From Tautonia marina (GTDB lineage: Bacteria; Planctomycetota; Planctomycetia; Isosphaerales; Isosphaeraceae), in assembly GCF_009177065.1 (NCBI RefSeq), contig NZ_WEZF01000006.1, positions 62,001 to 126,000 on the forward strand: DNA of 64,000 nt, given 5' to 3'. The notes beneath the pieces were generated by a model. The model saw nothing but the letters and a program-made list of their open reading frames with translations, was not told where the DNA came from and made no database searches. The translations under genes and the position numbers were made by a program. Each line of letters opens with the position of its first letter. Position 1 is the stretch's first letter. Shown here one piece after another: positions 1 through 64,000 of this stretch.

Positions 1-236
1 CCGGTATGGAAGGCACGGCCACCGACATCGAGATCCACGCCCAGGAATTTTTCCGCATGAAGCGGCAACTCAACGAGATTTACCAGAAGCACACCGGTCA
101 GACGCTCGAAAAACTCGAAGCGGACACGGACCGCGACCGTTTCATGTCTCCTCAGGAAGCCAAGGATTACGGTCTGGTCGACAATGTCCTCGACCGAGAG
201 ATGCCTATTCCTCCTCGGAATCCCGAATCGATCTGA
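1..236 (+). CDS. clpP: ATP-dependent Clp protease proteolytic subunit, C-terminal part (5' truncated by window edge)
   Basis: The open frame enters from before base 1 and ends with TGA at 234-236. The visible residues are the C-terminal third of ClpP, the serine peptidase that forms the two-ring degradation chamber with ClpX or ClpA ATPases. The segment [10 protein letters not shown] is the conserved handle/helix region. The stretch [20 protein letters not shown] is the family's best-conserved C-terminal block and contains the Asp of the Ser-His-Asp triad; Ser and His lie outside the window. The first ATG (base 6) is internal, not a start. A strong intrinsic terminator follows at 290-323. Confidence 0.95.
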
Positions 237-289
237 CCGGCAACTTCGATGTGCCGTATCGGTTCGATCTTCAGGTTCAATGCAGATCC

Positions 290-323
290 ATGCCCCGGGC
301 GATCATAGCGTCCGGGGCATTTT
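290..323. terminator. Intrinsic terminator shared by convergent clpP and NUDIX genes
   Basis: A perfect 9-bp stem (ATGCCCCGG at 290-298, CCGGGGCAT at 312-320) with a 13-nt loop is followed on the + strand by a short T run (320-323). It sits between the clpP stop and the NUDIX gene stop, so it can serve both directions. Confidence 0.8.
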
Positions 324-327
324 CGTG

Positions 328-747
328 TCATTCGAACACCTGCCTGGCCAACTCTTCGAGGATCGGCCCATTGGCCTCGGGAAAGGTCAACCCGGGCAAT
401 TCCGCGAGCGGCACCCAGCGAAAGCCGGATTCCGCCGCAGGTTCGGCGAGGGGATCGGCTGGGGATGCGTCGAAGTAATGCAACTCGACGAAGGCATGCG
501 GATACCGGTGCGCCACGACTCGACGGCATGCGCCGAGGATGACGGGCAGGCCGGTTTCCTCCTCGCATTCGCGAGCCGCGGCCTGCTCGGGAGATTCTCC
601 CGGCTCACACTTTCCGCCGGGGAACTCCCAGACGCCGGGCATCGGAGAACCGGGCAGGGGGGGGCGACGTCGGATCAAGTAGTCGCCGCCCCGTCGAATC
701 AGGCCGATCCCCACCCGAATGGGCTCGGCATCGTGGGAGGATGTCAT
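328..747 (-). CDS. NUDIX hydrolase, MutT-like (deoxy)nucleoside triphosphate pyrophosphohydrolase
   Basis: A 139-aa protein, the usual size for a single-domain MutT protein. The NUDIX box is complete at residues 45-67 (GKCEPGE, seven residues, then RECEEETGL), supplying the metal-binding glutamates. The preceding WEFPGG is typical of the MutT/8-oxo-dGTP diphosphatase subgroup, which cleans oxidised nucleotides from the pool. The ATG at 747 was chosen because residues further upstream are an out-of-frame reading of fabI. It lies 17 bp downstream of fabI on the same strand, so the two may be co-transcribed. The exact substrate cannot be told from sequence. Confidence 0.88.
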   Translation of the reverse strand: MTSSHDAEPIRVGIGLIRRGGDYLIRRRPPLPGSPMPGVWEFPGGKCEPGESPEQAAARECEEETGLPVILGACRRVVAHRYPHAFVELHYFDASPADPLAEPAAESGFRWVPLAELPGLTFPEANGPILEELARQVFE

Positions 748-764
748 CAGTGGGTCTCGCGGGA

Positions 765-1580
765 TCAGTCCGCAGCCTGTTGTTCCAGCGCCTTCTCGAA
801 GGCATGGCCGGGCGATCCCATCGCATGATAACCGCAGTCCACGTGCAGGATTTCTCCCGAGATGCCTCGGGCCAGATCCGACAGCAGGAACATGCCCGAG
901 GAACCGACCTCCTCTCGCGTCACGTTCCGCTGCATCGGAGCAATCGCCTCGTAGAGGCCGGAGAGCTTGTCGAAGTCGCCGACCGCCGAGGCTGCCAGCG
1001 TTTTCACCGGTCCCGCTGAGACGGCGTTGACCCGGATCTTCTTCGGGCCGAGATCGTACGCAAGGTATTTCACCGAGGCATCGAGGGCTGCCTTGCACAC
1101 ACCCATCAGGTTGTAGCCAGGGACAACCTTCTCGCCTCCGTAGTAGGTCATCGTGACGATCGAGCCGCCATCGGGCATCAGCTCGGCGGCATGGCGAGCG
1201 ACGCTGACCAGTGAGTACACGCTAATGTCCATGGCCAGCTTGAACCCGTCTCGACTGGCCTGGACAAAGGGAGATTTCAGGTCCTCGATCGGTGCAAACG
1301 CGATCGAGTGCAACACGAAGTCAAGGGTTCCGAATGTCTCCTTCGCCTTGGCGAAAGCGGCGGCGATGTCCTCATCCTTCTGCACGTCGCAAGGGACCAG
1401 CAGCTTCGGGCCGATCGGGTCGATTGCCCGGCGGACCCGTCGCTCCATCTTCTCGCCAGGGAGGTGGGTGAAGCCCAGTTCCGCCCCCTCGGCAGCAAGC
1501 TTCTCCGTAATCGACCAGGCGATACTGTAGTCGTTGGCGACACCCAGGATCATGCCCTTTTTGCCCGAGAACAACCCCAT
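765..1580 (-). CDS. fabI: Enoyl-[acyl-carrier-protein] reductase (NADH), FabI
   Basis: A 271-aa enzyme that catalyses the last reduction of each fatty-acid elongation cycle. The FabI-type nucleotide motif [12 protein letters not shown] is at residues 13-24. Tyr146, Tyr156 and Lys163 fall at the same numbers as the substrate- and cofactor-binding residues of E. coli FabI, in the Y-x6-K spacing typical of this group rather than the Y-x3-K of ordinary short-chain dehydrogenases. The frame continues upstream for 60 codons, but MGLFSGKKG at 1580 is the family's normal N-terminus, so the extension was rejected. Confidence 0.96.
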
Positions 1581-1769
1581 CGCCAGATCCCCTGCTTCGG
1601 TGTTCGATTCTTGTTCCGAACTTCGACAAGACATCGGTTCGACCGGCCGCCGGACGAACTCCGATTCCTGACGAACGGTCGGTTCGTGAAGGTTGCGGCC
1701 GCATTCGCCGCGAACGGAGTGATGCCCGCAAAGCATAACGCCTGAAGGCGATTCGCTCAACGCGCAGCG

Positions 1770-2972
1770 TCATTGGACGGGACCGATCGGGCCTCGATCC
1801 ATCCTCAGGGCAACCGAGCGCAGGTCCGCCTCCAGGGCCGAACGCGCCTGTTCCAGGGCTCGTTGGGTGGCCGCTCCCACTGCCAGACTGAGTTGTTGCG
1901 CCTGAGGATCGACTCGACCTAGCCCAAGCCCTTGCAACATCTGAACGGCGGCCCGAACCTGGGGATCGTTGGCAAGCTGCTGACCGGCGTGGGCCGGCAA
2001 GTCGGCGGGGCGATTTTCGACCCGCCTCCGGGTGCCTGTCTCCCACCGACCGGGAGCGGTCCTGATCAAGAGGATCGCCTCGACGGCCACCCGGTCGAAG
2101 TCGGGTGACGTTTCCAGCACGGTGACGACGACTCCGATCCGCCCTGATTCCGCAATCCGATCGAGGTGTGGCTTCATCGGATCGATGCGGGGGCCGTTGC
2201 CGAGAAGATTTCCGAGCAGGCTCCCGACAGTGCCCGCCATCTGGGTCGGATCGAGGGCCCCGTCCGAGCTGGGATCGGGCAAGACGAGGTCGCCGAACCG
2301 GATGAAGCGCAGGTCGGGATCGGTCAGGGCCTCGGTCGAGGCGCGACGGGCGAGCCAGCGACGTTCCCCTTCGACCGGGACGGGCAAGAGATCGTCGATC
2401 GGTGCCGTGTCGATCGGCCCCAGGGCGAAGCCACGGTCCTGCAAACCGGCCCGGAGCTGTCCCTCTGGCATGGTCTCGACCTGATCAAATCCGGCTCGCC
2501 ATCCTTGCCGGAGCATTCGACGGCGGTGCTCGGGTTGCAGGTCGATCCGCAAGACCTCACTCCGAGGGATTGAGACGACCATAAGGGGAAGCCGATCCTG
2601 AGCCTCAGGGTGATTCAAGCGTGACAGTTCGGCGTCGATCCAAGCGGCGATCGGGTCTGCCGGTGCCGCAGGTTGTTGACGCTCCTGACGCCACTCTCGG
2701 AGTCTGCGAACTCGATCCGCCTGTGCCCGTTGGCGGGTTGCGCGATCCTGATCGTCCCACGACGAGGCACGATCGGGGAGGTGTTCCTCGACCCAGGCCC
2801 GGCGGACGATCAGAGAGACACGCGCTGCGCGGTCGGGTAAAACCTGGCCGAGGACCCGCGAGCCGTCTCGAAAGACGACCTGATCGGCAACTCGGTCCTC
2901 GTGGAGTTCTTGAGCTGTTATGGTCCCGGCGAAATTTGAGGCAACAAGGATGAGCACAAGTGTTCGCATCAT
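1770..2972 (-). CDS. Secreted hypothetical protein
   Basis: A 400-aa protein with an N-terminal signal peptide (hydrophobic residues about 4-16, likely cleavage after ITAQ). No known domain was recognised. Visible features are an early segment VVFRDGSRVLGQVL, resembling the small beta motif seen in planctomycete proteins that report on heme or metal sites, a charged Arg/Gln-rich stretch (about 70-105), and a C-terminal part rich in Ala/Gln helices. No cysteine pairs or metal-binding motifs are evident. It is probably periplasmic. Function unknown; likely restricted to planctomycetes. Confidence 0.75.
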   Translation of the reverse strand: MMRTLVLILVASNFAGTITAQELHEDRVADQVVFRDGSRVLGQVLPDRAARVSLIVRRAWVEEHLPDRASSWDDQDRATRQRAQADRVRRLREWRQERQQPAAPADPIAAWIDAELSRLNHPEAQDRLPLMVVSIPRSEVLRIDLQPEHRRRMLRQGWRAGFDQVETMPEGQLRAGLQDRGFALGPIDTAPIDDLLPVPVEGERRWLARRASTEALTDPDLRFIRFGDLVLPDPSSDGALDPTQMAGTVGSLLGNLLGNGPRIDPMKPHLDRIAESGRIGVVVTVLETSPDFDRVAVEAILLIRTAPGRWETGTRRRVENRPADLPAHAGQQLANDPQVRAAVQMLQGLGLGRVDPQAQQLSLAVGAATQRALEQARSALEADLRSVALRMDRGPIGPVQ

Positions 2973-3013
2973 GGGGCCTCGGTTGGAATCGATGTCAGAG
3001 GCACATCGTTCGA

Positions 3014-3973
3014 TCAGCGTGAAGGGATGCCTGCTTCGGCCATTGCGGCGTCAATCGCCTTCCAGAAGTCGCGCCGCATGCCCTCAGCGTCAATCGCCTG
3101 GAACACCGTGACGCGACGAGGATTGTTGGGAAGCTGCTCAACCGTCTCGGCATCGTGGATGATTGGCGCGCCAACCACGACCGGAGTGGCAAGCTCCGGG
3201 CGCAAGACCGCCTCGATCAGGGCGAGATCCCACATCGTCTTGGTGGCTCGGTTCGCGGTTCGGGGAAAGGTTTCCCATCGCTCGACGAGGAGATCCCAGA
3301 CACCTCCTCGTCCCTTGAGGTGTTCATCGACCTCGCGTTTGGCCAGTTCCATCTCCACGCTGACCGATCGGGCAGGCATGTGAATGTATTCGACGTTCGA
3401 CTCAAAAATTGCTTTGACCGCATGAATATCATTCTTCCAGTTGAAGATTCCCGGCCCCCACTGGCCATCCTTGTAGTCACCGTCAATGAAGGCGAAGATC
3501 ACCTTGGATTCGATCGACGGGTCGAGCAAGAGCGCCGAGGCCAGATTGGTACAGGCACCGAGCGCGAAGACGATCAGCGTGTCGTCAGGACCTCCGGCAT
3601 GGGCTCGTTCGATGATATGTCTCGCAGCCGGAGAATCGACCGGAGTGGACGGATCGGGCATTGAGCGATCGGCCCCGATGGGATGGGGAATCCGCTCTCG
3701 AAGACCCATGCGATCGAGGAGTTGCTCATTGAGCATCTGACTCTGATGCACGGTGGTGTTGGGTTTCGTGGATCGGGTCCAGTGAGCCGAGGTCACACCC
3801 TCGACCCGAAATTCGGGGGCGACCAGGGCTCGGACAATGGCATAGAGGTCGTCAATCTCATTCGCCGTATCGGCGTCAACAATGACCCGCACGACCTCAT
3901 TGGAACGGACGGTCGAGACAGGGATGCCAATCACGATAACCAGGAAAGCGAAATGGAAACGAATGAGAGACAC
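3014..3973 (-). CDS. Nucleoside hydrolase-like protein, exported
   Basis: A 319-aa protein of the inosine/uridine-preferring nucleoside hydrolase fold, which cleaves the N-glycosidic bond of ribonucleosides using a bound Ca2+. The GTG start at 3973 is preferred because AGGAG lies 8 nt upstream (3982-3986) and a hydrophobic signal segment begins at once (residues 8-19). The N-terminal Asp cluster is D33-A-D-T-A-N-E-I-D-D42 rather than DTDPGxDD, so the calcium-binding acids are kept but the Pro-Gly is changed. The motif FNWKNDIHAVKAIF matches the family's central NxxxDPEA region. Substrate uncertain. Confidence 0.85.
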   Translation of the reverse strand: MSLIRFHFAFLVIVIGIPVSTVRSNEVVRVIVDADTANEIDDLYAIVRALVAPEFRVEGVTSAHWTRSTKPNTTVHQSQMLNEQLLDRMGLRERIPHPIGADRSMPDPSTPVDSPAARHIIERAHAGGPDDTLIVFALGACTNLASALLLDPSIESKVIFAFIDGDYKDGQWGPGIFNWKNDIHAVKAIFESNVEYIHMPARSVSVEMELAKREVDEHLKGRGGVWDLLVERWETFPRTANRATKTMWDLALIEAVLRPELATPVVVGAPIIHDAETVEQLPNNPRRVTVFQAIDAEGMRRDFWKAIDAAMAEAGIPSR

Positions 3974-4208
3974 GCGATCATCTCCTGAGTCGATTGTCCC
4001 GACCGGGCCTGCCCAGGCGTCCGGATTGCGACCGATCGGCCACTGGGTCAACACCTGGAACCGACGGTGCTCTGGCTCGTGAAACGGTCCGAACCGCGGT
4101 GGTGTCGCCGTGGAGTTCGGATAAGCTATGATACAACGTGCCGTGGGAAAAATGGGTTTCGGTGCGGTTGCGATTCACGAAACCTCATCTTCAGGATCGG
4201 AGACGCCG

Positions 4209-4820
4209 ATGGCTCGTATTCGATGGATTGCCGAGGACTCGGCCACCGGCCCCATTGCCGATGCCTACCGTGAATGGCAAGACGCAAACCCCGGACGGCC
4301 TGTCATCCCGGCGATCCTGAAGTGTTTCAGTCTTCGCCCCGACTTCTTTCGAGACGTAGTGGCGTTCTCCGACCGTCTGCACTTCTCCGAGGGGCATTTG
4401 ACGCGTCGGATCAAAGAAATGATCGCCACGTATGTTTCGGCGTTGAATCAGTGCCCTTACTGAACGGGATCGCACGCCTTTTTCCTGCAGTTGCAGGAAT
4501 CCGACCCCAATGTTTACGAGTCTCTGGCGAGGGGAGACCTTGACGGAGCGCCGCTTCCCCGTGTCGAGCATGCACTTCTCCAGTTCGTCGAAACCATTAC
4601 CAAACACGCCTACCGCGTGACTGACGAGCAGGTCGAACGGCTCCGAGAGATGGGATGGACCGACGAGCAACTGGCGGAATGCGTGTACATTGCTGCGCTT
4701 TTTGCGTTTTTCAATCGGGTGGCCGACGCGTTCGGGATTGAATTTCCGACCAACTTTGGAACACTCGCTTCCCGAGACGGAGACCCGCAACAGTCTGATC
4801 CCACTGAGGGGACCCCTTAA
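4209..4820 (+). CDS. AhpD-like / carboxymuconolactone decarboxylase-family protein, probable selenoprotein (in-frame TGA read as Sec85)
   Basis: A 203-aa AhpD-fold redox protein if TGA at 4461-4463 is read through. The reading Glu70...Cys82-Pro-Tyr-TGA85-Thr-Gly-Ser-His89 keeps the AhpD spacing Glu-(11)-Cys-(2)-Cys-(3)-His exactly, with TGA in place of the second (peroxidatic) cysteine, giving CxxU. Both sides of the TGA are in the same frame. The downstream half (LREMGWTDEQLAECVYIAAL, then FNRVADAFGI) is well conserved, which argues against a decayed gene. A SECIS-like hairpin lies at 4482-4499. ATG 4209 has GGAG 6 nt upstream. Its stop is 1 nt from the pxpB start. Alternatives are a nonsense mutation or a sequencing error. 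Selenocysteine machinery is not in this window. Confidence 0.8.
4482..4499 (+). promoter_or_regulatory. Putative bacterial SECIS hairpin
   Basis: A perfect inverted repeat, TTCCTGCA (4482-4489) and TGCAGGAA (4492-4499), can fold as a 7-bp stem with an AGUU loop. The loop G (4490) is 27 nt after the TGA, inside the window of roughly 16-37 nt typical for SelB-dependent bacterial SECIS elements, which need a G in the first two loop positions. It lies inside the coding region (FFLQLQES), as bacterial SECIS elements do. Confidence 0.65.
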
Positions 4821-4821
4821 C

Positions 4822-5493
4822 GTGATCGACCATGGCCTCGACCTGACACCACTCGGCGATCGGGCCTGGCTGGCTCGATTCCCATCGAATGGGCACGCGG
4901 CGTCGTGGGCCGAAGCGGTACGCGGTCGCTCCTGGTCAGGAGTGGTGGATGTGGTTGCTGCCTATCATTCCGTTGCGATCTACGTTGATCCGACAGTGAT
5001 CGATCCCGAAGACGTCGAACCGTTGCTCCGGAGTCTTTCCACGGACGAGATGTCCCAGAGGATCGGCCGGATGTTCCGTGTGCCGGTGCATTACAAGGGT
5101 GACGATCTGGTCGAGATCTCAAACCGGATCGGTCTTTCCATCGATGAAATTATCGATGTTCATGCCGGCAACGAGTATTCGGTTCAGGCCATTGGTTTTC
5201 TGCCCGGATTTCCGTACCTGGGAGAGCTTGCGGAACCACTGGCCGGATTGCCGAGGCGAGAAACTCCGCGCACGAGCGTTCCGGCCGGGTCGGTGGCGAT
5301 CGCCGGTCGACAGACGTGCATTTATCCCGAGGCATCACCGGGAGGCTGGCATCTGATCGGACAAACTCCCTTGATCCTGGCCGACCTGGCAGGCGGTTAT
5401 CTCCCGATGGCAACGGGTGATCGCGTCCGATTCGAACCGATTGATTGTCGTCGGTTTGAGGAGTTACGGGGATGTCGGATCGGCGAGTTCTGA
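4822..5493 (+). CDS. pxpB: 5-oxoprolinase subunit PxpB (KipI family)
   Basis: A 223-aa protein of the KipI/allophanate-hydrolase subunit 1 family. With PxpA and PxpC it forms the ATP-dependent prokaryotic 5-oxoprolinase, which opens pyroglutamate to glutamate. Family motifs are GFLPGFPYLGEL and PRTSVPAGSVAIAG followed by the SPGGWHLIG block near the C-terminus. No in-frame ATG exists near the expected N-terminus. GTG at 4822 gives the expected length and starts 1 nt after the stop of the AhpD-like gene, with GAGGGG at 4806-4811 as ribosome-binding site. Translational coupling with the upstream gene is likely. Confidence 0.92.
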   Translation: MIDHGLDLTPLGDRAWLARFPSNGHAASWAEAVRGRSWSGVVDVVAAYHSVAIYVDPTVIDPEDVEPLLRSLSTDEMSQRIGRMFRVPVHYKGDDLVEISNRIGLSIDEIIDVHAGNEYSVQAIGFLPGFPYLGELAEPLAGLPRRETPRTSVPAGSVAIAGRQTCIYPEASPGGWHLIGQTPLILADLAGGYLPMATGDRVRFEPIDCRRFEELRGCRIGEF

Positions 5494-5590
5494 TTCATGA
5501 ACGATCATTGTTCCGCAAGCTTGCTTGTGTTCGTTGAAGTGGCTTTTTGTGCGGTGCAATCTTCCCCACCATTCTCTCGGAGCCCCGCCG

Positions 5591-6328
5591 GTGAGTGTGA
5601 TGGTTTCTGAATCGCGTCGACTCATTGATCTGAACGCGGACCTCGGCGAAGGATTTCCAGACGATGAGGCGCTCCTCGATCGCATCAGTTCGGCCGGAAT
5701 CGCCTGTGGAGGTCATGCCGGTGACCGGGCGGTTTGCCTTCAAACGATCGAGATTGCCAGGCGCAAGGGGGTGATCATCGGAGCCCATCCGGGTTACCCC
5801 GATCGAGAAGAATTTGGACGTCGTGAACGGGTTGCGACAGCTGATGAGGTGGCCCGAATCATTGATGAGCAACTCTCTCAGTTTGCCTCATGGGCCGCGG
5901 AAGTCGGGGCGATCGTGCGGTTCGTCAAACCGCATGGAGCGCTTTACAATCAAGCCCAGCGCGATCTGGAAATCGCGGTCGGGGTCGTGACGGCGGTCCT
6001 CGATTGGGGGTTGCCGGTCCTGGGGCTGCCTGGCAGCGTGCTCGAACGCGAGGTCCTTCGGGCCGGCCTTTCCTTTGTTCCTGAAGGCTTCGCCGATCGA
6101 CGATACCGCCCCGATGGCACACTTGTGCCCCGTTCCGAACCAGAAGCGTTGATTGACGATCCAGGCGAATCCGAGCGGCAGGCGCTCATCCTCATTGATC
6201 GGGGGCTTCGAACGCTCTGTCTGCACGGTGATGACCCGACCGCGCTCGCCAAGGCCGATCGTTTGCGCGCGGCCTTCGGTCGTGCTGGAGTCGTTGTGCA
6301 GAGCTTTGTCGGGGACGGTGATGCGTGA
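5591..6328 (+). CDS. pxpA: 5-oxoprolinase subunit PxpA (LamB/YcsF family)
   Basis: A 245-aa member of the LamB/YcsF family, the second subunit of prokaryotic 5-oxoprolinase. Diagnostic blocks are IDLNADLGEG, GIACGGHAGD, GAHPGYPDREEFGR and VKPHGALYNQ, which carry conserved Asp and His residues, then VCLHGDDPTALA-type residues near the end. The start is either GTG 5591 (GGAG 8 nt upstream at 5579-5582) or ATG 5600; the former is preferred on spacing. A 97-bp gap follows pxpB, and the stop overlaps the pxpC start by 4 nt. Confidence 0.93.
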   Translation: MSVMVSESRRLIDLNADLGEGFPDDEALLDRISSAGIACGGHAGDRAVCLQTIEIARRKGVIIGAHPGYPDREEFGRRERVATADEVARIIDEQLSQFASWAAEVGAIVRFVKPHGALYNQAQRDLEIAVGVVTAVLDWGLPVLGLPGSVLEREVLRAGLSFVPEGFADRRYRPDGTLVPRSEPEALIDDPGESERQALILIDRGLRTLCLHGDDPTALAKADRLRAAFGRAGVVVQSFVGDGDA

Positions 6329-7281
6329 GTGAAGTTGAACGCGTTGACCCGTGCGCATTGACGGTTCTCCGAGCCGGAGCAAGTTCGACCATCCAGGATC
6401 TCGGGCGATCCGCCTACCGATCGCAGGGAGTTCCTCAGGGAGGAGCGTTCGATCGTTCGTCGCACGAGCTAGCTAACGCACTTCTGGGAAACAAATCGGA
6501 TGCGGCGACGGTCGAACTGACCCTCCTGGGCGGCGTCTTTCGTGCGGAAGTCCCGCTGGCAGTGGCCCTCGCTGGTGCGCCGATGGCCGTTCTCAAGCAA
6601 CGGCCCGATGGCACCCAGGATCGGTTCGAGGTTCCCATCGCTCTTGGGCTTCAGCCGGGAGACCTCCTCGAACTCGGTGGAACGGCGATCGGGGTTCGTA
6701 CCTACCTGGCCGTCCGGGGCGGCTGGCAGACCCCTCAGATTCTCGGTTCCCGATCGACCGAGCAGGCCCTCCGGGCCGGTGATTGCTTGCCGGCGATCCC
6801 AAGCTGGTCACCCGTGCGTCGGATCGATCCTGCCTTGTCCGATCGGATCGACTCCACACGACCAATTCGGATCATGGCTGGTCCTGATACCGCAATCATT
6901 CGCGACTCCTGCTGGCATCATCACGCCTTTACGGTGGCGGAAGCGAGCAATCGAATGGGCCTCCGACTCGACGGCCCGGGGCTGGAGGTCCTGGTGCCGG
7001 CTGATCGCCTCTCGGTGCCGGTGGCTCCCGGCGCGGTGCAGGTTTCGGGCGGGAAGTTGATTCTCCTGGGAGTGGCGTGCGGCACGATGGGAGGGTATCC
7101 GATGGTGGCCCATGCTGCCTCCTGCGACCTCGATCGCCTGGCTCAGGTCAGGCCCGGTGAGGATCTTCGTTTCGAGTGGATTGACGTGAACGAGGCCAGA
7201 CGGCTCGATCGAGCCGAACGGCTGCGGCGAGAACAGCGACGCCTCCGGATCGTCACCCTTGTCCGTGGCGGAAAGGTCTGA
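6325..7281 (+). CDS. pxpC: 5-oxoprolinase subunit PxpC (biotin-dependent carboxyltransferase-like family)
   Basis: A 318-aa protein of the KipA/allophanate-hydrolase subunit 2 family, completing the PxpABC 5-oxoprolinase. The N-terminal block TIQDLGRSAYRSQGVPQGGA followed by FDRSSHELAN is diagnostic, as is VSGGKLILLGVACGTMGGYP later. GTG at 6325 overlaps the pxpA stop (GTGA), implying coupled translation. The gene order pxpB-pxpA-pxpC with the AhpD-like gene in front forms one transcription unit. Confidence 0.92.
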   Translation: MSEVERVDPCALTVLRAGASSTIQDLGRSAYRSQGVPQGGAFDRSSHELANALLGNKSDAATVELTLLGGVFRAEVPLAVALAGAPMAVLKQRPDGTQDRFEVPIALGLQPGDLLELGGTAIGVRTYLAVRGGWQTPQILGSRSTEQALRAGDCLPAIPSWSPVRRIDPALSDRIDSTRPIRIMAGPDTAIIRDSCWHHHAFTVAEASNRMGLRLDGPGLEVLVPADRLSVPVAPGAVQVSGGKLILLGVACGTMGGYPMVAHAASCDLDRLAQVRPGEDLRFEWIDVNEARRLDRAERLRREQRRLRIVTLVRGGKV

Positions 7282-7485
7282 TGGCGTTGCGGATGCGGCT
7301 CGATCGGGGGTGTGACCTTCCGCGTGGTGGGCCACGACACGAAGGAGAAACCGATCTTGCCCAAACCGCCGGAATCGGTAAGCTCTCGGGTCGATCCAGT
7401 CTCCGGATGTCGGTCCACGGAGGCCCCGGTCAGAGGCTCCCGGACCGATCCTTCGGTCGTCTTGTTGCTCGGCAAGGACGCCACG

Positions 7486-8775
7486 ATGCATACGGTGGCC
7501 CCGATCTGGCGCGTCGCGGCGCTCATGATTCCGCTGGCCTCGCTGGCCGGTTGCGACTGGCTCCCGGTTCGTCGCCGGATTGATCCAGCACTTTATCCAG
7601 TGCCCGCTCGGCCTGACCCGGCCTTGATTCGAGGTCATCGGAAGCTGTCGCCTGCCAGCACCGAAACGACCCCGCATCCGACCTCACTGGCCGGAGGACC
7701 CATCGATCGGCCATTGCCCCTCTTGCCGGATCTGGTCCCCGTGTCACCGGACGAGTTGTTCGGTCCTCCAGCGGCAACTCCCATGCTCGATGCCGCGCTT
7801 GTTCGGGCTCAGGCCATCGAGACCGCTGTCTTTGACGACGGAACGAGCAGTTCGACCGGGGTTGAACCGACCTCGTCTGCGCGAGACGAGACTCTCCCAG
7901 AGGAGTTCCTCCAGGAATCAACGGAGATCGATCCCTCCCAGAGTATCGAACCCGGAGACACCCTCCCGAGTGCGATGCCCGCGTCCGTCGAAGTTCCACC
8001 GATCCCCAACGAGGTTCCTGACCCCCTCGATGCGACTGAGACGACCGATCCTGGTTTGGATCGTGATTCCTTGCATGACTCGATCGGCATCGAGCCGACC
8101 TCGGCCGTGGAGACTCCCGAAATCCGATCTGAGGAGCAGGAGGGATCTTCTCTGGAGCGTTTGTTGGAAGAAACACAAGCGCAACTGACCCGAGAGGAGC
8201 AAAACGCCGAGTCACCCACCTCTGATGAACAACTCCTCAAACAGATTGCAATGGGAGAGTTTCAGGGGAAAATCAACGACTCGAACCTCTGGCAGACAGT
8301 GATGCAATTGCTGGCCGATTCGGAGCCCGAGACCGACACGATGACCGGTACGTTTCCCGAAGCGTCTGTCTCATTGCTCAGAGTTGGTCGGATTGCCTTT
8401 TGTCGAGAGGTTCTCGGATTCGACCGAATCAAACCGTTTGATTCCGAAACACTCCAAGCAGGTCAAAAGATTCTCGTTTATGCGGAAGTGGAAGGTGTTC
8501 ATTATCTTCCCGAAGACGGCGGCCAGGTTTCTCGCCTTTCGACAACACTCGAAATTCTTGACGATGGAGAATCCCCGCTCCGCTGGAGTAATGTCGTGCC
8601 GGTCGAGGATCGCTGCAGCCGGCCTCGCCACGATTATTTCGTGGCTTATCGCCTGGCCCTCCCTGAATCCCTCGCTCCTGGTCGGTATCGACTCCGCGTT
8701 TCTCAGCACGATTTGCTGTCGGGACAGGAAGACGCTGCGGAGACATCATTCGTGATCGTCTCGGACGGTGGCTAA
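7486..8775 (+). CDS. Lipoprotein of unknown function
   Basis: A 429-aa protein with a lipoprotein signal peptide; the lipobox LAGC ends at Cys23. ATG 7486 has AAGGA 7 nt upstream. The open frame extends to 7312 but codes for nothing signal-like. The middle (about residues 70-270) is a low-complexity, acidic, Ser/Thr/Pro-rich linker. The C-terminal 150 residues form a compact, probably beta-rich domain (CREVLGFDRIKPFD, QKILVYAEVEGVHY, SPGRYRLRV-like end), which resembles bacterial surface domains found once per protein. Function unknown. It lies 204 bp after pxpC and is convergent with the next gene. Confidence 0.75.
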   Translation: MHTVAPIWRVAALMIPLASLAGCDWLPVRRRIDPALYPVPARPDPALIRGHRKLSPASTETTPHPTSLAGGPIDRPLPLLPDLVPVSPDELFGPPAATPMLDAALVRAQAIETAVFDDGTSSSTGVEPTSSARDETLPEEFLQESTEIDPSQSIEPGDTLPSAMPASVEVPPIPNEVPDPLDATETTDPGLDRDSLHDSIGIEPTSAVETPEIRSEEQEGSSLERLLEETQAQLTREEQNAESPTSDEQLLKQIAMGEFQGKINDSNLWQTVMQLLADSEPETDTMTGTFPEASVSLLRVGRIAFCREVLGFDRIKPFDSETLQAGQKILVYAEVEGVHYLPEDGGQVSRLSTTLEILDDGESPLRWSNVVPVEDRCSRPRHDYFVAYRLALPESLAPGRYRLRVSQHDLLSGQEDAAETSFVIVSDGG

Positions 8776-8788
8776 GGAGTCAGGTGCC

Positions 8789-9553
8789 TTACCCCTGGAT
8801 GAGTCGAAGGGCATTGCCTTGAGTCAGTGCCTGACGTGAATCGGCATCGAGGACCGACTCACGGAGCTTCAAAACAGCCGATTCGGGCACGAACAACGGA
8901 GCATGCGTTCCGAAGTGGATGCGATCGGAGCCAAGGTTCTCAATCAGGCGATCGATCGCGCCCACCCCTTCCATGGATGCGATCTCGATCGAGATGCTTC
9001 CGGAACCAAGTACCCGCTTCGGATTCAGGCCGAGTATCCGACCCGCATTGAGCAACATGAGTCGAAGCTGGGGCAGCTTCGCCGCGAGGTCGATTACAGG
9101 GTCGAGGTCGACCAGGGTCAACTCCAGGCGGGGATGTTTGGTCCGCGGGTCCTCCATTTGAACGGCGATCTGGACAACCAACGATCGTGTCGCCGCCGCC
9201 GCGAGCAATTCGGCGACGACGGGATCGGAGAGCGCATATCCGTGAAGGTCGGGGTGGAGTCGGATTCCCGGCATCCGGTGGACCTCTTGGCAACGCCGGA
9301 GGTCCTCGGACCAGTCGGGAAGCGTGGGATTGATTGCGCCGAACGGAAGATAGAGGCCGTCGCCGAATCGCTCGCACATCTCCGAGAGCCGCACGTTGAC
9401 CGCGGCGATGTCTCGGTGGAGCAGGGCATCGAGATGACCGACCCAGGCCCTTTCGATGCCGAGCGATCGGAGCCGTCGGGCCAGGGACCGCGGGTCATCG
9501 AGCGGAAGGCGTCGGAACGGCCAGTGGCCGAGGGAAGCGTTGGTGTCGATCAC
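8789..9553 (-). CDS. Amidohydrolase-2-family protein, metal-ligand degenerate
   Basis: A 254-aa TIM-barrel protein of the amidohydrolase-related family. It starts at GTG 9553, overlapping the stop of the upstream gene by 4 nt (GTGA), so the two are translationally coupled. Motifs AINPTLPDW, GIRLHPDLHGY and HFGTHAPLF match the beta-strand ends of the family. The N-terminal HxH metal pair is replaced by DTNASLGHWPFRRL, so ordinary two-metal hydrolysis is doubtful. It may be the non-catalytic or altered partner of the neighbouring paralogue. Confidence 0.8.
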   Translation of the reverse strand: MIDTNASLGHWPFRRLPLDDPRSLARRLRSLGIERAWVGHLDALLHRDIAAVNVRLSEMCERFGDGLYLPFGAINPTLPDWSEDLRRCQEVHRMPGIRLHPDLHGYALSDPVVAELLAAAATRSLVVQIAVQMEDPRTKHPRLELTLVDLDPVIDLAAKLPQLRLMLLNAGRILGLNPKRVLGSGSISIEIASMEGVGAIDRLIENLGSDRIHFGTHAPLFVPESAVLKLRESVLDADSRQALTQGNALRLIQG

Positions 9554-10389
9554 GGGTTCAGCCCCTTGGCCGAAAGGATCGGCGTTAGCAAACGCCGGAG
9601 ATTTCCGCCGAAGATGGCGCGGCGGTCTTCCTCGGTCAACTCAGCACCGAGCACCTTGGCCAATTGCGAGGCAAAACTCCGCCCCCCGGCATCGCTTCCA
9701 TACAGGACGCGAGCGGCGCCCAGCTCCCGCACGGCCATCTCGACGAAACCTGCGGTGGGATCGGACCCGGCAAGATCGATCGAGATGTCTGGATAAGGAC
9801 GAACGATCCGAATGCCTCGCTCCCAGTCTCCTCCCGTGTGCCCACAGATCAAGGGTGTCCCGGGGAACCGCTTCGAAAGCATGACCAGATCCTCGGGCGA
9901 TGATTCCCCCGGCAGGTTCCCCTCGGCCTTGAGCCAGGTGTGCTGGAAGATCAAGCCGTTCAAGTCATGAGTAAGCTGGATGATGGGGTCGATCGCCGGA
10001 TCGGAACAACGGCGAGCCACCCAGAGCTTGATCCCGACCATTGGACCGTCGCGCACACACCGTTTGATCTCGTCGAGGCTTGTCTCAACGTGCGCCGGGC
10101 TGACATAGGCGAGTCCCAGAGCGCGATCATTCCAATGAGTGAGTGCCTCAAGCACCTGATCATTTTGGCGTCGGAGGTCGTCGACGGTTGGATCGGTGGC
10201 CCAGGGGAAGCCCATGAAGACAAGAAGACGCTCAATTCCCATCCGGTCGGCGAAGGCGATCAACTGGGCCATTCGCTCGCTCGGCGTCCGACCATCAACA
10301 CCAGAGAGGTGGCAATGCAGATCCCAGACGCGGTACGAGGACGGATCCAGTACGGTCGTTGCCTGATCCGTCGCAAGGCGAGGTCGCAT
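9550..10389 (-). CDS. Amidohydrolase-2-family metal-dependent hydrolase
   Basis: A 279-aa TIM-barrel hydrolase. Unlike its downstream neighbour it keeps the metal-binding motif DLHCHLSG at the N-terminus, a histidine in IFQHTWLKAEG, another in LICGHTGGDW and an aspartate in VLYGSDAGGRS, which together form a typical amidohydrolase-2 site. The substrate is unknown; family members decarboxylate or hydrolyse small carboxylic or cyclic compounds. It forms an operon with the degenerate paralogue and lies 24 bp below the large dehydrogenase gene, on the same strand. Confidence 0.86.
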   Translation of the reverse strand: MRPRLATDQATTVLDPSSYRVWDLHCHLSGVDGRTPSERMAQLIAFADRMGIERLLVFMGFPWATDPTVDDLRRQNDQVLEALTHWNDRALGLAYVSPAHVETSLDEIKRCVRDGPMVGIKLWVARRCSDPAIDPIIQLTHDLNGLIFQHTWLKAEGNLPGESSPEDLVMLSKRFPGTPLICGHTGGDWERGIRIVRPYPDISIDLAGSDPTAGFVEMAVRELGAARVLYGSDAGGRSFASQLAKVLGAELTEEDRRAIFGGNLRRLLTPILSAKGLNP

Positions 10390-10413
10390 GAGCGCGGCTC
10401 CGTTCGTCTGGGG

Positions 10414-13400
10414 TCAGAGGGTCTGAAGCCGGAGCAAGAAGGCAATCAGGTCGGCCATTTCGTTCGGACTGATTTCTTTCTCCAGACCTTCGGGCATGAG
10501 TGATCGTCCGGTCGAGGAAAGTTCCTCGATGTCGACTCGCAGCAGGGTTTCCTGCTCGCCCTCGGCTCGAAGAAGTGTCAGCGACGCGGCGGATTCCGAC
10601 GCGATCATTCCGGAGGTGACGCGGCCATCTCGCAACGCGACAAGGTAATCGACCGCATCGGGGGCCACTTCCCGGTTCGGATCGAGAATATGCGTGAGCA
10701 GCTCGTCCGGAGTTCTGCGTGAGACCGAGACGAGGTTTGGCCCGACCGCATGCCCGGCGTCTCCCAGACGATGACAGGAGACACATGTTCGATCAAAAAC
10801 AGCTTGGCCCCGTTCCGCATCACCGGGGGTCTCCAGCGCGGCAAGGTAGCGGGCCAGAACCTCGGGAGCCGGACCTCCTTGCGAACGGTCGAAAAACTGA
10901 GAGGCCCGGTCCCGGACCGATGCGTTTCGGCTCCTGAGCAGGGCAGAGCGGCTCGACTGAGGGATCTGCCCGGCGGGAATCTGCTCCGACTCGATCGCAT
11001 CCACGAGCGCTTCGGCCCAGATCGGACGCGCGGTCAGTGCAGAGAGAATCGCGGCTCTGACGCTCGGAGTCGCAGTGCTCCAGCCGGAGAGGAGCAGGGG
11101 GGCCACCTCGGGTTCATTTCCGAATCGGGACAGAGTGGTAATGGCGGCGAGGCGAACTTCGACCGGCTCGTCTGGGCCGACCAGGCGAGGGAGTTGCTCG
11201 GCCGCCTCCTCGAATGGTCGATGCGCAAGCAGCTCAACGGCCAGGGCCCGATCGGCGGGAGCCATCTCACGATCGGTCAGCGCTCGACGGGACCTGGCAA
11301 GCCATTGATCACGCATGTTGGAGGCTTCGCCAGCCACATCCACCGCGAACAAACTCGATCCGCGTCGGAGCAGCCCATCACCGAGCCTCATGGCGATCTG
11401 GGATTGTGCCTGAGACTGAAGACCATGCGATTGAGCCAGCGTGTCCAGCGCGATCGCGGCCTCCTGATCCGTCAGACCTGCTCCGATGGCAAAGGCGAGG
11501 GGATCAAGGATCGCTCGGAGCGTTGAGGTGTCTCCCGGCCAGGGTTCACGCAGCAAGGCCTGGAAGACTTCAGTGGGTTGAGCACCGGCGGACGCGAGGA
11601 CGGCGGATCGCATCCACGGGTCATCATGGTCGTGTCGCGCAATGCGAGCCAGGATGTTCGGAACGCTTGGGTCATCAATGCCACCCAGCGCCAGCGCGAT
11701 TCGGAATCGGACACGAGCGTCGGGTTGATCGTCAAGGTGAAGCAGGAAGGATCGGAGTGGTTCCGAATCGTCCAGGCGGGTTGTGGCAATGGCCACGAGA
11801 TGTTCACGGACCCGGTCTGCGTCCTTGTGCTCGCGATCGAATCCGTCAATCAATGCGTCATCGTCGAGAGCTCCCAGCCCTTCGAGCGACCAGAGGGCGT
11901 GAACCCGGCCAATCGCGGAATTGCTGTGCAGCAAGATTTGCTTCAGAGGTTCAATTGCAGCCGTGTCTTGACGTTCGAAAATCAGGCGGTGGGCCGTTTC
12001 TCGATGCCAGGCGTTCGGGTGTTCGAGAAGTTGAACGAGTTCAGTCGTGGGCGCTGTGCTCAGGTTCGGGGTCGGGCGGGGCTGGAAGTCGGCAGGAACG
12101 AGCCGGTAGATTCGGCCTCGGTCATCGCCGCTGCGCAGGTTGAGCCGACTTCGGATGTCGTCGGGAATCGACCAGGGATGTTCAATGGTTTCCCGATACA
12201 TGTCGAGCACGACCAACGATCCGTCGGGAGCATTCACGAAGTTGACGGGGCGGAACCAGGTATCGGTCGAGGCAACCGACTCGACCCCTTTCTCGGCACG
12301 GCTCGCGGTGAAGGTCACGCCCTGTGGTTGAACCGTCATGCGATGGATGAGGTTATTGGCAACCTCACCCAGGATGAGGTTCCCCCGATACGATTCTGGA
12401 AACGCGTCTCCGCGGAGCGAGGTAATCCCGCTGGAGGAGGTCAGGTAACCTGCGCCGACCAGTTCGCTCTGAGGCAGCACTTTCCCCACCTCGACCCATC
12501 GCCTCGCCCGTAATTCCCGCCACGGCTCGGCTGGGCTGATTCGGTGCATGATGATCGTATCGCCGGCCTCAGCCACGTCGTGTAGGGGGGTGGGTAAGGG
12601 AAGCAACGGGTTGCGGGACAGATCGCGGTCGGGCAAGACGACATGTTGCGCCGGGTTTCGAATGTTGCAAAGGAAGCGATTGCCCCAGTCGTCGAACGTG
12701 TTTCCGAACCGTGCCCCGCCACTGATGGGTTCGAAGGTGAGCGAGCGTGGATCGAATCGAAAATCGCTTCGGAGCAAGGGGATCGTCTCGGCTTCGCCCT
12801 CGGGACGTTCCGCGCGGCGAATTTGACCACCGTTGCTGGAACCGGCGCCGTAGATCCGGTGGTCGAGCCCCCAGATCAGGTTATTCATCACTGCTTGAAT
12901 ATTGTATTTTCGGAATCCCGTGAAAATGCGTTCACGAACATCGGCCCGGTGATCGCCGTCGGTGTCCTTCAAGTACCAGAGGTCGGGCGTGGCCGCGACG
13001 AAGATTCCACCACGCCACGGCGCAATGCCTGTGGGCCACGAGAGCCCCTCGGCGAACAGGTGTGACTCGTCAAAGATGCCGTCGCCGTTTTGATCGATCA
13101 GAAGTCGTACCCGACCGATCGGCGGATCGCCGGTGTTCTCCTGAAACGGTTGATCGTTCGCTTGTTCCACGTGGGGATAATCGGCCATCTCGGCGACGAA
13201 GAGTCGTCCCTGGGCATCGAATGCACCGGCCACGGGATCGAGAACCAAGGGCTCGGCAGCAAGCAACTCCATGCGGAGCCCGTTGCTCGTCTGAAAGGAC
13301 GTCATGGTCTCCTCGGGTTCCAGGGGTTCGAATCGAGGGAGGGCACTCTCCTCTTGGGGAGATTCAATCGCCCTCCCCTGAACGATCGGAACCACGAGAC

Positions 13401-13461
13401 CGACGAGGATCAGGCAAAGCCAGGTACGAATCACCGCGAAGCCTCTGTCGAAACGATTCAT
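10414..13461 (-). CDS. PVC-type membrane-bound dehydrogenase with HEAT repeats and C-terminal heme-binding domain
   Basis: A 1,015-aa exported protein. After a signal segment (about residues 9-30) comes a PVC-superfamily dehydrogenase beta-propeller domain, with blades marked by DAQGRLFVAEMADYPH, DQNGDGIFDESHLF and APDGSLVVLDMYRE. HEAT-like repeats fill about residues 470-860. A c-type cytochrome domain near residue 890 carries the heme motif CVSCH, followed by VGPNL and the domain ending in SLMPEGLEKEIS. The reaction is unknown; such proteins are thought to oxidise sugars or alcohols outside the cytoplasm and pass electrons to the heme. ATG 13461 chosen; no strong ribosome-binding site is visible. 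Confidence 0.9.
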   Translation of the reverse strand: MNRFDRGFAVIRTWLCLILVGLVVPIVQGRAIESPQEESALPRFEPLEPEETMTSFQTSNGLRMELLAAEPLVLDPVAGAFDAQGRLFVAEMADYPHVEQANDQPFQENTGDPPIGRVRLLIDQNGDGIFDESHLFAEGLSWPTGIAPWRGGIFVAATPDLWYLKDTDGDHRADVRERIFTGFRKYNIQAVMNNLIWGLDHRIYGAGSSNGGQIRRAERPEGEAETIPLLRSDFRFDPRSLTFEPISGGARFGNTFDDWGNRFLCNIRNPAQHVVLPDRDLSRNPLLPLPTPLHDVAEAGDTIIMHRISPAEPWRELRARRWVEVGKVLPQSELVGAGYLTSSSGITSLRGDAFPESYRGNLILGEVANNLIHRMTVQPQGVTFTASRAEKGVESVASTDTWFRPVNFVNAPDGSLVVLDMYRETIEHPWSIPDDIRSRLNLRSGDDRGRIYRLVPADFQPRPTPNLSTAPTTELVQLLEHPNAWHRETAHRLIFERQDTAAIEPLKQILLHSNSAIGRVHALWSLEGLGALDDDALIDGFDREHKDADRVREHLVAIATTRLDDSEPLRSFLLHLDDQPDARVRFRIALALGGIDDPSVPNILARIARHDHDDPWMRSAVLASAGAQPTEVFQALLREPWPGDTSTLRAILDPLAFAIGAGLTDQEAAIALDTLAQSHGLQSQAQSQIAMRLGDGLLRRGSSLFAVDVAGEASNMRDQWLARSRRALTDREMAPADRALAVELLAHRPFEEAAEQLPRLVGPDEPVEVRLAAITTLSRFGNEPEVAPLLLSGWSTATPSVRAAILSALTARPIWAEALVDAIESEQIPAGQIPQSSRSALLRSRNASVRDRASQFFDRSQGGPAPEVLARYLAALETPGDAERGQAVFDRTCVSCHRLGDAGHAVGPNLVSVSRRTPDELLTHILDPNREVAPDAVDYLVALRDGRVTSGMIASESAASLTLLRAEGEQETLLRVDIEELSSTGRSLMPEGLEKEISPNEMADLIAFLLRLQTL

Positions 13462-13496
13462 GGTGAAATGCAAATTCAATCACGAACAAGGGGCCA

Positions 13497-13532
13497 TGCT
13501 TCGAAGGCGTTGTCCCTTGCGTCTTCGAAGCA
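13497..13532 (-). terminator. Hairpin downstream of the 1,191-aa dehydrogenase gene
   Basis: A perfect 10-bp inverted repeat (TGCTTCGAAG at 13497-13506, CTTCGAAGCA at 13523-13532) lies in the 95-bp gap between two genes on the minus strand. There is no T tract, so it may be a processing site or weak terminator. Confidence 0.4.
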
Positions 13533-13556
13533 AGCTCGCCAAAGGAGTCCCTGTGA

Positions 13557-16500
13557 CTAATTGGCGAGTGGCTGAGTGCTGCGCAGGTAGGCGAACAGGT
13601 CGCGAACTTGCTGATCGGAGAGGGGATCGAGCAGACCTGTCGGCATCACCGATTGCGGGACACCCTTGAACTCCTCGATTTCGTCTCGAAGCAGGATTTC
13701 GTTTCGCCCGTCGGCCCCTCGAAGGACGACGACGCGATCATCTTCGGCCACCAGGAAACCGGTCGCGATTCGGCCGTCGAGCAAGAGCGCGAGATACGTT
13801 TCGTAACCCTCTCGGATTTCTGAGCTCGGGTCGGCCACGGCTACCAGCATCGATCGGAGATCGTCGCGTTGATAACTCGTGAGGTTCGGGCCGACATCGC
13901 CCCCTTCGTCGAACAGCGTGTGACACTTGCCGCAATGCTCGAGGTACAGTTCCTTGCCCGTGTAAGGGTTTCCGGTCCCCGAGGCAAGCAGCCCCTCAAG
14001 CCGTTCGAATTCGCCTCGGAATTGCTCGGCCGAGGCGGTTTCGATGTCTCCCCAGACCTCTCGGACGGACGCGGCCAGCTCGGGGTCGTCCAGCAGGAGG
14101 ATGGATCGGACCGTCGATTCAGGGACGAGGTTTCGATCCATCGTGCCCGACGCAAGCGCGTCAAGAAATGCGGATGCGAAGCTGCGTCGGGCAGCAAGCA
14201 CGGCCTGAGCGGCCTCGCGGGCCTCTGGTGGGAACTGGTCGTGCAATCGAATCAGGGTCTGAGCGATTTCTGGGGAGTCGAACGGTCTCAACGCCGAGAT
14301 CGCGGCGGCTCGAATCGCATCGGGGCCTTCGGTCGAGGCGATGTCCAGAAGGGTTGGCAGTCCTCGGCGCTCACGGATCTCTCCGATTGTTCGGATCAAC
14401 TCCAGGCGAATCGCCTGGTCGGTGTCGGGATTCGCGATGAGCCGAAGAGCCTCGGCCACTGCTTGATCGTCTCCCTGGCGAACGCGGAGGGGGAGTGAGC
14501 CTCCTCCCGAGGCCGCAATTGCCTGGACGAGTCGATCCGGCAATACGGACAGAGATCGCCCCTCGAACGCCGCCTCGAATCCGTTCATCAGCAGTTTGGC
14601 ATGGCCCTTCGTTGGGGCTTGTTCCAGCAAGCTGGCGCAGGCGACGAGATCAGCCCGCGATCCTGCCTGGGCAAAGCGTCGCATCAGACGTTCCGTGATC
14701 GTTTGAGCAACGATCGTCTCGTCCCAGAGTCCGGGTTCCTTGAACAGGGCAAGAATCGCGTCAGGGTCCTCGCCGATCTTCGTTTCGATGGCCCACCAGA
14801 GCAAGAGTGGGAGGTGGGGGTCCGTGGCGTCCTCGGCCCGTGTCAGGAGGGCTCGAACGATCGGCAGCGCCTGATTCGCCGGAAGGCGTCGGGCAGAACA
14901 GGCAAGTTGGCTGCGGACCTCAACATAAGGCTCCCGGCTGGCCAGATCCGCCAGGGCATTGGCCAGGTCATCCCCGACCTCGAAATCGTCGCACATCAGG
15001 CGAACGGTCCAGGCCCGAACGTAGGGGTCCGGGTGGTCGATCAAGGCGATCCCCGTGGACTCGTCGAGGCCCCCGCACAGATTCAAAGCCCAAAGCAATT
15101 CCAGCGAACGGTCCTCCGCCCCACCCTCACGCAACTGAGATCGAAGACCGGGGATCAAGGATTCATCCCTTCGATCGCCGAGGAGGCGTAACGCCTCGCG
15201 ACGGAACCAACGGTTGGGGTGGTCGAGCACACCGATCAGTTCCTCCCCTGACAGTTCTGCGAGGTTGAACGGAACGCGCGGCTCGATCTCGCCGGGAAAC
15301 CGGCCGGGAGGTGCGTCGGCGGCCCGAAGGCGGTAGACCCGTCCGTTCGTCTTGTCGACCCGGCCGGCGTAGTGGCTGCTGTGGTCGATCCGCTGTTCAT
15401 ACATGTCGGAGATGTAGAGCGCGCCATCCGGACCAAGCGTGATTGCGACGGGGCGGAACCAGGGGTCTTCGGTCGTCAGGGGACGGTCAAGGTCCTTCGA
15501 TTGGAAGGTCGAGCCGTTGGGCGTGACGTCGCTCATCACGATTTGCCCCTGGAGCGGCTCGACACCGAACAGCTTGCCCCGATAGGGCTCCGGCAAGGCC
15601 CCCCCTTCGGCGAACACGAAGTTGTGGGTGAAGCGCGGGACGCTGTGGTGCGCCATCGGCAGGAAGTAACCGAACGTGTAAGGGTTCGAGAGGGCCCCGT
15701 GCTTGGTGAACCCTTTCTGGTAGTACCCCCCCTGGACGTAATGGAAGCCTCTCGTGTCGCCGCCGTTGTGACCGGAGTAAACCCGACCGTGGGCGTCGAG
15801 CTCGACCCCGTGGGTGTTGCCGCCGCCCTCGGCGAAGATCTCATAGCGTCTGGTTTCGGGATGATAGCGCCAGATGAGCTGGCCCATCGAGTGAACGATC
15901 GCCTCGTCCGGATCTCCGGGTCGTCGAATGCGACCGGTGACGGTGCTCCCCTGCGCTCCGTAGAGCCAGCCGTCGGGACCCCAGCAAAGGTTACTGGCGA
16001 TGGAGTGGCTATCTTCCAGACCGAAGCCCTCCAGGTGGACTTCTGGGTCGCCGTCGGGCACGTCGTCGCCGTCTCGGTCAGGGTAGAACAGCAAGTAAGG
16101 GGGATTGAGCACCCAGACCCCTCCGCGTCCCCGGGCGATCGACGTGGCAAGGTTCAGGTTGTCGAGGAAGACGGAGTGCTGGTCGTACTGGCCGTCGCCG
16201 TCCGTGTCTTCGTGGATCGAGATGCGGTCGATGCCCGGCGTGCCGTGCGGAGGAGGCAACGGGGTCCGGTCGTAAACCGTTCGCAGGAACTTATCGCGGC
16301 TCACCATCGTCAGGCCGGCCGGCTCGGGATACTGGCGATACTCGACCACCCACATCCGGCCTCGCTCGTCGAACGACACCTGAAGCGGCTGCGCGATGAT
16401 CGGATCAGCCACCGCCAGATCGACCGCAAGCCCCTCGGCCACCTCGAAGGCCTCTCGCGCGACCTCGGGAGCAAGCGGCGCCGTATCCCCTTTGCGAAGG

Positions 16501-17132
16501 CGGAGATAGGAGTCAAGATCGTCGAATTGATCGACGCGGTTGTACGAGGCGTCACTGCTCAGGACGGGCCCAAGCGCCCAGGAGGGATCATCACCGGCCC
16601 GGTACTCCCAGGGGCCTTCCATCTTGATCGCCTCGCCCCCTTCGGCGTCAAAAAGCGTGGGGGCGGCCACCGCGAAGTTACTTCGGCCATCGGAGTAGTA
16701 GACTCGGACGGCGATCACGTTCACCTGGCCGGGCTGAACCACTCCTTCGGGAATCCGGTAACGGCCCGATTCCCCAAGGCCGCTCCGATAATTCGGCGGA
16801 AAGGTTCCCGCCGCCCCGACCTGCACGCCATTGATGAAGGCCGCGCGGGCGTCGTCGACCGGCTCGACGTGCAGTTCGAGCGATCGCCCCTTCCAGTCGT
16901 TCGGAACCAGGACCGAGGCACGATACCAGGCGAAGCCGTCCCGGCCCGAGCTGGTTCCCTCGGCAGGGCGCACGCGAGGCGGTTCCTTCCAGGTGTCGGG
17001 GATGGGAACGTTTCGCCAGGCGTCGGGCGCATCGGCTTGAGGAATCGGTCCTGCCTGGACCAGGGCGATTGCGGCCAGGACCGCCATCGCAGGGCCCGCA
17101 ACCCACCCGAGCACTCCAGATCGTCTCTGCAT
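13557..17132 (-). CDS. PVC-type membrane-bound dehydrogenase with N-terminal jelly-roll domain, HEAT repeats and cytochrome c domain
   Basis: A 1,191-aa exported protein. Order: signal peptide (to about residue 27), a beta-sandwich of the sugar-binding/glycosidase N-terminal type (DGFAWYRASVLVPNDWKG and FINGVQVGAAG), PVC dehydrogenase propeller (about 210-640; DERGRMWVVEYRQYPEP, CWGPDGWLYGAQGS, GPDGALYISDMYEQ), HEAT repeats, and a C-terminal c-type heme domain with CGKCH near residue 1066 and VGPNLTSYQ after it. The beta-sandwich suggests carbohydrate recognition. Start ATG 17132; 28 further upstream codons read as non-signal sequence. It is a paralogue of the next minus-strand gene (10414-13461). 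Confidence 0.9.
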   Translation of the reverse strand: MQRRSGVLGWVAGPAMAVLAAIALVQAGPIPQADAPDAWRNVPIPDTWKEPPRVRPAEGTSSGRDGFAWYRASVLVPNDWKGRSLELHVEPVDDARAAFINGVQVGAAGTFPPNYRSGLGESGRYRIPEGVVQPGQVNVIAVRVYYSDGRSNFAVAAPTLFDAEGGEAIKMEGPWEYRAGDDPSWALGPVLSSDASYNRVDQFDDLDSYLRLRKGDTAPLAPEVAREAFEVAEGLAVDLAVADPIIAQPLQVSFDERGRMWVVEYRQYPEPAGLTMVSRDKFLRTVYDRTPLPPPHGTPGIDRISIHEDTDGDGQYDQHSVFLDNLNLATSIARGRGGVWVLNPPYLLFYPDRDGDDVPDGDPEVHLEGFGLEDSHSIASNLCWGPDGWLYGAQGSTVTGRIRRPGDPDEAIVHSMGQLIWRYHPETRRYEIFAEGGGNTHGVELDAHGRVYSGHNGGDTRGFHYVQGGYYQKGFTKHGALSNPYTFGYFLPMAHHSVPRFTHNFVFAEGGALPEPYRGKLFGVEPLQGQIVMSDVTPNGSTFQSKDLDRPLTTEDPWFRPVAITLGPDGALYISDMYEQRIDHSSHYAGRVDKTNGRVYRLRAADAPPGRFPGEIEPRVPFNLAELSGEELIGVLDHPNRWFRREALRLLGDRRDESLIPGLRSQLREGGAEDRSLELLWALNLCGGLDESTGIALIDHPDPYVRAWTVRLMCDDFEVGDDLANALADLASREPYVEVRSQLACSARRLPANQALPIVRALLTRAEDATDPHLPLLLWWAIETKIGEDPDAILALFKEPGLWDETIVAQTITERLMRRFAQAGSRADLVACASLLEQAPTKGHAKLLMNGFEAAFEGRSLSVLPDRLVQAIAASGGGSLPLRVRQGDDQAVAEALRLIANPDTDQAIRLELIRTIGEIRERRGLPTLLDIASTEGPDAIRAAAISALRPFDSPEIAQTLIRLHDQFPPEAREAAQAVLAARRSFASAFLDALASGTMDRNLVPESTVRSILLLDDPELAASVREVWGDIETASAEQFRGEFERLEGLLASGTGNPYTGKELYLEHCGKCHTLFDEGGDVGPNLTSYQRDDLRSMLVAVADPSSEIREGYETYLALLLDGRIATGFLVAEDDRVVVLRGADGRNEILLRDEIEEFKGVPQSVMPTGLLDPLSDQQVRDLFAYLRSTQPLAN

Positions 17133-17181
17133 CGCTGATCCATCCCCGCTCGTTGACGTCTCGGGACGCTGCCCAACGGGC

Positions 17182-17204
17182 AGGGCGTGTCCTGGACACG
17201 CCCT
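17182..17204. terminator. Hairpin between PEP-CTERM gene and dehydrogenase gene
   Basis: AGGGCGTGT (17182-17190) and ACACGCCCT (17196-17204) form a perfect 9-bp stem with a 5-nt loop. It lies 50 bp upstream of the dehydrogenase start and downstream of the PEP-CTERM gene. No T run follows, so the assignment is tentative. Confidence 0.35.
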
Positions 17205-17323
17205 CCTGTTGAACAATTGAGGGTAGGGGATGGATCGCTCGTTGAAAAGAGGCAGGCAGTCAGGAGGTCGCCCCCGCAGCCGATCGACGGCCTCTCCTCA
17301 ACCCGATTCGAGCATCACAAACG

Positions 17324-17367
17324 CCGGCCGTGCCCGATCGCCACAACGGGCAATCGAACACGGCCGG
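17324..17367 (-). terminator. Hairpin just after the PEP-CTERM gene
   Basis: CCGGCCGTG (17324-17332) pairs with CACGGCCGG (17359-17367) across a 26-nt loop, starting 27 bp past the PEP-CTERM stop. The long loop and lack of a T run make it only a possible terminator. Confidence 0.35.
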
Positions 17368-17394
17368 AATGTTGAAGAACGCTTTGCTCACGGT

Positions 17395-18108
17395 TTAGCG
17401 AGACGTTTGCCGTCGACGCTTCCAGGCGAACGAGCAGCCTCCCAGTCCCAGCACGGCCCAGAGGGCGATCGAGGCCGGCTCGGGAATTGGTACCTGAGGA
17501 CTCGGGCGGCCTCCCCCGAGGATCGGCCCTGGAACTTCAGGAGTTGTGGGAGGGATAATCGGAACCTCGGGATTGGTGGGAACCGTGACCGGCGGCATCG
17601 GCAGCGGGCTCTGATTCCGGACCAGGCGGTCCCGTTCGAGCGCAGGGCCGATGAACGGGTGATTCCGATCGAACCGGGTTGGATTCAGGTTCCGCCGCCA
17701 TCTCAGGTAATCGAGGGTACTCGACTCCGCCAGCAATCCCGAGACATCGGGCACCAGCAGCACGTCGAGGAATTGAGGACGGGGAACGCGGGCCAATCCC
17801 TGTTCCAGGGCTCGGGCAAAAAAGGCCTCCTGCCTCTGGAAGGCCTGGGAGTTCAGGATCGAGGCACTCCGAAGCTGCACGGATTGAGCTCGAGCAGCAA
17901 GCGCGTCTGCCCGCAGCGTTCCCGCGTTCGGCGAGAGAAGAGCCTGTTGGGCTGCGGTCTGAGCCGCGACGACCTGGGCTCGATCCGAGATCGGACCGGC
18001 CTGGGAGAGCGTCGGGGCCAGGGCCAGGGTCAGCGCGGCGAGGATCGCCAGCCGACCGAGGCAAGGCGGCCGTTTCAACCGCCCAAGATTTCTGCGAGTC
18101 GTATCCAT
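17395..18108 (-). CDS. PEP-CTERM sorting-domain protein
   Basis: A 237-aa exported protein of unknown function. Residues about 19-37 form a signal peptide ending in LSQA. The middle is Ala/Gln-rich helix, followed by a Pro/Val/Thr-rich spacer. The C-terminus is a textbook PEP-CTERM tail: PEPAS, a hydrophobic helix (IALWAVLGLGG), then KRRRQ. Such proteins are cleaved and processed by an exosortase-type enzyme, usually together with exopolysaccharide production. No exosortase gene is in this window. It lies next to another surface protein with a different planctomycete N-terminal signal. Confidence 0.88.
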   Translation of the reverse strand: MDTTRRNLGRLKRPPCLGRLAILAALTLALAPTLSQAGPISDRAQVVAAQTAAQQALLSPNAGTLRADALAARAQSVQLRSASILNSQAFQRQEAFFARALEQGLARVPRPQFLDVLLVPDVSGLLAESSTLDYLRWRRNLNPTRFDRNHPFIGPALERDRLVRNQSPLPMPPVTVPTNPEVPIIPPTTPEVPGPILGGGRPSPQVPIPEPASIALWAVLGLGGCSFAWKRRRQTSR

Positions 18109-18290
18109 GACGAACCCACCAGTCTGGCTCCGGTCCAGTACGAATGCCGGTCGAGCACTATGCCAGATTTCCTTCCTGGCACAATGGGAATATCGGAGGG
18201 CGGGACGCCGGGCTTGAAATGATCAGCCGGGTTGGTGCGATTCATCGGGAGTTTTTCCTTATTCCGTCAACCCCATTTTTGCGCGTCTGA

Positions 18291-18351
18291 GAACCGAGGT
18301 GGAAACAGGCCCGCGCCGTCCTGAATTCAGGGACGACACGGGCCTCGGTTC
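18291..18351. terminator. Large hairpin after the LEPR-XLL protein gene
   Basis: GAACCGAGG (18291-18299) pairs perfectly with CCTCGGTTC (18343-18351). Between them GCCCG/CGGGC-type and CGTCC-TGAATTCA-GGACG elements can extend the fold. It starts 31 bp beyond the stop of the LEPR-XLL gene. No T run. Confidence 0.45.
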
Positions 18352-18381
18352 CGCAAGGGGGACCTCATCTGAGAACCCGAC

Positions 18382-21300
18382 TCAGCCCTCAAGGTCCATC
18401 CGTTCGTTCCACCATCCGAAGCGACCGAGCAATCGAGAGCCCAGGCGGTCTCGATCTTGCTCGTTCGGTTCCTCCTCGCTCCAAAGGGAGAGCAACCCGG
18501 AATCGACGTGCTGAGCAATCCTCGCCCTGCCCGAAAGGGGGACGGAGTGGCTGGATGCCGCCGTTGTCGCGGAATTCACCGGCGAGGCCATGCCGCGAGC
18601 CGCCGGAATGATCGGCTCGACCGCAATCACGGGAGTCGCCAGCCTCCGCGACCGGCCGGATGTGGAGAAGACCGGAGCAGGATCGCTCGCAGCCGTTGAT
18701 CGTGCGCTCGCCTGGCCGAAGGTTCCGTGTGACCGGGCTGAGAGAAAGGCCGATGAGGAGGGCGGCAACGGGACCATTCCCGGCGCGCCGAAGGGTTGCT
18801 TGATACTCGACGATCGGTCGGAGGGCAACACGGCGAACCGGCTGTAGCCATCGGCCGGACTGAAGCCGTGAACGGCGAAGTCGGTTTTTCCATCTCCGGA
18901 GAAGTCCGCCGCGATCGGCAGATCATTAAACCCGCCAAACCCCTGAGTGATGGCTGGTGCACCGCTTGAGGGCAAGACTGCGAATCGACTGAAGCCGTTG
19001 TTGGGGCTGAAGCCATAGACTGCCAGGTCCGTCTTGCCGTCGCCATCGAAGTCCCCGGCGACCGGCACATCGAGCCGGCCCCCGAACCCTCGGTTGATCA
19101 CGCCACCGTCGGAGAGGAGGACGGCGAACCGGCTGAACCCCTCGTTGGGGCTGAAGCCGTAGACGCCAATGTCGGTGGTGCCGTCGCCGTCGAAGTCACC
19201 GATGACGGGCAAATCCTCGCGCCCGCCGAACGGCTGGTTGATCACGCCGCCTCCCGACAGCAGGATAGCCACACGGCTATATCCGTCGTTGGGACTGAAG
19301 CCGTAGACGCCGAAGTCGAGAACGCCATCGCCGTCGAAGTCGCCGATGATGGGCAAATCGTCCGGCCCTCCGAAGGGGAGCGTGAACGAGCCACTGCCTG
19401 ACAGTGCGACGCTGAATTGCGGCACCCCCTGGGGGTTCAATCCGTAGACGCCGAAATCGGCCAGGCCATCGCCGTCGAAATCGCCCGGCTTCGCGTTCCT
19501 GACAGGCAATGGGAGAGGAGCAGGCAGAGGAGGGGGGATGTTGGGGATTCCGGCGGGGCTCCGCTGGCCTCTGGGGAAGGCAATCCGGATCGTCTTCGGG
19601 ATCTCAGGATTCGGGAACCCGAAGAATTCGACGATCCCGCCGACAAGGTCGCTGATCACGTCCTGGCCCGGCAGGGCGATCTCGATCCCGAATTCATTGC
19701 CGTTGTCATAGATGCGAAGTCCTGCGGAGATGGTGAACGGGCCAAGCAAAAGATCGGCTTGCACCGAGCCGTCGAAGGTGAGCTGGCCCCCCCGGAGTCC
19801 GATCGAGAGCAGGGTCGTGAGTCGCCCGCCAAACGGCTGCCCGGCGATGGTCGTCGACGCCTCCGCGCGGAGATACGCCAGGAATGTGGTCTTCCCCGCG
19901 ATGTTTGAGAATTCGACCGCCGCATTGCCGGTGAGAATCCCGGCGAGGTTGACGTCGACCCTTCCCGTGAACTTGAAGTCCCCGCTCGACGCAACCTGCC
20001 CAGTGAGGCTGGCCGTGCCCCCGAGGATGCTCGCCCGGGCCGTCGCCCGGACCCCCGAGGATGATGACGTGTTATAGATTGTGACCCGGGCGTTCGAGAG
20101 GTTGTAGCCCAGGACCCGGAGATTCGTGTCGAACGCCAGGCGGAACGTCCCGTCCCGCAAGATGTAGCCGTCGGCGACGACCCGGGAGATCGGCAGGAAG
20201 GGCTCGATGAAGGTTCCCTTGAACGGGTTGGACGATCCCGCCCGGATGAAGAGGCCGTTCTCGCTCGGGTCATAAATCAACGAGCCTTCACCAATCGGCA
20301 TGCTCAGATCGACCAGATCGGATCCCGACCCGGACCCGCCTCCTCCCTGGTTTCCCGACGACGAGTTGCCGAACTTCAGGCCGACCCGGATCTCGGCGTT
20401 CGCCCCAATCGCCAGGTCGCCCAGCGCCGAGGTGGCCGAGGATCCGAACGCGGCGGGATCGAACCCGGCGGAAACGAACGACGAGGGCTGGTCGAAGGCC
20501 CCGCCGAGGAGTTGGCCGTCGTCGTCAGCATCGAAGTCGATCACCAACTCGCCGTTAACGCTGACCGGCTGGCCGACGAGCTTGGTGAGGTCGACGTCCG
20601 CCTGGATATAGATGTGGCCAAAGATCCTGCCGTTGTACGCCGTCGGCCTCGCAAACGGCGAGTACGGGATGTTCCCGTTGACCGAGCCGGCCAGCGCCAG
20701 TTCGCCGAGAGGCGTCGGAATTCCGCGGACTCCGGCGTAGATGAAGACGTCGGAAGGATCGGTGACAATCGACCAACTGTAGCCGAGGCTCCCCTTCGCC
20801 TCGAACCCGCCGAAATTCATCGACAGCCCCCGGTTCTCATGGAAGAAGATGTAGGGGATGTTCGCATTGACCGGAGCCCTGGTTTCCTTGACCAGGGGAT
20901 CCCGTCCAAGCTTCAGTCCATAGCTATTGCGGTTGCCGGTGACCGATCCGAAGGCCGAGTCGAGCCGGAAGCCGAGCGCCTCAGTCAAGGGTTTCGCCAG
21001 CGCGATCGGGCCAAGTTGTGCGGTCCAGTCGATCTCGTCGATCTCGCCGAAATGGTCGCCCCAGGGGTGTGGGACTGTGGTCACCGAGAACCCGAGGCCC
21101 GGAGGAATCGGGATCGGAATTTCCCCGGCGGCCGACTGAAGGTACACGAGCCCTTCAGACTCATAGCGGGATGACACACCCTCGTCGCTGGTCTCGATCG
21201 TCTGCGTCCAGTCGCCCCGGAGGCCGAACCCAATACCGATCGGCCCTGCGAACTGCAAGACGTCATCTTGCAGGAACGCGAAGACATGATTCGTGGCCGG

Positions 21301-21951
21301 TGTGTTCAGATACCCCTTCTCAGAGGCCCCGCCATTCAGGCCGATTGCCCGGAGGCCAAGCGAATACTCGTGCCCGTTGCGGCCAAGGCCCGAGACATCG
21401 GCCAGTTCGACGTAATAGGCTCCCGACTGCTCGACCGCATGCACGATCGACATGCCCGAGTTCTGAAACGCAACATTGGCGCTCCCCGGACCTGATGTCT
21501 TCACCACCGTAGTGCGATATGGGTTATGCTTGACCCGGAACGACTCGCTCGCAAGCTCCGAGCCCGACGCATTCAGCAATCGAAGGCGATAGGTGCCGAT
21601 ATCTCTGTCATTCGTATTAAAATCGTTGAGCGAGGCAATCAAGATCTCCCCGGCCTTCAACTCGACACGAACGACGTCCACATCGTTGACCCGACTGAGC
21701 GAGCCGTCCACGTCGGTCACCATCATCCGAGACAGGGGGATGGTTGGCGCCCCCTGACGCATTTTTGGCCAGTCGACATTCGCCGGTTCTTCAATGATGT
21801 CGAATCGGACAAGCCCCGAATTGGCGTCGAGCAGGACCCGCGGTTCCAGGCCCTCGACGTGGAAGTCGCCCCGTCGCTTGAGCGATGACTTTGGAGACCT
21901 TGCCGAAGCCTGCGTTCGGCGGCGTGGGAGGATTCGATGGAGAAGACTCAT
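18382..21951 (-). CDS. LEPR-XLL domain surface protein with C-terminal FG-GAP/VCBS-like repeats
   Basis: A 1,189-aa protein. LEPRVLL at residues 35-41, preceded by a basic stretch (HRILPRRR, KSSLKRR), is the LEPR-XLL N-terminal signature of very large planctomycete surface proteins. Next comes a domain resembling the bacterial pre-peptidase C-terminal fold (DVVRVELKAGEILIASLND, then YYVELADVSGLG). The long middle is Gly/Ser-rich beta structure. Five repeats of about 48 residues with Ca-binding-like GDFDGDGxxD motifs occupy about residues 820-1055. A Ser/Ala-rich tail ends it. It probably acts at the cell surface or in the matrix; molecular role unknown. Divergent from the ECF sigma gene. Confidence 0.85.
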   Translation of the reverse strand: MSLLHRILPRRRTQASARSPKSSLKRRGDFHVEGLEPRVLLDANSGLVRFDIIEEPANVDWPKMRQGAPTIPLSRMMVTDVDGSLSRVNDVDVVRVELKAGEILIASLNDFNTNDRDIGTYRLRLLNASGSELASESFRVKHNPYRTTVVKTSGPGSANVAFQNSGMSIVHAVEQSGAYYVELADVSGLGRNGHEYSLGLRAIGLNGGASEKGYLNTPATNHVFAFLQDDVLQFAGPIGIGFGLRGDWTQTIETSDEGVSSRYESEGLVYLQSAAGEIPIPIPPGLGFSVTTVPHPWGDHFGEIDEIDWTAQLGPIALAKPLTEALGFRLDSAFGSVTGNRNSYGLKLGRDPLVKETRAPVNANIPYIFFHENRGLSMNFGGFEAKGSLGYSWSIVTDPSDVFIYAGVRGIPTPLGELALAGSVNGNIPYSPFARPTAYNGRIFGHIYIQADVDLTKLVGQPVSVNGELVIDFDADDDGQLLGGAFDQPSSFVSAGFDPAAFGSSATSALGDLAIGANAEIRVGLKFGNSSSGNQGGGGSGSGSDLVDLSMPIGEGSLIYDPSENGLFIRAGSSNPFKGTFIEPFLPISRVVADGYILRDGTFRLAFDTNLRVLGYNLSNARVTIYNTSSSSGVRATARASILGGTASLTGQVASSGDFKFTGRVDVNLAGILTGNAAVEFSNIAGKTTFLAYLRAEASTTIAGQPFGGRLTTLLSIGLRGGQLTFDGSVQADLLLGPFTISAGLRIYDNGNEFGIEIALPGQDVISDLVGGIVEFFGFPNPEIPKTIRIAFPRGQRSPAGIPNIPPPLPAPLPLPVRNAKPGDFDGDGLADFGVYGLNPQGVPQFSVALSGSGSFTLPFGGPDDLPIIGDFDGDGVLDFGVYGFSPNDGYSRVAILLSGGGVINQPFGGREDLPVIGDFDGDGTTDIGVYGFSPNEGFSRFAVLLSDGGVINRGFGGRLDVPVAGDFDGDGKTDLAVYGFSPNNGFSRFAVLPSSGAPAITQGFGGFNDLPIAADFSGDGKTDFAVHGFSPADGYSRFAVLPSDRSSSIKQPFGAPGMVPLPPSSSAFLSARSHGTFGQASARSTAASDPAPVFSTSGRSRRLATPVIAVEPIIPAARGMASPVNSATTAASSHSVPLSGRARIAQHVDSGLLSLWSEEEPNEQDRDRLGSRLLGRFGWWNERMDLEG
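18785..19490 (-). repeat. Five tandem coding repeats (FG-GAP/VCBS-like)
   Basis: Within the LEPR-XLL gene, about 145-bp units each encode GDFDGDGxxDFGVYGFSPN followed by SRFAVLLSxGGVINxxFGG. The last unit is diverged (ADFSGDGKTDFAVHGFSP). Units are close in DNA sequence, suggesting recent duplication or gene conversion. Confidence 0.8.
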
Positions 21952-22099
21952 GCGCCTGGTCCCTCGGTTCGAGAGGAAGATTCGAGATTGCGTTCGATCT
22001 CCCTGGCGAGGAATCCCGAAAATTCCCTTACACCTTTCTTGAAATTTCCCCTAAGGTTGAACACTCGCCCCCCATTCACCACGTCAGGTTCACGACAGC

Positions 22100-22681
22100 A
22101 TGGAAATCACGTCGGAGACCATCACCACGTTGCTTGCCCGCATCGAATCGGGTGACAACGAGGCGCGCGATGCCCTCCTGACGGTCGCCTATGACGAGTT
22201 GAAGCTTCTCGCCGCCGATCTGATGCGGGGCGAACGGGCCGGGCACACGCTCCAGCCGACCGCCTTGCTGCACGAAGCAATGCTCCGGGTGCAGCACCAT
22301 CGCCAGATCGGCCAGGGCAGGGGGCGGTCGTACTTCTTCGCCGTGATGGTCGGGGCGATGCGCCGGGTGCTCGTCGATCACGCCCGAGCCCGGCAGGCCG
22401 CTCGACGAGGTGGGACCAATGCTCAGCGGGTCCCCCTCGATGCCATCGTCGATGCCGTCGAGCAGGATCAGCACCTCGACCTCATCGACCTGGACGATGC
22501 CCTCCAGCGGCTCGCTTCCTGGAACCCTCGACAGGCCGAGGTCGTCACCCTTCGCTACTTCGGTGGCTGGACCATCGCGGAAATTGCGAATCACTTGCTC
22601 TGTTCGGTTTCCCTGATCGAGAAAGACTGGCGGCTCGCTCGCGCCTGGCTTGCTCGACAACTGGGCGATGGTGAGTCATGA
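22100..22681 (+). CDS. ECF-subfamily RNA polymerase sigma factor (Sig-70_X6-like)
   Basis: A 193-aa sigma factor. It has the sigma-70 region 2 (YDELKLLAADLMRGERAGHT, then ALLHEAMLRV and YFFAVMVGAMRRVLVDHARA) and region 4 (NPRQAEVVTLRYFGGWTIAE, IANHLLCSVSLIEKDWRLAR). The pattern LQPTALLHEA is typical of the group abundant in planctomycetes and acidobacteria. No anti-sigma gene is adjacent. Instead its stop overlaps the kinase start by 4 nt (ATGA), suggesting the sigma factor is controlled by phosphorylation. It is transcribed divergently from the LEPR-XLL gene, a plausible target. Confidence 0.92.
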   Translation: MEITSETITTLLARIESGDNEARDALLTVAYDELKLLAADLMRGERAGHTLQPTALLHEAMLRVQHHRQIGQGRGRSYFFAVMVGAMRRVLVDHARARQAARRGGTNAQRVPLDAIVDAVEQDQHLDLIDLDDALQRLASWNPRQAEVVTLRYFGGWTIAEIANHLLCSVSLIEKDWRLARAWLARQLGDGES

Positions 22682-25455
22682 ATCCCTCAGCGTGGAAGCG
22701 GGTCGATGAGCTCTTCGCGGCGGCCCTCGAACGGCCCGCCTCGGAACGATCGTCGTTCCTTCAAGAAGCTTGCGGAGCCGATACCGCCCTGCTTCGCGAG
22801 GTCGAAGCACTGCTTGAGGCCGATGCCTGTGCCAACGATCGAGCGTTCCTCGGGAAACCGCTCGGCGCGGAGTTTCAGGCATCGCGACTCGACCCCGAGC
22901 CGGACGATTCCCTCATCGGGCACCAGATCGGACCTTATGAGATCGAGGCGTTGATCGGCCGCGGAGGGATGGGGAGCGTTTACCGGGCGGTTCGCCGCGA
23001 GGAGTTCACGCAGGTCGTCGCCATCAAGCTCATCAAGCGCGGGATGGATACCGACGAAATCCTCCGCCGCTTTCGCAATGAGATGCACGTGCAGGCCGCG
23101 CTCGGTCAGCACCCGAATATCGCCGCCATCCTCGATGCCGGAACCACCGCCGACCACCGTCCGTACCTCGTCATGGAATGGATCGATGGGCTTCCGGTCG
23201 AGACCTATTGCGAGCGTCAGGGTCTCGGGATTCCTGAACGATTGCGTCTCTTTCGATCGATTTGCGAGGCGGTGCAATTCGCGCACTCGGTGGCCGTGAT
23301 TCACCGCGATCTGAAACCGAGCAATATCCTGGTCACTCCCGCCGGCGTTCCCAAACTGATCGACTTTGGAATTGCCAAGTGGTTGAACACGGAGGAATCG
23401 GGGCGTGCCGATGATCCCTCAACCATGCCCGAACATCGGATCCTGACGCCACAGTACGCCAGCCCCGAGCAGATCGAAGGCCGACCCCTCTCGACAGCGA
23501 CCGATGTCTATTCCCTCGGTGTCGTCCTGTTCGAACTCCTGACCGGAGAGCGTCCGTATCGGCTCACGACGGGACGAATGGACGAGTTGATCCAGGCCGT
23601 CTGCGAGCAGCCTCCTCCCCGTCCCAGTACCGTCGTGACTCAACTGGAGCATCGACAGACGCCCGCGGCCCCGGCAGACGGATTGCCGAGGACCGACCCG
23701 GTTCCGTTTGAGTCATTCGGTTCGAAGCGAAAGCTCGCTCGGCAACTCTCGGGCGATCTCGACAATATCGTCTTGATGGCGCTCCGCAAGGAACCGGAAC
23801 GACGGTATGCCTCCGTCGAGCGGTTTTCGAGAGACATCGAACGACATCTCAAGGGAATCCCGGTCGAGGCAAGGCCCTCGACCCTGGGCTATCGACTGAG
23901 TCGATTTGTCCGGAGGAATCGAGTTGCGGTCGGACTGGCGGTGGTGATGCTCGTCCTGCTCATCGGGGGCATCGTGGGCACGACGGTGGGGATGCTCCGC
24001 GCCCGAGCCTCCGAAGCGATGGCGCTCCGCAACGAGGACCGGGCCCGCCGAGCCGTCGAGGAATTGCTGGTCCGGGTGACCGAAAACCAACTCCTGAATG
24101 CTCCCGGCCTTCAGGACCTCCGCCGCGAATTGCTCGAATCAGCGCTGGAGTATTATGAAGAATTCCTGGAAGACTCCAGCGACCAGCCCGCACTCCGGGT
24201 CAACCTGGCATCCACCTACAATCGGATCGCGAAGATCAACGAAATGATCGGCCGCAATGAGGAGGCCCTCAACGCCGATCGCCAGGCGCTCACGATTCTC
24301 GAAGAACTGATCCGATCCGAAACCGCGGATACCCCGGAATCGGTCGATCGCCGACTCGATTACCTTCATGACCACGCAACCGTCCTGAACAGCCTCGGCC
24401 TGATCGAACGGCGGATCGGGAGGACCGAGGACGCCCTCTCCTCCTTCGAACGATCTCGCGACAGCGCCCAAACCGTGGTGACAGCTCGACCAGACAGCGC
24501 CTTCTATCTGGAGGCCCTGGCCAATGTCGTGAATAACCTTGCCCTGGTGCTTGTCGAGGTTGGTCGGCTTGATGAGGCGATCGATTGTCACGATGAAGCG
24601 ATTCGCTTGCAGCGATCACTCGTCGAGGGGCAATCTGACAATCTGGATTATCAGGCACAGCTTGCCGATATGCTTATGATTTCGAGCCGTCCTGCATTCA
24701 TGATCGGAAACGATGACGGTGCCTTGGATGTGTTAGAGCAAAGTCTCTCCCTCTACGAATCCATTCGCGAGCAAGATTCGCGCAACATGCTGGATGCGAA
24801 CCGCTATTCCCAGGCCCTTTCCCAGTACGCGGTCATTCAGATGTATCAGGGCAAGATCCTTGAGGCGAGGAACGCAACCGGCCGGGCGATTGACTTGCTG
24901 GAACCACTCGTGGAATCGAATCCGATGGTGCCCGACTATCAGTCAGACCTGCTCTATCTTTCCAATCTGGCCTGCGAGCTTGACCGGCGCGAAGGGCGCA
25001 TTGATGAGGCGTTCGATTCGGCCTACGTCGCTGAGAACATTGGAGAGACGCTGATAAAATCACATCCTGACGTGACCGAGTACGTTTCTTATGCGTCAAA
25101 GAGTATGAATAATCTGGGTCGGCTGTTCGAAGCGCAAGGTGATCGCGGTAAGGCGCTGGAATATTATGATCGGGCGACAACGCTGCTCGAACAGATTGCC
25201 CAGGCCGATCCGATTCATAACTATAACCTTGCCTGCAATGCCGCCCTTGCCGCCCAGGTGGTTGGCGACGACCCCGAACAGCCCACCGAGGAAGACACTC
25301 AGGCACGACGGAACCGGAACGATCGAGCCATGAACGCGCTTCGCCGGGCCGTCGATGCAGGGTATGTCCGGATGGAGAACTTGGAGCACGATTCCGACCT
25401 GGATGGCCTTCGGAATCGACCCGACTTTCAGGAACTGATCGAGAGCCTCGATTGA
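22678..25455 (+). CDS. Ser/Thr protein kinase with transmembrane segment and TPR repeats
   Basis: A 925-aa Hanks-type kinase. After a helical N-terminal domain, the kinase domain starts near residue 87: glycine loop GRGGMGSV (94-101), ATP lysine K117 in VAIK, catalytic HRDLKPSN (H209-N216), DFG, and the ASPEQ activation segment. All catalytic residues are present. A transmembrane helix is at about 415-440. The C-terminal 480 residues are TPR-like helical repeats (EALNADRQALTILEELIRSE, GRLDEAIDCHDEAIRLQRSL), outside the membrane by topology, likely sensing a partner protein. Coupled to the ECF sigma gene by a 4-nt overlap. Confidence 0.92.
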   Translation: MNPSAWKRVDELFAAALERPASERSSFLQEACGADTALLREVEALLEADACANDRAFLGKPLGAEFQASRLDPEPDDSLIGHQIGPYEIEALIGRGGMGSVYRAVRREEFTQVVAIKLIKRGMDTDEILRRFRNEMHVQAALGQHPNIAAILDAGTTADHRPYLVMEWIDGLPVETYCERQGLGIPERLRLFRSICEAVQFAHSVAVIHRDLKPSNILVTPAGVPKLIDFGIAKWLNTEESGRADDPSTMPEHRILTPQYASPEQIEGRPLSTATDVYSLGVVLFELLTGERPYRLTTGRMDELIQAVCEQPPPRPSTVVTQLEHRQTPAAPADGLPRTDPVPFESFGSKRKLARQLSGDLDNIVLMALRKEPERRYASVERFSRDIERHLKGIPVEARPSTLGYRLSRFVRRNRVAVGLAVVMLVLLIGGIVGTTVGMLRARASEAMALRNEDRARRAVEELLVRVTENQLLNAPGLQDLRRELLESALEYYEEFLEDSSDQPALRVNLASTYNRIAKINEMIGRNEEALNADRQALTILEELIRSETADTPESVDRRLDYLHDHATVLNSLGLIERRIGRTEDALSSFERSRDSAQTVVTARPDSAFYLEALANVVNNLALVLVEVGRLDEAIDCHDEAIRLQRSLVEGQSDNLDYQAQLADMLMISSRPAFMIGNDDGALDVLEQSLSLYESIREQDSRNMLDANRYSQALSQYAVIQMYQGKILEARNATGRAIDLLEPLVESNPMVPDYQSDLLYLSNLACELDRREGRIDEAFDSAYVAENIGETLIKSHPDVTEYVSYASKSMNNLGRLFEAQGDRGKALEYYDRATTLLEQIAQADPIHNYNLACNAALAAQVVGDDPEQPTEEDTQARRNRNDRAMNALRRAVDAGYVRMENLEHDSDLDGLRNRPDFQELIESLD

Positions 25456-25541
25456 CGCAAGGACATCCCGTTCCAGGCCCCCCCGATGGGCCGGTTCGAT
25501 TGCAAGGGGCCGAGGCCGGCGGGTATCGTGAGGATCGAAAG

Positions 25542-25583
25542 AGGGAACGGGCGACCTGTCCACGGCAGAACGACCCGCTCCCT
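25542..25583 (+). terminator. Probable terminator after the TPR kinase
   Basis: AGGGAACGGG (25542-25551) pairs with CCCGCTCCCT (25574-25583), nine of ten positions, loop 22 nt, followed by TCCTTTTG. It lies between the kinase stop and the aldehyde dehydrogenase start. Confidence 0.4.
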
Positions 25584-25622
25584 GGTCCTTTTGAATCGCT
25601 CTGAGCCTTCCGAGGGAACATG

Positions 25623-27095
25623 ATGTCCACGGCCACCGCTCCCGAGTTGACCTGTCCGACCCGCACCCAGATGTACGTTGACGGCAAATGGTGCGATGCC
25701 GTCGAGGGCGGCCGCCTGGCCGTGATCAACCCGGCCGACGAATCGACGATCGCCGAGGTCGCCTTCGGAGGTCGGGCCGACGCCGAGCGTGCCATCGACG
25801 CCGCCGCCAAGGCCCTGCCCGCCTGGCGTGCGAAGACCGCTTACGAGCGTGCCGAGTTCCTCAACAAGACGGCTGACCTCCTCCGTCAGCGGGCTGACGC
25901 CATCGCCCGAGCCCTAACCCTCGAACAGGGGAAGCCCGTTCCCGAGGCCCGCGCCGAGGTTCTCCATACCGCGGCCACCTTCGACTGGTTCGCCGAGGAA
26001 GGCAAGCGGGCCTACGGACGGATTATCCCCCCGACGATGGGCAACAAGCGGCACTTCGCCATCTCTCACCCGGTTGGCGTCGTCGGCACGATTACCCCCT
26101 GGAACTTTCCGCTGACTCTGCCGAGCCGAAAGCTTGCCCCGGCACTCGCCGCAGGCTGCACGGTTGTGACCCGACCGGCGGATCAGACCCCGCTCTGCGT
26201 AATTGCCCTGTTCGAGATCCTGGAAGAAGTCGGCTTGCCCCCCGGCGTAGCCAACCTGGTGATGGGCGATGCGCCGACGATTGCCGATGCCTACTTCGCC
26301 CGCCCCGAGATCGGCAAGGTCAGCTTCACCGGATCGACCCGAGTCGGGAAGGAGCTGATCCGTAAGTCGGCCGATGGGGTCAAGCGGCTCAGCCTCGAAC
26401 TGGGCGGGCATGCACCGCTCATCGTCTTCGAGGACGCCGACGTCGAGCAGGTCGCCAAGGCCGCCGTACTCGGTAAGTTCCGCAACAATGGTCAGGTCTG
26501 CATCGCCCCTTCACGGTTCTATATCCACGAGAAACTGGCGAAGCAGTTTACCGAGGTGGCCGTTGAAGAAACGAAGCGGCTGAAGCTCGGCCCCGGCTGG
26601 GAAGAAGGGGTCACCGTCGGCCCAATGTTCGCCGAACAGGGGCTCGCGAAGGCGGTTGAACTCATCGACGACGCCAAGGCTCGGGGCGCCTCCGTCCTGG
26701 CTGGGGGCGGCAAGTCGAGCCGCTTCGACAAGGGATACTTTTGCGAGCCGACGATTCTCCACAACGTCGACGGCTCGATGCGTCTCATGACCGAGGAGCC
26801 CTTCTCCCCTGTCATGCCTTTGGTCGACTTCTCGAAGGTTGACGAGGTGATCAAGGCCGCCAACGACACGCCCTATGGTTTGGCCGCCTACGTCTTCACC
26901 AACGACCTGACCATTGCCACCCGGATGGCTGAAGGTCTCGAAGCCGGGATCATCGGCATCAACGACCCCGTTCCCGCCACTCCTCAGGCTCCTTTCGGTG
27001 GCATGAAGCAATCCGGTCTCGGCCGAGAATTGGGAATCGAAGGGCTCGAATCGTACCTCGAAACCAAGTCCGTCTCGATCGGCCTGCGGGGCTGA
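25623..27095 (+). CDS. NAD(P)-dependent aldehyde dehydrogenase, succinate-semialdehyde dehydrogenase-like
   Basis: A 490-aa soluble enzyme of the ALDH superfamily, closest in pattern to GabD-type succinate-semialdehyde dehydrogenases. Seen motifs: TPWNFPLTLPSRKLAPALAA (cofactor binding), FTGSTRVGKEL, LELGGHAPLIVFED with general base Glu259, and NNGQVCIAPSRF with nucleophile Cys293. Full family length. Two adjacent ATGs exist (25620, 25623); the second has better spacing (6 nt) from GAGGG at 25612-25616. The usual Lys of WNFP-x-K-type motif reads TRPADQTP instead of KPA, a small departure in the cofactor region. No pathway neighbours. Confidence 0.9.
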   Translation: MSTATAPELTCPTRTQMYVDGKWCDAVEGGRLAVINPADESTIAEVAFGGRADAERAIDAAAKALPAWRAKTAYERAEFLNKTADLLRQRADAIARALTLEQGKPVPEARAEVLHTAATFDWFAEEGKRAYGRIIPPTMGNKRHFAISHPVGVVGTITPWNFPLTLPSRKLAPALAAGCTVVTRPADQTPLCVIALFEILEEVGLPPGVANLVMGDAPTIADAYFARPEIGKVSFTGSTRVGKELIRKSADGVKRLSLELGGHAPLIVFEDADVEQVAKAAVLGKFRNNGQVCIAPSRFYIHEKLAKQFTEVAVEETKRLKLGPGWEEGVTVGPMFAEQGLAKAVELIDDAKARGASVLAGGGKSSRFDKGYFCEPTILHNVDGSMRLMTEEPFSPVMPLVDFSKVDEVIKAANDTPYGLAAYVFTNDLTIATRMAEGLEAGIIGINDPVPATPQAPFGGMKQSGLGRELGIEGLESYLETKSVSIGLRG

Positions 27096-27103
27096 TCCGA
27101 ACC

Positions 27104-27134
27104 AATCGGGGCCGGTCACGCGCCGGTCCCGATT
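27104..27134. terminator. Bidirectional hairpin between aldehyde dehydrogenase and RNA methyltransferase genes
   Basis: AATCGGGGCCGG (27104-27115) pairs with CCGGTCCCGATT (27123-27134), 12 bp with one G-U pair and a 7-nt loop. It sits between convergent genes. Confidence 0.6.
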
Positions 27135-27226
27135 CGACGGCTCTCCTTCGAACTTTGGGGGCTCCCGATGCAGAATTGCCGGGCGTTCGCGTGGCCGTGG
27201 CGAGCGTCTTCGAGTGAATCGACTCG

Positions 27227-28027
27227 TTACCCGCCGGGCCTGCTCAACTGATAGAGCACGATCCCGGCGGCGACGGCGACATTGAGCGATTCGGCCCCCG
27301 CTCGCATGGGAATGGTGACCCGCCGATCGCATCGGGCAATCCATTCAGGAGCAAGCCCGTGGGCCTCGGAACCCATCACCATCGCCAGACGATCGGGGCG
27401 AGCGAACGAGGAAAGCGGTTCCGCGTCGGGGTCGGTTACGGTCGCGGCGAGTTGAAGTCCGAACGTGCGTTGCCAGTCGACAAGCCGATCGGCCAGGTCG
27501 TCGAGGACGATCACCGGCAGGGCGAGCGCCGTCCCCATCGACACCCGAAGCACGCGTCGGGAAAGGGGATCAGGACAGGTCGGACCCACCAGGACGGCAT
27601 CCACCCCGAACACATCGGCCGTTCGGACGATCGTTCCCAGGTTCTCCGGATTCTGGACGACCGGGCAAACGACGAGGTTCAACGACGTCGCCGACGGGTT
27701 GACGATGGATGCGGGATCGATCTGCGGAAGACGGACCCCGACGGCCATCGCTCCTTGATGAAAGTTGAACCCGACAAGGGTGCTGATTTTCTGATGATCG
27801 ACCACGAAGGCCGGCACCTTCTCCGGGATCTTTGGCCCGATCCGATCTGCGTGGCGATCGGACAGCAGGGCCGACTCCATCGGATACCGGCTCTCGCGGA
27901 GCTGGTCCACGAGCTTTTCCCCCTCGACCACGAACCGAGGGAGATACCTCGTTTCGTTCGTTGCCTTCAGGTGGCGATAGGAAATCAGGCGCGGATCGTC
28001 CAGGTCATCGAGGGGGATCAGGGGCAT
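27227..28027 (-). CDS. TrmH/SpoU-family RNA 2'-O-methyltransferase
   Basis: A 266-aa protein with an N-terminal RNA-binding-like segment (RYLPRFVVEGEKLVDQL) and a C-terminal SPOUT methyltransferase domain. The three SpoU motifs are present: motif 1 NPENLGTIVRTAD with the catalytic Arg, motif 2 MVMGSEAHGL, motif 3 IPMRAGAESLNVAVAAGIVL. The enzyme methylates ribose 2'-OH in tRNA or rRNA using S-adenosylmethionine; which nucleotide cannot be said. It is a monocistronic minus-strand gene beside the sulfatase. Confidence 0.92.
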   Translation of the reverse strand: MPLIPLDDLDDPRLISYRHLKATNETRYLPRFVVEGEKLVDQLRESRYPMESALLSDRHADRIGPKIPEKVPAFVVDHQKISTLVGFNFHQGAMAVGVRLPQIDPASIVNPSATSLNLVVCPVVQNPENLGTIVRTADVFGVDAVLVGPTCPDPLSRRVLRVSMGTALALPVIVLDDLADRLVDWQRTFGLQLAATVTDPDAEPLSSFARPDRLAMVMGSEAHGLAPEWIARCDRRVTIPMRAGAESLNVAVAAGIVLYQLSRPGG

Positions 28028-28067
28028 CGGTCGTGGGCCGCTCGTCGGTGGAGAGAATTATCCATGA

Positions 28068-29456
28068 TTAGAAACTTTTTTCAGACTTCCACCAGTCCGG
28101 CCCGTCTCCCAGGATCGAAGCGTTCAACTCCAGCAACTGCTCGGTCATTTGCTTGAACCGCTCCGGTTCCTGAGCGGAGAGGTCGGTCGTTTCCCGTGGA
28201 TCTTCCTCGACGTTGAACAGGAGGAACCTGGTGAGATCAACGTTCCCCACAATCTTCCAGTCACCGACCCGCATGGCGATCCGGCTGTCGGGGCTGGAGA
28301 TGTGTGTCCTCCAGTAGAGCGGAACCGGGCGCTCGACCGGCTTGCCTGCAAAGGCTGGGATCATGCTCACGCCGTCGATCACCCGATCATCGGGTAAGGG
28401 GATGCCGACAATCTCGCAGATGGTGCTGAAGATGTCGGAGCCGATGACCGGCACATTGCTCACCGATCCCGGCTCGATCTGACCGGGCCAGCGAACAATG
28501 CCGGGAACTCGAATGCCCCCTTCGAAGTCGTCGCGCTTGCGACCGCGCAAGCCGCCGGTCGACCCCTGGTTTCGGTTGCGTTGCGAGTTCGGATTGGCCG
28601 GATCACCAAGTCCGTCACCCTCGGGGCCGTTGTCGGAGGTGAAAAAGACGATTGTTGAGTCGGTCAAACCCTGGCGGTCCAGTTCCGCCATCAGCATCCC
28701 AAACGCATGATCAAGCTGGGTGACGTTGCCGTGATGTTGGAGAACGCCGGGGTTGTCGGTCTGATCTTCGTAACGCGCCATGAACCTCGGGTCCGACTCG
28801 ATCGGTAGGTGCGGCTCATGCGTCCAGACCTGGAGATAGAAGGGCGCATCGGGATTCCGATGCTCTCGGAGCCACTCGATTCCTTCCTCCGCCACCAGAA
28901 CGGCCGAGAACCCCTCCATCGGCCCGACCGGTTCGCCGTTGCGGACAAAGTTTTCGGGATTCTTGTGCGTTGGCGCGGCGTTGTTCTGGGTGGCGAACCA
29001 GTAGTCGAAGCCGTGATCGCTCGGCTGTGGCTGTTCCGGTGAGTTGAACATCCCGTTCAGGTGCCACTTCCCCACATGGGCGGTCTCATACCCCTGATCC
29101 TTGAGCAATCGAGCAATCGTGATTTCCGAAGGACGCAGATGCACTGGATGCCCCTCCGGAATCCATCGAAATACGCCGTTGCGATACGGCGTCCGTCCCG
29201 TCAGGATCGCCGACCGAGAGGGAGAGCAGACCCCGCAGGCCGAGTAGCACTGCGTGAACCGGACTCCTTGTTCGGCGAACTGGTCGAGGTTCGGCGTCTC
29301 GATCATCGGGTGCCCGTAGCAGCCAAGGTCCCCCCAGCCGAGGTCGTCGGCCAGAAAGACCACGATGTTCGGTGGGCGTTCGGCCTCATCCGCGGCCTGA
29401 GCCGCCGAAACCAAGACGCCGAGCAGGAGGGCCATCGAGAGGGATCTGGATGTCAT
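28068..29456 (-). CDS. Sulfatase (arylsulfatase family), exported
   Basis: A 462-aa type I sulfatase with a signal peptide (residues 1-22). FLADDLGWGD supplies metal-binding Asp37/Asp38; Cys77 in CSPSRSAILTGR is the residue converted to formylglycine. GKWHL and the later FTSDNGPEG are further active-site blocks. It removes sulfate esters, probably from an extracellular sulfated polysaccharide. ATG 29456 has AGGAG 7 nt upstream (29464-29468), better than the earlier codons at 29459 and 29471. The stop of the upstream sulfatase gene is at 29468-29470, so the two genes form an operon. Confidence 0.92.
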   Translation of the reverse strand: MTSRSLSMALLLGVLVSAAQAADEAERPPNIVVFLADDLGWGDLGCYGHPMIETPNLDQFAEQGVRFTQCYSACGVCSPSRSAILTGRTPYRNGVFRWIPEGHPVHLRPSEITIARLLKDQGYETAHVGKWHLNGMFNSPEQPQPSDHGFDYWFATQNNAAPTHKNPENFVRNGEPVGPMEGFSAVLVAEEGIEWLREHRNPDAPFYLQVWTHEPHLPIESDPRFMARYEDQTDNPGVLQHHGNVTQLDHAFGMLMAELDRQGLTDSTIVFFTSDNGPEGDGLGDPANPNSQRNRNQGSTGGLRGRKRDDFEGGIRVPGIVRWPGQIEPGSVSNVPVIGSDIFSTICEIVGIPLPDDRVIDGVSMIPAFAGKPVERPVPLYWRTHISSPDSRIAMRVGDWKIVGNVDLTRFLLFNVEEDPRETTDLSAQEPERFKQMTEQLLELNASILGDGPDWWKSEKSF

Positions 29457-29467
29457 CATAACTCTCC

Positions 29468-31246
29468 TCACGGGGTGTCGCGACGGACGCTGACGAAGTA
29501 GGCCCCTCGCGATCCTTCGGGGCCTTCAAACCACGTTTGCAACGATGTCGGGCCGGCCTCCAGTTCCACGCGGAAGGTGATGGCGACATCTTCCGGCCCG
29601 ACCGGCTTCGAGGCCTCAAGCTCCCCGATCACCACTCGCGCATCATGAGCGATCGGGCCGGGGCCGTCGTTGATTGGCCTCGGCTCCTGCGTCGGCCATC
29701 GTCGCAGTTCGATCGTATAAACGCCGTCCCGATCGACCTCGATGTTCCAGATGCCGTTCCGGACAAGTCCTTCGCGGATCATCGTCTGGTTCCACGGCGG
29801 ATTTTCCTCCGCCCCGGTCCAGTCGTGGCAGGTCAGCCGAGTCGGGTTTTCCGCGTCGGAGCCGACAACGATCCGCGCCACTCGATCGTGAGTCCGGGAA
29901 ACATCGTCCCACCAACGATCGTAAATGGCGCGTAGGGCTGTGACCGTTTCGGGAAGATCGGCCGCTCGATCCTTGCTCTGGCCGGGATCCTCTCCGATCT
30001 CATACAGTTCCGTCCCGTTGACGAGCCGCCATTCTTCGGTCATGACCGCGCATTGGCGATACTTTTGCGGCTCGTCGATCCGTTGCGATTCCACCACGAT
30101 CGCCCGCTCGGGCCAGTCGATGGCGTTTCCGCGGAGCAGGGGGGCGAGGCTCCGGCCATCGAACGCGACCCCCTCCGGCCGGTCGAGGTCGCACAGTTCG
30201 ATCAAGGTCGGGAACAGGTCGAGATGAGCCGATAGGTGCTCGACATCTCGACCTCCGCCGATTCCACCCTGGGGCCACCGAACGAAACACGGGACACGAT
30301 GGCCTCCATCGTACGGGCTGCCTTTCTGTCCTCGCATCCCCGCGTTGTAACCGAGCTCCCCCCGCACTCCGGAGGCGGTACCGTTGTCGGTCATGAAGAT
30401 GACAATCGTGTTGTCGGCCAGTCCCCGATCCTCCAGCGCCGCGAGCAATCGACCGACATTCTCATCAATGTTCGTGATCATCCCGTAAAACGCGGCGTTC
30501 GGCACGTTCGGGTTCTCAGCGTACATCGCTTCGTACGCCTCAGGAACCAGGTACGGGGAATGGGGGGCATTGGTGGCGAGGTAGCAAAAGAAGGGCTTCT
30601 GCGCTTCACTCTGCTCGGTGAGAAACTGGAGCGCCGCATCGAACCAGACATCGGTGCAATATCCGAAGGTCGGACGCGGCGTGCCATTCTCCATGAACAG
30701 ATCATCAAAGTAATCATTTCCCCAGGAATCCGGGGTCTGGCCAACCCCTCCTCCGCCATGAATCAAGGAGTGTTCGAATCCGAAGTCCTGAGGCCGAGAG
30801 GGAAAGTTGTCTCCCAGATGCCACTTGCCAAAGATCCCCGTCGCGTAGCCGGAGCGGGCGAACACCTCGGCCATCGTGGTTTCGTCTCGATGGAGGATCG
30901 AACGCCCCCGAATCGTGTGCCAGACCCCGACCCGGCCTGAGTACCGGCCGGTCATCAAGGCCGATCGCGTGGGCGAACAGGTCGGATCGACATGAAAATC
31001 GGTCAGGCGAACGCTCTCGGCATGCAAGGCGTCGAGATTCGGCGTTCGGATAATCGGATTGCCGTGACAGGCCAGGTCGCCGTAGCCCTGATCATCGGTC
31101 ATGATAAGCAAGACATTCGGCCGTCGAGCGACCTCTGCGTCCTGCCCCTGGCTTGTCGACTCGAACGCAAGCAAGGTCGTCAGCACGACCCCGAGCGCCC
31201 TCCACCCAATCCCTCGCCAACGATTGCGTCCGATTCGATCCATCAT
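29468..31246 (-). CDS. Sulfatase with C-terminal extension, exported
   Basis: A 592-aa type I sulfatase. After the signal segment come metal-binding MTDDQGYGD, formylglycine site Cys90 in CSPTRSALMTGR, GKWHLGD and FMTDNGTASG. It is about 130 residues longer than its partner; the extra C-terminal part (NGIWNIEVDRDGVYTIELRR and later) looks like a beta-sandwich, possibly for substrate binding. The start is one of two adjacent ATGs (31246 or 31243), GGAG 5 or 8 nt upstream. It is the first gene of the sulfatase pair and divergent from the SGNH-dehydrogenase gene. Confidence 0.92.
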   Translation of the reverse strand: MMDRIGRNRWRGIGWRALGVVLTTLLAFESTSQGQDAEVARRPNVLLIMTDDQGYGDLACHGNPIIRTPNLDALHAESVRLTDFHVDPTCSPTRSALMTGRYSGRVGVWHTIRGRSILHRDETTMAEVFARSGYATGIFGKWHLGDNFPSRPQDFGFEHSLIHGGGGVGQTPDSWGNDYFDDLFMENGTPRPTFGYCTDVWFDAALQFLTEQSEAQKPFFCYLATNAPHSPYLVPEAYEAMYAENPNVPNAAFYGMITNIDENVGRLLAALEDRGLADNTIVIFMTDNGTASGVRGELGYNAGMRGQKGSPYDGGHRVPCFVRWPQGGIGGGRDVEHLSAHLDLFPTLIELCDLDRPEGVAFDGRSLAPLLRGNAIDWPERAIVVESQRIDEPQKYRQCAVMTEEWRLVNGTELYEIGEDPGQSKDRAADLPETVTALRAIYDRWWDDVSRTHDRVARIVVGSDAENPTRLTCHDWTGAEENPPWNQTMIREGLVRNGIWNIEVDRDGVYTIELRRWPTQEPRPINDGPGPIAHDARVVIGELEASKPVGPEDVAITFRVELEAGPTSLQTWFEGPEGSRGAYFVSVRRDTP

Positions 31247-31432
31247 GCTTGCTCCGGTTCGATTGCGTCCGGACCCTTTGACGTGAAGATGGACGACCTC
31301 GTGGAGTCCCGCTCCGGCCGGAGTATAATAGGCGATCACTAAGGCCGTCCACCGGCCAACGTTCAGACGTGAGTCAATCCGACCAAACGTCTCTTCTCCT
31401 CTCCGAGTTCAACACCCCGCGAGACGAGCACC

Positions 31433-34084
31433 ATGAGAGCGACCGCCGTGATCTGGTCCGTGATGGCCCTGGCGACGCTGGCGTCGCCGCAGGTTTCCAT
31501 CCCTCAGGCTATCGCCCAAGCCGAAGCCCCAGAACGGCTCATCCTCGAAAAGGGGGACCGGATTGTTCTGATCGGGAACACCCTGGCCGAGCGCATGCAA
31601 TATTTTGGCCACTGGGAAACCCTGCTCCATAGCCGCTTCCCCGAGCTGGAACTGGTGGTTCGGAATCTTGGCTGGTCCGCCGACGAGTTGACTCTGCGGC
31701 CCCGGTCGCAGGACTTCCAGGACCACGGCCATACTCTGCAGGACCACAAGCCCGACGTCGTGATCGCCGCCTTCGGCTACAACGAGTCGTTCGCCGGTCC
31801 TGAAGGTCTGGACAGCTTTCGACGCGACCTGGATGCGTTTATCGATGAAACCACCTCCACCGCCTACAACGGCGAATCGCCGCCAACCCTCGTGCTGCTC
31901 TCTCCCATCGCCCACGAGGACCTCGGCAAGCGGACCCTCCCGGACGGAGCCACCAACAACGAGAACCTTGCCCTCTACACCGAGGCGATGGCCGAGATCG
32001 CCCAGGACAAAGGGGTCCTGTTCATTGACCTCTTTCACCCGACCCGAGAGCAATTCGAAGCGGATGACGAGCCCTGGACCTTCAACGGCGTCCACCTGAC
32101 TGACGACGGCTACCGCAAGCTCGCCCCGATCCTCGACGAGAGTCTGTTCGGTCCCAGGCCCGGCCCCGATTCCATTGCCGCCGATCTTGACGCACTCCGC
32201 GCAGAGGTCCAGGAAAAGAACAAACAGTTCTTTTATGACCATCGCGCCGTTAACGGCTTCTATATTTACGGTGGCCGCAAAGAGCCCTTTGGCGTGGTCA
32301 ATTTTCCGGCCGAATTCGCCAAGCTTCGCAAGATGATCGAGGTCCGCGACGGCCGCATCTGGGAAGTCGCCCGGGGCAACGAGGTGCCCGACGAGATTGA
32401 CGACTCCGGGACCGGCGAGTTTGTCACCATCGAAAGTAATGTTCAAGGACCGATCAAAATCACCTCTCCCGAAGAAGCCCTTGAGAGCTTCACCCTGCCC
32501 GAAGGCTTCGAGATCAACCTCTTCGCCTCCGAGCAGGACTTCCCCGACCTGAAAAACCCCTGTCAGTTCGCCTTCGACACCAAGGGACGCCTCTGGGTCA
32601 CGACCATGGCGTCGTACCCGATGTACCTGCCCGGTACCCCCGTCGATGACAAGGTCCTCATCCTCGAAGACACCGACGGCGACGGCAAGGCCGACAAGCA
32701 GACCATCTTCGCCAGAGGCTTGCATATTCCGACCGGGATCGAGATCGGCGACGGCGGCGCTTATGTGGCTCAGCAGCCGAACCTGGCGTTCATCAAGGAT
32801 ACCGACGGCGACGACATTGCCGACGAGTACTCCTACCGCCTCCACGGCTTCGACTCGGCCGACTCGCACCACTCGATCAGCGCCTTCACCTGGGGCCCTG
32901 ACGGCGCGCTTTACTTCCAGGAAGGCACGTTCCACCACTCGCAGATCGAGACCCCTCACGGCCCGACCCGCGTCAAGAACGCCGGGGTCTTCCGCTACGA
33001 GCCGTTGACCGAGAAGCTCGACATCTTCGTCTCCTATCCCTTCGCCAACCCCTGGGGGCACTACTTCGACCGCTGGGGCCAGAACTTCGTGGCCGACGCC
33101 TCCGGCGGCGCGAACTATTACGGCACCGCCTTCTCGGGCGATGTCGATTACCCGCGCAAGCATCCGAGGCTCAACGAGTTCCTCGTCAAGCAGTGGCGGC
33201 CGACCTCCGGTTGCGAACTCGTCTCCAGCCGCAACTTCCCCGACGATTGGCAGGGGAACTATCTGATCAACAACTGCATCGGCTTCCACGGCGTCCTCAA
33301 CTACTCGATGCGTGAGGAAGACTCCGGCTTTGCCGCCGACCCGGCCGAACCGCTCGTGCGGTCGAGTGACACCAACTTCCGGCCGGTCGATCTCGAATTC
33401 GGTCCCGATGGCGCGCTTTACCTTGTCGATTGGTTCAACCCCCTGATCGGCCACATGCAGCACTCGATTCGCGACCCGAACCGAGACGCCGTCCACGGCC
33501 GGATCTGGCGGATTCACTACACCGGCAAGCCTCTCGTCGAACCGGCCAAGATCGCCGGCGAGCCCATTCCCGCCCTGCTCGATCTGCTCAAGGAATACGA
33601 GGACCGGACTCGCTACCGTGCCCGGATCGAGCTGCGGACCCGAGACACGGACGAGGTCATGTCTGCCCTCGACGACTGGGTCGCCAACCTCGACCAGGAC
33701 GATCCCGAGTACTGGCGGCACATGCTCGAAGCCCTCTGGGTGCACCAGCAGCACGACGTTGTCGATCAGGACTTCCTGCAAACCCTCCTGACCTGCCCCG
33801 AGCCCAAGGCCCGCGCTGCCGCCTCCCGCGTGCTCGGCTACTGGCGAGACCGGCTCGACAACCCGCTTGGGTTGCTCCAGCAGCAGGTCAACGACGATCA
33901 CCCCCGCGTCCGGCTCGAAGCCGTTCGAGCCCTGAGCTTCTTCGAAGGGGACGACGCCCTCCTCGCTCAAGAAATCGCGCTCGAATCGCTCCTGCATCCC
34001 CAGGATTACTACCTGGAGTACACCCTGAACGAGACGAATGCGACGCTCAGCGAACGCATCCTGAACCTCTCCGCCGGGGAGTGA
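31433..34084 (+). CDS. SGNH-hydrolase-like domain fused to PVC-type membrane-bound dehydrogenase
   Basis: An 883-aa exported protein. The signal peptide is at about 1-28. The N-terminal domain (about 38-245) has the SGNH fold pattern: block I DRIVLIGNTLAERMQ (Asn in place of the catalytic Ser-bearing GDS), block II RNLGWSADE, block III GYNES, block V NGVHLTDDGY. The PVC dehydrogenase domain follows (about 355-700; DTKGRLWVTTMASYPMY, WGPDGALYFQEGTFHH, GPDGALYLVDWFNP), then HEAT-like helices. No heme motif is present; the cytochrome is supplied by the next gene. Signature-poor block I makes esterase activity uncertain. The substrate may be an acylated or sulfated sugar, given the divergent sulfatases. 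Confidence 0.88.
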   Translation: MRATAVIWSVMALATLASPQVSIPQAIAQAEAPERLILEKGDRIVLIGNTLAERMQYFGHWETLLHSRFPELELVVRNLGWSADELTLRPRSQDFQDHGHTLQDHKPDVVIAAFGYNESFAGPEGLDSFRRDLDAFIDETTSTAYNGESPPTLVLLSPIAHEDLGKRTLPDGATNNENLALYTEAMAEIAQDKGVLFIDLFHPTREQFEADDEPWTFNGVHLTDDGYRKLAPILDESLFGPRPGPDSIAADLDALRAEVQEKNKQFFYDHRAVNGFYIYGGRKEPFGVVNFPAEFAKLRKMIEVRDGRIWEVARGNEVPDEIDDSGTGEFVTIESNVQGPIKITSPEEALESFTLPEGFEINLFASEQDFPDLKNPCQFAFDTKGRLWVTTMASYPMYLPGTPVDDKVLILEDTDGDGKADKQTIFARGLHIPTGIEIGDGGAYVAQQPNLAFIKDTDGDDIADEYSYRLHGFDSADSHHSISAFTWGPDGALYFQEGTFHHSQIETPHGPTRVKNAGVFRYEPLTEKLDIFVSYPFANPWGHYFDRWGQNFVADASGGANYYGTAFSGDVDYPRKHPRLNEFLVKQWRPTSGCELVSSRNFPDDWQGNYLINNCIGFHGVLNYSMREEDSGFAADPAEPLVRSSDTNFRPVDLEFGPDGALYLVDWFNPLIGHMQHSIRDPNRDAVHGRIWRIHYTGKPLVEPAKIAGEPIPALLDLLKEYEDRTRYRARIELRTRDTDEVMSALDDWVANLDQDDPEYWRHMLEALWVHQQHDVVDQDFLQTLLTCPEPKARAAASRVLGYWRDRLDNPLGLLQQQVNDDHPRVRLEAVRALSFFEGDDALLAQEIALESLLHPQDYYLEYTLNETNATLSERILNLSAGE

Positions 34085-34114
34085 TCCTTCGTCACTGGAA
34101 CGTTCCTCTCTTAA

Positions 34115-34245
34115 CCCTCTTCCCCGCTCCGCTCGCGGGGGAGAGGGTGGCCGAAGGCCGGGTGAGGGGGGCTGTAACTCGAACGTTACGGCTCGTGATC
34201 CGGCCAGAAACCCCTCACTCGGCCTGTTCCCCGCGATCGGGGGGC
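34115..34245. repeat. REP-like palindromic element, inverted doublet
   Basis: Hairpin one is CCCTCTTCCCCGC / GCGGGGGAGAGGG (34115-34127, 34135-34147); hairpin two is CCCCG-CGAT-CGGGG (34229-34242). GGCCGGGTGAGGGG (34156-34169) is repeated inverted, with one change, at 34211-34224. A small GTAAC-GTTAC hairpin (34174-34189) lies in the centre. It fills the gap between two genes of one operon and looks like the widespread extragenic palindrome type. Confidence 0.6.
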
Positions 34246-34341
34246 GGGTGACACGCGACGAGGATTGTCCCCAGTCTCCGACCAACAGCCCGCCCGGCTG
34301 CCCCACCTGAACCGCTCTCGAAGCCCGACCGAGGTTTCCCG

Positions 34342-36168
34342 ATGATCCCGACCGTTTCGGCGCTCCCAAGGGGAGCAAACTGCCAGCGTCTCTTGATGCT
34401 CATGGCCCTGATGCTTCTGGCCGGTCTTCCCGGAGCCGTCCGAGCCCAGGACCAGGAAAGCGCGATGGTCCGGATGCTCCGGAGCGGCCGAGTTCCCGAC
34501 GATCGCCAGGGGACGCTGATCACCCTGATCGGCCGCCAGGGGTCCCCCAACGACCTCGGGTTCCTGCTCGAACTGGCCACCGATCCGGAACTTGCGTCCG
34601 ACGCCAACCGTCGCCTCGCCCTCGATGCGCTCACTCAGGCCGCCCGCAACCGCAGCGTGTTCCCCGAGGGTGACCGCTCCCGGATCGCCGCCCTGTTCCA
34701 GGGTGACACCACTCCGGATGATGACGAGGCCCGCCTCTCGGCCATCCGTCTTGCTGGGGCGTGGAAGGTCGAGGAAGCCAGTAATCCCCTTGCCGTCATC
34801 GCTGCCAAGCCCGACGAACCGCGAGCCTTGCGCGAGGCCTCGCTCATTGCCCTCGCTGACATCGGGGGCCCTGCCAGCCGGAAGGCAATCGAATCACTGG
34901 CCAGCCCCGAACAGCCGAAGTCCGTTCGCGTCCCGGCGATCGCAGCACTGGTCAGTCTCGATGTCGATGCCGCCGCCGATCGGGCCGTCGCGGCCCTGGC
35001 CGAAGGCATTGGCGATCTTGACGACATCGCTCCCTTGATGACCGCCTTCCTCGACCGTCAGGTCGGCCCGGAACGGCTTGCCGCCGAGATCCGCGAGCAA
35101 GGGCTTGCCGCCGACCCGGCCAAGCTCGCCCTGCGCTATCTCTACTCCGTGGGCAGGACCGACGCCCCGCTCGTCTCCGCCCTGAGCGATGCCGCCGGCA
35201 TCCTCACCGACCCCGAGCCGATGTCCGACGCCGAGATGCAGCAATTCATCGCCGACGTTCGTGACCACGGCAACCCCGAGCGCGGTGAACGCATCTTCCG
35301 TCGCGAGGACGTCAACTGCACCAAGTGCCACGCCATCAGTGGGGCCGGTGGCAACGTCGGTCCCGACCTCAGCGCCATCGGCGCGAGTTCCCCCCCCGAC
35401 TATCTCACCCGTTCGATCATCACTCCCGAGGAAGCCGTCAAGGAGGAGTACGGAGTCAAGACGGTCCTGACGATCGATGGTCAGATTTTTCAGGGGGTCG
35501 TCAAGGAGTCGAGCGCCGAACGCCTCGTGCTTCGCGAAGCCACCGGGGTCGACCGCGTCATCCCCGTCGATGACATCGAGGACGAGAAATCGGGCGGCTC
35601 ACTGATGCCCGCCGGTCTGGTCAACTTCCTGACCCGCGATGAGTTCGTCGATCTCGTTGCGTTCCTCGACCAGCTCGGGAAACCTGGCCCGTACGCCATC
35701 CGAGCCACCCCGTCAATCCAGCGCTGGGGAGTGCTTCCCTGGCCCGACTCGGGCTCCGAACTCGATCCCGACACCACCGCCTCGACCGGGGTGGCCAAGC
35801 TTCCCCCGTCGATCGCCGAGGCGAATCCCAGCGACTGGCGACCTGTTTACGGCATGACCGGTGGCACCTTGCCGCTTGACGAGGTGACCCAAATGACCGA
35901 GACCCCGGTCGTCGCCCTTCGCGGCGAGGTCGGTGTCATCCGGCCGGGGTTCGTGACCTTTTCGATCGACTCGGCCGAGGGACTCTCTCTCTGGCTCGAC
36001 GGTCAGCCAATCGCCGCCGCGGAATCCGTCTCGGCGGAACTCGCTCCCGGTCGCCATGACCTCGTCATCCGTGTCGACACCGAGGAACGCGCTGCCGAGG
36101 GCATCATGGTTGAGGTCACTCGTTCCCCGGGTTCGCGCGCCGATTTCACCGTCGTCGGTGGCCCCTGA
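34342..36168 (+). CDS. HEAT-repeat protein with C-terminal c-type heme-binding domain
   Basis: A 608-aa exported protein. Signal peptide residues about 15-35 (LLMLMALMLLAGLPGAVRAQ). HEAT-like helical repeats occupy about 40-290. The heme domain carries CTKCH near residue 327 with VGPDLSAIG after it and SLMPAGLVNFLTR near its end, matching the heme modules of the two other dehydrogenases in this window. A C-terminal beta domain (about 450-608) ends with a Gly/Arg-rich segment. It probably accepts electrons from the SGNH-dehydrogenase just upstream, so the usual fused dehydrogenase-cytochrome is split in two. Confidence 0.88.
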   Translation: MIPTVSALPRGANCQRLLMLMALMLLAGLPGAVRAQDQESAMVRMLRSGRVPDDRQGTLITLIGRQGSPNDLGFLLELATDPELASDANRRLALDALTQAARNRSVFPEGDRSRIAALFQGDTTPDDDEARLSAIRLAGAWKVEEASNPLAVIAAKPDEPRALREASLIALADIGGPASRKAIESLASPEQPKSVRVPAIAALVSLDVDAAADRAVAALAEGIGDLDDIAPLMTAFLDRQVGPERLAAEIREQGLAADPAKLALRYLYSVGRTDAPLVSALSDAAGILTDPEPMSDAEMQQFIADVRDHGNPERGERIFRREDVNCTKCHAISGAGGNVGPDLSAIGASSPPDYLTRSIITPEEAVKEEYGVKTVLTIDGQIFQGVVKESSAERLVLREATGVDRVIPVDDIEDEKSGGSLMPAGLVNFLTRDEFVDLVAFLDQLGKPGPYAIRATPSIQRWGVLPWPDSGSELDPDTTASTGVAKLPPSIAEANPSDWRPVYGMTGGTLPLDEVTQMTETPVVALRGEVGVIRPGFVTFSIDSAEGLSLWLDGQPIAAAESVSAELAPGRHDLVIRVDTEERAAEGIMVEVTRSPGSRADFTVVGGP

Positions 36169-36351
36169 GCAACCTCGCTCCCTTCCGATTGAGTGGTCTC
36201 AGTCCGGCAAACGGGCGGGTGGAAGTTTGTGGAGTCAGGTCGGTGCTGACCGGCCCCGCAAGACAGACTTCCGCTTGCCCGATGCCTCGACTCGGCTACA
36301 ATCCGGGCCGTCAAGGAGATCAGACGGCGCGAACTCAGGGAGGATTCGCCG

Positions 36352-37029
36352 ATGAGCAGGCGCAAACGCCGGATCCTGGCCCTGCTCGTGGCCTCGCTCG
36401 TGTGCGGGGTGGCGATCGACCGTCGGCACGAGGTTCTTGAGAAGCGCGTCGCGGTCATCGCTCCCGGCCACCTGGTTCGCGGAGCCTGGCAGCGCTCCTG
36501 GCCCTTGCGGCGGTTGATCGACCGCGAAGGGGTGCGCACGATCGTCACCCTCACGGCGATCAACACCCACGACCCGAAGTACGTCATGCAGCGCAAGGTC
36601 GTCGACCAGGCCGGCATCGATTGGGTCATCGTCCCCATGCGAGGTTCAACCGCCACGATCGAGCAGTTGGCCGAGACTGCAGACCTGCTGGCCGACCCCG
36701 CGAGGCAGCCAGTCTTCTTTCACTGCGTTGCCGGTCATCATCGAACGAACCTCGCCCTGGCGGCCTACCGAATTCGTCACGAGGGCTGGTCGGCGGATCA
36801 GGCCTGGGCCGAGCTCTTGCAGTTTCCCTGGACGAGAGCCGAGGCCGACGCCGACGATCTCCGCCTGATCGAAGCCTTTGCCGCGATCCACCGCGGCCGC
36901 GGCAAGGAGTTGCAGAATGACCCGGAAGCAGATCTTACGGACGATCGCCCGAAGCCTGGCGGTCCTGGCGGTGTTGCTCGTGATCTTCATCGGCTGGCGA
37001 TGGACGACGGGCAACGTCGGCACCGTTGA
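36352..37029 (+). CDS. Dual-specificity/tyrosine phosphatase-like protein, membrane-anchored
   Basis: A 225-aa protein with an N-terminal hydrophobic segment (ILALLVASLVCGVAI). The P-loop HCVAGHHRT has catalytic Cys125 and Arg131, of the CX5R phosphatase type. VDQAGIDWVIVPMRGS resembles the conserved region before the catalytic Asp. The last 37 codons overlap the next gene in another frame, so the natural end may once have been near residue 188. It is a tandem paralogue of the next gene (both about 125 residues from start to Cys). Confidence 0.85.
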   Translation: MSRRKRRILALLVASLVCGVAIDRRHEVLEKRVAVIAPGHLVRGAWQRSWPLRRLIDREGVRTIVTLTAINTHDPKYVMQRKVVDQAGIDWVIVPMRGSTATIEQLAETADLLADPARQPVFFHCVAGHHRTNLALAAYRIRHEGWSADQAWAELLQFPWTRAEADADDLRLIEAFAAIHRGRGKELQNDPEADLTDDRPKPGGPGGVARDLHRLAMDDGQRRHR

Positions 37030-37615
37030 ACCCGGCTCGATCTACCGATCGGCCCAGCTCGACGGCGACTCCCTCTCCCGGCTCATCCAATCCAGGGGGA
37101 TCCGGACGGTGCTCAACCTCCGGGGGCCGAATCCCCAGTCGTCCTGGTACCCCCCCGAGCGCGAGGCGACTCTGAAGGCCGGCGCCACCCTGATCGACGT
37201 GCCGATGTCGTCCGATTACTGGCTCACCCCCGAGCAGGCCGACGAACTGATCGCGCTGCTCGACTCGGCCGAGCGTCCCCTTCTGATCCACTGCCAGTTC
37301 GGTTCCGAGCGAACGGGCCTCGTCTCGTCCATGGCGACGTTGCTCCGGCCCGGCAGCTCGCTCGCCGAGGCCAGGGCCCAGTTCTCCCTCTACTATCTGT
37401 TTCTCCCTCTGGAGGATGGCTTGGTCATGCAGGGGCACCTGCGGCAATATGAGCAATGGCTCGAAGCCGAAGGCCGCTCGCACGATTCCGAAACCTTCCG
37501 CGAATGGATCGCCCGGTCTTACCGACCGGGAACACCGAACCGCTCGCTCTGGCCTTACAACCCGTACCCGCTCCGCGTCGTCACCCGGCCCGAAGACGCG
37601 GCGGTTCGCCACTGA
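36917..37615 (+). CDS. Dual-specificity/tyrosine phosphatase-like protein, membrane-anchored (tandem paralogue)
   Basis: A 232-aa protein; ATG 36917 has AAGGAG 7 nt upstream (36904-36909). Signal-anchor helix residues about 8-28 (RSLAVLAVLLVIFIGW). The P-loop HCQFGSERTG gives Cys126 and Arg132. SIYRSAQLDGDSLSRLIQSR and TVLNLRG match DSP/cyclin-dependent-phosphatase-like family blocks. It lies outside the membrane by predicted topology. Overlaps the previous gene by 113 nt. Substrate unknown; such proteins often act on inositol phosphates, RNA ends or phosphoproteins. Confidence 0.87.
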   Translation: MTRKQILRTIARSLAVLAVLLVIFIGWRWTTGNVGTVEPGSIYRSAQLDGDSLSRLIQSRGIRTVLNLRGPNPQSSWYPPEREATLKAGATLIDVPMSSDYWLTPEQADELIALLDSAERPLLIHCQFGSERTGLVSSMATLLRPGSSLAEARAQFSLYYLFLPLEDGLVMQGHLRQYEQWLEAEGRSHDSETFREWIARSYRPGTPNRSLWPYNPYPLRVVTRPEDAAVRH

Positions 37616-37642
37616 CGCGATCGATTCTGGGAGCGCCGAACG

Positions 37643-38047
37643 ATGCCGGAAAGTCACGAGATTGAGATCCGGGTCCGCTATGCCGAGACCGACCGGATGG
37701 GCCTGCTCCACCACGCCAACTATCTCGTCTACTTCGAGATGGGCCGGACCGAACTGCTCCGAAGCCGAGGGGTTTCCTACCGAGACGTGGAAGACTCCGG
37801 TTTTCTGCTGGTGCTCGTTGATCTTGGCTGCAAGTACAAGCGCCCGGCCCGCTACGACGACGTCTTGACCCTTCGCACCTCCGTCGAGCGGGTCACGCAC
37901 GTCAAGATTGTCCACCGCTACGAATTACGGCGCGACGACGAACTTCTGGCCGAGGGACACTCGACCCTCGCCTGTATCGATCGAACCGGGCGTCCGCAGC
38001 CCCTGCCGGCCTTGCTTCGGGGGGGAGAGCAGGGCGATCCAGCCTGA
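37643..38047 (+). CDS. Acyl-CoA thioesterase, 4-hydroxybenzoyl-CoA thioesterase/YbgC family
   Basis: A 134-aa hotdog-fold protein, normal family length. The motif YAETDRMGLLHHANY (residues 14-28) has the catalytic Asp and the following segment of the 4HBT/YbgC group. VEDSGFLLVLVDLGCKYKRP and VTHVKIVHRYEL match the rest of the fold. It hydrolyses acyl-CoA thioesters; chain preference unknown. It follows the second phosphatase by 27 bp and may be co-transcribed with it. Confidence 0.9.
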   Translation: MPESHEIEIRVRYAETDRMGLLHHANYLVYFEMGRTELLRSRGVSYRDVEDSGFLLVLVDLGCKYKRPARYDDVLTLRTSVERVTHVKIVHRYELRRDDELLAEGHSTLACIDRTGRPQPLPALLRGGEQGDPA

Positions 38048-38086
38048 TCGCTCTGCCCCGCACGACCTCGGCCAGAAAGCCAAGGC

Positions 38087-38563
38087 TCAGGCCCCCTCAA
38101 CCTCCTCGCCGAAGAAGGTTTCGGCTTCCTTGACCACCGAGGCATAAATAGCCTCGGCCTCCGCCTCGTTCAACCCGACCAGAGTGCGGGCCAGGTCAAG
38201 CTTGCGCCGTTCCCGCTCGGAGAAGACCCGATCGGCCACCGCGCGGCGGACGAGCAACGCAAACTCCTCCCGAATCAGATGCCGCATCCAGGTTTCGTCA
38301 AATTCCTTCGCCTTCCCCTCCCGAACAAGCTGTTCCCAGCGTGACTCGGAATCAGGGAGTTCGTCCAGAATGTGCTTGAGCTTGCGAAGCCACTGGGCCC
38401 GGTCGTAATCCAGCGCGGTTCCTTCCGCAGAGTATCGAGGTGCCCGATCGGCCGCCACGTCGTCCTCGGCCAGTCCCCAGGCTTCGAGCAATTTCGCCCG
38501 GGAGCGATCATCGAGGGTCGAGGCCCGGTCTCGGGCACCGTGGAGAAGGTCAAAAAGTCCCAT
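38087..38563 (-). CDS. Small hypothetical protein
   Basis: A 158-aa soluble, highly charged, mostly helical protein with no recognised domain. The C-terminal half (RRAVADRVFSERERRKLDLA, then RTLVGLNEAEAEAIYASVVK) resembles the helical pattern of TerB-like domains but without enough support to name it. It begins ATG 38563 with a short hydrophobic N-terminus MGLFDLL. It is convergent with the thioesterase gene, 39 bp away. Confidence 0.65.
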   Translation of the reverse strand: MGLFDLLHGARDRASTLDDRSRAKLLEAWGLAEDDVAADRAPRYSAEGTALDYDRAQWLRKLKHILDELPDSESRWEQLVREGKAKEFDETWMRHLIREEFALLVRRAVADRVFSERERRKLDLARTLVGLNEAEAEAIYASVVKEAETFFGEEVEGA

Positions 38564-39002
38564 GAATCCAGCCCCCAGGTCTGGTCAGGTCGCTCTGCGT
38601 GCCGCGCGGGGCCCCGACCGTGGACTCCTACCGATCATCTCAGTCCGCAATCTCCGACGATCAGCGATCAGGTCAACAGGAATGCCTCAAGGATTGACCG
38701 GAATGAGTTGCAACGACAAATTGGCATTGTGTTTGCGTCTTTAGGTCCGTCGAGCGGCCACGAGCGTGACTGGCCCGCCTCGAAGCTCCTGCCCGAGCGC
38801 CACGGTTCAACCTTGCCTCAACCTGCGATTCGCACACCCATTCTGGAAAATTCTGGGGAAAACGCGTTGAATAAGCGTTCAACATCACCGATAATGCCAT
38901 GCACGAGAAAGTCTGACCATCCCTCCCCCTCCCCCGCTCCTGGAAAATTCTTCTTCCCCGCCCGTTTGGCCCTCCCCCAGGTTCTTGAGGTCTGCCAGTC
39001 TC
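38564..39002. other. 439-bp intergenic region between divergent genes
   Basis: No coding sequence is supported here. The left half is ordinary GC-rich sequence. From about 38,840 to 38,900 it becomes AT-richer and holds a candidate promoter and a short inverted repeat (see separate entry). A C-rich run (CCCTCCCCCTCCCCC-like) follows near 38,925. Confidence 0.6.
38866..38895 (+). promoter_or_regulatory. Candidate sigma70-type promoter with inverted repeat upstream of the DUF1592 gene
   Basis: TTGAAT (38867-38872) and GATAAT (38890-38895) are 17 nt apart, matching four and five of six consensus bases. A perfect GTTGAA-N6-TTCAAC repeat (38866-38871, 38878-38883) overlaps the -35 box and could bind a repressor. 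Confidence 0.4.
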
Positions 39003-41744
39003 ATGAGTTATCGGCATCGACCGCCTTTTCTCGTCACCACCTTGCTGTTCACCCTGCTGATCGCCTTGCCAACGGTCCGAGCCGACGACGAACTGGCTGC
39101 CGTTTCCGACACTTACAAAGACCGCATTGTCCCTCTGCTCAAGACCTATTGCTATTCCTGCCATAGCAACGACAAGCAGGAAGCCGGGCTGAACCTCGAA
39201 GCCTATCCCGACGTGGACTCGATCGTGAAAGATCGCGCCCAGTGGGAGAATATCCAGTATTTCATCGAAGACGGCGATATGCCGCCGGTCGATGTCGAGC
39301 CCAGGCCCCTGGAGGAAGAGGCTCGCGAACTGACCGAGTGGATCGAGGCCACGCTGTCTCAGATCGATTGCAATCTCGTTGAGCCCGGCAGCGTCACCCT
39401 CCGTCGCCTCAACCGCGCCGAATACAACTTCACGATCCAGGACTTGCTGGGCCTCGATTTTCAGCCCGCCGACGACTTTCCGGCCGATGACGTCGGTTAC
39501 GGCTTCGACAATATCGGCGATGTGCTGACCCTCGACCCGCTCTTGCTGGAGAAATACCTGGCCGCCGCCGAGGAGATCAGTCGACGAGCCATCGACGTTG
39601 CCGGCCCTGGCCCCGGCAAGACCATCATGTATTACAACCGATTGCTCCGCGACAAGGGGGGCAATCCGCTCGGCGACGATCAAATCCTCACCTCCAACGG
39701 TGAGCTGACAATCGAACACACCTTCCCCAGTGACGGGCGCTACTTTCTGAAGGTTCGCGCCTACGGTCATCAGGCCGGACCCGAGCCGGTGAAAATGGCC
39801 ATCCGGCTCGATGGCGAAACCGTCAAGGAGTTCGACGTCGAGGCGAAGGACAAGCACCGAACCTACGACGTCCCCGTGCCCGTTCAGGCCGGGACGAGAC
39901 GCTTTTCCGTTGCCTTTCTCAACGACTACTACAAGCCCGACGCGGAAGACCCGAACGAGCGAGGCGATCGGAATCTGATCATCAATCGCCTCGAAGTCCA
40001 GGGGCCGACCGATCCGGTCGCCTCGGTCGACCTCGCCAAGCTCAAGGACGAGGCCGGTGGCAAGGACTATCGCGGGCTCGGTCGCATCCTCGCCACGCAC
40101 GGCGAAGTTGCCTTCGACCATTCCTTCGATCACGACGGCGAATACCGCATCCGCGTCCGAGCCTTTGGCCAGCAGGCCGGACCCGACCCCGCCCGCATGG
40201 GCATCAAGATCGACGGCGCAACCGTCGATGTGGCCGATGTGACCGCAACCGAGGATGACCCTGGCACGTACGAGGCTCGCCTTCTCGTCTCCAAGGGAAA
40301 TCGCTCGGTGGCCCTGGCGTTTCTCAACGACTATTACAACACCGATCACTCCGACGAGAGCCTTCGAGGCGACCGCAACCTGATCCTCGACCACGTCCAG
40401 ATCGTCGGGCCGGTCGAGTCGTACTATGCCGCGCTTCCGGACGCTCACCGGCGGATCATCGCCGAACCGGCCCTGAGCGGCTCGTATGAACAGGTCGCCC
40501 GCAAAAGCATCCACCGTTTCGCCAATCGCGCCTTTCGCCGCCCAGCCTCCCAGCATGAGGTCGAGCGCCTGATGGACCTGTTCCGCCTGGTGCGTCGGGA
40601 TGGCGGCTCCTTCGAGGAAGCCATGCAACTGGCCGTACAGGCGGTTCTTGTCTCGCCTCACTTCCTCTTTCGCGTCGAGTATGGATCGGCTCCCGACCCC
40701 AACGCCCCCGAAGGTGTCGCGCCGCTGAGCGATTGGGAACTGGCTTCCCGACTCTCCTACTTCCTTTGGTCGAGCATGCCCGACGAGCCCCTGTTTCGGG
40801 CCGCCTTCGAGGGGAAGCTCCGCGACCCGAGCGAGCTGGAACGACAGACCCTCCGCATGCTTGCCGACCCGAAGGCCTCTCGCTTCATCGAACGCTTCGC
40901 CGGCCAGTGGCTCCAGATTCAAAACCTGGCAACGGTCAATCCTGACCCTGCCCGGTTCCCCGACTTCGACAACTCGCTCCGCGAGGCCATGCGGCGCGAA
41001 ACGGAACTGTTCTTCGAGGCGGTCGTCCGCGAAGACCGCAGTATTCTCGACCTGCTCGACGCGAACGAGACCTTCCTCAACGAACGCCTCGCCCGGCACT
41101 ACGGCATTCCGGACGTGACCGGCGACGAGTTCCGCCGCGTCTCCCTGCCCGCCGACTCACCGAGGGGTGGCGTTCTGACCCACGCGAGCATCCTGACGAT
41201 CACCTCGAACCCGACCCGGACCTCCCCCGTCAAGCGCGGGAAGTACATCCTCGATCAGATCCTCGGCACGCCTCCTCCTCCGCCTCCTCCCGACGTTCCC
41301 GAGCTGGAGGAAGGCCCCGAGCTGACCGGAACGCTCCGCGAACGGATGCAGCAGCACAGCGAGAACCCCTCCTGTGCCTCGTGCCACAAGCGCATGGACC
41401 CGCTCGGCTTCGGCTTCGAGAACTTCGACGCCATCGGCCGCTGGCGCGGTCAGGACGGCGGGGCCACGATCGACGCCTCCGGAACCTTGCCGGGTGGCGA
41501 GTCCTTCCAGGGGCCGGCCGACCTGAAGTCTCTGCTCAAGGCCCGAAGCGACGAGTTCGCCCGGACCCTGACCGAAAATCTCATGACTTACGCACTCGGG
41601 CGCGGGCTCGAGTACTTCGATCGATGCGCCGTTGACCGCATCCTGGCCGATCTCGACCGGCACGATTCCCGGTTTGGTCGCCTGGTCGTGGACATCGTCA
41701 CGAGCGACGCCTTCCGCATGCGGAAGACCGAAGGAGGCGAATAA
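39003..41744 (+). CDS. DUF1592 domain-containing planctomycete cytochrome-type protein
   Basis: A 913-aa exported protein. Signal peptide to about residue 28. A heme-type motif CYSCH near residue 50 belongs to the planctomycete cytochrome C domain. Next come DUF1587 (TLRRLNRAEYNFTIQDLLGL), two tandem beta-domains (about 236-336 and 368-470), DUF1595, DUF1592 (LASRLSYFLWSSMPDEPLF), DUF1588 (TSNPTRTSPVKRGKYILDQI, then CASCHKRMDPLGF) and DUF1585 (RTLTENLMTYALGRGLEYFD). CASCH is a second heme-like motif. The role is unknown; the family always pairs with a DUF1552 gene, here 5 bp downstream. ATG 39003 chosen; an upstream TTG gives no signal peptide. Confidence 0.92.
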   Translation: MSYRHRPPFLVTTLLFTLLIALPTVRADDELAAVSDTYKDRIVPLLKTYCYSCHSNDKQEAGLNLEAYPDVDSIVKDRAQWENIQYFIEDGDMPPVDVEPRPLEEEARELTEWIEATLSQIDCNLVEPGSVTLRRLNRAEYNFTIQDLLGLDFQPADDFPADDVGYGFDNIGDVLTLDPLLLEKYLAAAEEISRRAIDVAGPGPGKTIMYYNRLLRDKGGNPLGDDQILTSNGELTIEHTFPSDGRYFLKVRAYGHQAGPEPVKMAIRLDGETVKEFDVEAKDKHRTYDVPVPVQAGTRRFSVAFLNDYYKPDAEDPNERGDRNLIINRLEVQGPTDPVASVDLAKLKDEAGGKDYRGLGRILATHGEVAFDHSFDHDGEYRIRVRAFGQQAGPDPARMGIKIDGATVDVADVTATEDDPGTYEARLLVSKGNRSVALAFLNDYYNTDHSDESLRGDRNLILDHVQIVGPVESYYAALPDAHRRIIAEPALSGSYEQVARKSIHRFANRAFRRPASQHEVERLMDLFRLVRRDGGSFEEAMQLAVQAVLVSPHFLFRVEYGSAPDPNAPEGVAPLSDWELASRLSYFLWSSMPDEPLFRAAFEGKLRDPSELERQTLRMLADPKASRFIERFAGQWLQIQNLATVNPDPARFPDFDNSLREAMRRETELFFEAVVREDRSILDLLDANETFLNERLARHYGIPDVTGDEFRRVSLPADSPRGGVLTHASILTITSNPTRTSPVKRGKYILDQILGTPPPPPPPDVPELEEGPELTGTLRERMQQHSENPSCASCHKRMDPLGFGFENFDAIGRWRGQDGGATIDASGTLPGGESFQGPADLKSLLKARSDEFARTLTENLMTYALGRGLEYFDRCAVDRILADLDRHDSRFGRLVVDIVTSDAFRMRKTEGGE

Positions 41745-41749
41745 AAGCC

Positions 41750-43093
41750 ATGTTCTCCCTCTCTCGACGAACCGCCCTGAAGGGCCTGGGAACCGCGATG
41801 GCCTTGCCCTGGCTCGAAGCCATGGCCCCGGCCGCCGGTCTTGCCTCACGACCCGGCGGCAAGGTCGCCCCGACCCGGATGGCGTTCCTCTACGTCCCCA
41901 ACGGCGCGCACATGCAAGAGTGGACCCCCGAGCAACTCGGGGCCGACTTCACCTTGCCTCGCATCCTCGAACCGTTAAACCCGTACAAGCAGGATCTGCT
42001 CGTTCTGAGCGGTCTGGCCCAGGATATGGCTCGCGCCCACGGCAACGGCGGCGGCGACCATGCCCGGTCGATGGCCTGCTTCCTCACCGGCGTCCATCCG
42101 GTCAAGACCAACGGAGCCGACATCCGCGCCGGGGTCTCGGTCGATCAGGTGGCCGCTGCGGCAATGGGCTACCACACTCGTTTGCCGTCCCTCGAACTCG
42201 GCATCGACCCCAGCGCCCAGTCCGGCAACTGCGACTCGGGCTATAGCTGCGCCTACTCCTCGAACATCTCGTGGCGGACCCCCACCCAGCCGGTCCCGAA
42301 GGAAATCAACCCTCGCCTGGTCTTCGAGCGCCTCTTCGGCAACGACGACGCCGAGCAGCTCAGCGAACGTCGCCGCCGCTACAACAAGAGCGTCCTCGAC
42401 CTCGTCGCCGACGATGCGAAGCAGCTCCACAACCGCCTCGGCGTCAATGACCGCCGCAAGGTCGACGAGTACCTCGGCTCCGTCCGGGAAATCGAGCGCC
42501 GGCTCGTCGCCGCCGAGCAGAAGCGGATCGAGGAGGTCGAGCGCCCCGACGACATCGTCAAGCCCGAAGGGGTGCCGAAGGACAATCAGGATCACATCCG
42601 ATTGATCCTCGATATGCTTGTCCTCGCCTTCCAGACCGACTCGACCCGCATCGCCACGATGGTCTTCGCCAACGAGGGCAGCAACAAGTCGTACAACTGG
42701 ATCAACGTCCCCGACGGCCACCACTACCTCTCGCACCACCAGGGTGACGCCGAGAAACAGGACAAGATCGCCCGGATCAACCTCTTCCACGTCGAGCAAC
42801 TGGCCTACTTCCTCGGTCGGCTCAAGGAGATTCCGGAAGGGGATGGCACCCTGCTCGATCACTCGATGATCCTCTACGGCTCCGGCATCGGCGACGGCAA
42901 CCGCCACAATCACAACGAGCTTCCCCTCGTGTTGGCCGGCGGCGGCTGCGGCACCATCACCACCGGTCGTCACGTCCGCTACGAAGAGAACACCCCGCTC
43001 AACAACCTCTATCTCTCGATGCTCGACCGCATGGACACCCCCATCGACGAGTTGGGCGACAGCACCGGACGCCTCGATCAGCTTGACGGCTGA
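41750..43093 (+). CDS. DUF1552 domain-containing protein
   Basis: A 447-aa protein, the usual partner of DUF1592 proteins. The N-terminus has a twin-arginine-like signal (SRRTALKGLGTAMALPWLEA). Conserved blocks include MAFLYVPNGAHMQEW, GGDHARSMACFLTG, VFANEGSNKSYNW, and the final GDGNRHNHNELPLVLAGG. These resemble the alkaline-phosphatase/sulfatase-like fold seen in DUF1501/DUF1552 proteins. Export by the Tat route suggests folding with a cofactor in the cytoplasm. Follows DUF1592 by 5 bp; one operon. Confidence 0.92.
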   Translation: MFSLSRRTALKGLGTAMALPWLEAMAPAAGLASRPGGKVAPTRMAFLYVPNGAHMQEWTPEQLGADFTLPRILEPLNPYKQDLLVLSGLAQDMARAHGNGGGDHARSMACFLTGVHPVKTNGADIRAGVSVDQVAAAAMGYHTRLPSLELGIDPSAQSGNCDSGYSCAYSSNISWRTPTQPVPKEINPRLVFERLFGNDDAEQLSERRRRYNKSVLDLVADDAKQLHNRLGVNDRRKVDEYLGSVREIERRLVAAEQKRIEEVERPDDIVKPEGVPKDNQDHIRLILDMLVLAFQTDSTRIATMVFANEGSNKSYNWINVPDGHHYLSHHQGDAEKQDKIARINLFHVEQLAYFLGRLKEIPEGDGTLLDHSMILYGSGIGDGNRHNHNELPLVLAGGGCGTITTGRHVRYEENTPLNNLYLSMLDRMDTPIDELGDSTGRLDQLDG

Positions 43094-43127
43094 TCGATTG
43101 CTCCGCTCGCGGAACCTGAAACCAGAA

Positions 43128-43162
43128 ACAGCCGGCCCCGGAGCAATTCCGGAGCCGGCTGT
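43128..43162. terminator. Bidirectional terminator between DUF1552 and coiled-coil genes
   Basis: ACAGCCGGC (43128-43136) pairs with GCCGGCTGT (43154-43162), with CCGGA/TCCGG pairing inside extending the stem. It lies 35 bp past the DUF1552 stop and downstream of the convergent gene ending at 43224. The minus-strand side is followed by a T-rich stretch. Confidence 0.7.
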
Positions 43163-43223
43163 TCGTGTGTCTGCGTTCCAATCAAGGACGAAGCCGCAGC
43201 TGCCGCCCCCCGACGAATCGTGC

Positions 43224-43739
43224 TCAGGTGGTCGGCTTCTTCTGCGCGGCGGCCAGGGGGCGAAGAACCGCGAGCATCGTGTTCAGATGGGCCAACCGCG
43301 GGCCGAAGCGATCGACAAAGTCCGAGAGGGCGAAGTCGCCGTCCACGAGGTTTTCGTGATACTCGGCGACGTAGTCGGTCAGGTCGCGGATCAAGGTCGA
43401 ATGGACCTGTTCGAGCATCCCGAGCGAGGTTTTGCAGGTATCGAGCACATCGCCGTGGCTCGACTGCCAGCGCTCCAGGTCGGCCATCTGGCGAGCCCGC
43501 TGTTCCCGGGCAACCTGGGTCGTTTCGCGGATCATTTCAAGCTGCTGACGCTGGTTTTCGAGCATCTGCCGCTGAAGCTCGATGGTCTGTGATTGCAGAT
43601 TGACCATCAGGTTCAGCAAGGCCACCGGGTCGTTACTGGCCGAAAGGCCAGGGGCCTGGCCGGTCGGGGTGATATCCATCCGATACGTCCAAGGTGGCGA
43701 ATTCTGGTTATTGCTCGAAGACACCCCAACCTCCTTCAT
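43224..43739 (-). CDS. Hypothetical coiled-coil protein
   Basis: A 171-aa protein with no recognised domain. Residues about 35-85 (NLMVNLQSQTIELQRQMLEN, QRQQLEMIRETTQVAREQRA) form a strong heptad coiled coil. A short disordered N-terminus rich in Ser/Asn/Pro and a helical C-terminus flank it. It has no signal peptide. Probably a structural or scaffolding protein; function unknown. Confidence 0.7.
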   Translation of the reverse strand: MKEVGVSSSNNQNSPPWTYRMDITPTGQAPGLSASNDPVALLNLMVNLQSQTIELQRQMLENQRQQLEMIRETTQVAREQRARQMADLERWQSSHGDVLDTCKTSLGMLEQVHSTLIRDLTDYVAEYHENLVDGDFALSDFVDRFGPRLAHLNTMLAVLRPLAAAQKKPTT

Positions 43740-43926
43740 CAGTGCTTGAATCGCGATTGATTTCGTCCACGAGATGATCTGTCATCGGCGTTCCGGCCGT
43801 CGGTCGTTCATCTGGAGTCGTTGCTCCGAGAAGTATACGAGTGGGGGCCAACTCGGGACAGGTCAACCCTCAGAATCAACACAACGGTCACGACCGGGCC
43901 GAACCACGTACCGCCCCTGGCTTTGC

Positions 43927-44811
43927 TCAGCCAAGGGCCCCGAGCGCTTCGAACGAATCCGCCAGCGCATCGACGATGTCTCCGGCGATCAGGCCGACCT
44001 CTCCGCTGTGCGACCGTGCGATGTCGCCCGCCAGGCCGTGAGCGTGAACCCCAAGCACCGCGGCCTCGAACGGAGCAAGTCCCTGGCCGATCAACGCGGC
44101 GATCACGCCGGTCAAGACGTCCCCCGCGCCTCCCGTGGCCATGCCGGGGTTGCCCGTCTGGTTGACGAAGACCCGGCGGCCATCGGTCACGATCGTCGCG
44201 TGCCCTTTCAATACCACCACCAGGTGTTCGACTCCCGCGGCAAAGGCCACGGCCTTCCGCTCGCGATCGGCCTGGACCTCGGCGACGGTCGAGCCGATCA
44301 TCCGGGCAAACTCGCCGGGATGGGGCGTCACGACGATCGGTCGAGACACGGATCGGAGCAGTTCCGGCGTCTCAACCAGAGCGTTCAGGGCGTCGGCGTC
44401 GATGACCGCCGGAGTCGTTCCTTCCTCGGCGATCCAGCGGACCATCGAGTCCAGCCCTCGCGATCGTCCCAGGCCGGGGCCGATCGCCAGCACATCGGCT
44501 GGGTCGATCAGGCGGCCCAGAGTCGGGGCGGCGGCGGGGAAGTCGATCAACCCCTCGCTGTCCTGCGGCAAGGGATAGGTCATGTAGCTCGGCTCGAAGG
44601 TGGCGACGACCGGCTGCACCTCCGACGGCGAGGCCACCCGCACCAGGCCCGCTCCCGACCGCAGGGCCGCAGCCCCCACCAATCCGGCCGCACCGGCCAT
44701 GCCTCGCCCGCCCGCAACCACCAGCACATGACCGAATTGCCCCTTGTGGGCGTCGCTCGATCGCTTGGGAAGGCTGGGGATGGCGGTGATTCGTTCCACG
44801 TCAACGCTCAT
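43927..44811 (-). CDS. nnrD: ADP-dependent NAD(P)H-hydrate dehydratase
   Basis: A 294-aa protein of the YjeF C-terminal/ribokinase fold. It dehydrates the S form of damaged NADHX/NADPHX back to NAD(P)H using ADP. Motifs: VLVVAGGRGMAGAAGLVGAA, LAIGPGLGRS, VIDADALNAL, VVTPHPGEFARM, VVLKGHATIV and the nucleotide site NPGMATGGAGDVLTG. The partner epimerase (YjeF N-terminal domain) is not fused and not in the window. Its ATG at 44811 overlaps the larB stop by 4 nt, so translation is coupled. Confidence 0.92.
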   Translation of the reverse strand: MSVDVERITAIPSLPKRSSDAHKGQFGHVLVVAGGRGMAGAAGLVGAAALRSGAGLVRVASPSEVQPVVATFEPSYMTYPLPQDSEGLIDFPAAAPTLGRLIDPADVLAIGPGLGRSRGLDSMVRWIAEEGTTPAVIDADALNALVETPELLRSVSRPIVVTPHPGEFARMIGSTVAEVQADRERKAVAFAAGVEHLVVVLKGHATIVTDGRRVFVNQTGNPGMATGGAGDVLTGVIAALIGQGLAPFEAAVLGVHAHGLAGDIARSHSGEVGLIAGDIVDALADSFEALGALG

Positions 44812-45665
44812 GCGTGAGCTCTCCGATCCTCGTTCGGCAAGTCCGCGGCCGGTGTTCCGCCGTTCGGGTCGATCCCTTCGTTCGGGGATCGGCCGAGCCG
44901 GGCCAGGGCCGCTCGCCGGGCGATCAAGGCGGCCACGTGGCCTCCGTTGAAGCCGGCGTCAATGTTCACGGTCACCACGTTCGACGAGCAACTGTTGAGC
45001 ATCCCCAGCAACGACGCCAGGCCGCCGAAGTGGGCGCCGTAGCCGACGCTCGTCGGGACGCCGATAATGGGACAGTCGGTCAACCCCCCCAGCACGCTCG
45101 GCAAGGCCGCTTCCATGCCGGCGACGGCCACCAGCACATCGGCCCCTTGCAACTCGTCGAGCCGGCCGAGCAGGCGGTGGATGCCGGCCACGCCGACATC
45201 GGAAATCAGGGCCACGTCGCAGTTCCAGGCTTCGGCCGTTACCTTCGCTTCCTCGGCCACGGGCAGATCGCTCGTTCCCCCGGTCACGATCCGGACGACC
45301 CCCAGCCGTTCCGGTTCGGAACCCTTCTGGCGGACGCGGAAGGTGCGACCGATGGCGTTGTGTTCCCCCTCGGGGAAGGCCTGTTTCAGATGCTCGGCTG
45401 CGTCGGGAGCCACCCGGGTGACCAGGCAGCCTTCCCCCTGTCGAATCATGACCCGGAGAATCCCTTCGATGTGCTCGGCCGTCTTGTTCTGGCCGAAGAC
45501 CACTTCGGGAAACCCGCATCGCAGGCGGCGGTGGTGGTCAATGGTGGCGTATTCGCCCACCTTCTCAAACGGAGAAGGCCAACGAATCTTGCGCTCGGCC
45601 TCTTCGGGAGAGACGGTCCCCGATCGGACCGCGTCGAGCAGGGTTTTCAGGTCGTGCGCGTCCAT
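44808..45665 (-). CDS. larB: LarB-family nickel pincer cofactor biosynthesis protein
   Basis: A 285-aa protein. LarB carboxylates and hydrolyses nicotinic acid adenine dinucleotide in the first step of nickel-pincer nucleotide synthesis for lactate racemase-type enzymes. The N-terminal GFPEVVFGQNKTAEHI and the PurE-like C-terminal domain (IISDVGVAGIHRLL-type, VAVAGMEAALPSVLGGL, PIIGVPTSVGYGAHFGGLAS, NIDAGFNGGHVAALI) are clear. ATG 45665 selected; 16 upstream codons have no ribosome-binding site. LarC and LarE were not seen here. Coupled to nnrD. Confidence 0.9.
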   Translation of the reverse strand: MDAHDLKTLLDAVRSGTVSPEEAERKIRWPSPFEKVGEYATIDHHRRLRCGFPEVVFGQNKTAEHIEGILRVMIRQGEGCLVTRVAPDAAEHLKQAFPEGEHNAIGRTFRVRQKGSEPERLGVVRIVTGGTSDLPVAEEAKVTAEAWNCDVALISDVGVAGIHRLLGRLDELQGADVLVAVAGMEAALPSVLGGLTDCPIIGVPTSVGYGAHFGGLASLLGMLNSCSSNVVTVNIDAGFNGGHVAALIARRAALARLGRSPNEGIDPNGGTPAADLPNEDRRAHA

Positions 45666-45817
45666 CAGTCTCGTCGCCTTTGGCCCGGGACGGTCATCCG
45701 GCCCGCGCTGCAAGGAGCCGGGGGGCGGGACCGCTCGTGTCTTCGGTTCCGTTGTATCCGGACGGTCGGTCGGCTGGCAACCGGCCGTCGGCCGGTGGGG
45801 GGTGGTCGCGTCGGCGG

Positions 45818-45853
45818 TTGTCCGGACATGATAAGATACACAATCACGGACAA
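45818..45853. promoter_or_regulatory. Inverted repeat in the larB / DUF2135-like intergenic region
   Basis: TTGTCCG (45818-45824) and CGGACAA (45847-45853) form a perfect 7-bp inverted repeat with a 22-nt AT-richer centre, between divergent genes. It could be an operator; no clear promoter boxes were found. Confidence 0.25.
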
Positions 45854-45929
45854 GGTTCGACGATCTTTCTCGTCTTCATTGCAAGCATTGTTCGCCAATC
45901 CGTCGTCCCGGCCCGAACGGAGGCACCGG

Positions 45930-46964
45930 ATGACCCCGGAGCACCGCGAAGACGCCCAGCGAGTCGATCCCCTCGGCTCGTCCCCGGCAACCGACTCGAT
46001 CGCCGCAACCGGCCCCGGAAACGCTCCGTCCTCGGCGCGATCCGGAACGGCCACCGCGGTGGCCTCGCGCGCCGCCCGATTGCGGCGATCGATCACCCCC
46101 CTGGTGCGCCTCAAGGGGCGTCGGACGATCCTCGACACCCCCGAGGAGGAGGCCGAACGCAAGCCCTTGCTGGAAACCTTGCTCGTCGGCTGGACCGGGT
46201 CGGTGATCGTCCATGCAGCGCTGGTCGCCTTGCTTGTCTTGCTGGTTATTCTGTTGCCCCAGGAAAAACCAAGAGTCGCCTTTGAAACCGAGGTCGGCTC
46301 TTCGTTCGGTGACGAGGACGGCCTCGACCGGATCGGCGGCTTCGACGACGAGCTGACCCTCGAACTCGACCCGACCGAGATCACCCCCGAGCCCCTCATG
46401 CCCGAACTCATCACCGGGCTCGACGTGAACCGCGAACTCGTTCAGACCGATCCCAGCCGATCGGAGGTGGGCGGATCGACCGGCATCGGCGGCGGAGAGT
46501 TCGGCACCGCCCGGTTCGGTGAAGGACTGGAGACGATCCAGGGGGTCGAGGTCAAGGTTGGCGACCCGCAGTTTACCTTGATCTGGGAATCGGCCGCCGA
46601 CCTCGACCTGCACGTCATCGAGCCCGGCGGCTCGCACATCTACTGGGCCCAACGTCAGGGGAAGAACGCCGGCGAGCTCGACGTGGACGACACCGACGGT
46701 TTCGGCCCGGAAAATATCTACTGGCTTGACCCAGACGCCGACGGCGGCGAGAAAATCAAAGGGCAGGGGCCTTCCGGTGTCTATCACTGGTACGTCCACT
46801 ATTACGGTCCCCCCGGCGGCTTCGGCGGCAAGGTCGTCCCGACCCGATGGAAGGTCCGCGTCAAGCACGCGGGCGAGGTCTCGGTCTTCGAGGGAACCCT
46901 TCGCCGGATCAACCAGCGCAGCGATGTTCGCAGCCTTCGCGTGGGATCGACCGACGATTCTTGA
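45930..46964 (+). CDS. Membrane-anchored protein with DUF2135/YfaP-like C-terminal domain
   Basis: A 344-aa protein. ATG 45930 has CGGAGG 6 nt upstream (45918-45923); the frame is open further upstream only as the complement of larB. A disordered basic N-terminus (to about 75) stays in the cytoplasm. A transmembrane helix (about 86-110) is followed by an acidic linker. The C-terminal domain (about 205-330) has SAADLDLHVIEPGGSHIYWA and GPSGVYHWYVHYYG, the pattern of DUF2135 domains predicted to be von Willebrand-associated beta sandwiches. Likely exposed to the periplasm. It precedes the Tat-exported gene by 44 bp. Confidence 0.82.
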   Translation: MTPEHREDAQRVDPLGSSPATDSIAATGPGNAPSSARSGTATAVASRAARLRRSITPLVRLKGRRTILDTPEEEAERKPLLETLLVGWTGSVIVHAALVALLVLLVILLPQEKPRVAFETEVGSSFGDEDGLDRIGGFDDELTLELDPTEITPEPLMPELITGLDVNRELVQTDPSRSEVGGSTGIGGGEFGTARFGEGLETIQGVEVKVGDPQFTLIWESAADLDLHVIEPGGSHIYWAQRQGKNAGELDVDDTDGFGPENIYWLDPDADGGEKIKGQGPSGVYHWYVHYYGPPGGFGGKVVPTRWKVRVKHAGEVSVFEGTLRRINQRSDVRSLRVGSTDDS

Positions 46965-47008
46965 GGTTCTCGATCAACGACCGCTCCAACCTCAATAAAG
47001 GGACGACC

Positions 47009-48394
47009 ATGGTGACGACCTCTCGCCGCCAGTTTCTCCAGGCCGGTCTCGGCCTGGCCGCAACCTCGGGCCTTGCCTTGCCAACGCTCGCTGCCCAGGA
47101 AGCGGGCGATCGACCGAAGCAGGCCGACTCGGTGCGCGTCCTGAACCCGAAGACGCGAGTTCCCCTGAGCTTCATCATCGACGACTCGACCTGCCTGGTG
47201 AACCTCGCCCACTTCTGCATCCCTCAGTTCGCCGAGGTCTTCCCCGATCAGTACAAGCAGCCCTGGCAAGAGCTTCCCCGAGAGATTCCCGACTCCTTCG
47301 TCCGATCGTTCGGCGAGTGGTGCCACGAGCACGGCGTGAAAGGCAAGTACAGCATCGTTCCCTATCCGGCCTGTGTCGGCTGGATCGACCGCGAGATGCC
47401 CGGCTGGTCGCGCAAGCAACTCGAAGACAGCCTGGAACTCGTTCGCACCCTGATGATGCCCGACTGGGACATCCACCCCGAGATGATCACCCACACCTGG
47501 GCCATCAACACCAGAACCGGCCGCCCGTACGAGGAGCGTTCCGAACGCTTCATGGAGAACTGGGGGTTCAGCGTTGGAAAATCGGTCGATGAACTGACCG
47601 ATTATTTCTCCTACGCTCTCCGATTGCTCAAGAACGCTGGTCTGCCGTGCGAAGGGGTCACGACCCCGGGGGGATTCGGTACGCGAGTCCTCCCCGAGAT
47701 CTCGCAGGCCACCTTCGAATCGGTCCGAGACGTCTTCGGGGCCGAGATCCCGCACTACTTCCGCCACCTCTACACCGACGACCGCAGCGTCGCCCCTCGG
47801 ATTGAGTACGCCTCGGGCCTCGATGGCGACGACCCGCGTTGCGTTGTCTCGATCATCGGCTGCACCGGCGACTGGTTCGGCGGTTGGGATGGCCTGACCC
47901 CCGGCTCGGTCGATCAGTTCATCACCGAGGATTTGAAGGGCGGACGCCTTCCCGAAGTCATCGACCGCGGCGAACCGGCCATCCTCGTCTGTCACTGGCC
48001 GGGTATCTACTACAACGGCGATGAGCTTGGTTTCACCATCTTCAAGGAAATCGTCGCCCGCCTGAACGCTGCCTACGACAACCTGATCTGGATGAAGAAC
48101 AGCGAGATCGCCCGCTACTGGGCCGCCCGAGAGTTGACCACCCTCGTTGCCGACGCCGATCACGTCTCCTTCCGCGCTCCGTATGCCTGCCCAGGGTTCA
48201 CCGTCGAAGTCGATGGCCCCCGCTCGGGACGTCCGACGCTCCAGTACGCCGACGGCACTTCCATTCCCCTTCGAGAAGTCCGCGGGCCGCTCCAACTCGA
48301 CTCCGGAACCTGGTGCCGCTCCGACTCGGGTGTGATTCTCTGTTTCGACCTGACGAAAGGTGCATCCTCCCTTTCCTGGAAGGCCGACGCCTGA
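47009..48394 (+). CDS. Tat-exported protein with polysaccharide-deacetylase-like barrel
   Basis: A 461-aa protein with a twin-arginine signal (SRRQFLQAGLGLAATSG, start ATG 47009). The body resembles the NodB/polysaccharide deacetylase (beta/alpha) barrel: SFIIDDSTCLVN (possible DD motif), GVKGKYSIVPYPA, HPEMITHTW (possible metal histidines), CEGVTTPGGFG and AILVCHWPGIYY (final motif). Histidine spacing differs from classical deacetylases, so the enzyme class is inferred, not certain. A small beta domain may follow at the C-terminus. It may act on cell-wall or extracellular glycan. Confidence 0.72.
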   Translation: MVTTSRRQFLQAGLGLAATSGLALPTLAAQEAGDRPKQADSVRVLNPKTRVPLSFIIDDSTCLVNLAHFCIPQFAEVFPDQYKQPWQELPREIPDSFVRSFGEWCHEHGVKGKYSIVPYPACVGWIDREMPGWSRKQLEDSLELVRTLMMPDWDIHPEMITHTWAINTRTGRPYEERSERFMENWGFSVGKSVDELTDYFSYALRLLKNAGLPCEGVTTPGGFGTRVLPEISQATFESVRDVFGAEIPHYFRHLYTDDRSVAPRIEYASGLDGDDPRCVVSIIGCTGDWFGGWDGLTPGSVDQFITEDLKGGRLPEVIDRGEPAILVCHWPGIYYNGDELGFTIFKEIVARLNAAYDNLIWMKNSEIARYWAARELTTLVADADHVSFRAPYACPGFTVEVDGPRSGRPTLQYADGTSIPLREVRGPLQLDSGTWCRSDSGVILCFDLTKGASSLSWKADA

Positions 48395-48404
48395 TCCCCG
48401 GCCG

Positions 48405-48442
48405 GTCCCCTTCGCTCTCGGGCTGATCCGGAGCGAAGGGAC
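48405..48442 (+). terminator. Hairpin after the Tat-exported gene
   Basis: GTCCCCTTCGCTC (48405-48417) pairs with GAGCGAAGGGAC (48431-48442), 12 bp with one bulged C and a 13-nt loop. No T run. Located 11 bp after the stop. Confidence 0.45.
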
Positions 48443-48547
48443 TGGCCCCTCGGCGGGCGGATCACCTCCTCTGCCACCCTCCGGCATCGGTCGGTTCATG
48501 ACGAGCAGAATCCGGAGGGCCGGGGGCGCGTCTTGAGGGACACCGTC

Positions 48548-49141
48548 ATGACCGAGATCCAGGACCCGGAGGAGTTCCGCGCGGGCCGCGCCGATCCGAA
48601 CGTCCGAGATTCAAGGGCGTTCGGCGAATACCGCGACTACCTGCTGACGCTGGCCCGCGTGCAGGTTTCGGTCGATCTCCGGGCCCGAATTGACCTCTCT
48701 GACCTGGTCCAGGAGACCCTCTGCGAGGCCCTCCGTGACCTTCCTCGGCATCGGGGCCGAAGCCGAGCCGAGATGATGGGCTGGCTCCGCAGCCTGCTCC
48801 GGTTCAACCTGATCGATCGTCTTCGCAGGCTCCGACTGGAACGGCGGGTTGTGTCCTTCGATGGTGATCTGGACCGGACCTCCCACGGGATGATGGGCGT
48901 GATGCGGGCCAGCCGGTCGACGCCGGAGGCACGGGCCGCCCGAGAGGAGGACGCCCTCGTCCTGGCCGGATTCCTCGCCCAGCTTTCCCCACCGCAGGCC
49001 GAGGCGATTGTCTTGAAGCATTGCCAGGGAATGTCGGTCGCGGAGATCAGTCGGCACATGAACCGGACCCCCGACGCGGTTGGAGGGTTGCTCCGGCATG
49101 GGATGCGGCGGCTCCGTGAGCTGATGCCCCAGGAGGGTTGA
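48548..49141 (+). CDS. ECF-subfamily RNA polymerase sigma factor
   Basis: A 197-aa sigma factor. Region 2: ARIDLSDLVQETLCEALRDL, EMMGWLRSLLRFNLIDRLRR; region 4: LSPPQAEAIVLKHCQGMSVA, EISRHMNRTPDAVGGLLRHG. The pattern differs from the first sigma factor of this window and matches the planctomycete group tied to kinases. ATG 48548 has GAGGGA 8 nt upstream. The kinase gene starts 3 nt after its stop, so regulation by phosphorylation is likely. Confidence 0.9.
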   Translation: MTEIQDPEEFRAGRADPNVRDSRAFGEYRDYLLTLARVQVSVDLRARIDLSDLVQETLCEALRDLPRHRGRSRAEMMGWLRSLLRFNLIDRLRRLRLERRVVSFDGDLDRTSHGMMGVMRASRSTPEARAAREEDALVLAGFLAQLSPPQAEAIVLKHCQGMSVAEISRHMNRTPDAVGGLLRHGMRRLRELMPQEG

Positions 49142-49144
49142 GCG

Positions 49145-51301
49145 ATGGGCCATCCTGCGACCCGAGAGGCAGACAACCACGAGGCTGTCGTCAACCTCGC
49201 CATCTACGACTTCCACGAGGCGATTGACCAGGGCGAGTCACCCGACCCCGCCGAGTGGGCGGCCCGCTACCCCGAGATCACTGCCGAACTCCGGGCTTAC
49301 TTCGATGACCTCGCGCGACTTGGGCTGCTTGGCCTGCCGAGGCTCGAATCCTCCCCGGACGAGACGATCGTCCTGGGCGGGTCGGTCTCTGCGGAGCCCG
49401 ACTCCCGCCCGAGGGCCATCGACCTCCGGACCGGCGATGTGCTGGGCGATTACGTCCTGCTTGAAATCCTCGGTGAAGGGGGGCAAGGGGTTGTCTGGAA
49501 GGCCAGGGCCCAGAACGCTCATGAGATCGTCGTGGCCTTGAAGACCCTCCGGGGGCCAACCTCGGGCGAGTTGGCCTCGGCCGACCGCCTCCGGGCCGAT
49601 GCCCGCGCGATCGCCCGGATGAGGCACGAGAATATCATCCGAACGTTCTATTTCGGCGAGGACCGCGGGCGTTGGTTCTTCGTCATGGAACTGATGGAAG
49701 GTGGAACGGTCGCCGATCGACTCGCCTCCTTCGCATCCGATCCGCGATCGGCGGCAGTGCTCGTCGAGAAGGTGGCGCGGGCAATCCACCATGCCCACAC
49801 CCGCAACCCTGGCGTGCTGCATCTCGACCTGAAACCCGGCAATCTCCTGCTGACCGCTGAGGGCGAACCCAAGGTCACCGATTTCGGGCTCTCGATGCGG
49901 CTCGAAGCGATGGAACCCCCGATCCAGGAACCAGGAACCGAGGAGGCGGGCGAGCCGGACGGCCCGGATGATCGCTCGGCTACCTTCGAGCGTGCCGGGA
50001 TCGTGGGAACACTCCCGTACCTGTCTCCCGAGATGGCGGGTGGCCGCTGGTCGGACGTTTCGACGGCCTCCGATATCTACGGCCTCGGCGCGATCCTCTA
50101 CGCCATGCTCACTGGCCGGGAGCCCTTCCACGGGCAAGACGCGAGGCAGACGCTGGCCCTCGTCCTCCGGGGCGATCTCACACCCCCTTCCGAGCTCAAC
50201 CCGGCCGTCGATCGCGAGCTGGAGAGCGTCTGCCTGAAGTGTCTCGACCGCGACCCCGGTCGACGCTACGGGTCGGCCGATGCCCTGGCGAACGAACTGT
50301 CCCGATGGCTCGACCGCCGTCCGACCCTGGCCGGCGGCAGGCCCTCAGCCATCCGGGAGGCACGCTTCTGGGTCCGTCGGCATCCGCTTGGGCTAGCGTC
50401 GGCCGGCCTGATCATCCTGTTGCTCTGGGGCGCCGGCCTGGCGATCCGCACCGCTGAGTTGCGGGCCGAAAACGCTCGGGAAGCGATCCAGCTCGCCCGA
50501 ATCGTTGACCGGGAACTCCGCCTGATCCGCCGCGCAACGCTGCTCCTGGCGAGTGATCCGAGGCTCCGGGAGGCCTTTGAGGCGTTTCCATCGCTGGACC
50601 AGAACGCGCAGCTCCGGCAGGAGATCGAGGCGTTCCTCCGGACGGCAATCGAGGAGGAGAACCTGTTCGGGATCGCGGGGGAGAATCCGTTCGTCAACGT
50701 CTTCGTACTCGATCCCGACGGCGTCCTCAGGGCCGACACGCTGGTCGACAGCAGCTCCGTCGGCAAACGCTTCCACGTTCGCGATTACTACCGGACCTTC
50801 TTCGATGCCGGTTCTCCCCGGATGGAAAACGACGCCTATGTGGCCCGATCCTTCGACTCGGTGAAGGACCGCCAGTACAAGATTGCGGTCTCGACCCCCA
50901 TCCGGGGGGAGGCTGACGCCTTGCTCGGCCTGCTGGTGGCCAATTTCACCATCGGCCCGCGCCTGGTCGACGTGGACATGCGGGCGGAGGCTGGCGAGGC
51001 CGTCGTCCTCTGTCCGATTGACCGTTCTGACCCGCTTCGAGGGCTCGTCGATCCGCTCCCGCCCTGGCCCTATCTCCCTGTGCTCGATCGGCGCTACGAA
51101 CCCGGCTCCCGGAATCCCTTGCCCCCGGTCGAACCGTCCCAGCTCCCCGATTTTCAGGGTAACCCCGATCTCGACCACGCGGTAACAGGTCCCTGGGGCG
51201 GCCGACTCGTCGATTACCACCGCGTCGGCCAGACCCACATGATCGTCAAACGCTCGCGGGGCTGCCCCTGGCCGCTCTCGTGGTTGCCGAAAATATTCTG
51301 A
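49145..51301 (+). CDS. Ser/Thr protein kinase with transmembrane helix and extracytoplasmic Cache-like sensor
   Basis: A 718-aa kinase. A helical N-terminal domain (RYPEITAELRAYFDDLARL) is followed by the kinase domain: GEGGQGVV, Lys133, catalytic loop H226-L-D228-LKPGN (HLD instead of HRD), DFG, and SPEMAGG activation segment. A transmembrane helix (about 414-434) leads to a C-terminal domain (about 450-640) with NPFVNVFVLDPDGVLRA, GKRFHVRDYYRTFF and YKIAVSTPIRG, the signature of a dCache-like ligand-binding sensor. A kinase with the sensor on the C-terminal outer side can turn a small ligand into sigma-factor control. Confidence 0.9.
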   Translation: MGHPATREADNHEAVVNLAIYDFHEAIDQGESPDPAEWAARYPEITAELRAYFDDLARLGLLGLPRLESSPDETIVLGGSVSAEPDSRPRAIDLRTGDVLGDYVLLEILGEGGQGVVWKARAQNAHEIVVALKTLRGPTSGELASADRLRADARAIARMRHENIIRTFYFGEDRGRWFFVMELMEGGTVADRLASFASDPRSAAVLVEKVARAIHHAHTRNPGVLHLDLKPGNLLLTAEGEPKVTDFGLSMRLEAMEPPIQEPGTEEAGEPDGPDDRSATFERAGIVGTLPYLSPEMAGGRWSDVSTASDIYGLGAILYAMLTGREPFHGQDARQTLALVLRGDLTPPSELNPAVDRELESVCLKCLDRDPGRRYGSADALANELSRWLDRRPTLAGGRPSAIREARFWVRRHPLGLASAGLIILLLWGAGLAIRTAELRAENAREAIQLARIVDRELRLIRRATLLLASDPRLREAFEAFPSLDQNAQLRQEIEAFLRTAIEEENLFGIAGENPFVNVFVLDPDGVLRADTLVDSSSVGKRFHVRDYYRTFFDAGSPRMENDAYVARSFDSVKDRQYKIAVSTPIRGEADALLGLLVANFTIGPRLVDVDMRAEAGEAVVLCPIDRSDPLRGLVDPLPPWPYLPVLDRRYEPGSRNPLPPVEPSQLPDFQGNPDLDHAVTGPWGGRLVDYHRVGQTHMIVKRSRGCPWPLSWLPKIF

Positions 51302-51397
51302 CCTGGCGCGCCCGGAAATCGACGCTCGATCGGCTCATTCTCCAGAGAGGGCTCAAAAGACGAGCCCCGACCGTTTCGGTCCCTGGAGGTATTCACG

Positions 51398-52966
51398 ATG
51401 ACCGAGGACCAAACACAGCTTTGGGAACGCATCGCGGCCTTCCCGCTCGATGATCCGGATTCCGACTTCACCTTCACGCAACGTCTGGCACGGGAGAACC
51501 GCTGGAGTCTCTCCTTCGCCCGTCGCGTTGTCCTCGAATACCGGCGGTTCCTCTTTCTGGCGATGGCGGCCGGGCACCCGGTCACGCCCTCCGATCAGGT
51601 CGATCAGCCCTGGCACCTCCACCTGACCTACACCCGAAGCTACTGGGACGACCTCTGCCGCAAGGTCCTCGGCCGCCCTTTGCACCACGGGCCAACCCGA
51701 GGCGGCCCGCAGGAGTCGGCGAAGTTCCACGACTGGTACGCCCGCACCCTCGACTCGTACCGCCGCCTGTTCGGCTCGGAGCCTCCGAGCGACATCTGGC
51801 CGCCGGTCGCCGATCGGTTCGGCCGCGATTTGCACTTCGCCCGAGTCAACACCGCCACCCACTGGGTCCTCCCTCGCCCGGCGACGATCTTCCGCGGCCT
51901 GATCGGGCGGCTTCGTTCTCCAGGCGAGGGGACTGGTCCCGCAATCCTTCCGTGCATTCGCTCGTTCCAACGTTTTGCCTCGCTGCGGGGCCTGGCGACC
52001 CTGACCGGAATCTCGATCGTCCTGGCCGGTTGCGGAAGGGATTGGGCGCCTGCCCCCCCTCGCGTGATCGACCTGTCGGGCATGTCCGGCTGGGAGTTCC
52101 TCAACCTGTTCGTTCCTCTGACGTTCGGGGCGGTCGTTGGCTCGGTCCTGCTGAGGCAATGGATCAAATTCCGTCCAGCATCGCTCGCGATTCCGGAGAT
52201 CGACGAGCCTTCCCCGCTGGCCAGCGACCCCGAGAAGCTCGACCCGTATGCCCTGATATTGCTGGCTCGGGGACCCGACCGGACCGGGCCGGTGCAGGCT
52301 GCAATCGCCCGGCTGGTCGACGACGGACACCTGACCTTCGATGAAGATACGAAACGCTTCTCGGTCTGCCCGTCGGAGGTTGATCGTCCGCATCATCCGG
52401 TCGAGCAATCGGTGATGGACGTGGTCCAGGCACACTCTTCCTCCACGAACTGGAAGCTCGTGAAGGCCGCGGCCCGATCGCGGGTGGTGCGAGACGTCGA
52501 GGATTCGCTCCGCGCGCTCGGCTGGCTCCAGTCGTCCGAGAATGCCGTGACCATGCGTCTTGCCCCCCTGCTGCCGCTAGGAGCTGTCTTCCTGCTGGGC
52601 TTTTGGCGAATCGACCTGGGACTCCAGCGGGAGCAACCGGTGGGGTTCCTGGTGCTCCTCTGCATCGCGCTGTTCGTCGCCGCAGTGATTCACCTTTTCG
52701 TCAAGCCCTGGCGGACGTCGAGTGGCAATGCGCTGGTCAACGCTCTGGACCAACAGAGGGGGCAGATCGTGAACGACCCGCCGAGGGCGTCTGATCCACG
52801 GTTCCCCGTAGCCTTCGCCCTGCTGGGTCTGAATGCCTTGCCGGGAGAAGGGGTGTTGGCAGCGCTCCGCCCTGAAATCGTTCCGCCACCTTCAGACGGA
52901 AATGGCGGTTGCGGTGGTGACGGCGGGTGTGGCGGGTGCGGGGGATGCGGCGGGTGCGGTGGCTGA
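51398..52966 (+). CDS. TIGR04222-like membrane protein with Cys/Gly-repeat tail
   Basis: A 522-aa protein. The N-terminal part (VDQPWHLHLTYTRSYWDDLC) is like glycine-rich-domain/DUF1399-type proteins. Hydrophobic segments follow at about 200-215, 232-250 and two near 390-435. A region of TIGR04222 type (DPYALILLARGPDRTGPVQA) lies between. The end is a low-complexity tail of GCGG units (last about 20 residues; seven... several cysteines in alternation with glycine), a known feature of this family. Function unknown. It is downstream of the sigma/kinase pair and may be part of its regulon. Confidence 0.75.
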   Translation: MTEDQTQLWERIAAFPLDDPDSDFTFTQRLARENRWSLSFARRVVLEYRRFLFLAMAAGHPVTPSDQVDQPWHLHLTYTRSYWDDLCRKVLGRPLHHGPTRGGPQESAKFHDWYARTLDSYRRLFGSEPPSDIWPPVADRFGRDLHFARVNTATHWVLPRPATIFRGLIGRLRSPGEGTGPAILPCIRSFQRFASLRGLATLTGISIVLAGCGRDWAPAPPRVIDLSGMSGWEFLNLFVPLTFGAVVGSVLLRQWIKFRPASLAIPEIDEPSPLASDPEKLDPYALILLARGPDRTGPVQAAIARLVDDGHLTFDEDTKRFSVCPSEVDRPHHPVEQSVMDVVQAHSSSTNWKLVKAAARSRVVRDVEDSLRALGWLQSSENAVTMRLAPLLPLGAVFLLGFWRIDLGLQREQPVGFLVLLCIALFVAAVIHLFVKPWRTSSGNALVNALDQQRGQIVNDPPRASDPRFPVAFALLGLNALPGEGVLAALRPEIVPPPSDGNGGCGGDGGCGGCGGCGGCGG

Positions 52967-53086
52967 TCGTTTCGGATGGAGCCGGCGTCGCTTCGTGATC
53001 GACGGAGTCATCTCGACGATGGGACTCGCCTCGTCTGTGGCTGCTCACGGTGTGGGGTTTGTGCGACCGAGACCCCGCAAGCGCAA

Positions 53087-53120
53087 ACGGCCCCCGGAAG
53101 CCGAGACTTCCGAGGGCCGT
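53087..53120. terminator. Bidirectional terminator between TIGR04222-like gene and the 767-aa protein gene
   Basis: ACGGCCC (53087-53093) with GGGCCGT (53114-53120), and CGGAAG (53095-53100) with CTTCCG (53107-53112), one mismatch, 6-nt loop. It lies between convergent genes, 121 bp and 65 bp from the stops. Confidence 0.6.
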
Positions 53121-53184
53121 CGCTGCGATTCGGTCTGCTCCGGTGGGACGGTTGAGGCAACCGACCCACCAGGCAGTGAGAACA

Positions 53185-55488
53185 TTACTGCGCGACGTAT
53201 CCAGTCGGAACAAGCGTCGGCTGCGGCGCGGCCGGGGTCGGCTGCGTGGCAACCTGCGGAACGGCGGGAGCCTCGGGAGCGGGGCTCGATGCGGTCAAGG
53301 CCGCCGGGGTGGGAACCGGTTCGGTCGGATCGCGCTGCACGACCACCCGCATCCAGCCGGTCGGGTGCAGGTCCGAGACGTCCGCGATCTGGAACCCTTG
53401 AAGCGCGTCGAGGGGCACCGGAGCGTCGACGTTCTGTCCCTGAAGCCGGCCGGCAAGGACGCCGAGCGCCCCCGATCGGTTCAGGAGGTTCAGGGTCTGC
53501 GTCTGGTCTTCCTCGTCGCCCACGGTCACGACCGTGGTGCCGGTTCCGCCGTAGGTGACGCTGGCGATCTCCCCCTGAACCCGAACGGCCTTGCCGCCGT
53601 TCTCGGGAGTGATGTCGGCGTCAACCGTCAGCTCGACCTCCTCCAGGATGAACCGGAGGACCCTCGGATTGCCTCCGAAGCCGAACAGGCCCCCTTGCTG
53701 GCCGAAATTCTCGGGAGCGGGAACTTCGATCGTCACCCCTCGCACGAACGTCACGAGCCTTCCCTGAGCATCGACCGCGAAGGCCGGGGGCTCCTCCGGC
53801 TTGGTGATGCGCAGGGCGATGGCGTTCGGATCGTCGGTTTGCTCACGGATGTCGGCCACGGCATCAAGCAAGTCCTGATACGAGCCGTTCGGGATCATCT
53901 CGATTCCCTCGTCGATCGGTGCGTCTCCCTCGGGGGGAATCACCTTGATCAACAGGGTCTCCACGTCCTTCACCTGATCGGTCTGATAGAACCCGGCGGC
54001 CAGGTTCGTCAGGGTCGAGTTCAGGTGCATATCGACCGTCAGGCCGCTCTCCGGCTGGACAAACTCGGGAGGCTTGGGGAAATCGGCGCCAATCTGCGGC
54101 CCGGCCTCGGCCGCCCACTGCAGGACTCCCGACACATACGCCGCCCACGGCGCGGACGAGAGGTTTAGCTGCGTGACCGCGAAATCCTCGAACCGCAAGG
54201 TCCGATTCCCGACGAGATACTGTCGAATCATTTGATTCTGCTGGCCAACTTCCTGGGCCGACTTGATCGCCGCCAGCTCCCTCGTTCCGTCGATCGTTTC
54301 GGCCTGGATCTGCGGCATCGCCTGCTGCTGAAGTTCCGAGAGAATCCGGCCCTGGTTAAAGCCGATCATCGACGCCACGAACCGCATGAATCCCGGTCCC
54401 AGCCCCGGCTGGGGCGTCAGCCCGAACGCTGCCGACACATTGGGCGCGTTTTCCGGATACACGACCAGCCCCTCGGGCGTCAGGATCGCGGTGGCCGTCG
54501 CGTGGTTGCTGTTGTAGATCGTCGCGCCGAACTGGTACATGTTGGTCGCCTGCCGCCCTTGCGGATTCGACGCGACCTGCTGCTGAAAGTCGGTGACCGG
54601 AGTCGTGCTGTAGCTCCACTGGCTATTGTAAAAGGCGATCCCGTCGTTGCTGTGCATCAGTCCGAATCCGGTCCGCGGACCCGGCTGCACATAAGATGTC
54701 TGCCCCCGAAAGTAAATGACTTCTGGGAACACGATCTGTTGGTTGAGAAACGGTGAGAGAATGTTCGGATCCGCGACAATTTGCACGTTCGGCTTGTCGA
54801 GCATCGCCTGCAAGGCGCCGGCCAGTTCGCTCGCCGGGGCCCACGGCGAATTCGCCTGTGTTCCACGGAGCGAGTCCAGACCGCCGCGCAGCTTCCTGGC
54901 GGCATTGAGCCGCTCGGAAACCGACTCGGCCGTCTCATAAGCGCGGATCGCCGCGTTAAGCCGGGTGACGTAAGTCGACCAGTTCGTTTTCAGAACTGAT
55001 TCGGGGTCCTGAGTTTGCGGTTCCTCGGCACCGTTCTCGGTCTCGGCGTTCTCCTGCCCGTCTGGATTGTCCAGAACCGATCCCGGAAGTTCGGACACGG
55101 CCTGTTCGAGCGATTCGAGCGATCGAGCGACCGAAAGCCTCGGGTCGAGCCATTCGTTCAGGCTCTCGGCGATCCGGTTCGATGGCCCCCAGTTCTTGGC
55201 CGTCAGGGCGTCTCGCATCCGGCCAAGCCGCTCCAGATGCTCCCGGCGCTCGGTGGCCGATTCGGCTCCGGCCTGGGCGTTCAAGACTTCCACGACAGCA
55301 CTGAAAAAGGTGTTCCAGTTTTCAATCTTCTCGGGGGATTGTTGCTCGTCCGAGAGTTGTTCCTTGGCCTGATCGATCCTGCTCAGAACCTGCTGGTAGG
55401 ACGGCGTGGCCGGAGCCGCGCCAAGCATCACGAGCAACCCCAGACCGAAAAGTCCGGCCGTTCCGATCCGCGTTCGAGCCCATCGCAT
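53185..55488 (-). CDS. Large exported hypothetical protein
   Basis: A 767-aa protein with a signal peptide (residues about 8-27). Residues 30-230 are helical and Gln/Glu-rich. The middle has a long beta-rich part with Phe/Tyr/Asn repeats (VIYFRGQTSYVQPGPRTGFG, WSYSTTPVTDFQQQVASNPQ). The C-terminal third again looks like a beta domain. The last 50 residues are Pro/Ala/Thr-rich and probably disordered. No domain was recognised. Likely periplasmic or cell-surface and restricted to planctomycetes. Confidence 0.78.
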   Translation of the reverse strand: MRWARTRIGTAGLFGLGLLVMLGAAPATPSYQQVLSRIDQAKEQLSDEQQSPEKIENWNTFFSAVVEVLNAQAGAESATERREHLERLGRMRDALTAKNWGPSNRIAESLNEWLDPRLSVARSLESLEQAVSELPGSVLDNPDGQENAETENGAEEPQTQDPESVLKTNWSTYVTRLNAAIRAYETAESVSERLNAARKLRGGLDSLRGTQANSPWAPASELAGALQAMLDKPNVQIVADPNILSPFLNQQIVFPEVIYFRGQTSYVQPGPRTGFGLMHSNDGIAFYNSQWSYSTTPVTDFQQQVASNPQGRQATNMYQFGATIYNSNHATATAILTPEGLVVYPENAPNVSAAFGLTPQPGLGPGFMRFVASMIGFNQGRILSELQQQAMPQIQAETIDGTRELAAIKSAQEVGQQNQMIRQYLVGNRTLRFEDFAVTQLNLSSAPWAAYVSGVLQWAAEAGPQIGADFPKPPEFVQPESGLTVDMHLNSTLTNLAAGFYQTDQVKDVETLLIKVIPPEGDAPIDEGIEMIPNGSYQDLLDAVADIREQTDDPNAIALRITKPEEPPAFAVDAQGRLVTFVRGVTIEVPAPENFGQQGGLFGFGGNPRVLRFILEEVELTVDADITPENGGKAVRVQGEIASVTYGGTGTTVVTVGDEEDQTQTLNLLNRSGALGVLAGRLQGQNVDAPVPLDALQGFQIADVSDLHPTGWMRVVVQRDPTEPVPTPAALTASSPAPEAPAVPQVATQPTPAAPQPTLVPTGYVAQ

Positions 55489-55642
55489 CGCGTCGTGTTC
55501 CTCCCTCGATTGCGGGTCTGCGGTGATCCCAGGTGGTGCCGCGTTCCGCGAAACTGGACCGCCTGGGGGATTCTTGATGATCGTGCAGCAAATCGCGAGC
55601 CCAGACTAGAGGGCGTCGGGTGATTTGGGACAATTGAAGGGG

Positions 55643-55674
55643 TTGGACGCTCCCCTTGGTCGTCGTGTTACAAT
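55643..55674 (+). promoter_or_regulatory. Possible promoter of the CRTAC1 gene
   Basis: TTGGAC (55643-55648) and TACAAT (55669-55674) are separated by 20 nt, three more than optimal. The TACAAT box is good, the spacing is not, so support is modest. Confidence 0.3.
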
Positions 55675-55777
55675 AGGTTCGTGCAACGTCCCTGCCGGGA
55701 ATCGGAGCCGATCCGCGCTCAATGGATTGCCCGGTCCGCCCCATCTCGATCGCCGTGATTCTCTCCAAGGGCCTGCG

Positions 55778-57691
55778 ATGCTCGACCTCGAACGCCGACC
55801 TGTGGCGGACTCGCACAGGGCCACTCGATGGCCAATTCCTTACCACCTGATCGTTCTTCCGGTGCTGGCGGTGTCGCTTGCCGGTTGTGGGGCCAAGGAT
55901 TCGTCCTCCGTCCCCGATGCTGGTCTGGAGGCATCGTCCGAGGCGGCCGACCCGGCTCCGTTTGCCTCGCCCGACACGCCCGATCGGCAGCCTCAGGCCG
56001 CCAATCCGATGATCCCCCAGGAGTCGAGCCCGTTCCGATTTTCCGAGATTGCCTCGTCGGCTGGAATCGACTTCGTCCACGTTTCGGGCATGACCGACGA
56101 TCGCCACTACCCGTCGGCCAATGCCTCGGGGGTCGCCATCTTCGACGCCGACAACGACGGCCTGATGGATCTCTATTTCGCCTCCTGCACCTATCTGCCG
56201 CTCGGTTCGTCCGAAGACGGGCAAAACCGTCTGTATCGGAACAATGGCGACGGGACGTTCTCGGACATTACTGAGGCATCGGGACTCGGATTCCACGGCT
56301 TCTGTCACGGGATCGTCGTGGCCGACTTCACCAACAATGGCCTGCCCGATGTCTTCCTTGCCTGCTACGGTCCCAACCGAATGTACCGGAACAATGGCGA
56401 CGGCACCTTCTCCGACGTCAGCGCCGAGGCAGGCATCGAGAACATGAGCCGCACCGTCATCGACCGTGAAACCGACGCCTCCGGCAAGACGGTTGAGCGC
56501 GAACGCCCCCTCATCAACTGGGCTTCGGGTGGAGCCGTGCTCGATTACGACAACGACGGCGATCTTGACCTCTACGTGGCGATTCACGGCGACTGGCGAT
56601 TGCCCGAGGACGACAAGTGGTGCGGATTCGAGGAACGAGGCATCCGCCTCTATTGTTCTCCTCGCCAGATCCGCACCGTCAAGGATGTTTTCTACCGAAA
56701 CAACGGCGACGGCACCTTCACCGACGTGACCGATGAGGTTGGCGTCGGTCGCTCCGATGGCCACGGCTTTGGGGTTGTCGCGGCCGACCTGAACAACGAC
56801 ACCCTGATCGACCTGTACGTCGCCAACGACCAGAACCCGAACTTCCTGTTCCTCAACAACGGCGACGGCACCTTCACCGACGCCACCGAGACCTCCGGCG
56901 CCGCCTTCGACATTGACGGCATGGCCCAGTCGGGCATGGGGGTCGATGCCGAGGACATCGACGGCGACGGCCTTCCCGAACTGTTCGTGACCAACTTTCA
57001 GAACGAGTACAACACCCTCTACCGCAACACCGGCGACGGCTTTTTCACCGACATGACGCCGTTCTACGGCCTCTCGCAGGACAGCCGCCCCTGGGTCGGC
57101 TGGGGATGCGCCCTGGCCGATTTCGACTCCGATGGCTGGCCCGATTGCTTCGTCACGAATGGTCACGTTGATGCCAATCATCCTGATTTCGAGTATCCCG
57201 AGCCGCCGCTCCTGCTCCGCAATGTCGCCCTCGGCGACGATCCGACCAGCCGCCGCTTCCGCCTGGCGACCCGCGATGTCGGCCCCTATTTCGACGCCAA
57301 GCACGTCGGCCGAGGCGCCGCGTTCGGCGACCTCGACAACGACGGCGACCTCGATATCGTGATCGTCCACAAGGATGATCGGCCCGCGATCCTCCGCAAC
57401 GATACGCCCCGCGACGGTCATCACTGGATTCGACTCCTTCTGACCGGCACCCAGAGCAACCCTGATGCGATCGGCGCCATCATTACGGTCGAAGCCGGCG
57501 ACCAGACCATCCACCGTCAGCGCAAGTCGGGCACCAGCATGCTTTCGTCCAATGATCCTCGCGTTTTGATCGGTCTCGGCGAGTCCGACCGCATCTACCG
57601 CCTCACGATCCGCTGGCCCTCCGGCGCCGAAACGGTCCTCGAAGATGTCGAGGTTGACCGCGACCTGCCGATCACCGAGCCCGAATCATAA
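55778..57691 (+). CDS. CRTAC1-family lipoprotein with FG-GAP/VCBS repeats and ASPIC/UnbV domain
   Basis: A 637-aa lipoprotein; the lipobox SLAGC ends at Cys37. ATG 55778 has AAGGG 6 nt upstream. Several FG-GAP-type repeats contain YRNNGDGTFSD or FLNNGDGTFTD and DxDNDGxxD calcium-binding loops, which build a beta-propeller. The C-terminal ASPIC/UnbV domain has VEAGDQTIHRQRKSGTSMLS and LTIRWPSGAETVLED. Such proteins are surface exposed and thought to bind glycans or partners; the activity is not established. Monocistronic, downstream of the divergent 767-aa gene. Confidence 0.9.
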   Translation: MLDLERRPVADSHRATRWPIPYHLIVLPVLAVSLAGCGAKDSSSVPDAGLEASSEAADPAPFASPDTPDRQPQAANPMIPQESSPFRFSEIASSAGIDFVHVSGMTDDRHYPSANASGVAIFDADNDGLMDLYFASCTYLPLGSSEDGQNRLYRNNGDGTFSDITEASGLGFHGFCHGIVVADFTNNGLPDVFLACYGPNRMYRNNGDGTFSDVSAEAGIENMSRTVIDRETDASGKTVERERPLINWASGGAVLDYDNDGDLDLYVAIHGDWRLPEDDKWCGFEERGIRLYCSPRQIRTVKDVFYRNNGDGTFTDVTDEVGVGRSDGHGFGVVAADLNNDTLIDLYVANDQNPNFLFLNNGDGTFTDATETSGAAFDIDGMAQSGMGVDAEDIDGDGLPELFVTNFQNEYNTLYRNTGDGFFTDMTPFYGLSQDSRPWVGWGCALADFDSDGWPDCFVTNGHVDANHPDFEYPEPPLLLRNVALGDDPTSRRFRLATRDVGPYFDAKHVGRGAAFGDLDNDGDLDIVIVHKDDRPAILRNDTPRDGHHWIRLLLTGTQSNPDAIGAIITVEAGDQTIHRQRKSGTSMLSSNDPRVLIGLGESDRIYRLTIRWPSGAETVLEDVEVDRDLPITEPES

Positions 57692-57732
57692 CCCGCTCGG
57701 CGAACCCGATCAGAAGCACTTGACTATGAAGA

Positions 57733-57918
57733 ATTGAGCCACGGATGAAACACAGGTGAAACACGGACCTTAATGACTAATACACAAATGATTAAGACAA
57801 AGAGTTTCAGACCAGATCGATTCCAGGTGGACAGATTGAACTCATCTGTTCATCTCTCCTTCCTTTTCGTCTCTTTCTTTTCATCCGTGTTTCATCTGTG
57901 ATTCATCCGTGGCTCAAT
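57733..57918. mobile_element. MITE-like element with 35-bp terminal inverted repeats
   Basis: The left end (57733-57767) and the right end (57884-57918) are inverted copies that agree at 33 of 35 positions; each begins ATTGAGCCACGGATG. The 116-bp interior is AT-rich, unlike the surrounding coding sequence, and has no gene. No clear target duplication is seen. The right repeat reaches to within 45 bp of the nitrilase start. Such elements carrying GAGCCACGGATGAAACAC are known as dispersed repeats in related genomes (from memory). Confidence 0.6.
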
Positions 57919-57962
57919 TTCCCCTCCTTCCCCAACGACCGACCGCCCCGGAACTGCCTCTC

Positions 57963-58940
57963 ATGCGCGACATCCGCATCGCCACCGCCCAGTTCGAGCA
58001 CCTCGACGGCGACAAGGCCGCCAATCTCGCCCGTATCCGCGACCTGACCCGCCGCGCCGCGAGCGAAGGGGCCGAGGTGGTCTGTTTCCACGAATGCGCG
58101 ATCAGTGGCTACACCTTCCTGCAATCGCTCGACCGCGACGGCCTCGCCTCCCTGGCGGAGCCGGTCCCAAAGGGGCCCTCGGTCGCCGCGCTCATCGAGA
58201 TTGCCCGCGAGTTCCGTGTCGTCGTCATGGCCGGTCTGGTCGAGATCGACGCCGAGGGCCGTTTGTTCAACAGCTACGCCGTGGTCAGCCCTGACGGCTT
58301 CATCGCCTGCCACCGGAAGCTGCATGTGTTCATCAGCCCGTTCCTCTCGCCGGGGCCGGGCTACACCGTCTTCGACCACGACGGCGTCCGGTTCGGCATC
58401 CTCACCTGCTACGACAACAACCTCCCTGAGAACGCCCGAGCCACCACCCTGCTCGGTGCCGAGGTCATCATCGCCCCGCATGTCACCGGCTGCCTCCCCT
58501 CCACCATGCCCGGCCGCGGCTCGGTCGATCGCTCCCTCTGGGACAACCGCCACCGCGACCCTTCCCGCCTCCGCCTCGAATTCCAAGGGCCGAAGGCCCG
58601 CGGCTGGCTTATGCGATGGCTCCCTGCCCGCGCCTGGGAGAACGGCGTTTACTACGTCTTCTCCAACCCGATCGGCGTCGACGGCGACACCGTCAAGCCC
58701 GGCCTCTCGATGATCCTCGACCCTCATGGCGAAATCCTCGCCGAATGCCACGCCCTCGGCGACGACCTCGCCATCGCCCTCCTCACGGCCGAAACCTTCG
58801 ACGCCGCCTCCGGCCGCCGCTACCTCAACGCCCGCCGTCCTGAACTCTACGAGGCGATCACCCGCCCCCACCCCAAAGGTCACCAACCCATCACCAAGCC
58901 TGGCTGGTCCCTCGCTTACGACTCCTCCCCCCCCTCTTGA
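57963..58940 (+). CDS. Carbon-nitrogen hydrolase (nitrilase superfamily)
   Basis: A 325-aa amidase/nitrilase-fold enzyme. The Glu-Lys-Cys triad is clear: Glu44 in FHECAISG, Lys119 in HRKLHVF, Cys149 in GILTCYDNN. ATG 57963 is preferred: the frame upstream reads through the inverted repeat. The C-C-H at Cys149-Tyr-Asp-Asn-Asn and the WENGVYYVFSNPIG block match N-carbamoylputrescine amidase/beta-ureidopropionase-like families, but the substrate is unknown. It is followed by the SDR gene 59 bp downstream. Confidence 0.9.
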   Translation: MRDIRIATAQFEHLDGDKAANLARIRDLTRRAASEGAEVVCFHECAISGYTFLQSLDRDGLASLAEPVPKGPSVAALIEIAREFRVVVMAGLVEIDAEGRLFNSYAVVSPDGFIACHRKLHVFISPFLSPGPGYTVFDHDGVRFGILTCYDNNLPENARATTLLGAEVIIAPHVTGCLPSTMPGRGSVDRSLWDNRHRDPSRLRLEFQGPKARGWLMRWLPARAWENGVYYVFSNPIGVDGDTVKPGLSMILDPHGEILAECHALGDDLAIALLTAETFDAASGRRYLNARRPELYEAITRPHPKGHQPITKPGWSLAYDSSPPS

Positions 58941-58999
58941 TTGTTCCCTGCCTCCCCCCGTCTCTGCGCGCGATCGTCTCTCCTCTCTCCGAGGCCCAT

Positions 59000-59764
59000 A
59001 TGCCCCCTCCCGATCTTTCCGGCCTCCGCTGCCTCGTCCTCGGCTCGACCTCCGGCATCGGTCGCGCCACGGCACTTTCCCTGGCTGCCTCTGGCGCTGA
59101 TGTTATCGTCCACGGCCGCCGGTCGCGCGAGGCCGCCAAGGCCGTTTCGGCCGAATGCCTTCGCCTCGGCTCGGCCCGCTCCGCGGTCCTCATGGCCGAC
59201 CTCGCCGACCGCGACGCCGGCGATCGCCTCATCGACGAGGCCTGGACGCTCTGGGACGGTCTCGATGCCTGGCTCCACCTCGCCGGCGCCGACACCCTCA
59301 CCGGCCCCGGCGCCGACCTCCACTTCGACGCGAAGCTCGACCTCCTCTGGTCCGTCGATGTCGTCTCCACCCTCCGTCTCTGTCGCCGGGTCGGTGCCTT
59401 GATGAAGCAGCAAGGCCGCGGCACCATCCTCACGATGGGCTGGGATCAGGCCGAAACCGGCATGGAAGGTGACTCGGGCGAGCTGTTCGCCGCCACCAAG
59501 GGGGCGATCATGTGCCTCACCCGCTCCCTCTCCCTCAGCCTCGCCCCCGAGGTTCGCGTCAACTGCCTCGCCCCCGGCTGGATCAAAACCTCCTGGGGTG
59601 AACAGGCCTCGGACGACTGGCAACGCCGCGCCGTCTCCGAGGCCCCCCTCGCTCGCTGGGGCACCCCCGACGACGTCGCCGAGGTCGCCCGCTTCCTCGT
59701 GGGCCCTTCCGCCGATTTCTTGACCGGCCAGATCGTTCGCATCAATGGAGGGGCGATCCGATAA
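59000..59764 (+). CDS. Short-chain dehydrogenase/reductase-fold protein lacking catalytic Tyr and Ser
   Basis: A 254-aa Rossmann-fold protein. The cofactor motif GSTSGIG (residues 15-21), HLAGAD, and the C-terminal VNCLAPGWIKT and FLTGQIVRINGG are all normal. At the active site the YxxxK motif is Phe163-A-A-T-Lys167, and the expected Ser region reads LTMGWDQ without serine. It may bind cofactor but not reduce in the usual way. ATG 59000 has GAGG 5 nt upstream. Neighbours: nitrilase and a membrane protein, both same strand. Confidence 0.86.
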   Translation: MPPPDLSGLRCLVLGSTSGIGRATALSLAASGADVIVHGRRSREAAKAVSAECLRLGSARSAVLMADLADRDAGDRLIDEAWTLWDGLDAWLHLAGADTLTGPGADLHFDAKLDLLWSVDVVSTLRLCRRVGALMKQQGRGTILTMGWDQAETGMEGDSGELFAATKGAIMCLTRSLSLSLAPEVRVNCLAPGWIKTSWGEQASDDWQRRAVSEAPLARWGTPDDVAEVARFLVGPSADFLTGQIVRINGGAIR

Positions 59765-59786
59765 CCATCGGCGCCGGGCGCGCACC

Positions 59787-60389
59787 ATGAACACGACCGC
59801 GCTGTTCGTCGAACTCCTTGTCATCGGAGCGGGTGCCGTCATCGCGGTGGTGCTCGCGATCGTTGGCCTCTGCGGTCACGAGTGGGTTCCCCTCGTGAAG
59901 TCGGTCGAGTGGCTCCTTCTGGGCCCACTTCTGGCGATCTCCTACGTGCTTGGGATCGTTGTCGATCGCCTGGCGGACGACGCCTTCGAGGTCTGGATCG
60001 ACAAGAGGCGGACAAACACGTTTGGAACAAAGGACGCCTATCATCAGACCCGATATGCCGTGCTCTCGCGGCACGAGGCGCTTCGCTTCATCCTTGAATA
60101 CGGCCGAAGCCGTTTGAGAATCGCTCGGGGATGGACCCTGAACTGCATCATGATTTTCGTCGCGATGCAGGCCTATGCCTTCAGTCGTCTTGAAGGCTCG
60201 ACCCGCTGGCAGGTGGCCCTTATCGGAGGTTCAGCGATTCTCCTGCTCGGTCTCGCGACGCTGTACACCACGACCCAACTTGCCACAACCGAACTGAAAA
60301 AACTGAAGGAGTTCCAGAAATTGCTTGGAATTCCCATCACGGTCGGAGAGAACGGAGCCCACCCCGCAGACGGCCCCACCCCCTCCTGA
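59787..60389 (+). CDS. Small integral membrane protein
   Basis: A 200-aa protein with four likely transmembrane helices: LFVELLVIGAGAVIAVVLAI, WLLLGPLLAISYVLGIV, LNCIMIFVAMQAYAF and VALIGGSAILLLGLATL. A soluble loop rich in Arg/Lys and His (about 68-120) lies on one side. No family was recognised. It begins 22 bp after the SDR stop. Confidence 0.72.
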   Translation: MNTTALFVELLVIGAGAVIAVVLAIVGLCGHEWVPLVKSVEWLLLGPLLAISYVLGIVVDRLADDAFEVWIDKRRTNTFGTKDAYHQTRYAVLSRHEALRFILEYGRSRLRIARGWTLNCIMIFVAMQAYAFSRLEGSTRWQVALIGGSAILLLGLATLYTTTQLATTELKKLKEFQKLLGIPITVGENGAHPADGPTPS

Positions 60390-60435
60390 GCGTCATCAGC
60401 AGATCGGCGTTCCGAAGATTCAAGGAGATTGAGGC

Positions 60436-61863
60436 ATGAATCTCTCCCTCTGGGTTGCCCTGACGCTCGGCCAGGTCGTCTCGGTCTCCGACCGCTCCGA
60501 TCCCACTCCCCCCGAGGCCGAGGCCGCCCTCCATGCCGCCGTCTCCTTCTTTACGGAAAAGGTCGCATCGCACGGGGCCTACGTCTGGCGGGTCAGTTCC
60601 GACCTGACCGACCGCCGCGGCGAGGGAATCGCCACCCCGACGATGGCCTGGGTCCAGCCCCCCGGTACCCCGAGCGTCGGCGAGGCCCTGCTCGACGCTT
60701 ACCTCGACACGATCGATCCCCTCCTGCTCGACGCCGCCCGGGACGCCGCCCACGCCCTCTGCCTCGGCCAGATGCACTCTGGCGGCTGGTATTACTCCAT
60801 CGAGTTCGACCCCGCCAGGCGCCCGGCCTTCGACTATCGCGACAACCCGCAAAGGCCCTCCAAGGCACCCCGCAACCACCGGATGACCACCCTCGACGAC
60901 GACACGACCCAGGCCTCCCTCCGCTTCCTCATCCGGATGGATGAGACCCTCGACTTCGCCGACCCCCGCATCCACGACGCCGCCCGCTACGGCCTCGATG
61001 CCCTGATTTCCGCCCAGCACCCCAACGGCGGCTGGTACGTCTGGTGGGACTCCTTCCCCAAGCCTCTCTCGGAAGACGACTACCCCGTCCTCCCCGCCTC
61101 CTACCCCGAGACCTGGCTCCGCGAATGGCCCAACACCTGGCTCGGGCGTTACGTCACCAACGACAACCTCATGCCCGACGTGATCGACACCCTGCTGCTC
61201 GCCCACCGCACCTACGACGACCCCCGCTACCTCACCGCCGCCCGCCGCGCCGGCGACTTCCTCATCCTCGCCCAGATGCCCGACCCCCAACCCGCCTGGG
61301 CCCAGCAATACAACGTGGCGATGCACCCCGAGTGGTCCCGCAAGTTCGAGCCCCCCGCCATCAGCGGCGGCGAGTCCCAGGGCATCCTCCAGGTCCTCAT
61401 GCGGCTTTACCGCGCCTCGGGCGACCCCAAGTACCTCGAACCCATCCCGAAGGCCCTCGACTACCTCCGCCGCTCCCAGCTCCCCGACGGCCGCCTCGCC
61501 CGCTTCTACGAACTCCGCACCAACCGCCCGCTCTTTTTCACCAAGGATTATCAACTCACCTATTCCAGTGACGACATGCCCACCCACTACGGCTTCATCG
61601 TCCCCTCCCGCCTCGACCGCATCGCCTCCGAATACGACCGCCTCCGCGAGCAACCCGCTCCGCGTCGATCGTCCCCCGAATCCATTTCTCCGAAGCTCAC
61701 CCCCACCCTCTCCCGATCCGCCCGCGCGGTCATCGACGCTCTCGACGACCGCGGCGCATGGCTCGACCTTACCGAGAAGGGAACCCCAATCATTCAGTCG
61801 GCCACCTTTTCGGAGAACATCCGCGTCCTCTCCCGCTATCTCGCCGCCTCGAAGGCCGATTGA
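60436..61863 (+). CDS. Pectate lyase-like (PL10/Pec_lyase) exported protein
   Basis: A 475-aa alpha/alpha-toroid protein. The N-terminal segment LWVALTLGQVVS is a short signal-like stretch. The block QYNVAMHPEWSRKF, then EPPAISGGES, is the family's catalytic-region signature, and MHSGGWYYSI, HPNGGWYVWW and the HRTYDDPRYLTAARRAGDFL repeat are typical. It would cleave polygalacturonate by beta-elimination; which residues act is not certain from sequence. ATG 60436 has AAGGAG 8 nt upstream. Confidence 0.85.
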   Translation: MNLSLWVALTLGQVVSVSDRSDPTPPEAEAALHAAVSFFTEKVASHGAYVWRVSSDLTDRRGEGIATPTMAWVQPPGTPSVGEALLDAYLDTIDPLLLDAARDAAHALCLGQMHSGGWYYSIEFDPARRPAFDYRDNPQRPSKAPRNHRMTTLDDDTTQASLRFLIRMDETLDFADPRIHDAARYGLDALISAQHPNGGWYVWWDSFPKPLSEDDYPVLPASYPETWLREWPNTWLGRYVTNDNLMPDVIDTLLLAHRTYDDPRYLTAARRAGDFLILAQMPDPQPAWAQQYNVAMHPEWSRKFEPPAISGGESQGILQVLMRLYRASGDPKYLEPIPKALDYLRRSQLPDGRLARFYELRTNRPLFFTKDYQLTYSSDDMPTHYGFIVPSRLDRIASEYDRLREQPAPRRSSPESISPKLTPTLSRSARAVIDALDDRGAWLDLTEKGTPIIQSATFSENIRVLSRYLAASKAD

Positions 61864-62107
61864 CAATCGGTGTGTGGCACGGATGGCCTCACCATTGTTC
61901 CTTCGACCGGTGTGACCAAGGACGGTGCGATCGACCACGTGCGCGAGAGCCACTCGCTCCGGATCAGGGCCACGTCACGCTTGGAGACGTCTGTCATGGC
62001 CCTGTACGGGTGACTTCACCGATGCCAGTCGTCCGACCACCCCGCCCGAGCGGCCCTCGATTACCCCAGCAAGTGCTGCGGCGGGCCGAATCACCTGCAG
62101 CGCGAGC

Positions 62108-62473
62108 TTAATCGCTTTCACCCAACCAGGCCCAGGCAGCTTCGACTTCGGACGCATCGAAGTATTTCACGTTCGCCCGGGTAAATGGCTTGCAGAAGCG
62201 AGTCATCCATTCTTGCCATTTCTTGTCGCCGACGAGGGCGATGCGCTCGAAGTCCGAGTAATGCTTGACGCCTAGCGAGAGATCGTCCCAGGCGGCGTGC
62301 AAGTCCCACCCATGGAAGTCCTCGAACTGCGCCAGCAGCGAGACCTTACCCCCGGCCGCCGCGAGAGCCGTTTCTATGGTGGGGACAAAGCTCCGATAGT
62401 CTTCGTCATGGAGTTTCCCGCTGAGTCGGAATGCGAGAAGCTTTGGAGAATCGGTTTGGATTTGCTCGATCAT
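62108..62473 (-). CDS. STAS/SpoIIAA-like protein
   Basis: A 121-aa protein of the SpoIIAA-like (STAS/SEC14-type) family: FRLSGKLHDEDYRSFVPTIE, VSLLAQFEDFHGWDLHAAWD, RIALVGDKKWQEWMTRFCKP. ATG 62473 has GGAGG 7 nt upstream (62481-62485). Family members are small, cytoplasmic and of unknown or regulatory role. It lies alone between a gene-poor stretch (61864-62107) with nothing recognised and another (62474-62737). Confidence 0.8.
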   Translation of the reverse strand: MIEQIQTDSPKLLAFRLSGKLHDEDYRSFVPTIETALAAAGGKVSLLAQFEDFHGWDLHAAWDDLSLGVKHYSDFERIALVGDKKWQEWMTRFCKPFTRANVKYFDASEVEAAWAWLGESD

Positions 62474-62737
62474 CGCACCGCCTCCGATAGAGTCAGACGT
62501 CCCTTGCGCCCACGCTCCGCGGAATGGCCCGCCAAGGGAAGCCTTGATGCTCTCGGAAACCATTGTAGCGGGCCGAGACCTCTGTCAGGCCAGGTGAGGT
62601 AAACGTTGCGACATAACCGCTGGGTGGCCCGGGCAACGTGTTGCTTAGGTTTCCCACATCTTCAGCCTAATCTTCGTAGACGCAATCTCATGATGATTCA
62701 AGAGTTTGCGAGGAAAGTTCGTTGGCCCTCCTCCCGA

Positions 62738-63241
62738 TCACCAGGCCAGGAGGTTCAACGTCACGCACACGAGCAACGGCAGGCCGATCGCCACCGCACA
62801 CAAGACTGCCCCGGTGACCGAGAGCATGACGCCCCGTCGCCGAGGCTTTCGCTGCTCCAGGACGACCCCCGCCGCCCCGAGGCCGATCCCGACCAGGACC
62901 ATCACCGCGCAGGTTTTCGAGGGGACCTCGATCGTCCTCCCCTCGACCTTCACCGGCGTAGCAACCATCCGGTTCGTCCACGGGCTCCGCGAATACTCAA
63001 CATCGTCGACCACCATGATCGAATACGGCTCGGTCCAACCTGGTACCGGCCTGTCGAGTAACCCCGACACCGCCACGAACAGGACGAACGAACCGATCGC
63101 AATCGACAGAACGCCGAACATCAGCGACCCCATCCCCTCCTGAACCCGGCCCTCCTTCTTCCTTTTCCGCTCGTCACGCTCCCGGATCGCCCGGATCAGG
63201 TCAACGGACGGCGCCGATCCCCCTCGACGGTCCTCGCTCAT
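62738..63241 (-). CDS. Small membrane protein of unknown function
   Basis: A 167-aa protein with a basic N-terminus (RAIRERDERKRKKEGR) and three likely transmembrane helices (LMFGVLSIAIGSFVLFVAV, AVMVLVGIGLGAAGVVL, VMLSVTGAVLCAVAIGLPLL). A soluble loop with WTEPYSIMVVDDVEYSRS lies between the first two. ATG 63241 has AAGGAG 6 nt upstream. Its 5' end overlaps the 3' end of the next minus-strand gene by 41 nt. Confidence 0.7.
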   Translation of the reverse strand: MSEDRRGGSAPSVDLIRAIRERDERKRKKEGRVQEGMGSLMFGVLSIAIGSFVLFVAVSGLLDRPVPGWTEPYSIMVVDDVEYSRSPWTNRMVATPVKVEGRTIEVPSKTCAVMVLVGIGLGAAGVVLEQRKPRRRGVMLSVTGAVLCAVAIGLPLLVCVTLNLLAW

Positions 63242-63755
63242 GCGTTGCTCCTTGATCATTCCGCCCGTCCGACGACCGAGAGAGTTCGTTGAGTTTCGGA
63301 CCCCGTTTGACCTGCTCGACGGCGATGTACGCGATCCGGTCTGCGGCGATTATCCGAGGGTCGAGCGAGAAGACGGACGAGCGCACGTTGGTGTTCCTGT
63401 TGCTCAACCCGCCGGCTTCGTCCCTCTCGGGGAGATACCGCTTCCCTGCGGCGTCGAAGACCACGACGCGGAATTCCGGGGCGTTGGGATCCGGCAGCCC
63501 TTGCCCAGCAACAATGCAGTGGATACGCAGCACCTCACCGTTGGTGTCGACGACGGAGAATCCACTGATGACCTGATCCTCTCGGGCCACACCCCAGTCA
63601 TGGCCGACCCGGAACTTCTGAGGGAAAATCAACTCCCAGCCAGGTTCCTTGGCGAACTTCGGGCGCTCATGAGCGGGTATTTCCCTCAGCACCTCCTCGA
63701 CCTGAACTTGTTGCACGAGTGTGGACGCCAGGAACGCGAGCGCGATCGTTGTCAT
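63201..63755 (-). CDS. Exported hypothetical protein
   Basis: A 184-aa protein. ATG 63755 has AGGAGG 5 nt upstream (63761-63766), and the first residues (MTTIALAFLASTLVQQ) form a signal peptide. The body is beta-rich (WGVAREDQVISGFSVVDTNG, EFRVVVFDAAGKRYLP) with no named family. The 245 bases from 63756 to the window end hold no supported gene. Confidence 0.68.
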   Translation of the reverse strand: MTTIALAFLASTLVQQVQVEEVLREIPAHERPKFAKEPGWELIFPQKFRVGHDWGVAREDQVISGFSVVDTNGEVLRIHCIVAGQGLPDPNAPEFRVVVFDAAGKRYLPERDEAGGLSNRNTNVRSSVFSLDPRIIAADRIAYIAVEQVKRGPKLNELSRSSDGRNDQGATHERGPSRGIGAVR

Positions 63756-64000
63756 CGATTCCTCCTGCATGTTCGAGGGAAGGGAAGCCCATCGCCGGCG
63801 TTGCGAATCACTGAATGGATGTCGCCAAAGCACGTCGATTGACCGGCCCTCCCTGTCCTTCAATCCTCAACCGTACGTCGCCAGAAAACCAGACGGCGTT
63901 GGACCCGAGACGCTTGTTGCCATCAAGGACAAACACTATCTGGCATGATCGGATGATTGGTGATCTTTACCCAGGCGCTACCCGACCGTCAAGCGATTTT

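Follow-up and report, generated by a model that had tools for sequence, protein, structure and literature searches.

We report that a gene at positions 4209-4820 (+ strand) of the window, as we call the whole 64,000-nucleotide stretch of Tautonia marina DNA analysed here, almost certainly encodes a selenoprotein of the AhpD-like, peroxidase-related family. The call is based, by sequence, on the open frame, on the selenocysteine (Sec) machinery of the host and on a UGA and hairpin kept across phyla, and, by a predicted model, on the fold; from these we infer Sec insertion itself, the peroxidase chemistry and the partner.

The gene and its reading frame

The features on which the argument turns are as follows.

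4209-4820, + strand: predicted Sec-containing AhpD-like gene (peroxidase-related, TIGR01926), 203 aa, with stop TAA at 4818-4820
4416-4418, + strand: codon of Glu70, predicted proton relay (relay residues from PMC3141380)
4452-4454, + strand: codon of Cys82, predicted resolving residue
4461-4463, + strand: in-frame UGA, putative Sec85, the second residue of the CxxU pair
4473-4475, + strand: codon of His89, predicted proton relay
4482-4499, + strand: candidate bacterial SECIS-type hairpin, with a 7-bp upper stem, loop AGUU at 4489-4492 including G4490, and 25 nt from UGA to loop

The original prediction had placed an in-frame TGA exactly at the second redox position of an AhpD motif, and the spacing is as it claimed, E70-x11-C82-x2-U85-x3-H89. 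Both flanks share one frame, which is open from 4209 to 4820 apart from the TGA at 4461-4463 (codon 85), so that read-through yields 203 amino acids; a GGAG at 4199-4202, read from the sequence, is a possible ribosome site. Gene calling with table 11 truncates the gene, splitting it into two fragments (4128-4463 and 4491-4820) just as had been anticipated. The full-length protein matches the NCBIfam family TIGR01926, 'peroxidase-related enzyme', at 100.6 bits, above the curated cut-off of 81.8, and Pfam CMD at 53.4 (cut-off 23). In a tree of 87 rows its nearest neighbour is the protein of Tautonia sociabilis, Isosphaeraceae (76% identity over 182 columns), and the fork that joins the two has support of 100/94.

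Conservation of both flanks, also part of the prediction, is borne out by low dN/dS on either side of the TGA. Against three relatives of the same genus (L023-L025), the ratio was 0.035-0.128 upstream and 0.068-0.088 downstream, while several rows with saturated synonymous sites yielded no ratio. A downstream value of 0.605 for L032 was discarded as unusable because a two-residue insertion breaks the ungapped comparison. An alignment of 28 sequences, that of the window among them, shows no variation at the motif residues E70, C82, U85 and H89 and almost none at Y84.

Sec machinery in the host genome

The host genome (7.07 Mb in 80 contigs) contains everything that a bacterial selenoprotein requires, and the search for sel genes by which the prediction was to be checked found all four: tRNA-Sec, selA, selB and selD. 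The tRNA-Sec scores 66.5 bits; ARAGORN calls it tRNA-SeC and gives its anticodon as TCA, and Rfam agrees. A second match above the tRNA-Sec family cut-off is a tRNA-Ser according to ARAGORN; the family's loose search also picks up tRNA-Ser genes. selA (431 bits) and selB (367 bits) adjoin on contig C3, and selD scores 350 bits. The host selD has an in-frame TGA of its own, close to the start of the match, and is itself a candidate selenoprotein gene. The suggestion that such a protein would extend Sec use in the phylum did not hold up as a novelty, since full Sec-insertion gene sets have been reported in the planctomycetes P1, P2, Gemmata obscuriglobus and Isosphaera pallida (PMC4807772).

Conservation of the UGA across genomes

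Some match to the AhpD-like protein was present in 51 members of a first sample of 59 genomes, the host's own included. TGA stands at the CxxU site in every one of the 13 best matches, again including our own (clade 1); in a more distant clade 2 (33-38% identity), 12 loci share it and the thirteenth has TGC. As a group, these clade-2 loci (L035-L047) fall in the same planctomycete family and have a conserved hairpin that differs from the clade-1 one. Matches that carry a TGA and lie below 1e-15 occurred in 25 genomes (own included), and SelA was above the cut-off in 25/25; among the remaining 34, SelA matched at 1e-60 or better in 12, and a looser tally gives some SelA-family match in 49/59. 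Weaker matches in three genomes that have no SelA (G010, G037 and G058) were also flagged with a TGA, which sits near or at the C-terminus; the CxxU site is Cys in all three.

A wider contig scan, for which the clade-1 alignment was used, yielded 79 loci, partly from the same genomes and biased to query-like proteins; 78 of them had a readable site: 76 TGA, one TGC and one GGG. By record title these 78 come from Planctomycetota, Acidobacteriota (33/78), Armatimonadota, Abditibacteriota and Chloroflexota, and also from two unplaced bacteria and a single MAG that is labelled Actinomycetota. Among the named strains represented are Tautonia sociabilis, Occallatibacter savannae and Acidicapsa dinghuensis. 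The two loci of the MAG labelled Actinomycetota (L073 and L126) group in the tree with Armatimonadota, Abditibacteriota and Planctomycetota rows, and that bin may be mislabelled or mixed. Close homologues therefore carry TGA and not Cys, the outcome that the prediction called for (13/13 in clade 1; 76/78 readable loci). In a phylum-wide sample, a match at 1e-25 was present in 91 of 392 genomes and an in-frame TGA in 90/97 rows. The place of the TGA was read there only among 30 fetched loci, the window's own being one of the 30; 26 of these gave 23 TGA, two Cys and one GGG, and four stand outside that tally, one of which (L135) has Cys. The rows without stops in G139, G416 and G423 likewise have Cys at the site. 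Taken together, the alignments indicate that the UGA is kept across phyla, beyond chance.

Three Cys orthologues (L093, L136, L137) group as a single clade amid the Sec rows (support 100/100), and L135, which lies at a contig end and is outside the tree, reads like L093. No SECIS-like hairpin was present in L136 or L137; that of L093 still folds, but neither of its first two loop positions is G. No selA match was found in the genomes of L135 (G305) and L137 (G338), and that of L136 (G379) has a selA match below the cut-off only. Outside clade 1, L037 has TGC although its genome (G016) has selA, and G139 has Cys although selA is present there too; lack of selA is therefore no requirement for a Cys form. 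The single GGG belongs to L127/L138, which share one sequence (L127:6148-6150), with the hairpin intact and selA in the genome; it may be a real change or an assembly artefact.

The SECIS-type hairpin

The loop G that had been predicted 27 nt past the TGA is present at 4490, and the hairpin fits the bacterial constraints given in a figure legend of PMC13188914: a loop of 3-9 nt, a stem of 4-16 bp, G in one of the first two loop positions and 16-37 nt from the UGA. Taken alone, the window hairpin has a z-score of -1.77, and equal or greater stability is reached by the hairpins downstream of 62 of the window's 1751 TGAs (both strands counted, its own TGA among the 62). We therefore rejected the hairpin as stand-alone proof: in a single sequence it is weak evidence, and conservation carries the weight. 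Among 76 distinct rows, 93.6% of pair cells show standard pairing, a share that drops to 43-57% once the partner is shifted by 1-3 columns. A column-shuffle control gives 92.9%, close to the observed value because the hairpin columns are so conserved.

Most planctomycete loci have the hairpin CCUGC-AGUU-GCAGG or CCUGC-GGUC-GCAGG, and in Acidobacteriota CCUG and CAGG enclose a loop of six bases. Of the 76 distinct rows, 33 do not form pair 28-33. The apical pair covaries, being A-U in 35 rows, G-U in 33 and G-C in 8, and seven of the eight G-C rows have the residues Arg-Ser in place of Gln-Leu. Leu at codon +10 is TTG in 40/40 cases (elsewhere in the same genes, TTG makes up 186 of 1127 Leu codons), Ser at that codon is TCG in 7/7, and Gln at codon +11 is CAG in 81/81. 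Codon choice under the hairpin is forced; because the rows are related, the counts give no independent-sample probability.

Gene neighbourhoods

Three genes follow the selenoprotein gene in the window.

4822-5493, + strand: pxpB-like gene (CT_C_D, PF02682), with a probable GTG start 1 nt past the selenoprotein stop; order kept in relatives
5525-6328, + strand: pxpA-like gene (LamB/YcsF, PF03746), whose true start may lie further in
6325-7281, + strand: pxpC-like gene (CT_A_B, PF02626)

We take these PF02682, PF03746 and PF02626 neighbours to be pxpB, pxpA and pxpC, with 5-oxoprolinase function. pxpB lies within the 1.5-kb downstream flank in 10 of the 13 clade-1 genomes, our own included; in G027 some 780 nt separate it from the AhpD-like gene, and in G008 and G025 it is not adjacent. 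Identity among the PxpB proteins of clade-1 genomes with the linked order falls to 50%, and gene order has therefore been kept over a long divergence. An upstream nucleoside hydrolase gene recurs, besides the window's own copy, only in L023. pxpB is present in 41/59 genomes, and the AhpD-like gene lies within the flank of 10 of the 30 pxpB loci fetched from these; in the wider sample, pxp genes adjoin in 7/79 loci. We therefore rejected the pxp link as a general feature outside the near relatives, among which the pxpBAC genes could tie the AhpD-like selenoprotein to 5-oxoproline metabolism.

A different neighbourhood is seen in Acidobacteriota. SelB is encoded upstream of the AhpD-like gene in 15 of 33 loci, selD, selA and selB are all upstream in 11, and SelB is missing from a full 6-kb flank in at least nine. 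Directly downstream in 17/33 is a deiodinase-family gene (for example L075:6528-7298), which in 17/17 cases has an in-frame TGA of its own (FGSYT-U-PPF). Ten of these 17 loci also follow selD-selA-selB, which places two selenoprotein genes and the Sec machinery in one cluster. The L075 copy, the one copy scanned, also matches AhpC-TSA and Redoxin. A deiodinase-like gene lies upstream in four other loci (L060, L061, L069 and L093); in the remaining 57 of 78, some with cut flanks, no such neighbour was found, with the exception of L121, where the gene is nearby on the opposite strand. The host genome has a Cys form of the deiodinase-family protein, unlinked and on another contig than the window. 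That protein is preceded by repeats that look EF-hand-like by eye; its gene shares a contig with selD, about 14 kb away.

The two neighbourhoods point to partners, 5-oxoprolinase genes in one case and, in the other, a deiodinase-family selenoprotein beside the Sec machinery. Rarer ORF clusters recur as neighbours too. A literature search, judged by titles and the starts of abstracts and covering few subscription journals, found neither a selenoprotein-pxpBAC cluster in Isosphaeraceae nor a selD-selA-selB-AhpD(U)-deiodinase-like(U) cluster in Acidobacteriota.

Fold and proposed mechanism

An AlphaFold2 model built with 28 sequences (pLDDT 89.6, pTM 0.84) predicts the all-helical fold of AhpD-like proteins, with C82 and U85 at the start of helix 83-94. 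With this predicted model as the query, the best VIA-align matches were 6k40, 2oyo, 3c1l, 2pfx and 2prr, at Z 22.5-23.5. The Glu, Cys, Cys(Sec) and His of a putative AhpD peroxidase relay occur at AhpD spacing.

We propose that SelB, Sec-tRNA and the hairpin at 4482-4499 would decode the UGA at 4461-4463 as selenocysteine to give a 203-aa AhpD-fold protein. Sec85, replacing the second AhpD cysteine, would be activated by a Glu70-Tyr84-His89 relay and attack a peroxide; as the resolving residue, Cys82 would turn the selenenic acid into a selenenylsulfide, and a thiol partner would reduce this in turn. That Sec85 is the attacking residue we infer from the match to the relay of M. tuberculosis AhpD.

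Alternative explanations

The selenoprotein reading of the original prediction is supported by the sel genes, by the conserved TGA at the CxxU site and by the conserved SECIS-type hairpin. Counting against it are the ordinary stability of the hairpin in a single sequence, the GGG of L127/L138 with hairpin and selA intact, the Cys of clade-2 L037 in a genome with selA, the hairpin still folded by L093, and the unformed pair 28-33 and close shuffle control. The supporting observations bear as well on the simpler explanations of an interrupted frame. Table 11 does break the frame, as would be expected if the TGA were a true stop in a recent pseudogene or a sequencing error for TGC or TGT, but the same TGA recurs in 76/78 loci from many assemblies, close relatives show purifying selection downstream of it, the hairpin is conserved and the sel genes are present. 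We rejected both on this cross-genome conservation and regard the chance of either as close to nil. It is also very improbable that the UGA is recoded as Cys or Trp, or simply read through: the open frame would accommodate this and nothing more favours it, whereas the complete Sec machinery with its TCA-anticodon tRNA-Sec, the SECIS-type hairpin, the lack of an above-cut-off selA in genomes whose close orthologues have Cys and the nearby selB in Acidobacteriota all argue for Sec.

What the selenoprotein does is a separate matter. We consider peroxide reduction, on the putative peroxidase chemistry above, to be probably its main job; the strong peroxidase envisaged in the original prediction is a weaker part of that claim. 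Against this stand the confinement of the pxp link to near relatives and the weak peroxidase activity of the AhpD-like PA0269 (PMC3141380). Less likely, and still a possibility of some substance, is that the protein serves mainly to reduce another thioredoxin-fold enzyme, such as the deiodinase-family protein, as a disulfide/selenenylsulfide adaptor. AhpD reduces AhpC, and an adaptor would suit the TGA-bearing deiodinase-like gene downstream in 17 acidobacterial loci and upstream in four others, the AhpC-TSA and Redoxin matches of the L075 copy and the Cys-form protein of the host; yet that protein is unlinked to the AhpD-like gene in the host, and the other 57 loci, L121 and cut flanks apart, show no such neighbour. 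More doubtful again is a specific version of this idea, in which the AhpD-like protein would be half of a selenium AhpC/AhpD couple that passes electrons to the deiodinase-family (AhpC/redoxin-like) protein, the two neighbouring selenoproteins being clustered with selD, selA and selB in Acidobacteriota and the AhpD-like half being re-wired beside 5-oxoprolinase genes in Isosphaeraceae. It is improbable that the protein is an AhpD-fold reductive dehalogenase of the kind represented by the debrominase Bmp8. Bmp8 is among the fold matches (6ohj and 6ohi; Z 17.6-17.7, 177 aligned) and a deiodinase-family gene is a recurrent neighbour, but the peroxidase-related structures fit better, Bmp8 identity is 15%, and no Bmp8 chain appeared in a sequence search at E up to 10.

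Comparison with known systems

M. tuberculosis AhpD (1knc, 1gu9) shares the Glu-x11-Cys-x2-Cys-x3-His motif on a two-helix hairpin, and its Glu118, Cys130, Cys133 and His137 give the same relay residues and spacing (PMC3141380). The window protein differs in having Sec for the second Cys and Tyr for His132, the latter as in PA0269 (PMC3141380); against the wild-type enzyme, the model scores Z 11.3-11.4 at 10-11% identity. The peroxidase-related AhpD-like structures 2prr, 2oyo, 6k40, 2pfx and 3c1l have the fold in common over the whole length at 22-29% identity, and in the three alignments examined (2prr, 2oyo and 6k40) Cys stands where the window protein has Sec. Two NCBIfam models whose titles allow Sec are also matched, with scores far under their cut-offs: NF041238, alkylhydroperoxidase-related (seleno)protein, at 70.8 (cut-off 175), and NF053654, '(seleno)protein', at 29.9 (cut-off 310).

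Sec in AhpD-like CxxU proteins has already been catalogued (PMC1088965, PMC2398784, PMC1794560, PMC13188914), including AhpD-like COG2128 as a selenoprotein (PMC1088965, PMC1794560) and, in a table row of PMC13188914, an AhpD-like CxxU selenoprotein under TIGR01926 itself. Since both this use of Sec and the planctomycete Sec machinery were known, the gene adds to a known family. The Sec form of the peroxidase-related family, known from marine fragments, is the usual form among the Planctomycetota and Acidobacteriota relatives found here, and its gene neighbourhoods suggest new partners for it. Compared with the catalogued TIGR01926 CxxU selenoproteins, which have the same NCBIfam family, the CxxU and a downstream SECIS-type hairpin (PMC13188914), the window protein shows no difference in kind; what it adds is the clade's own conserved hairpin sequence and these gene neighbourhoods.
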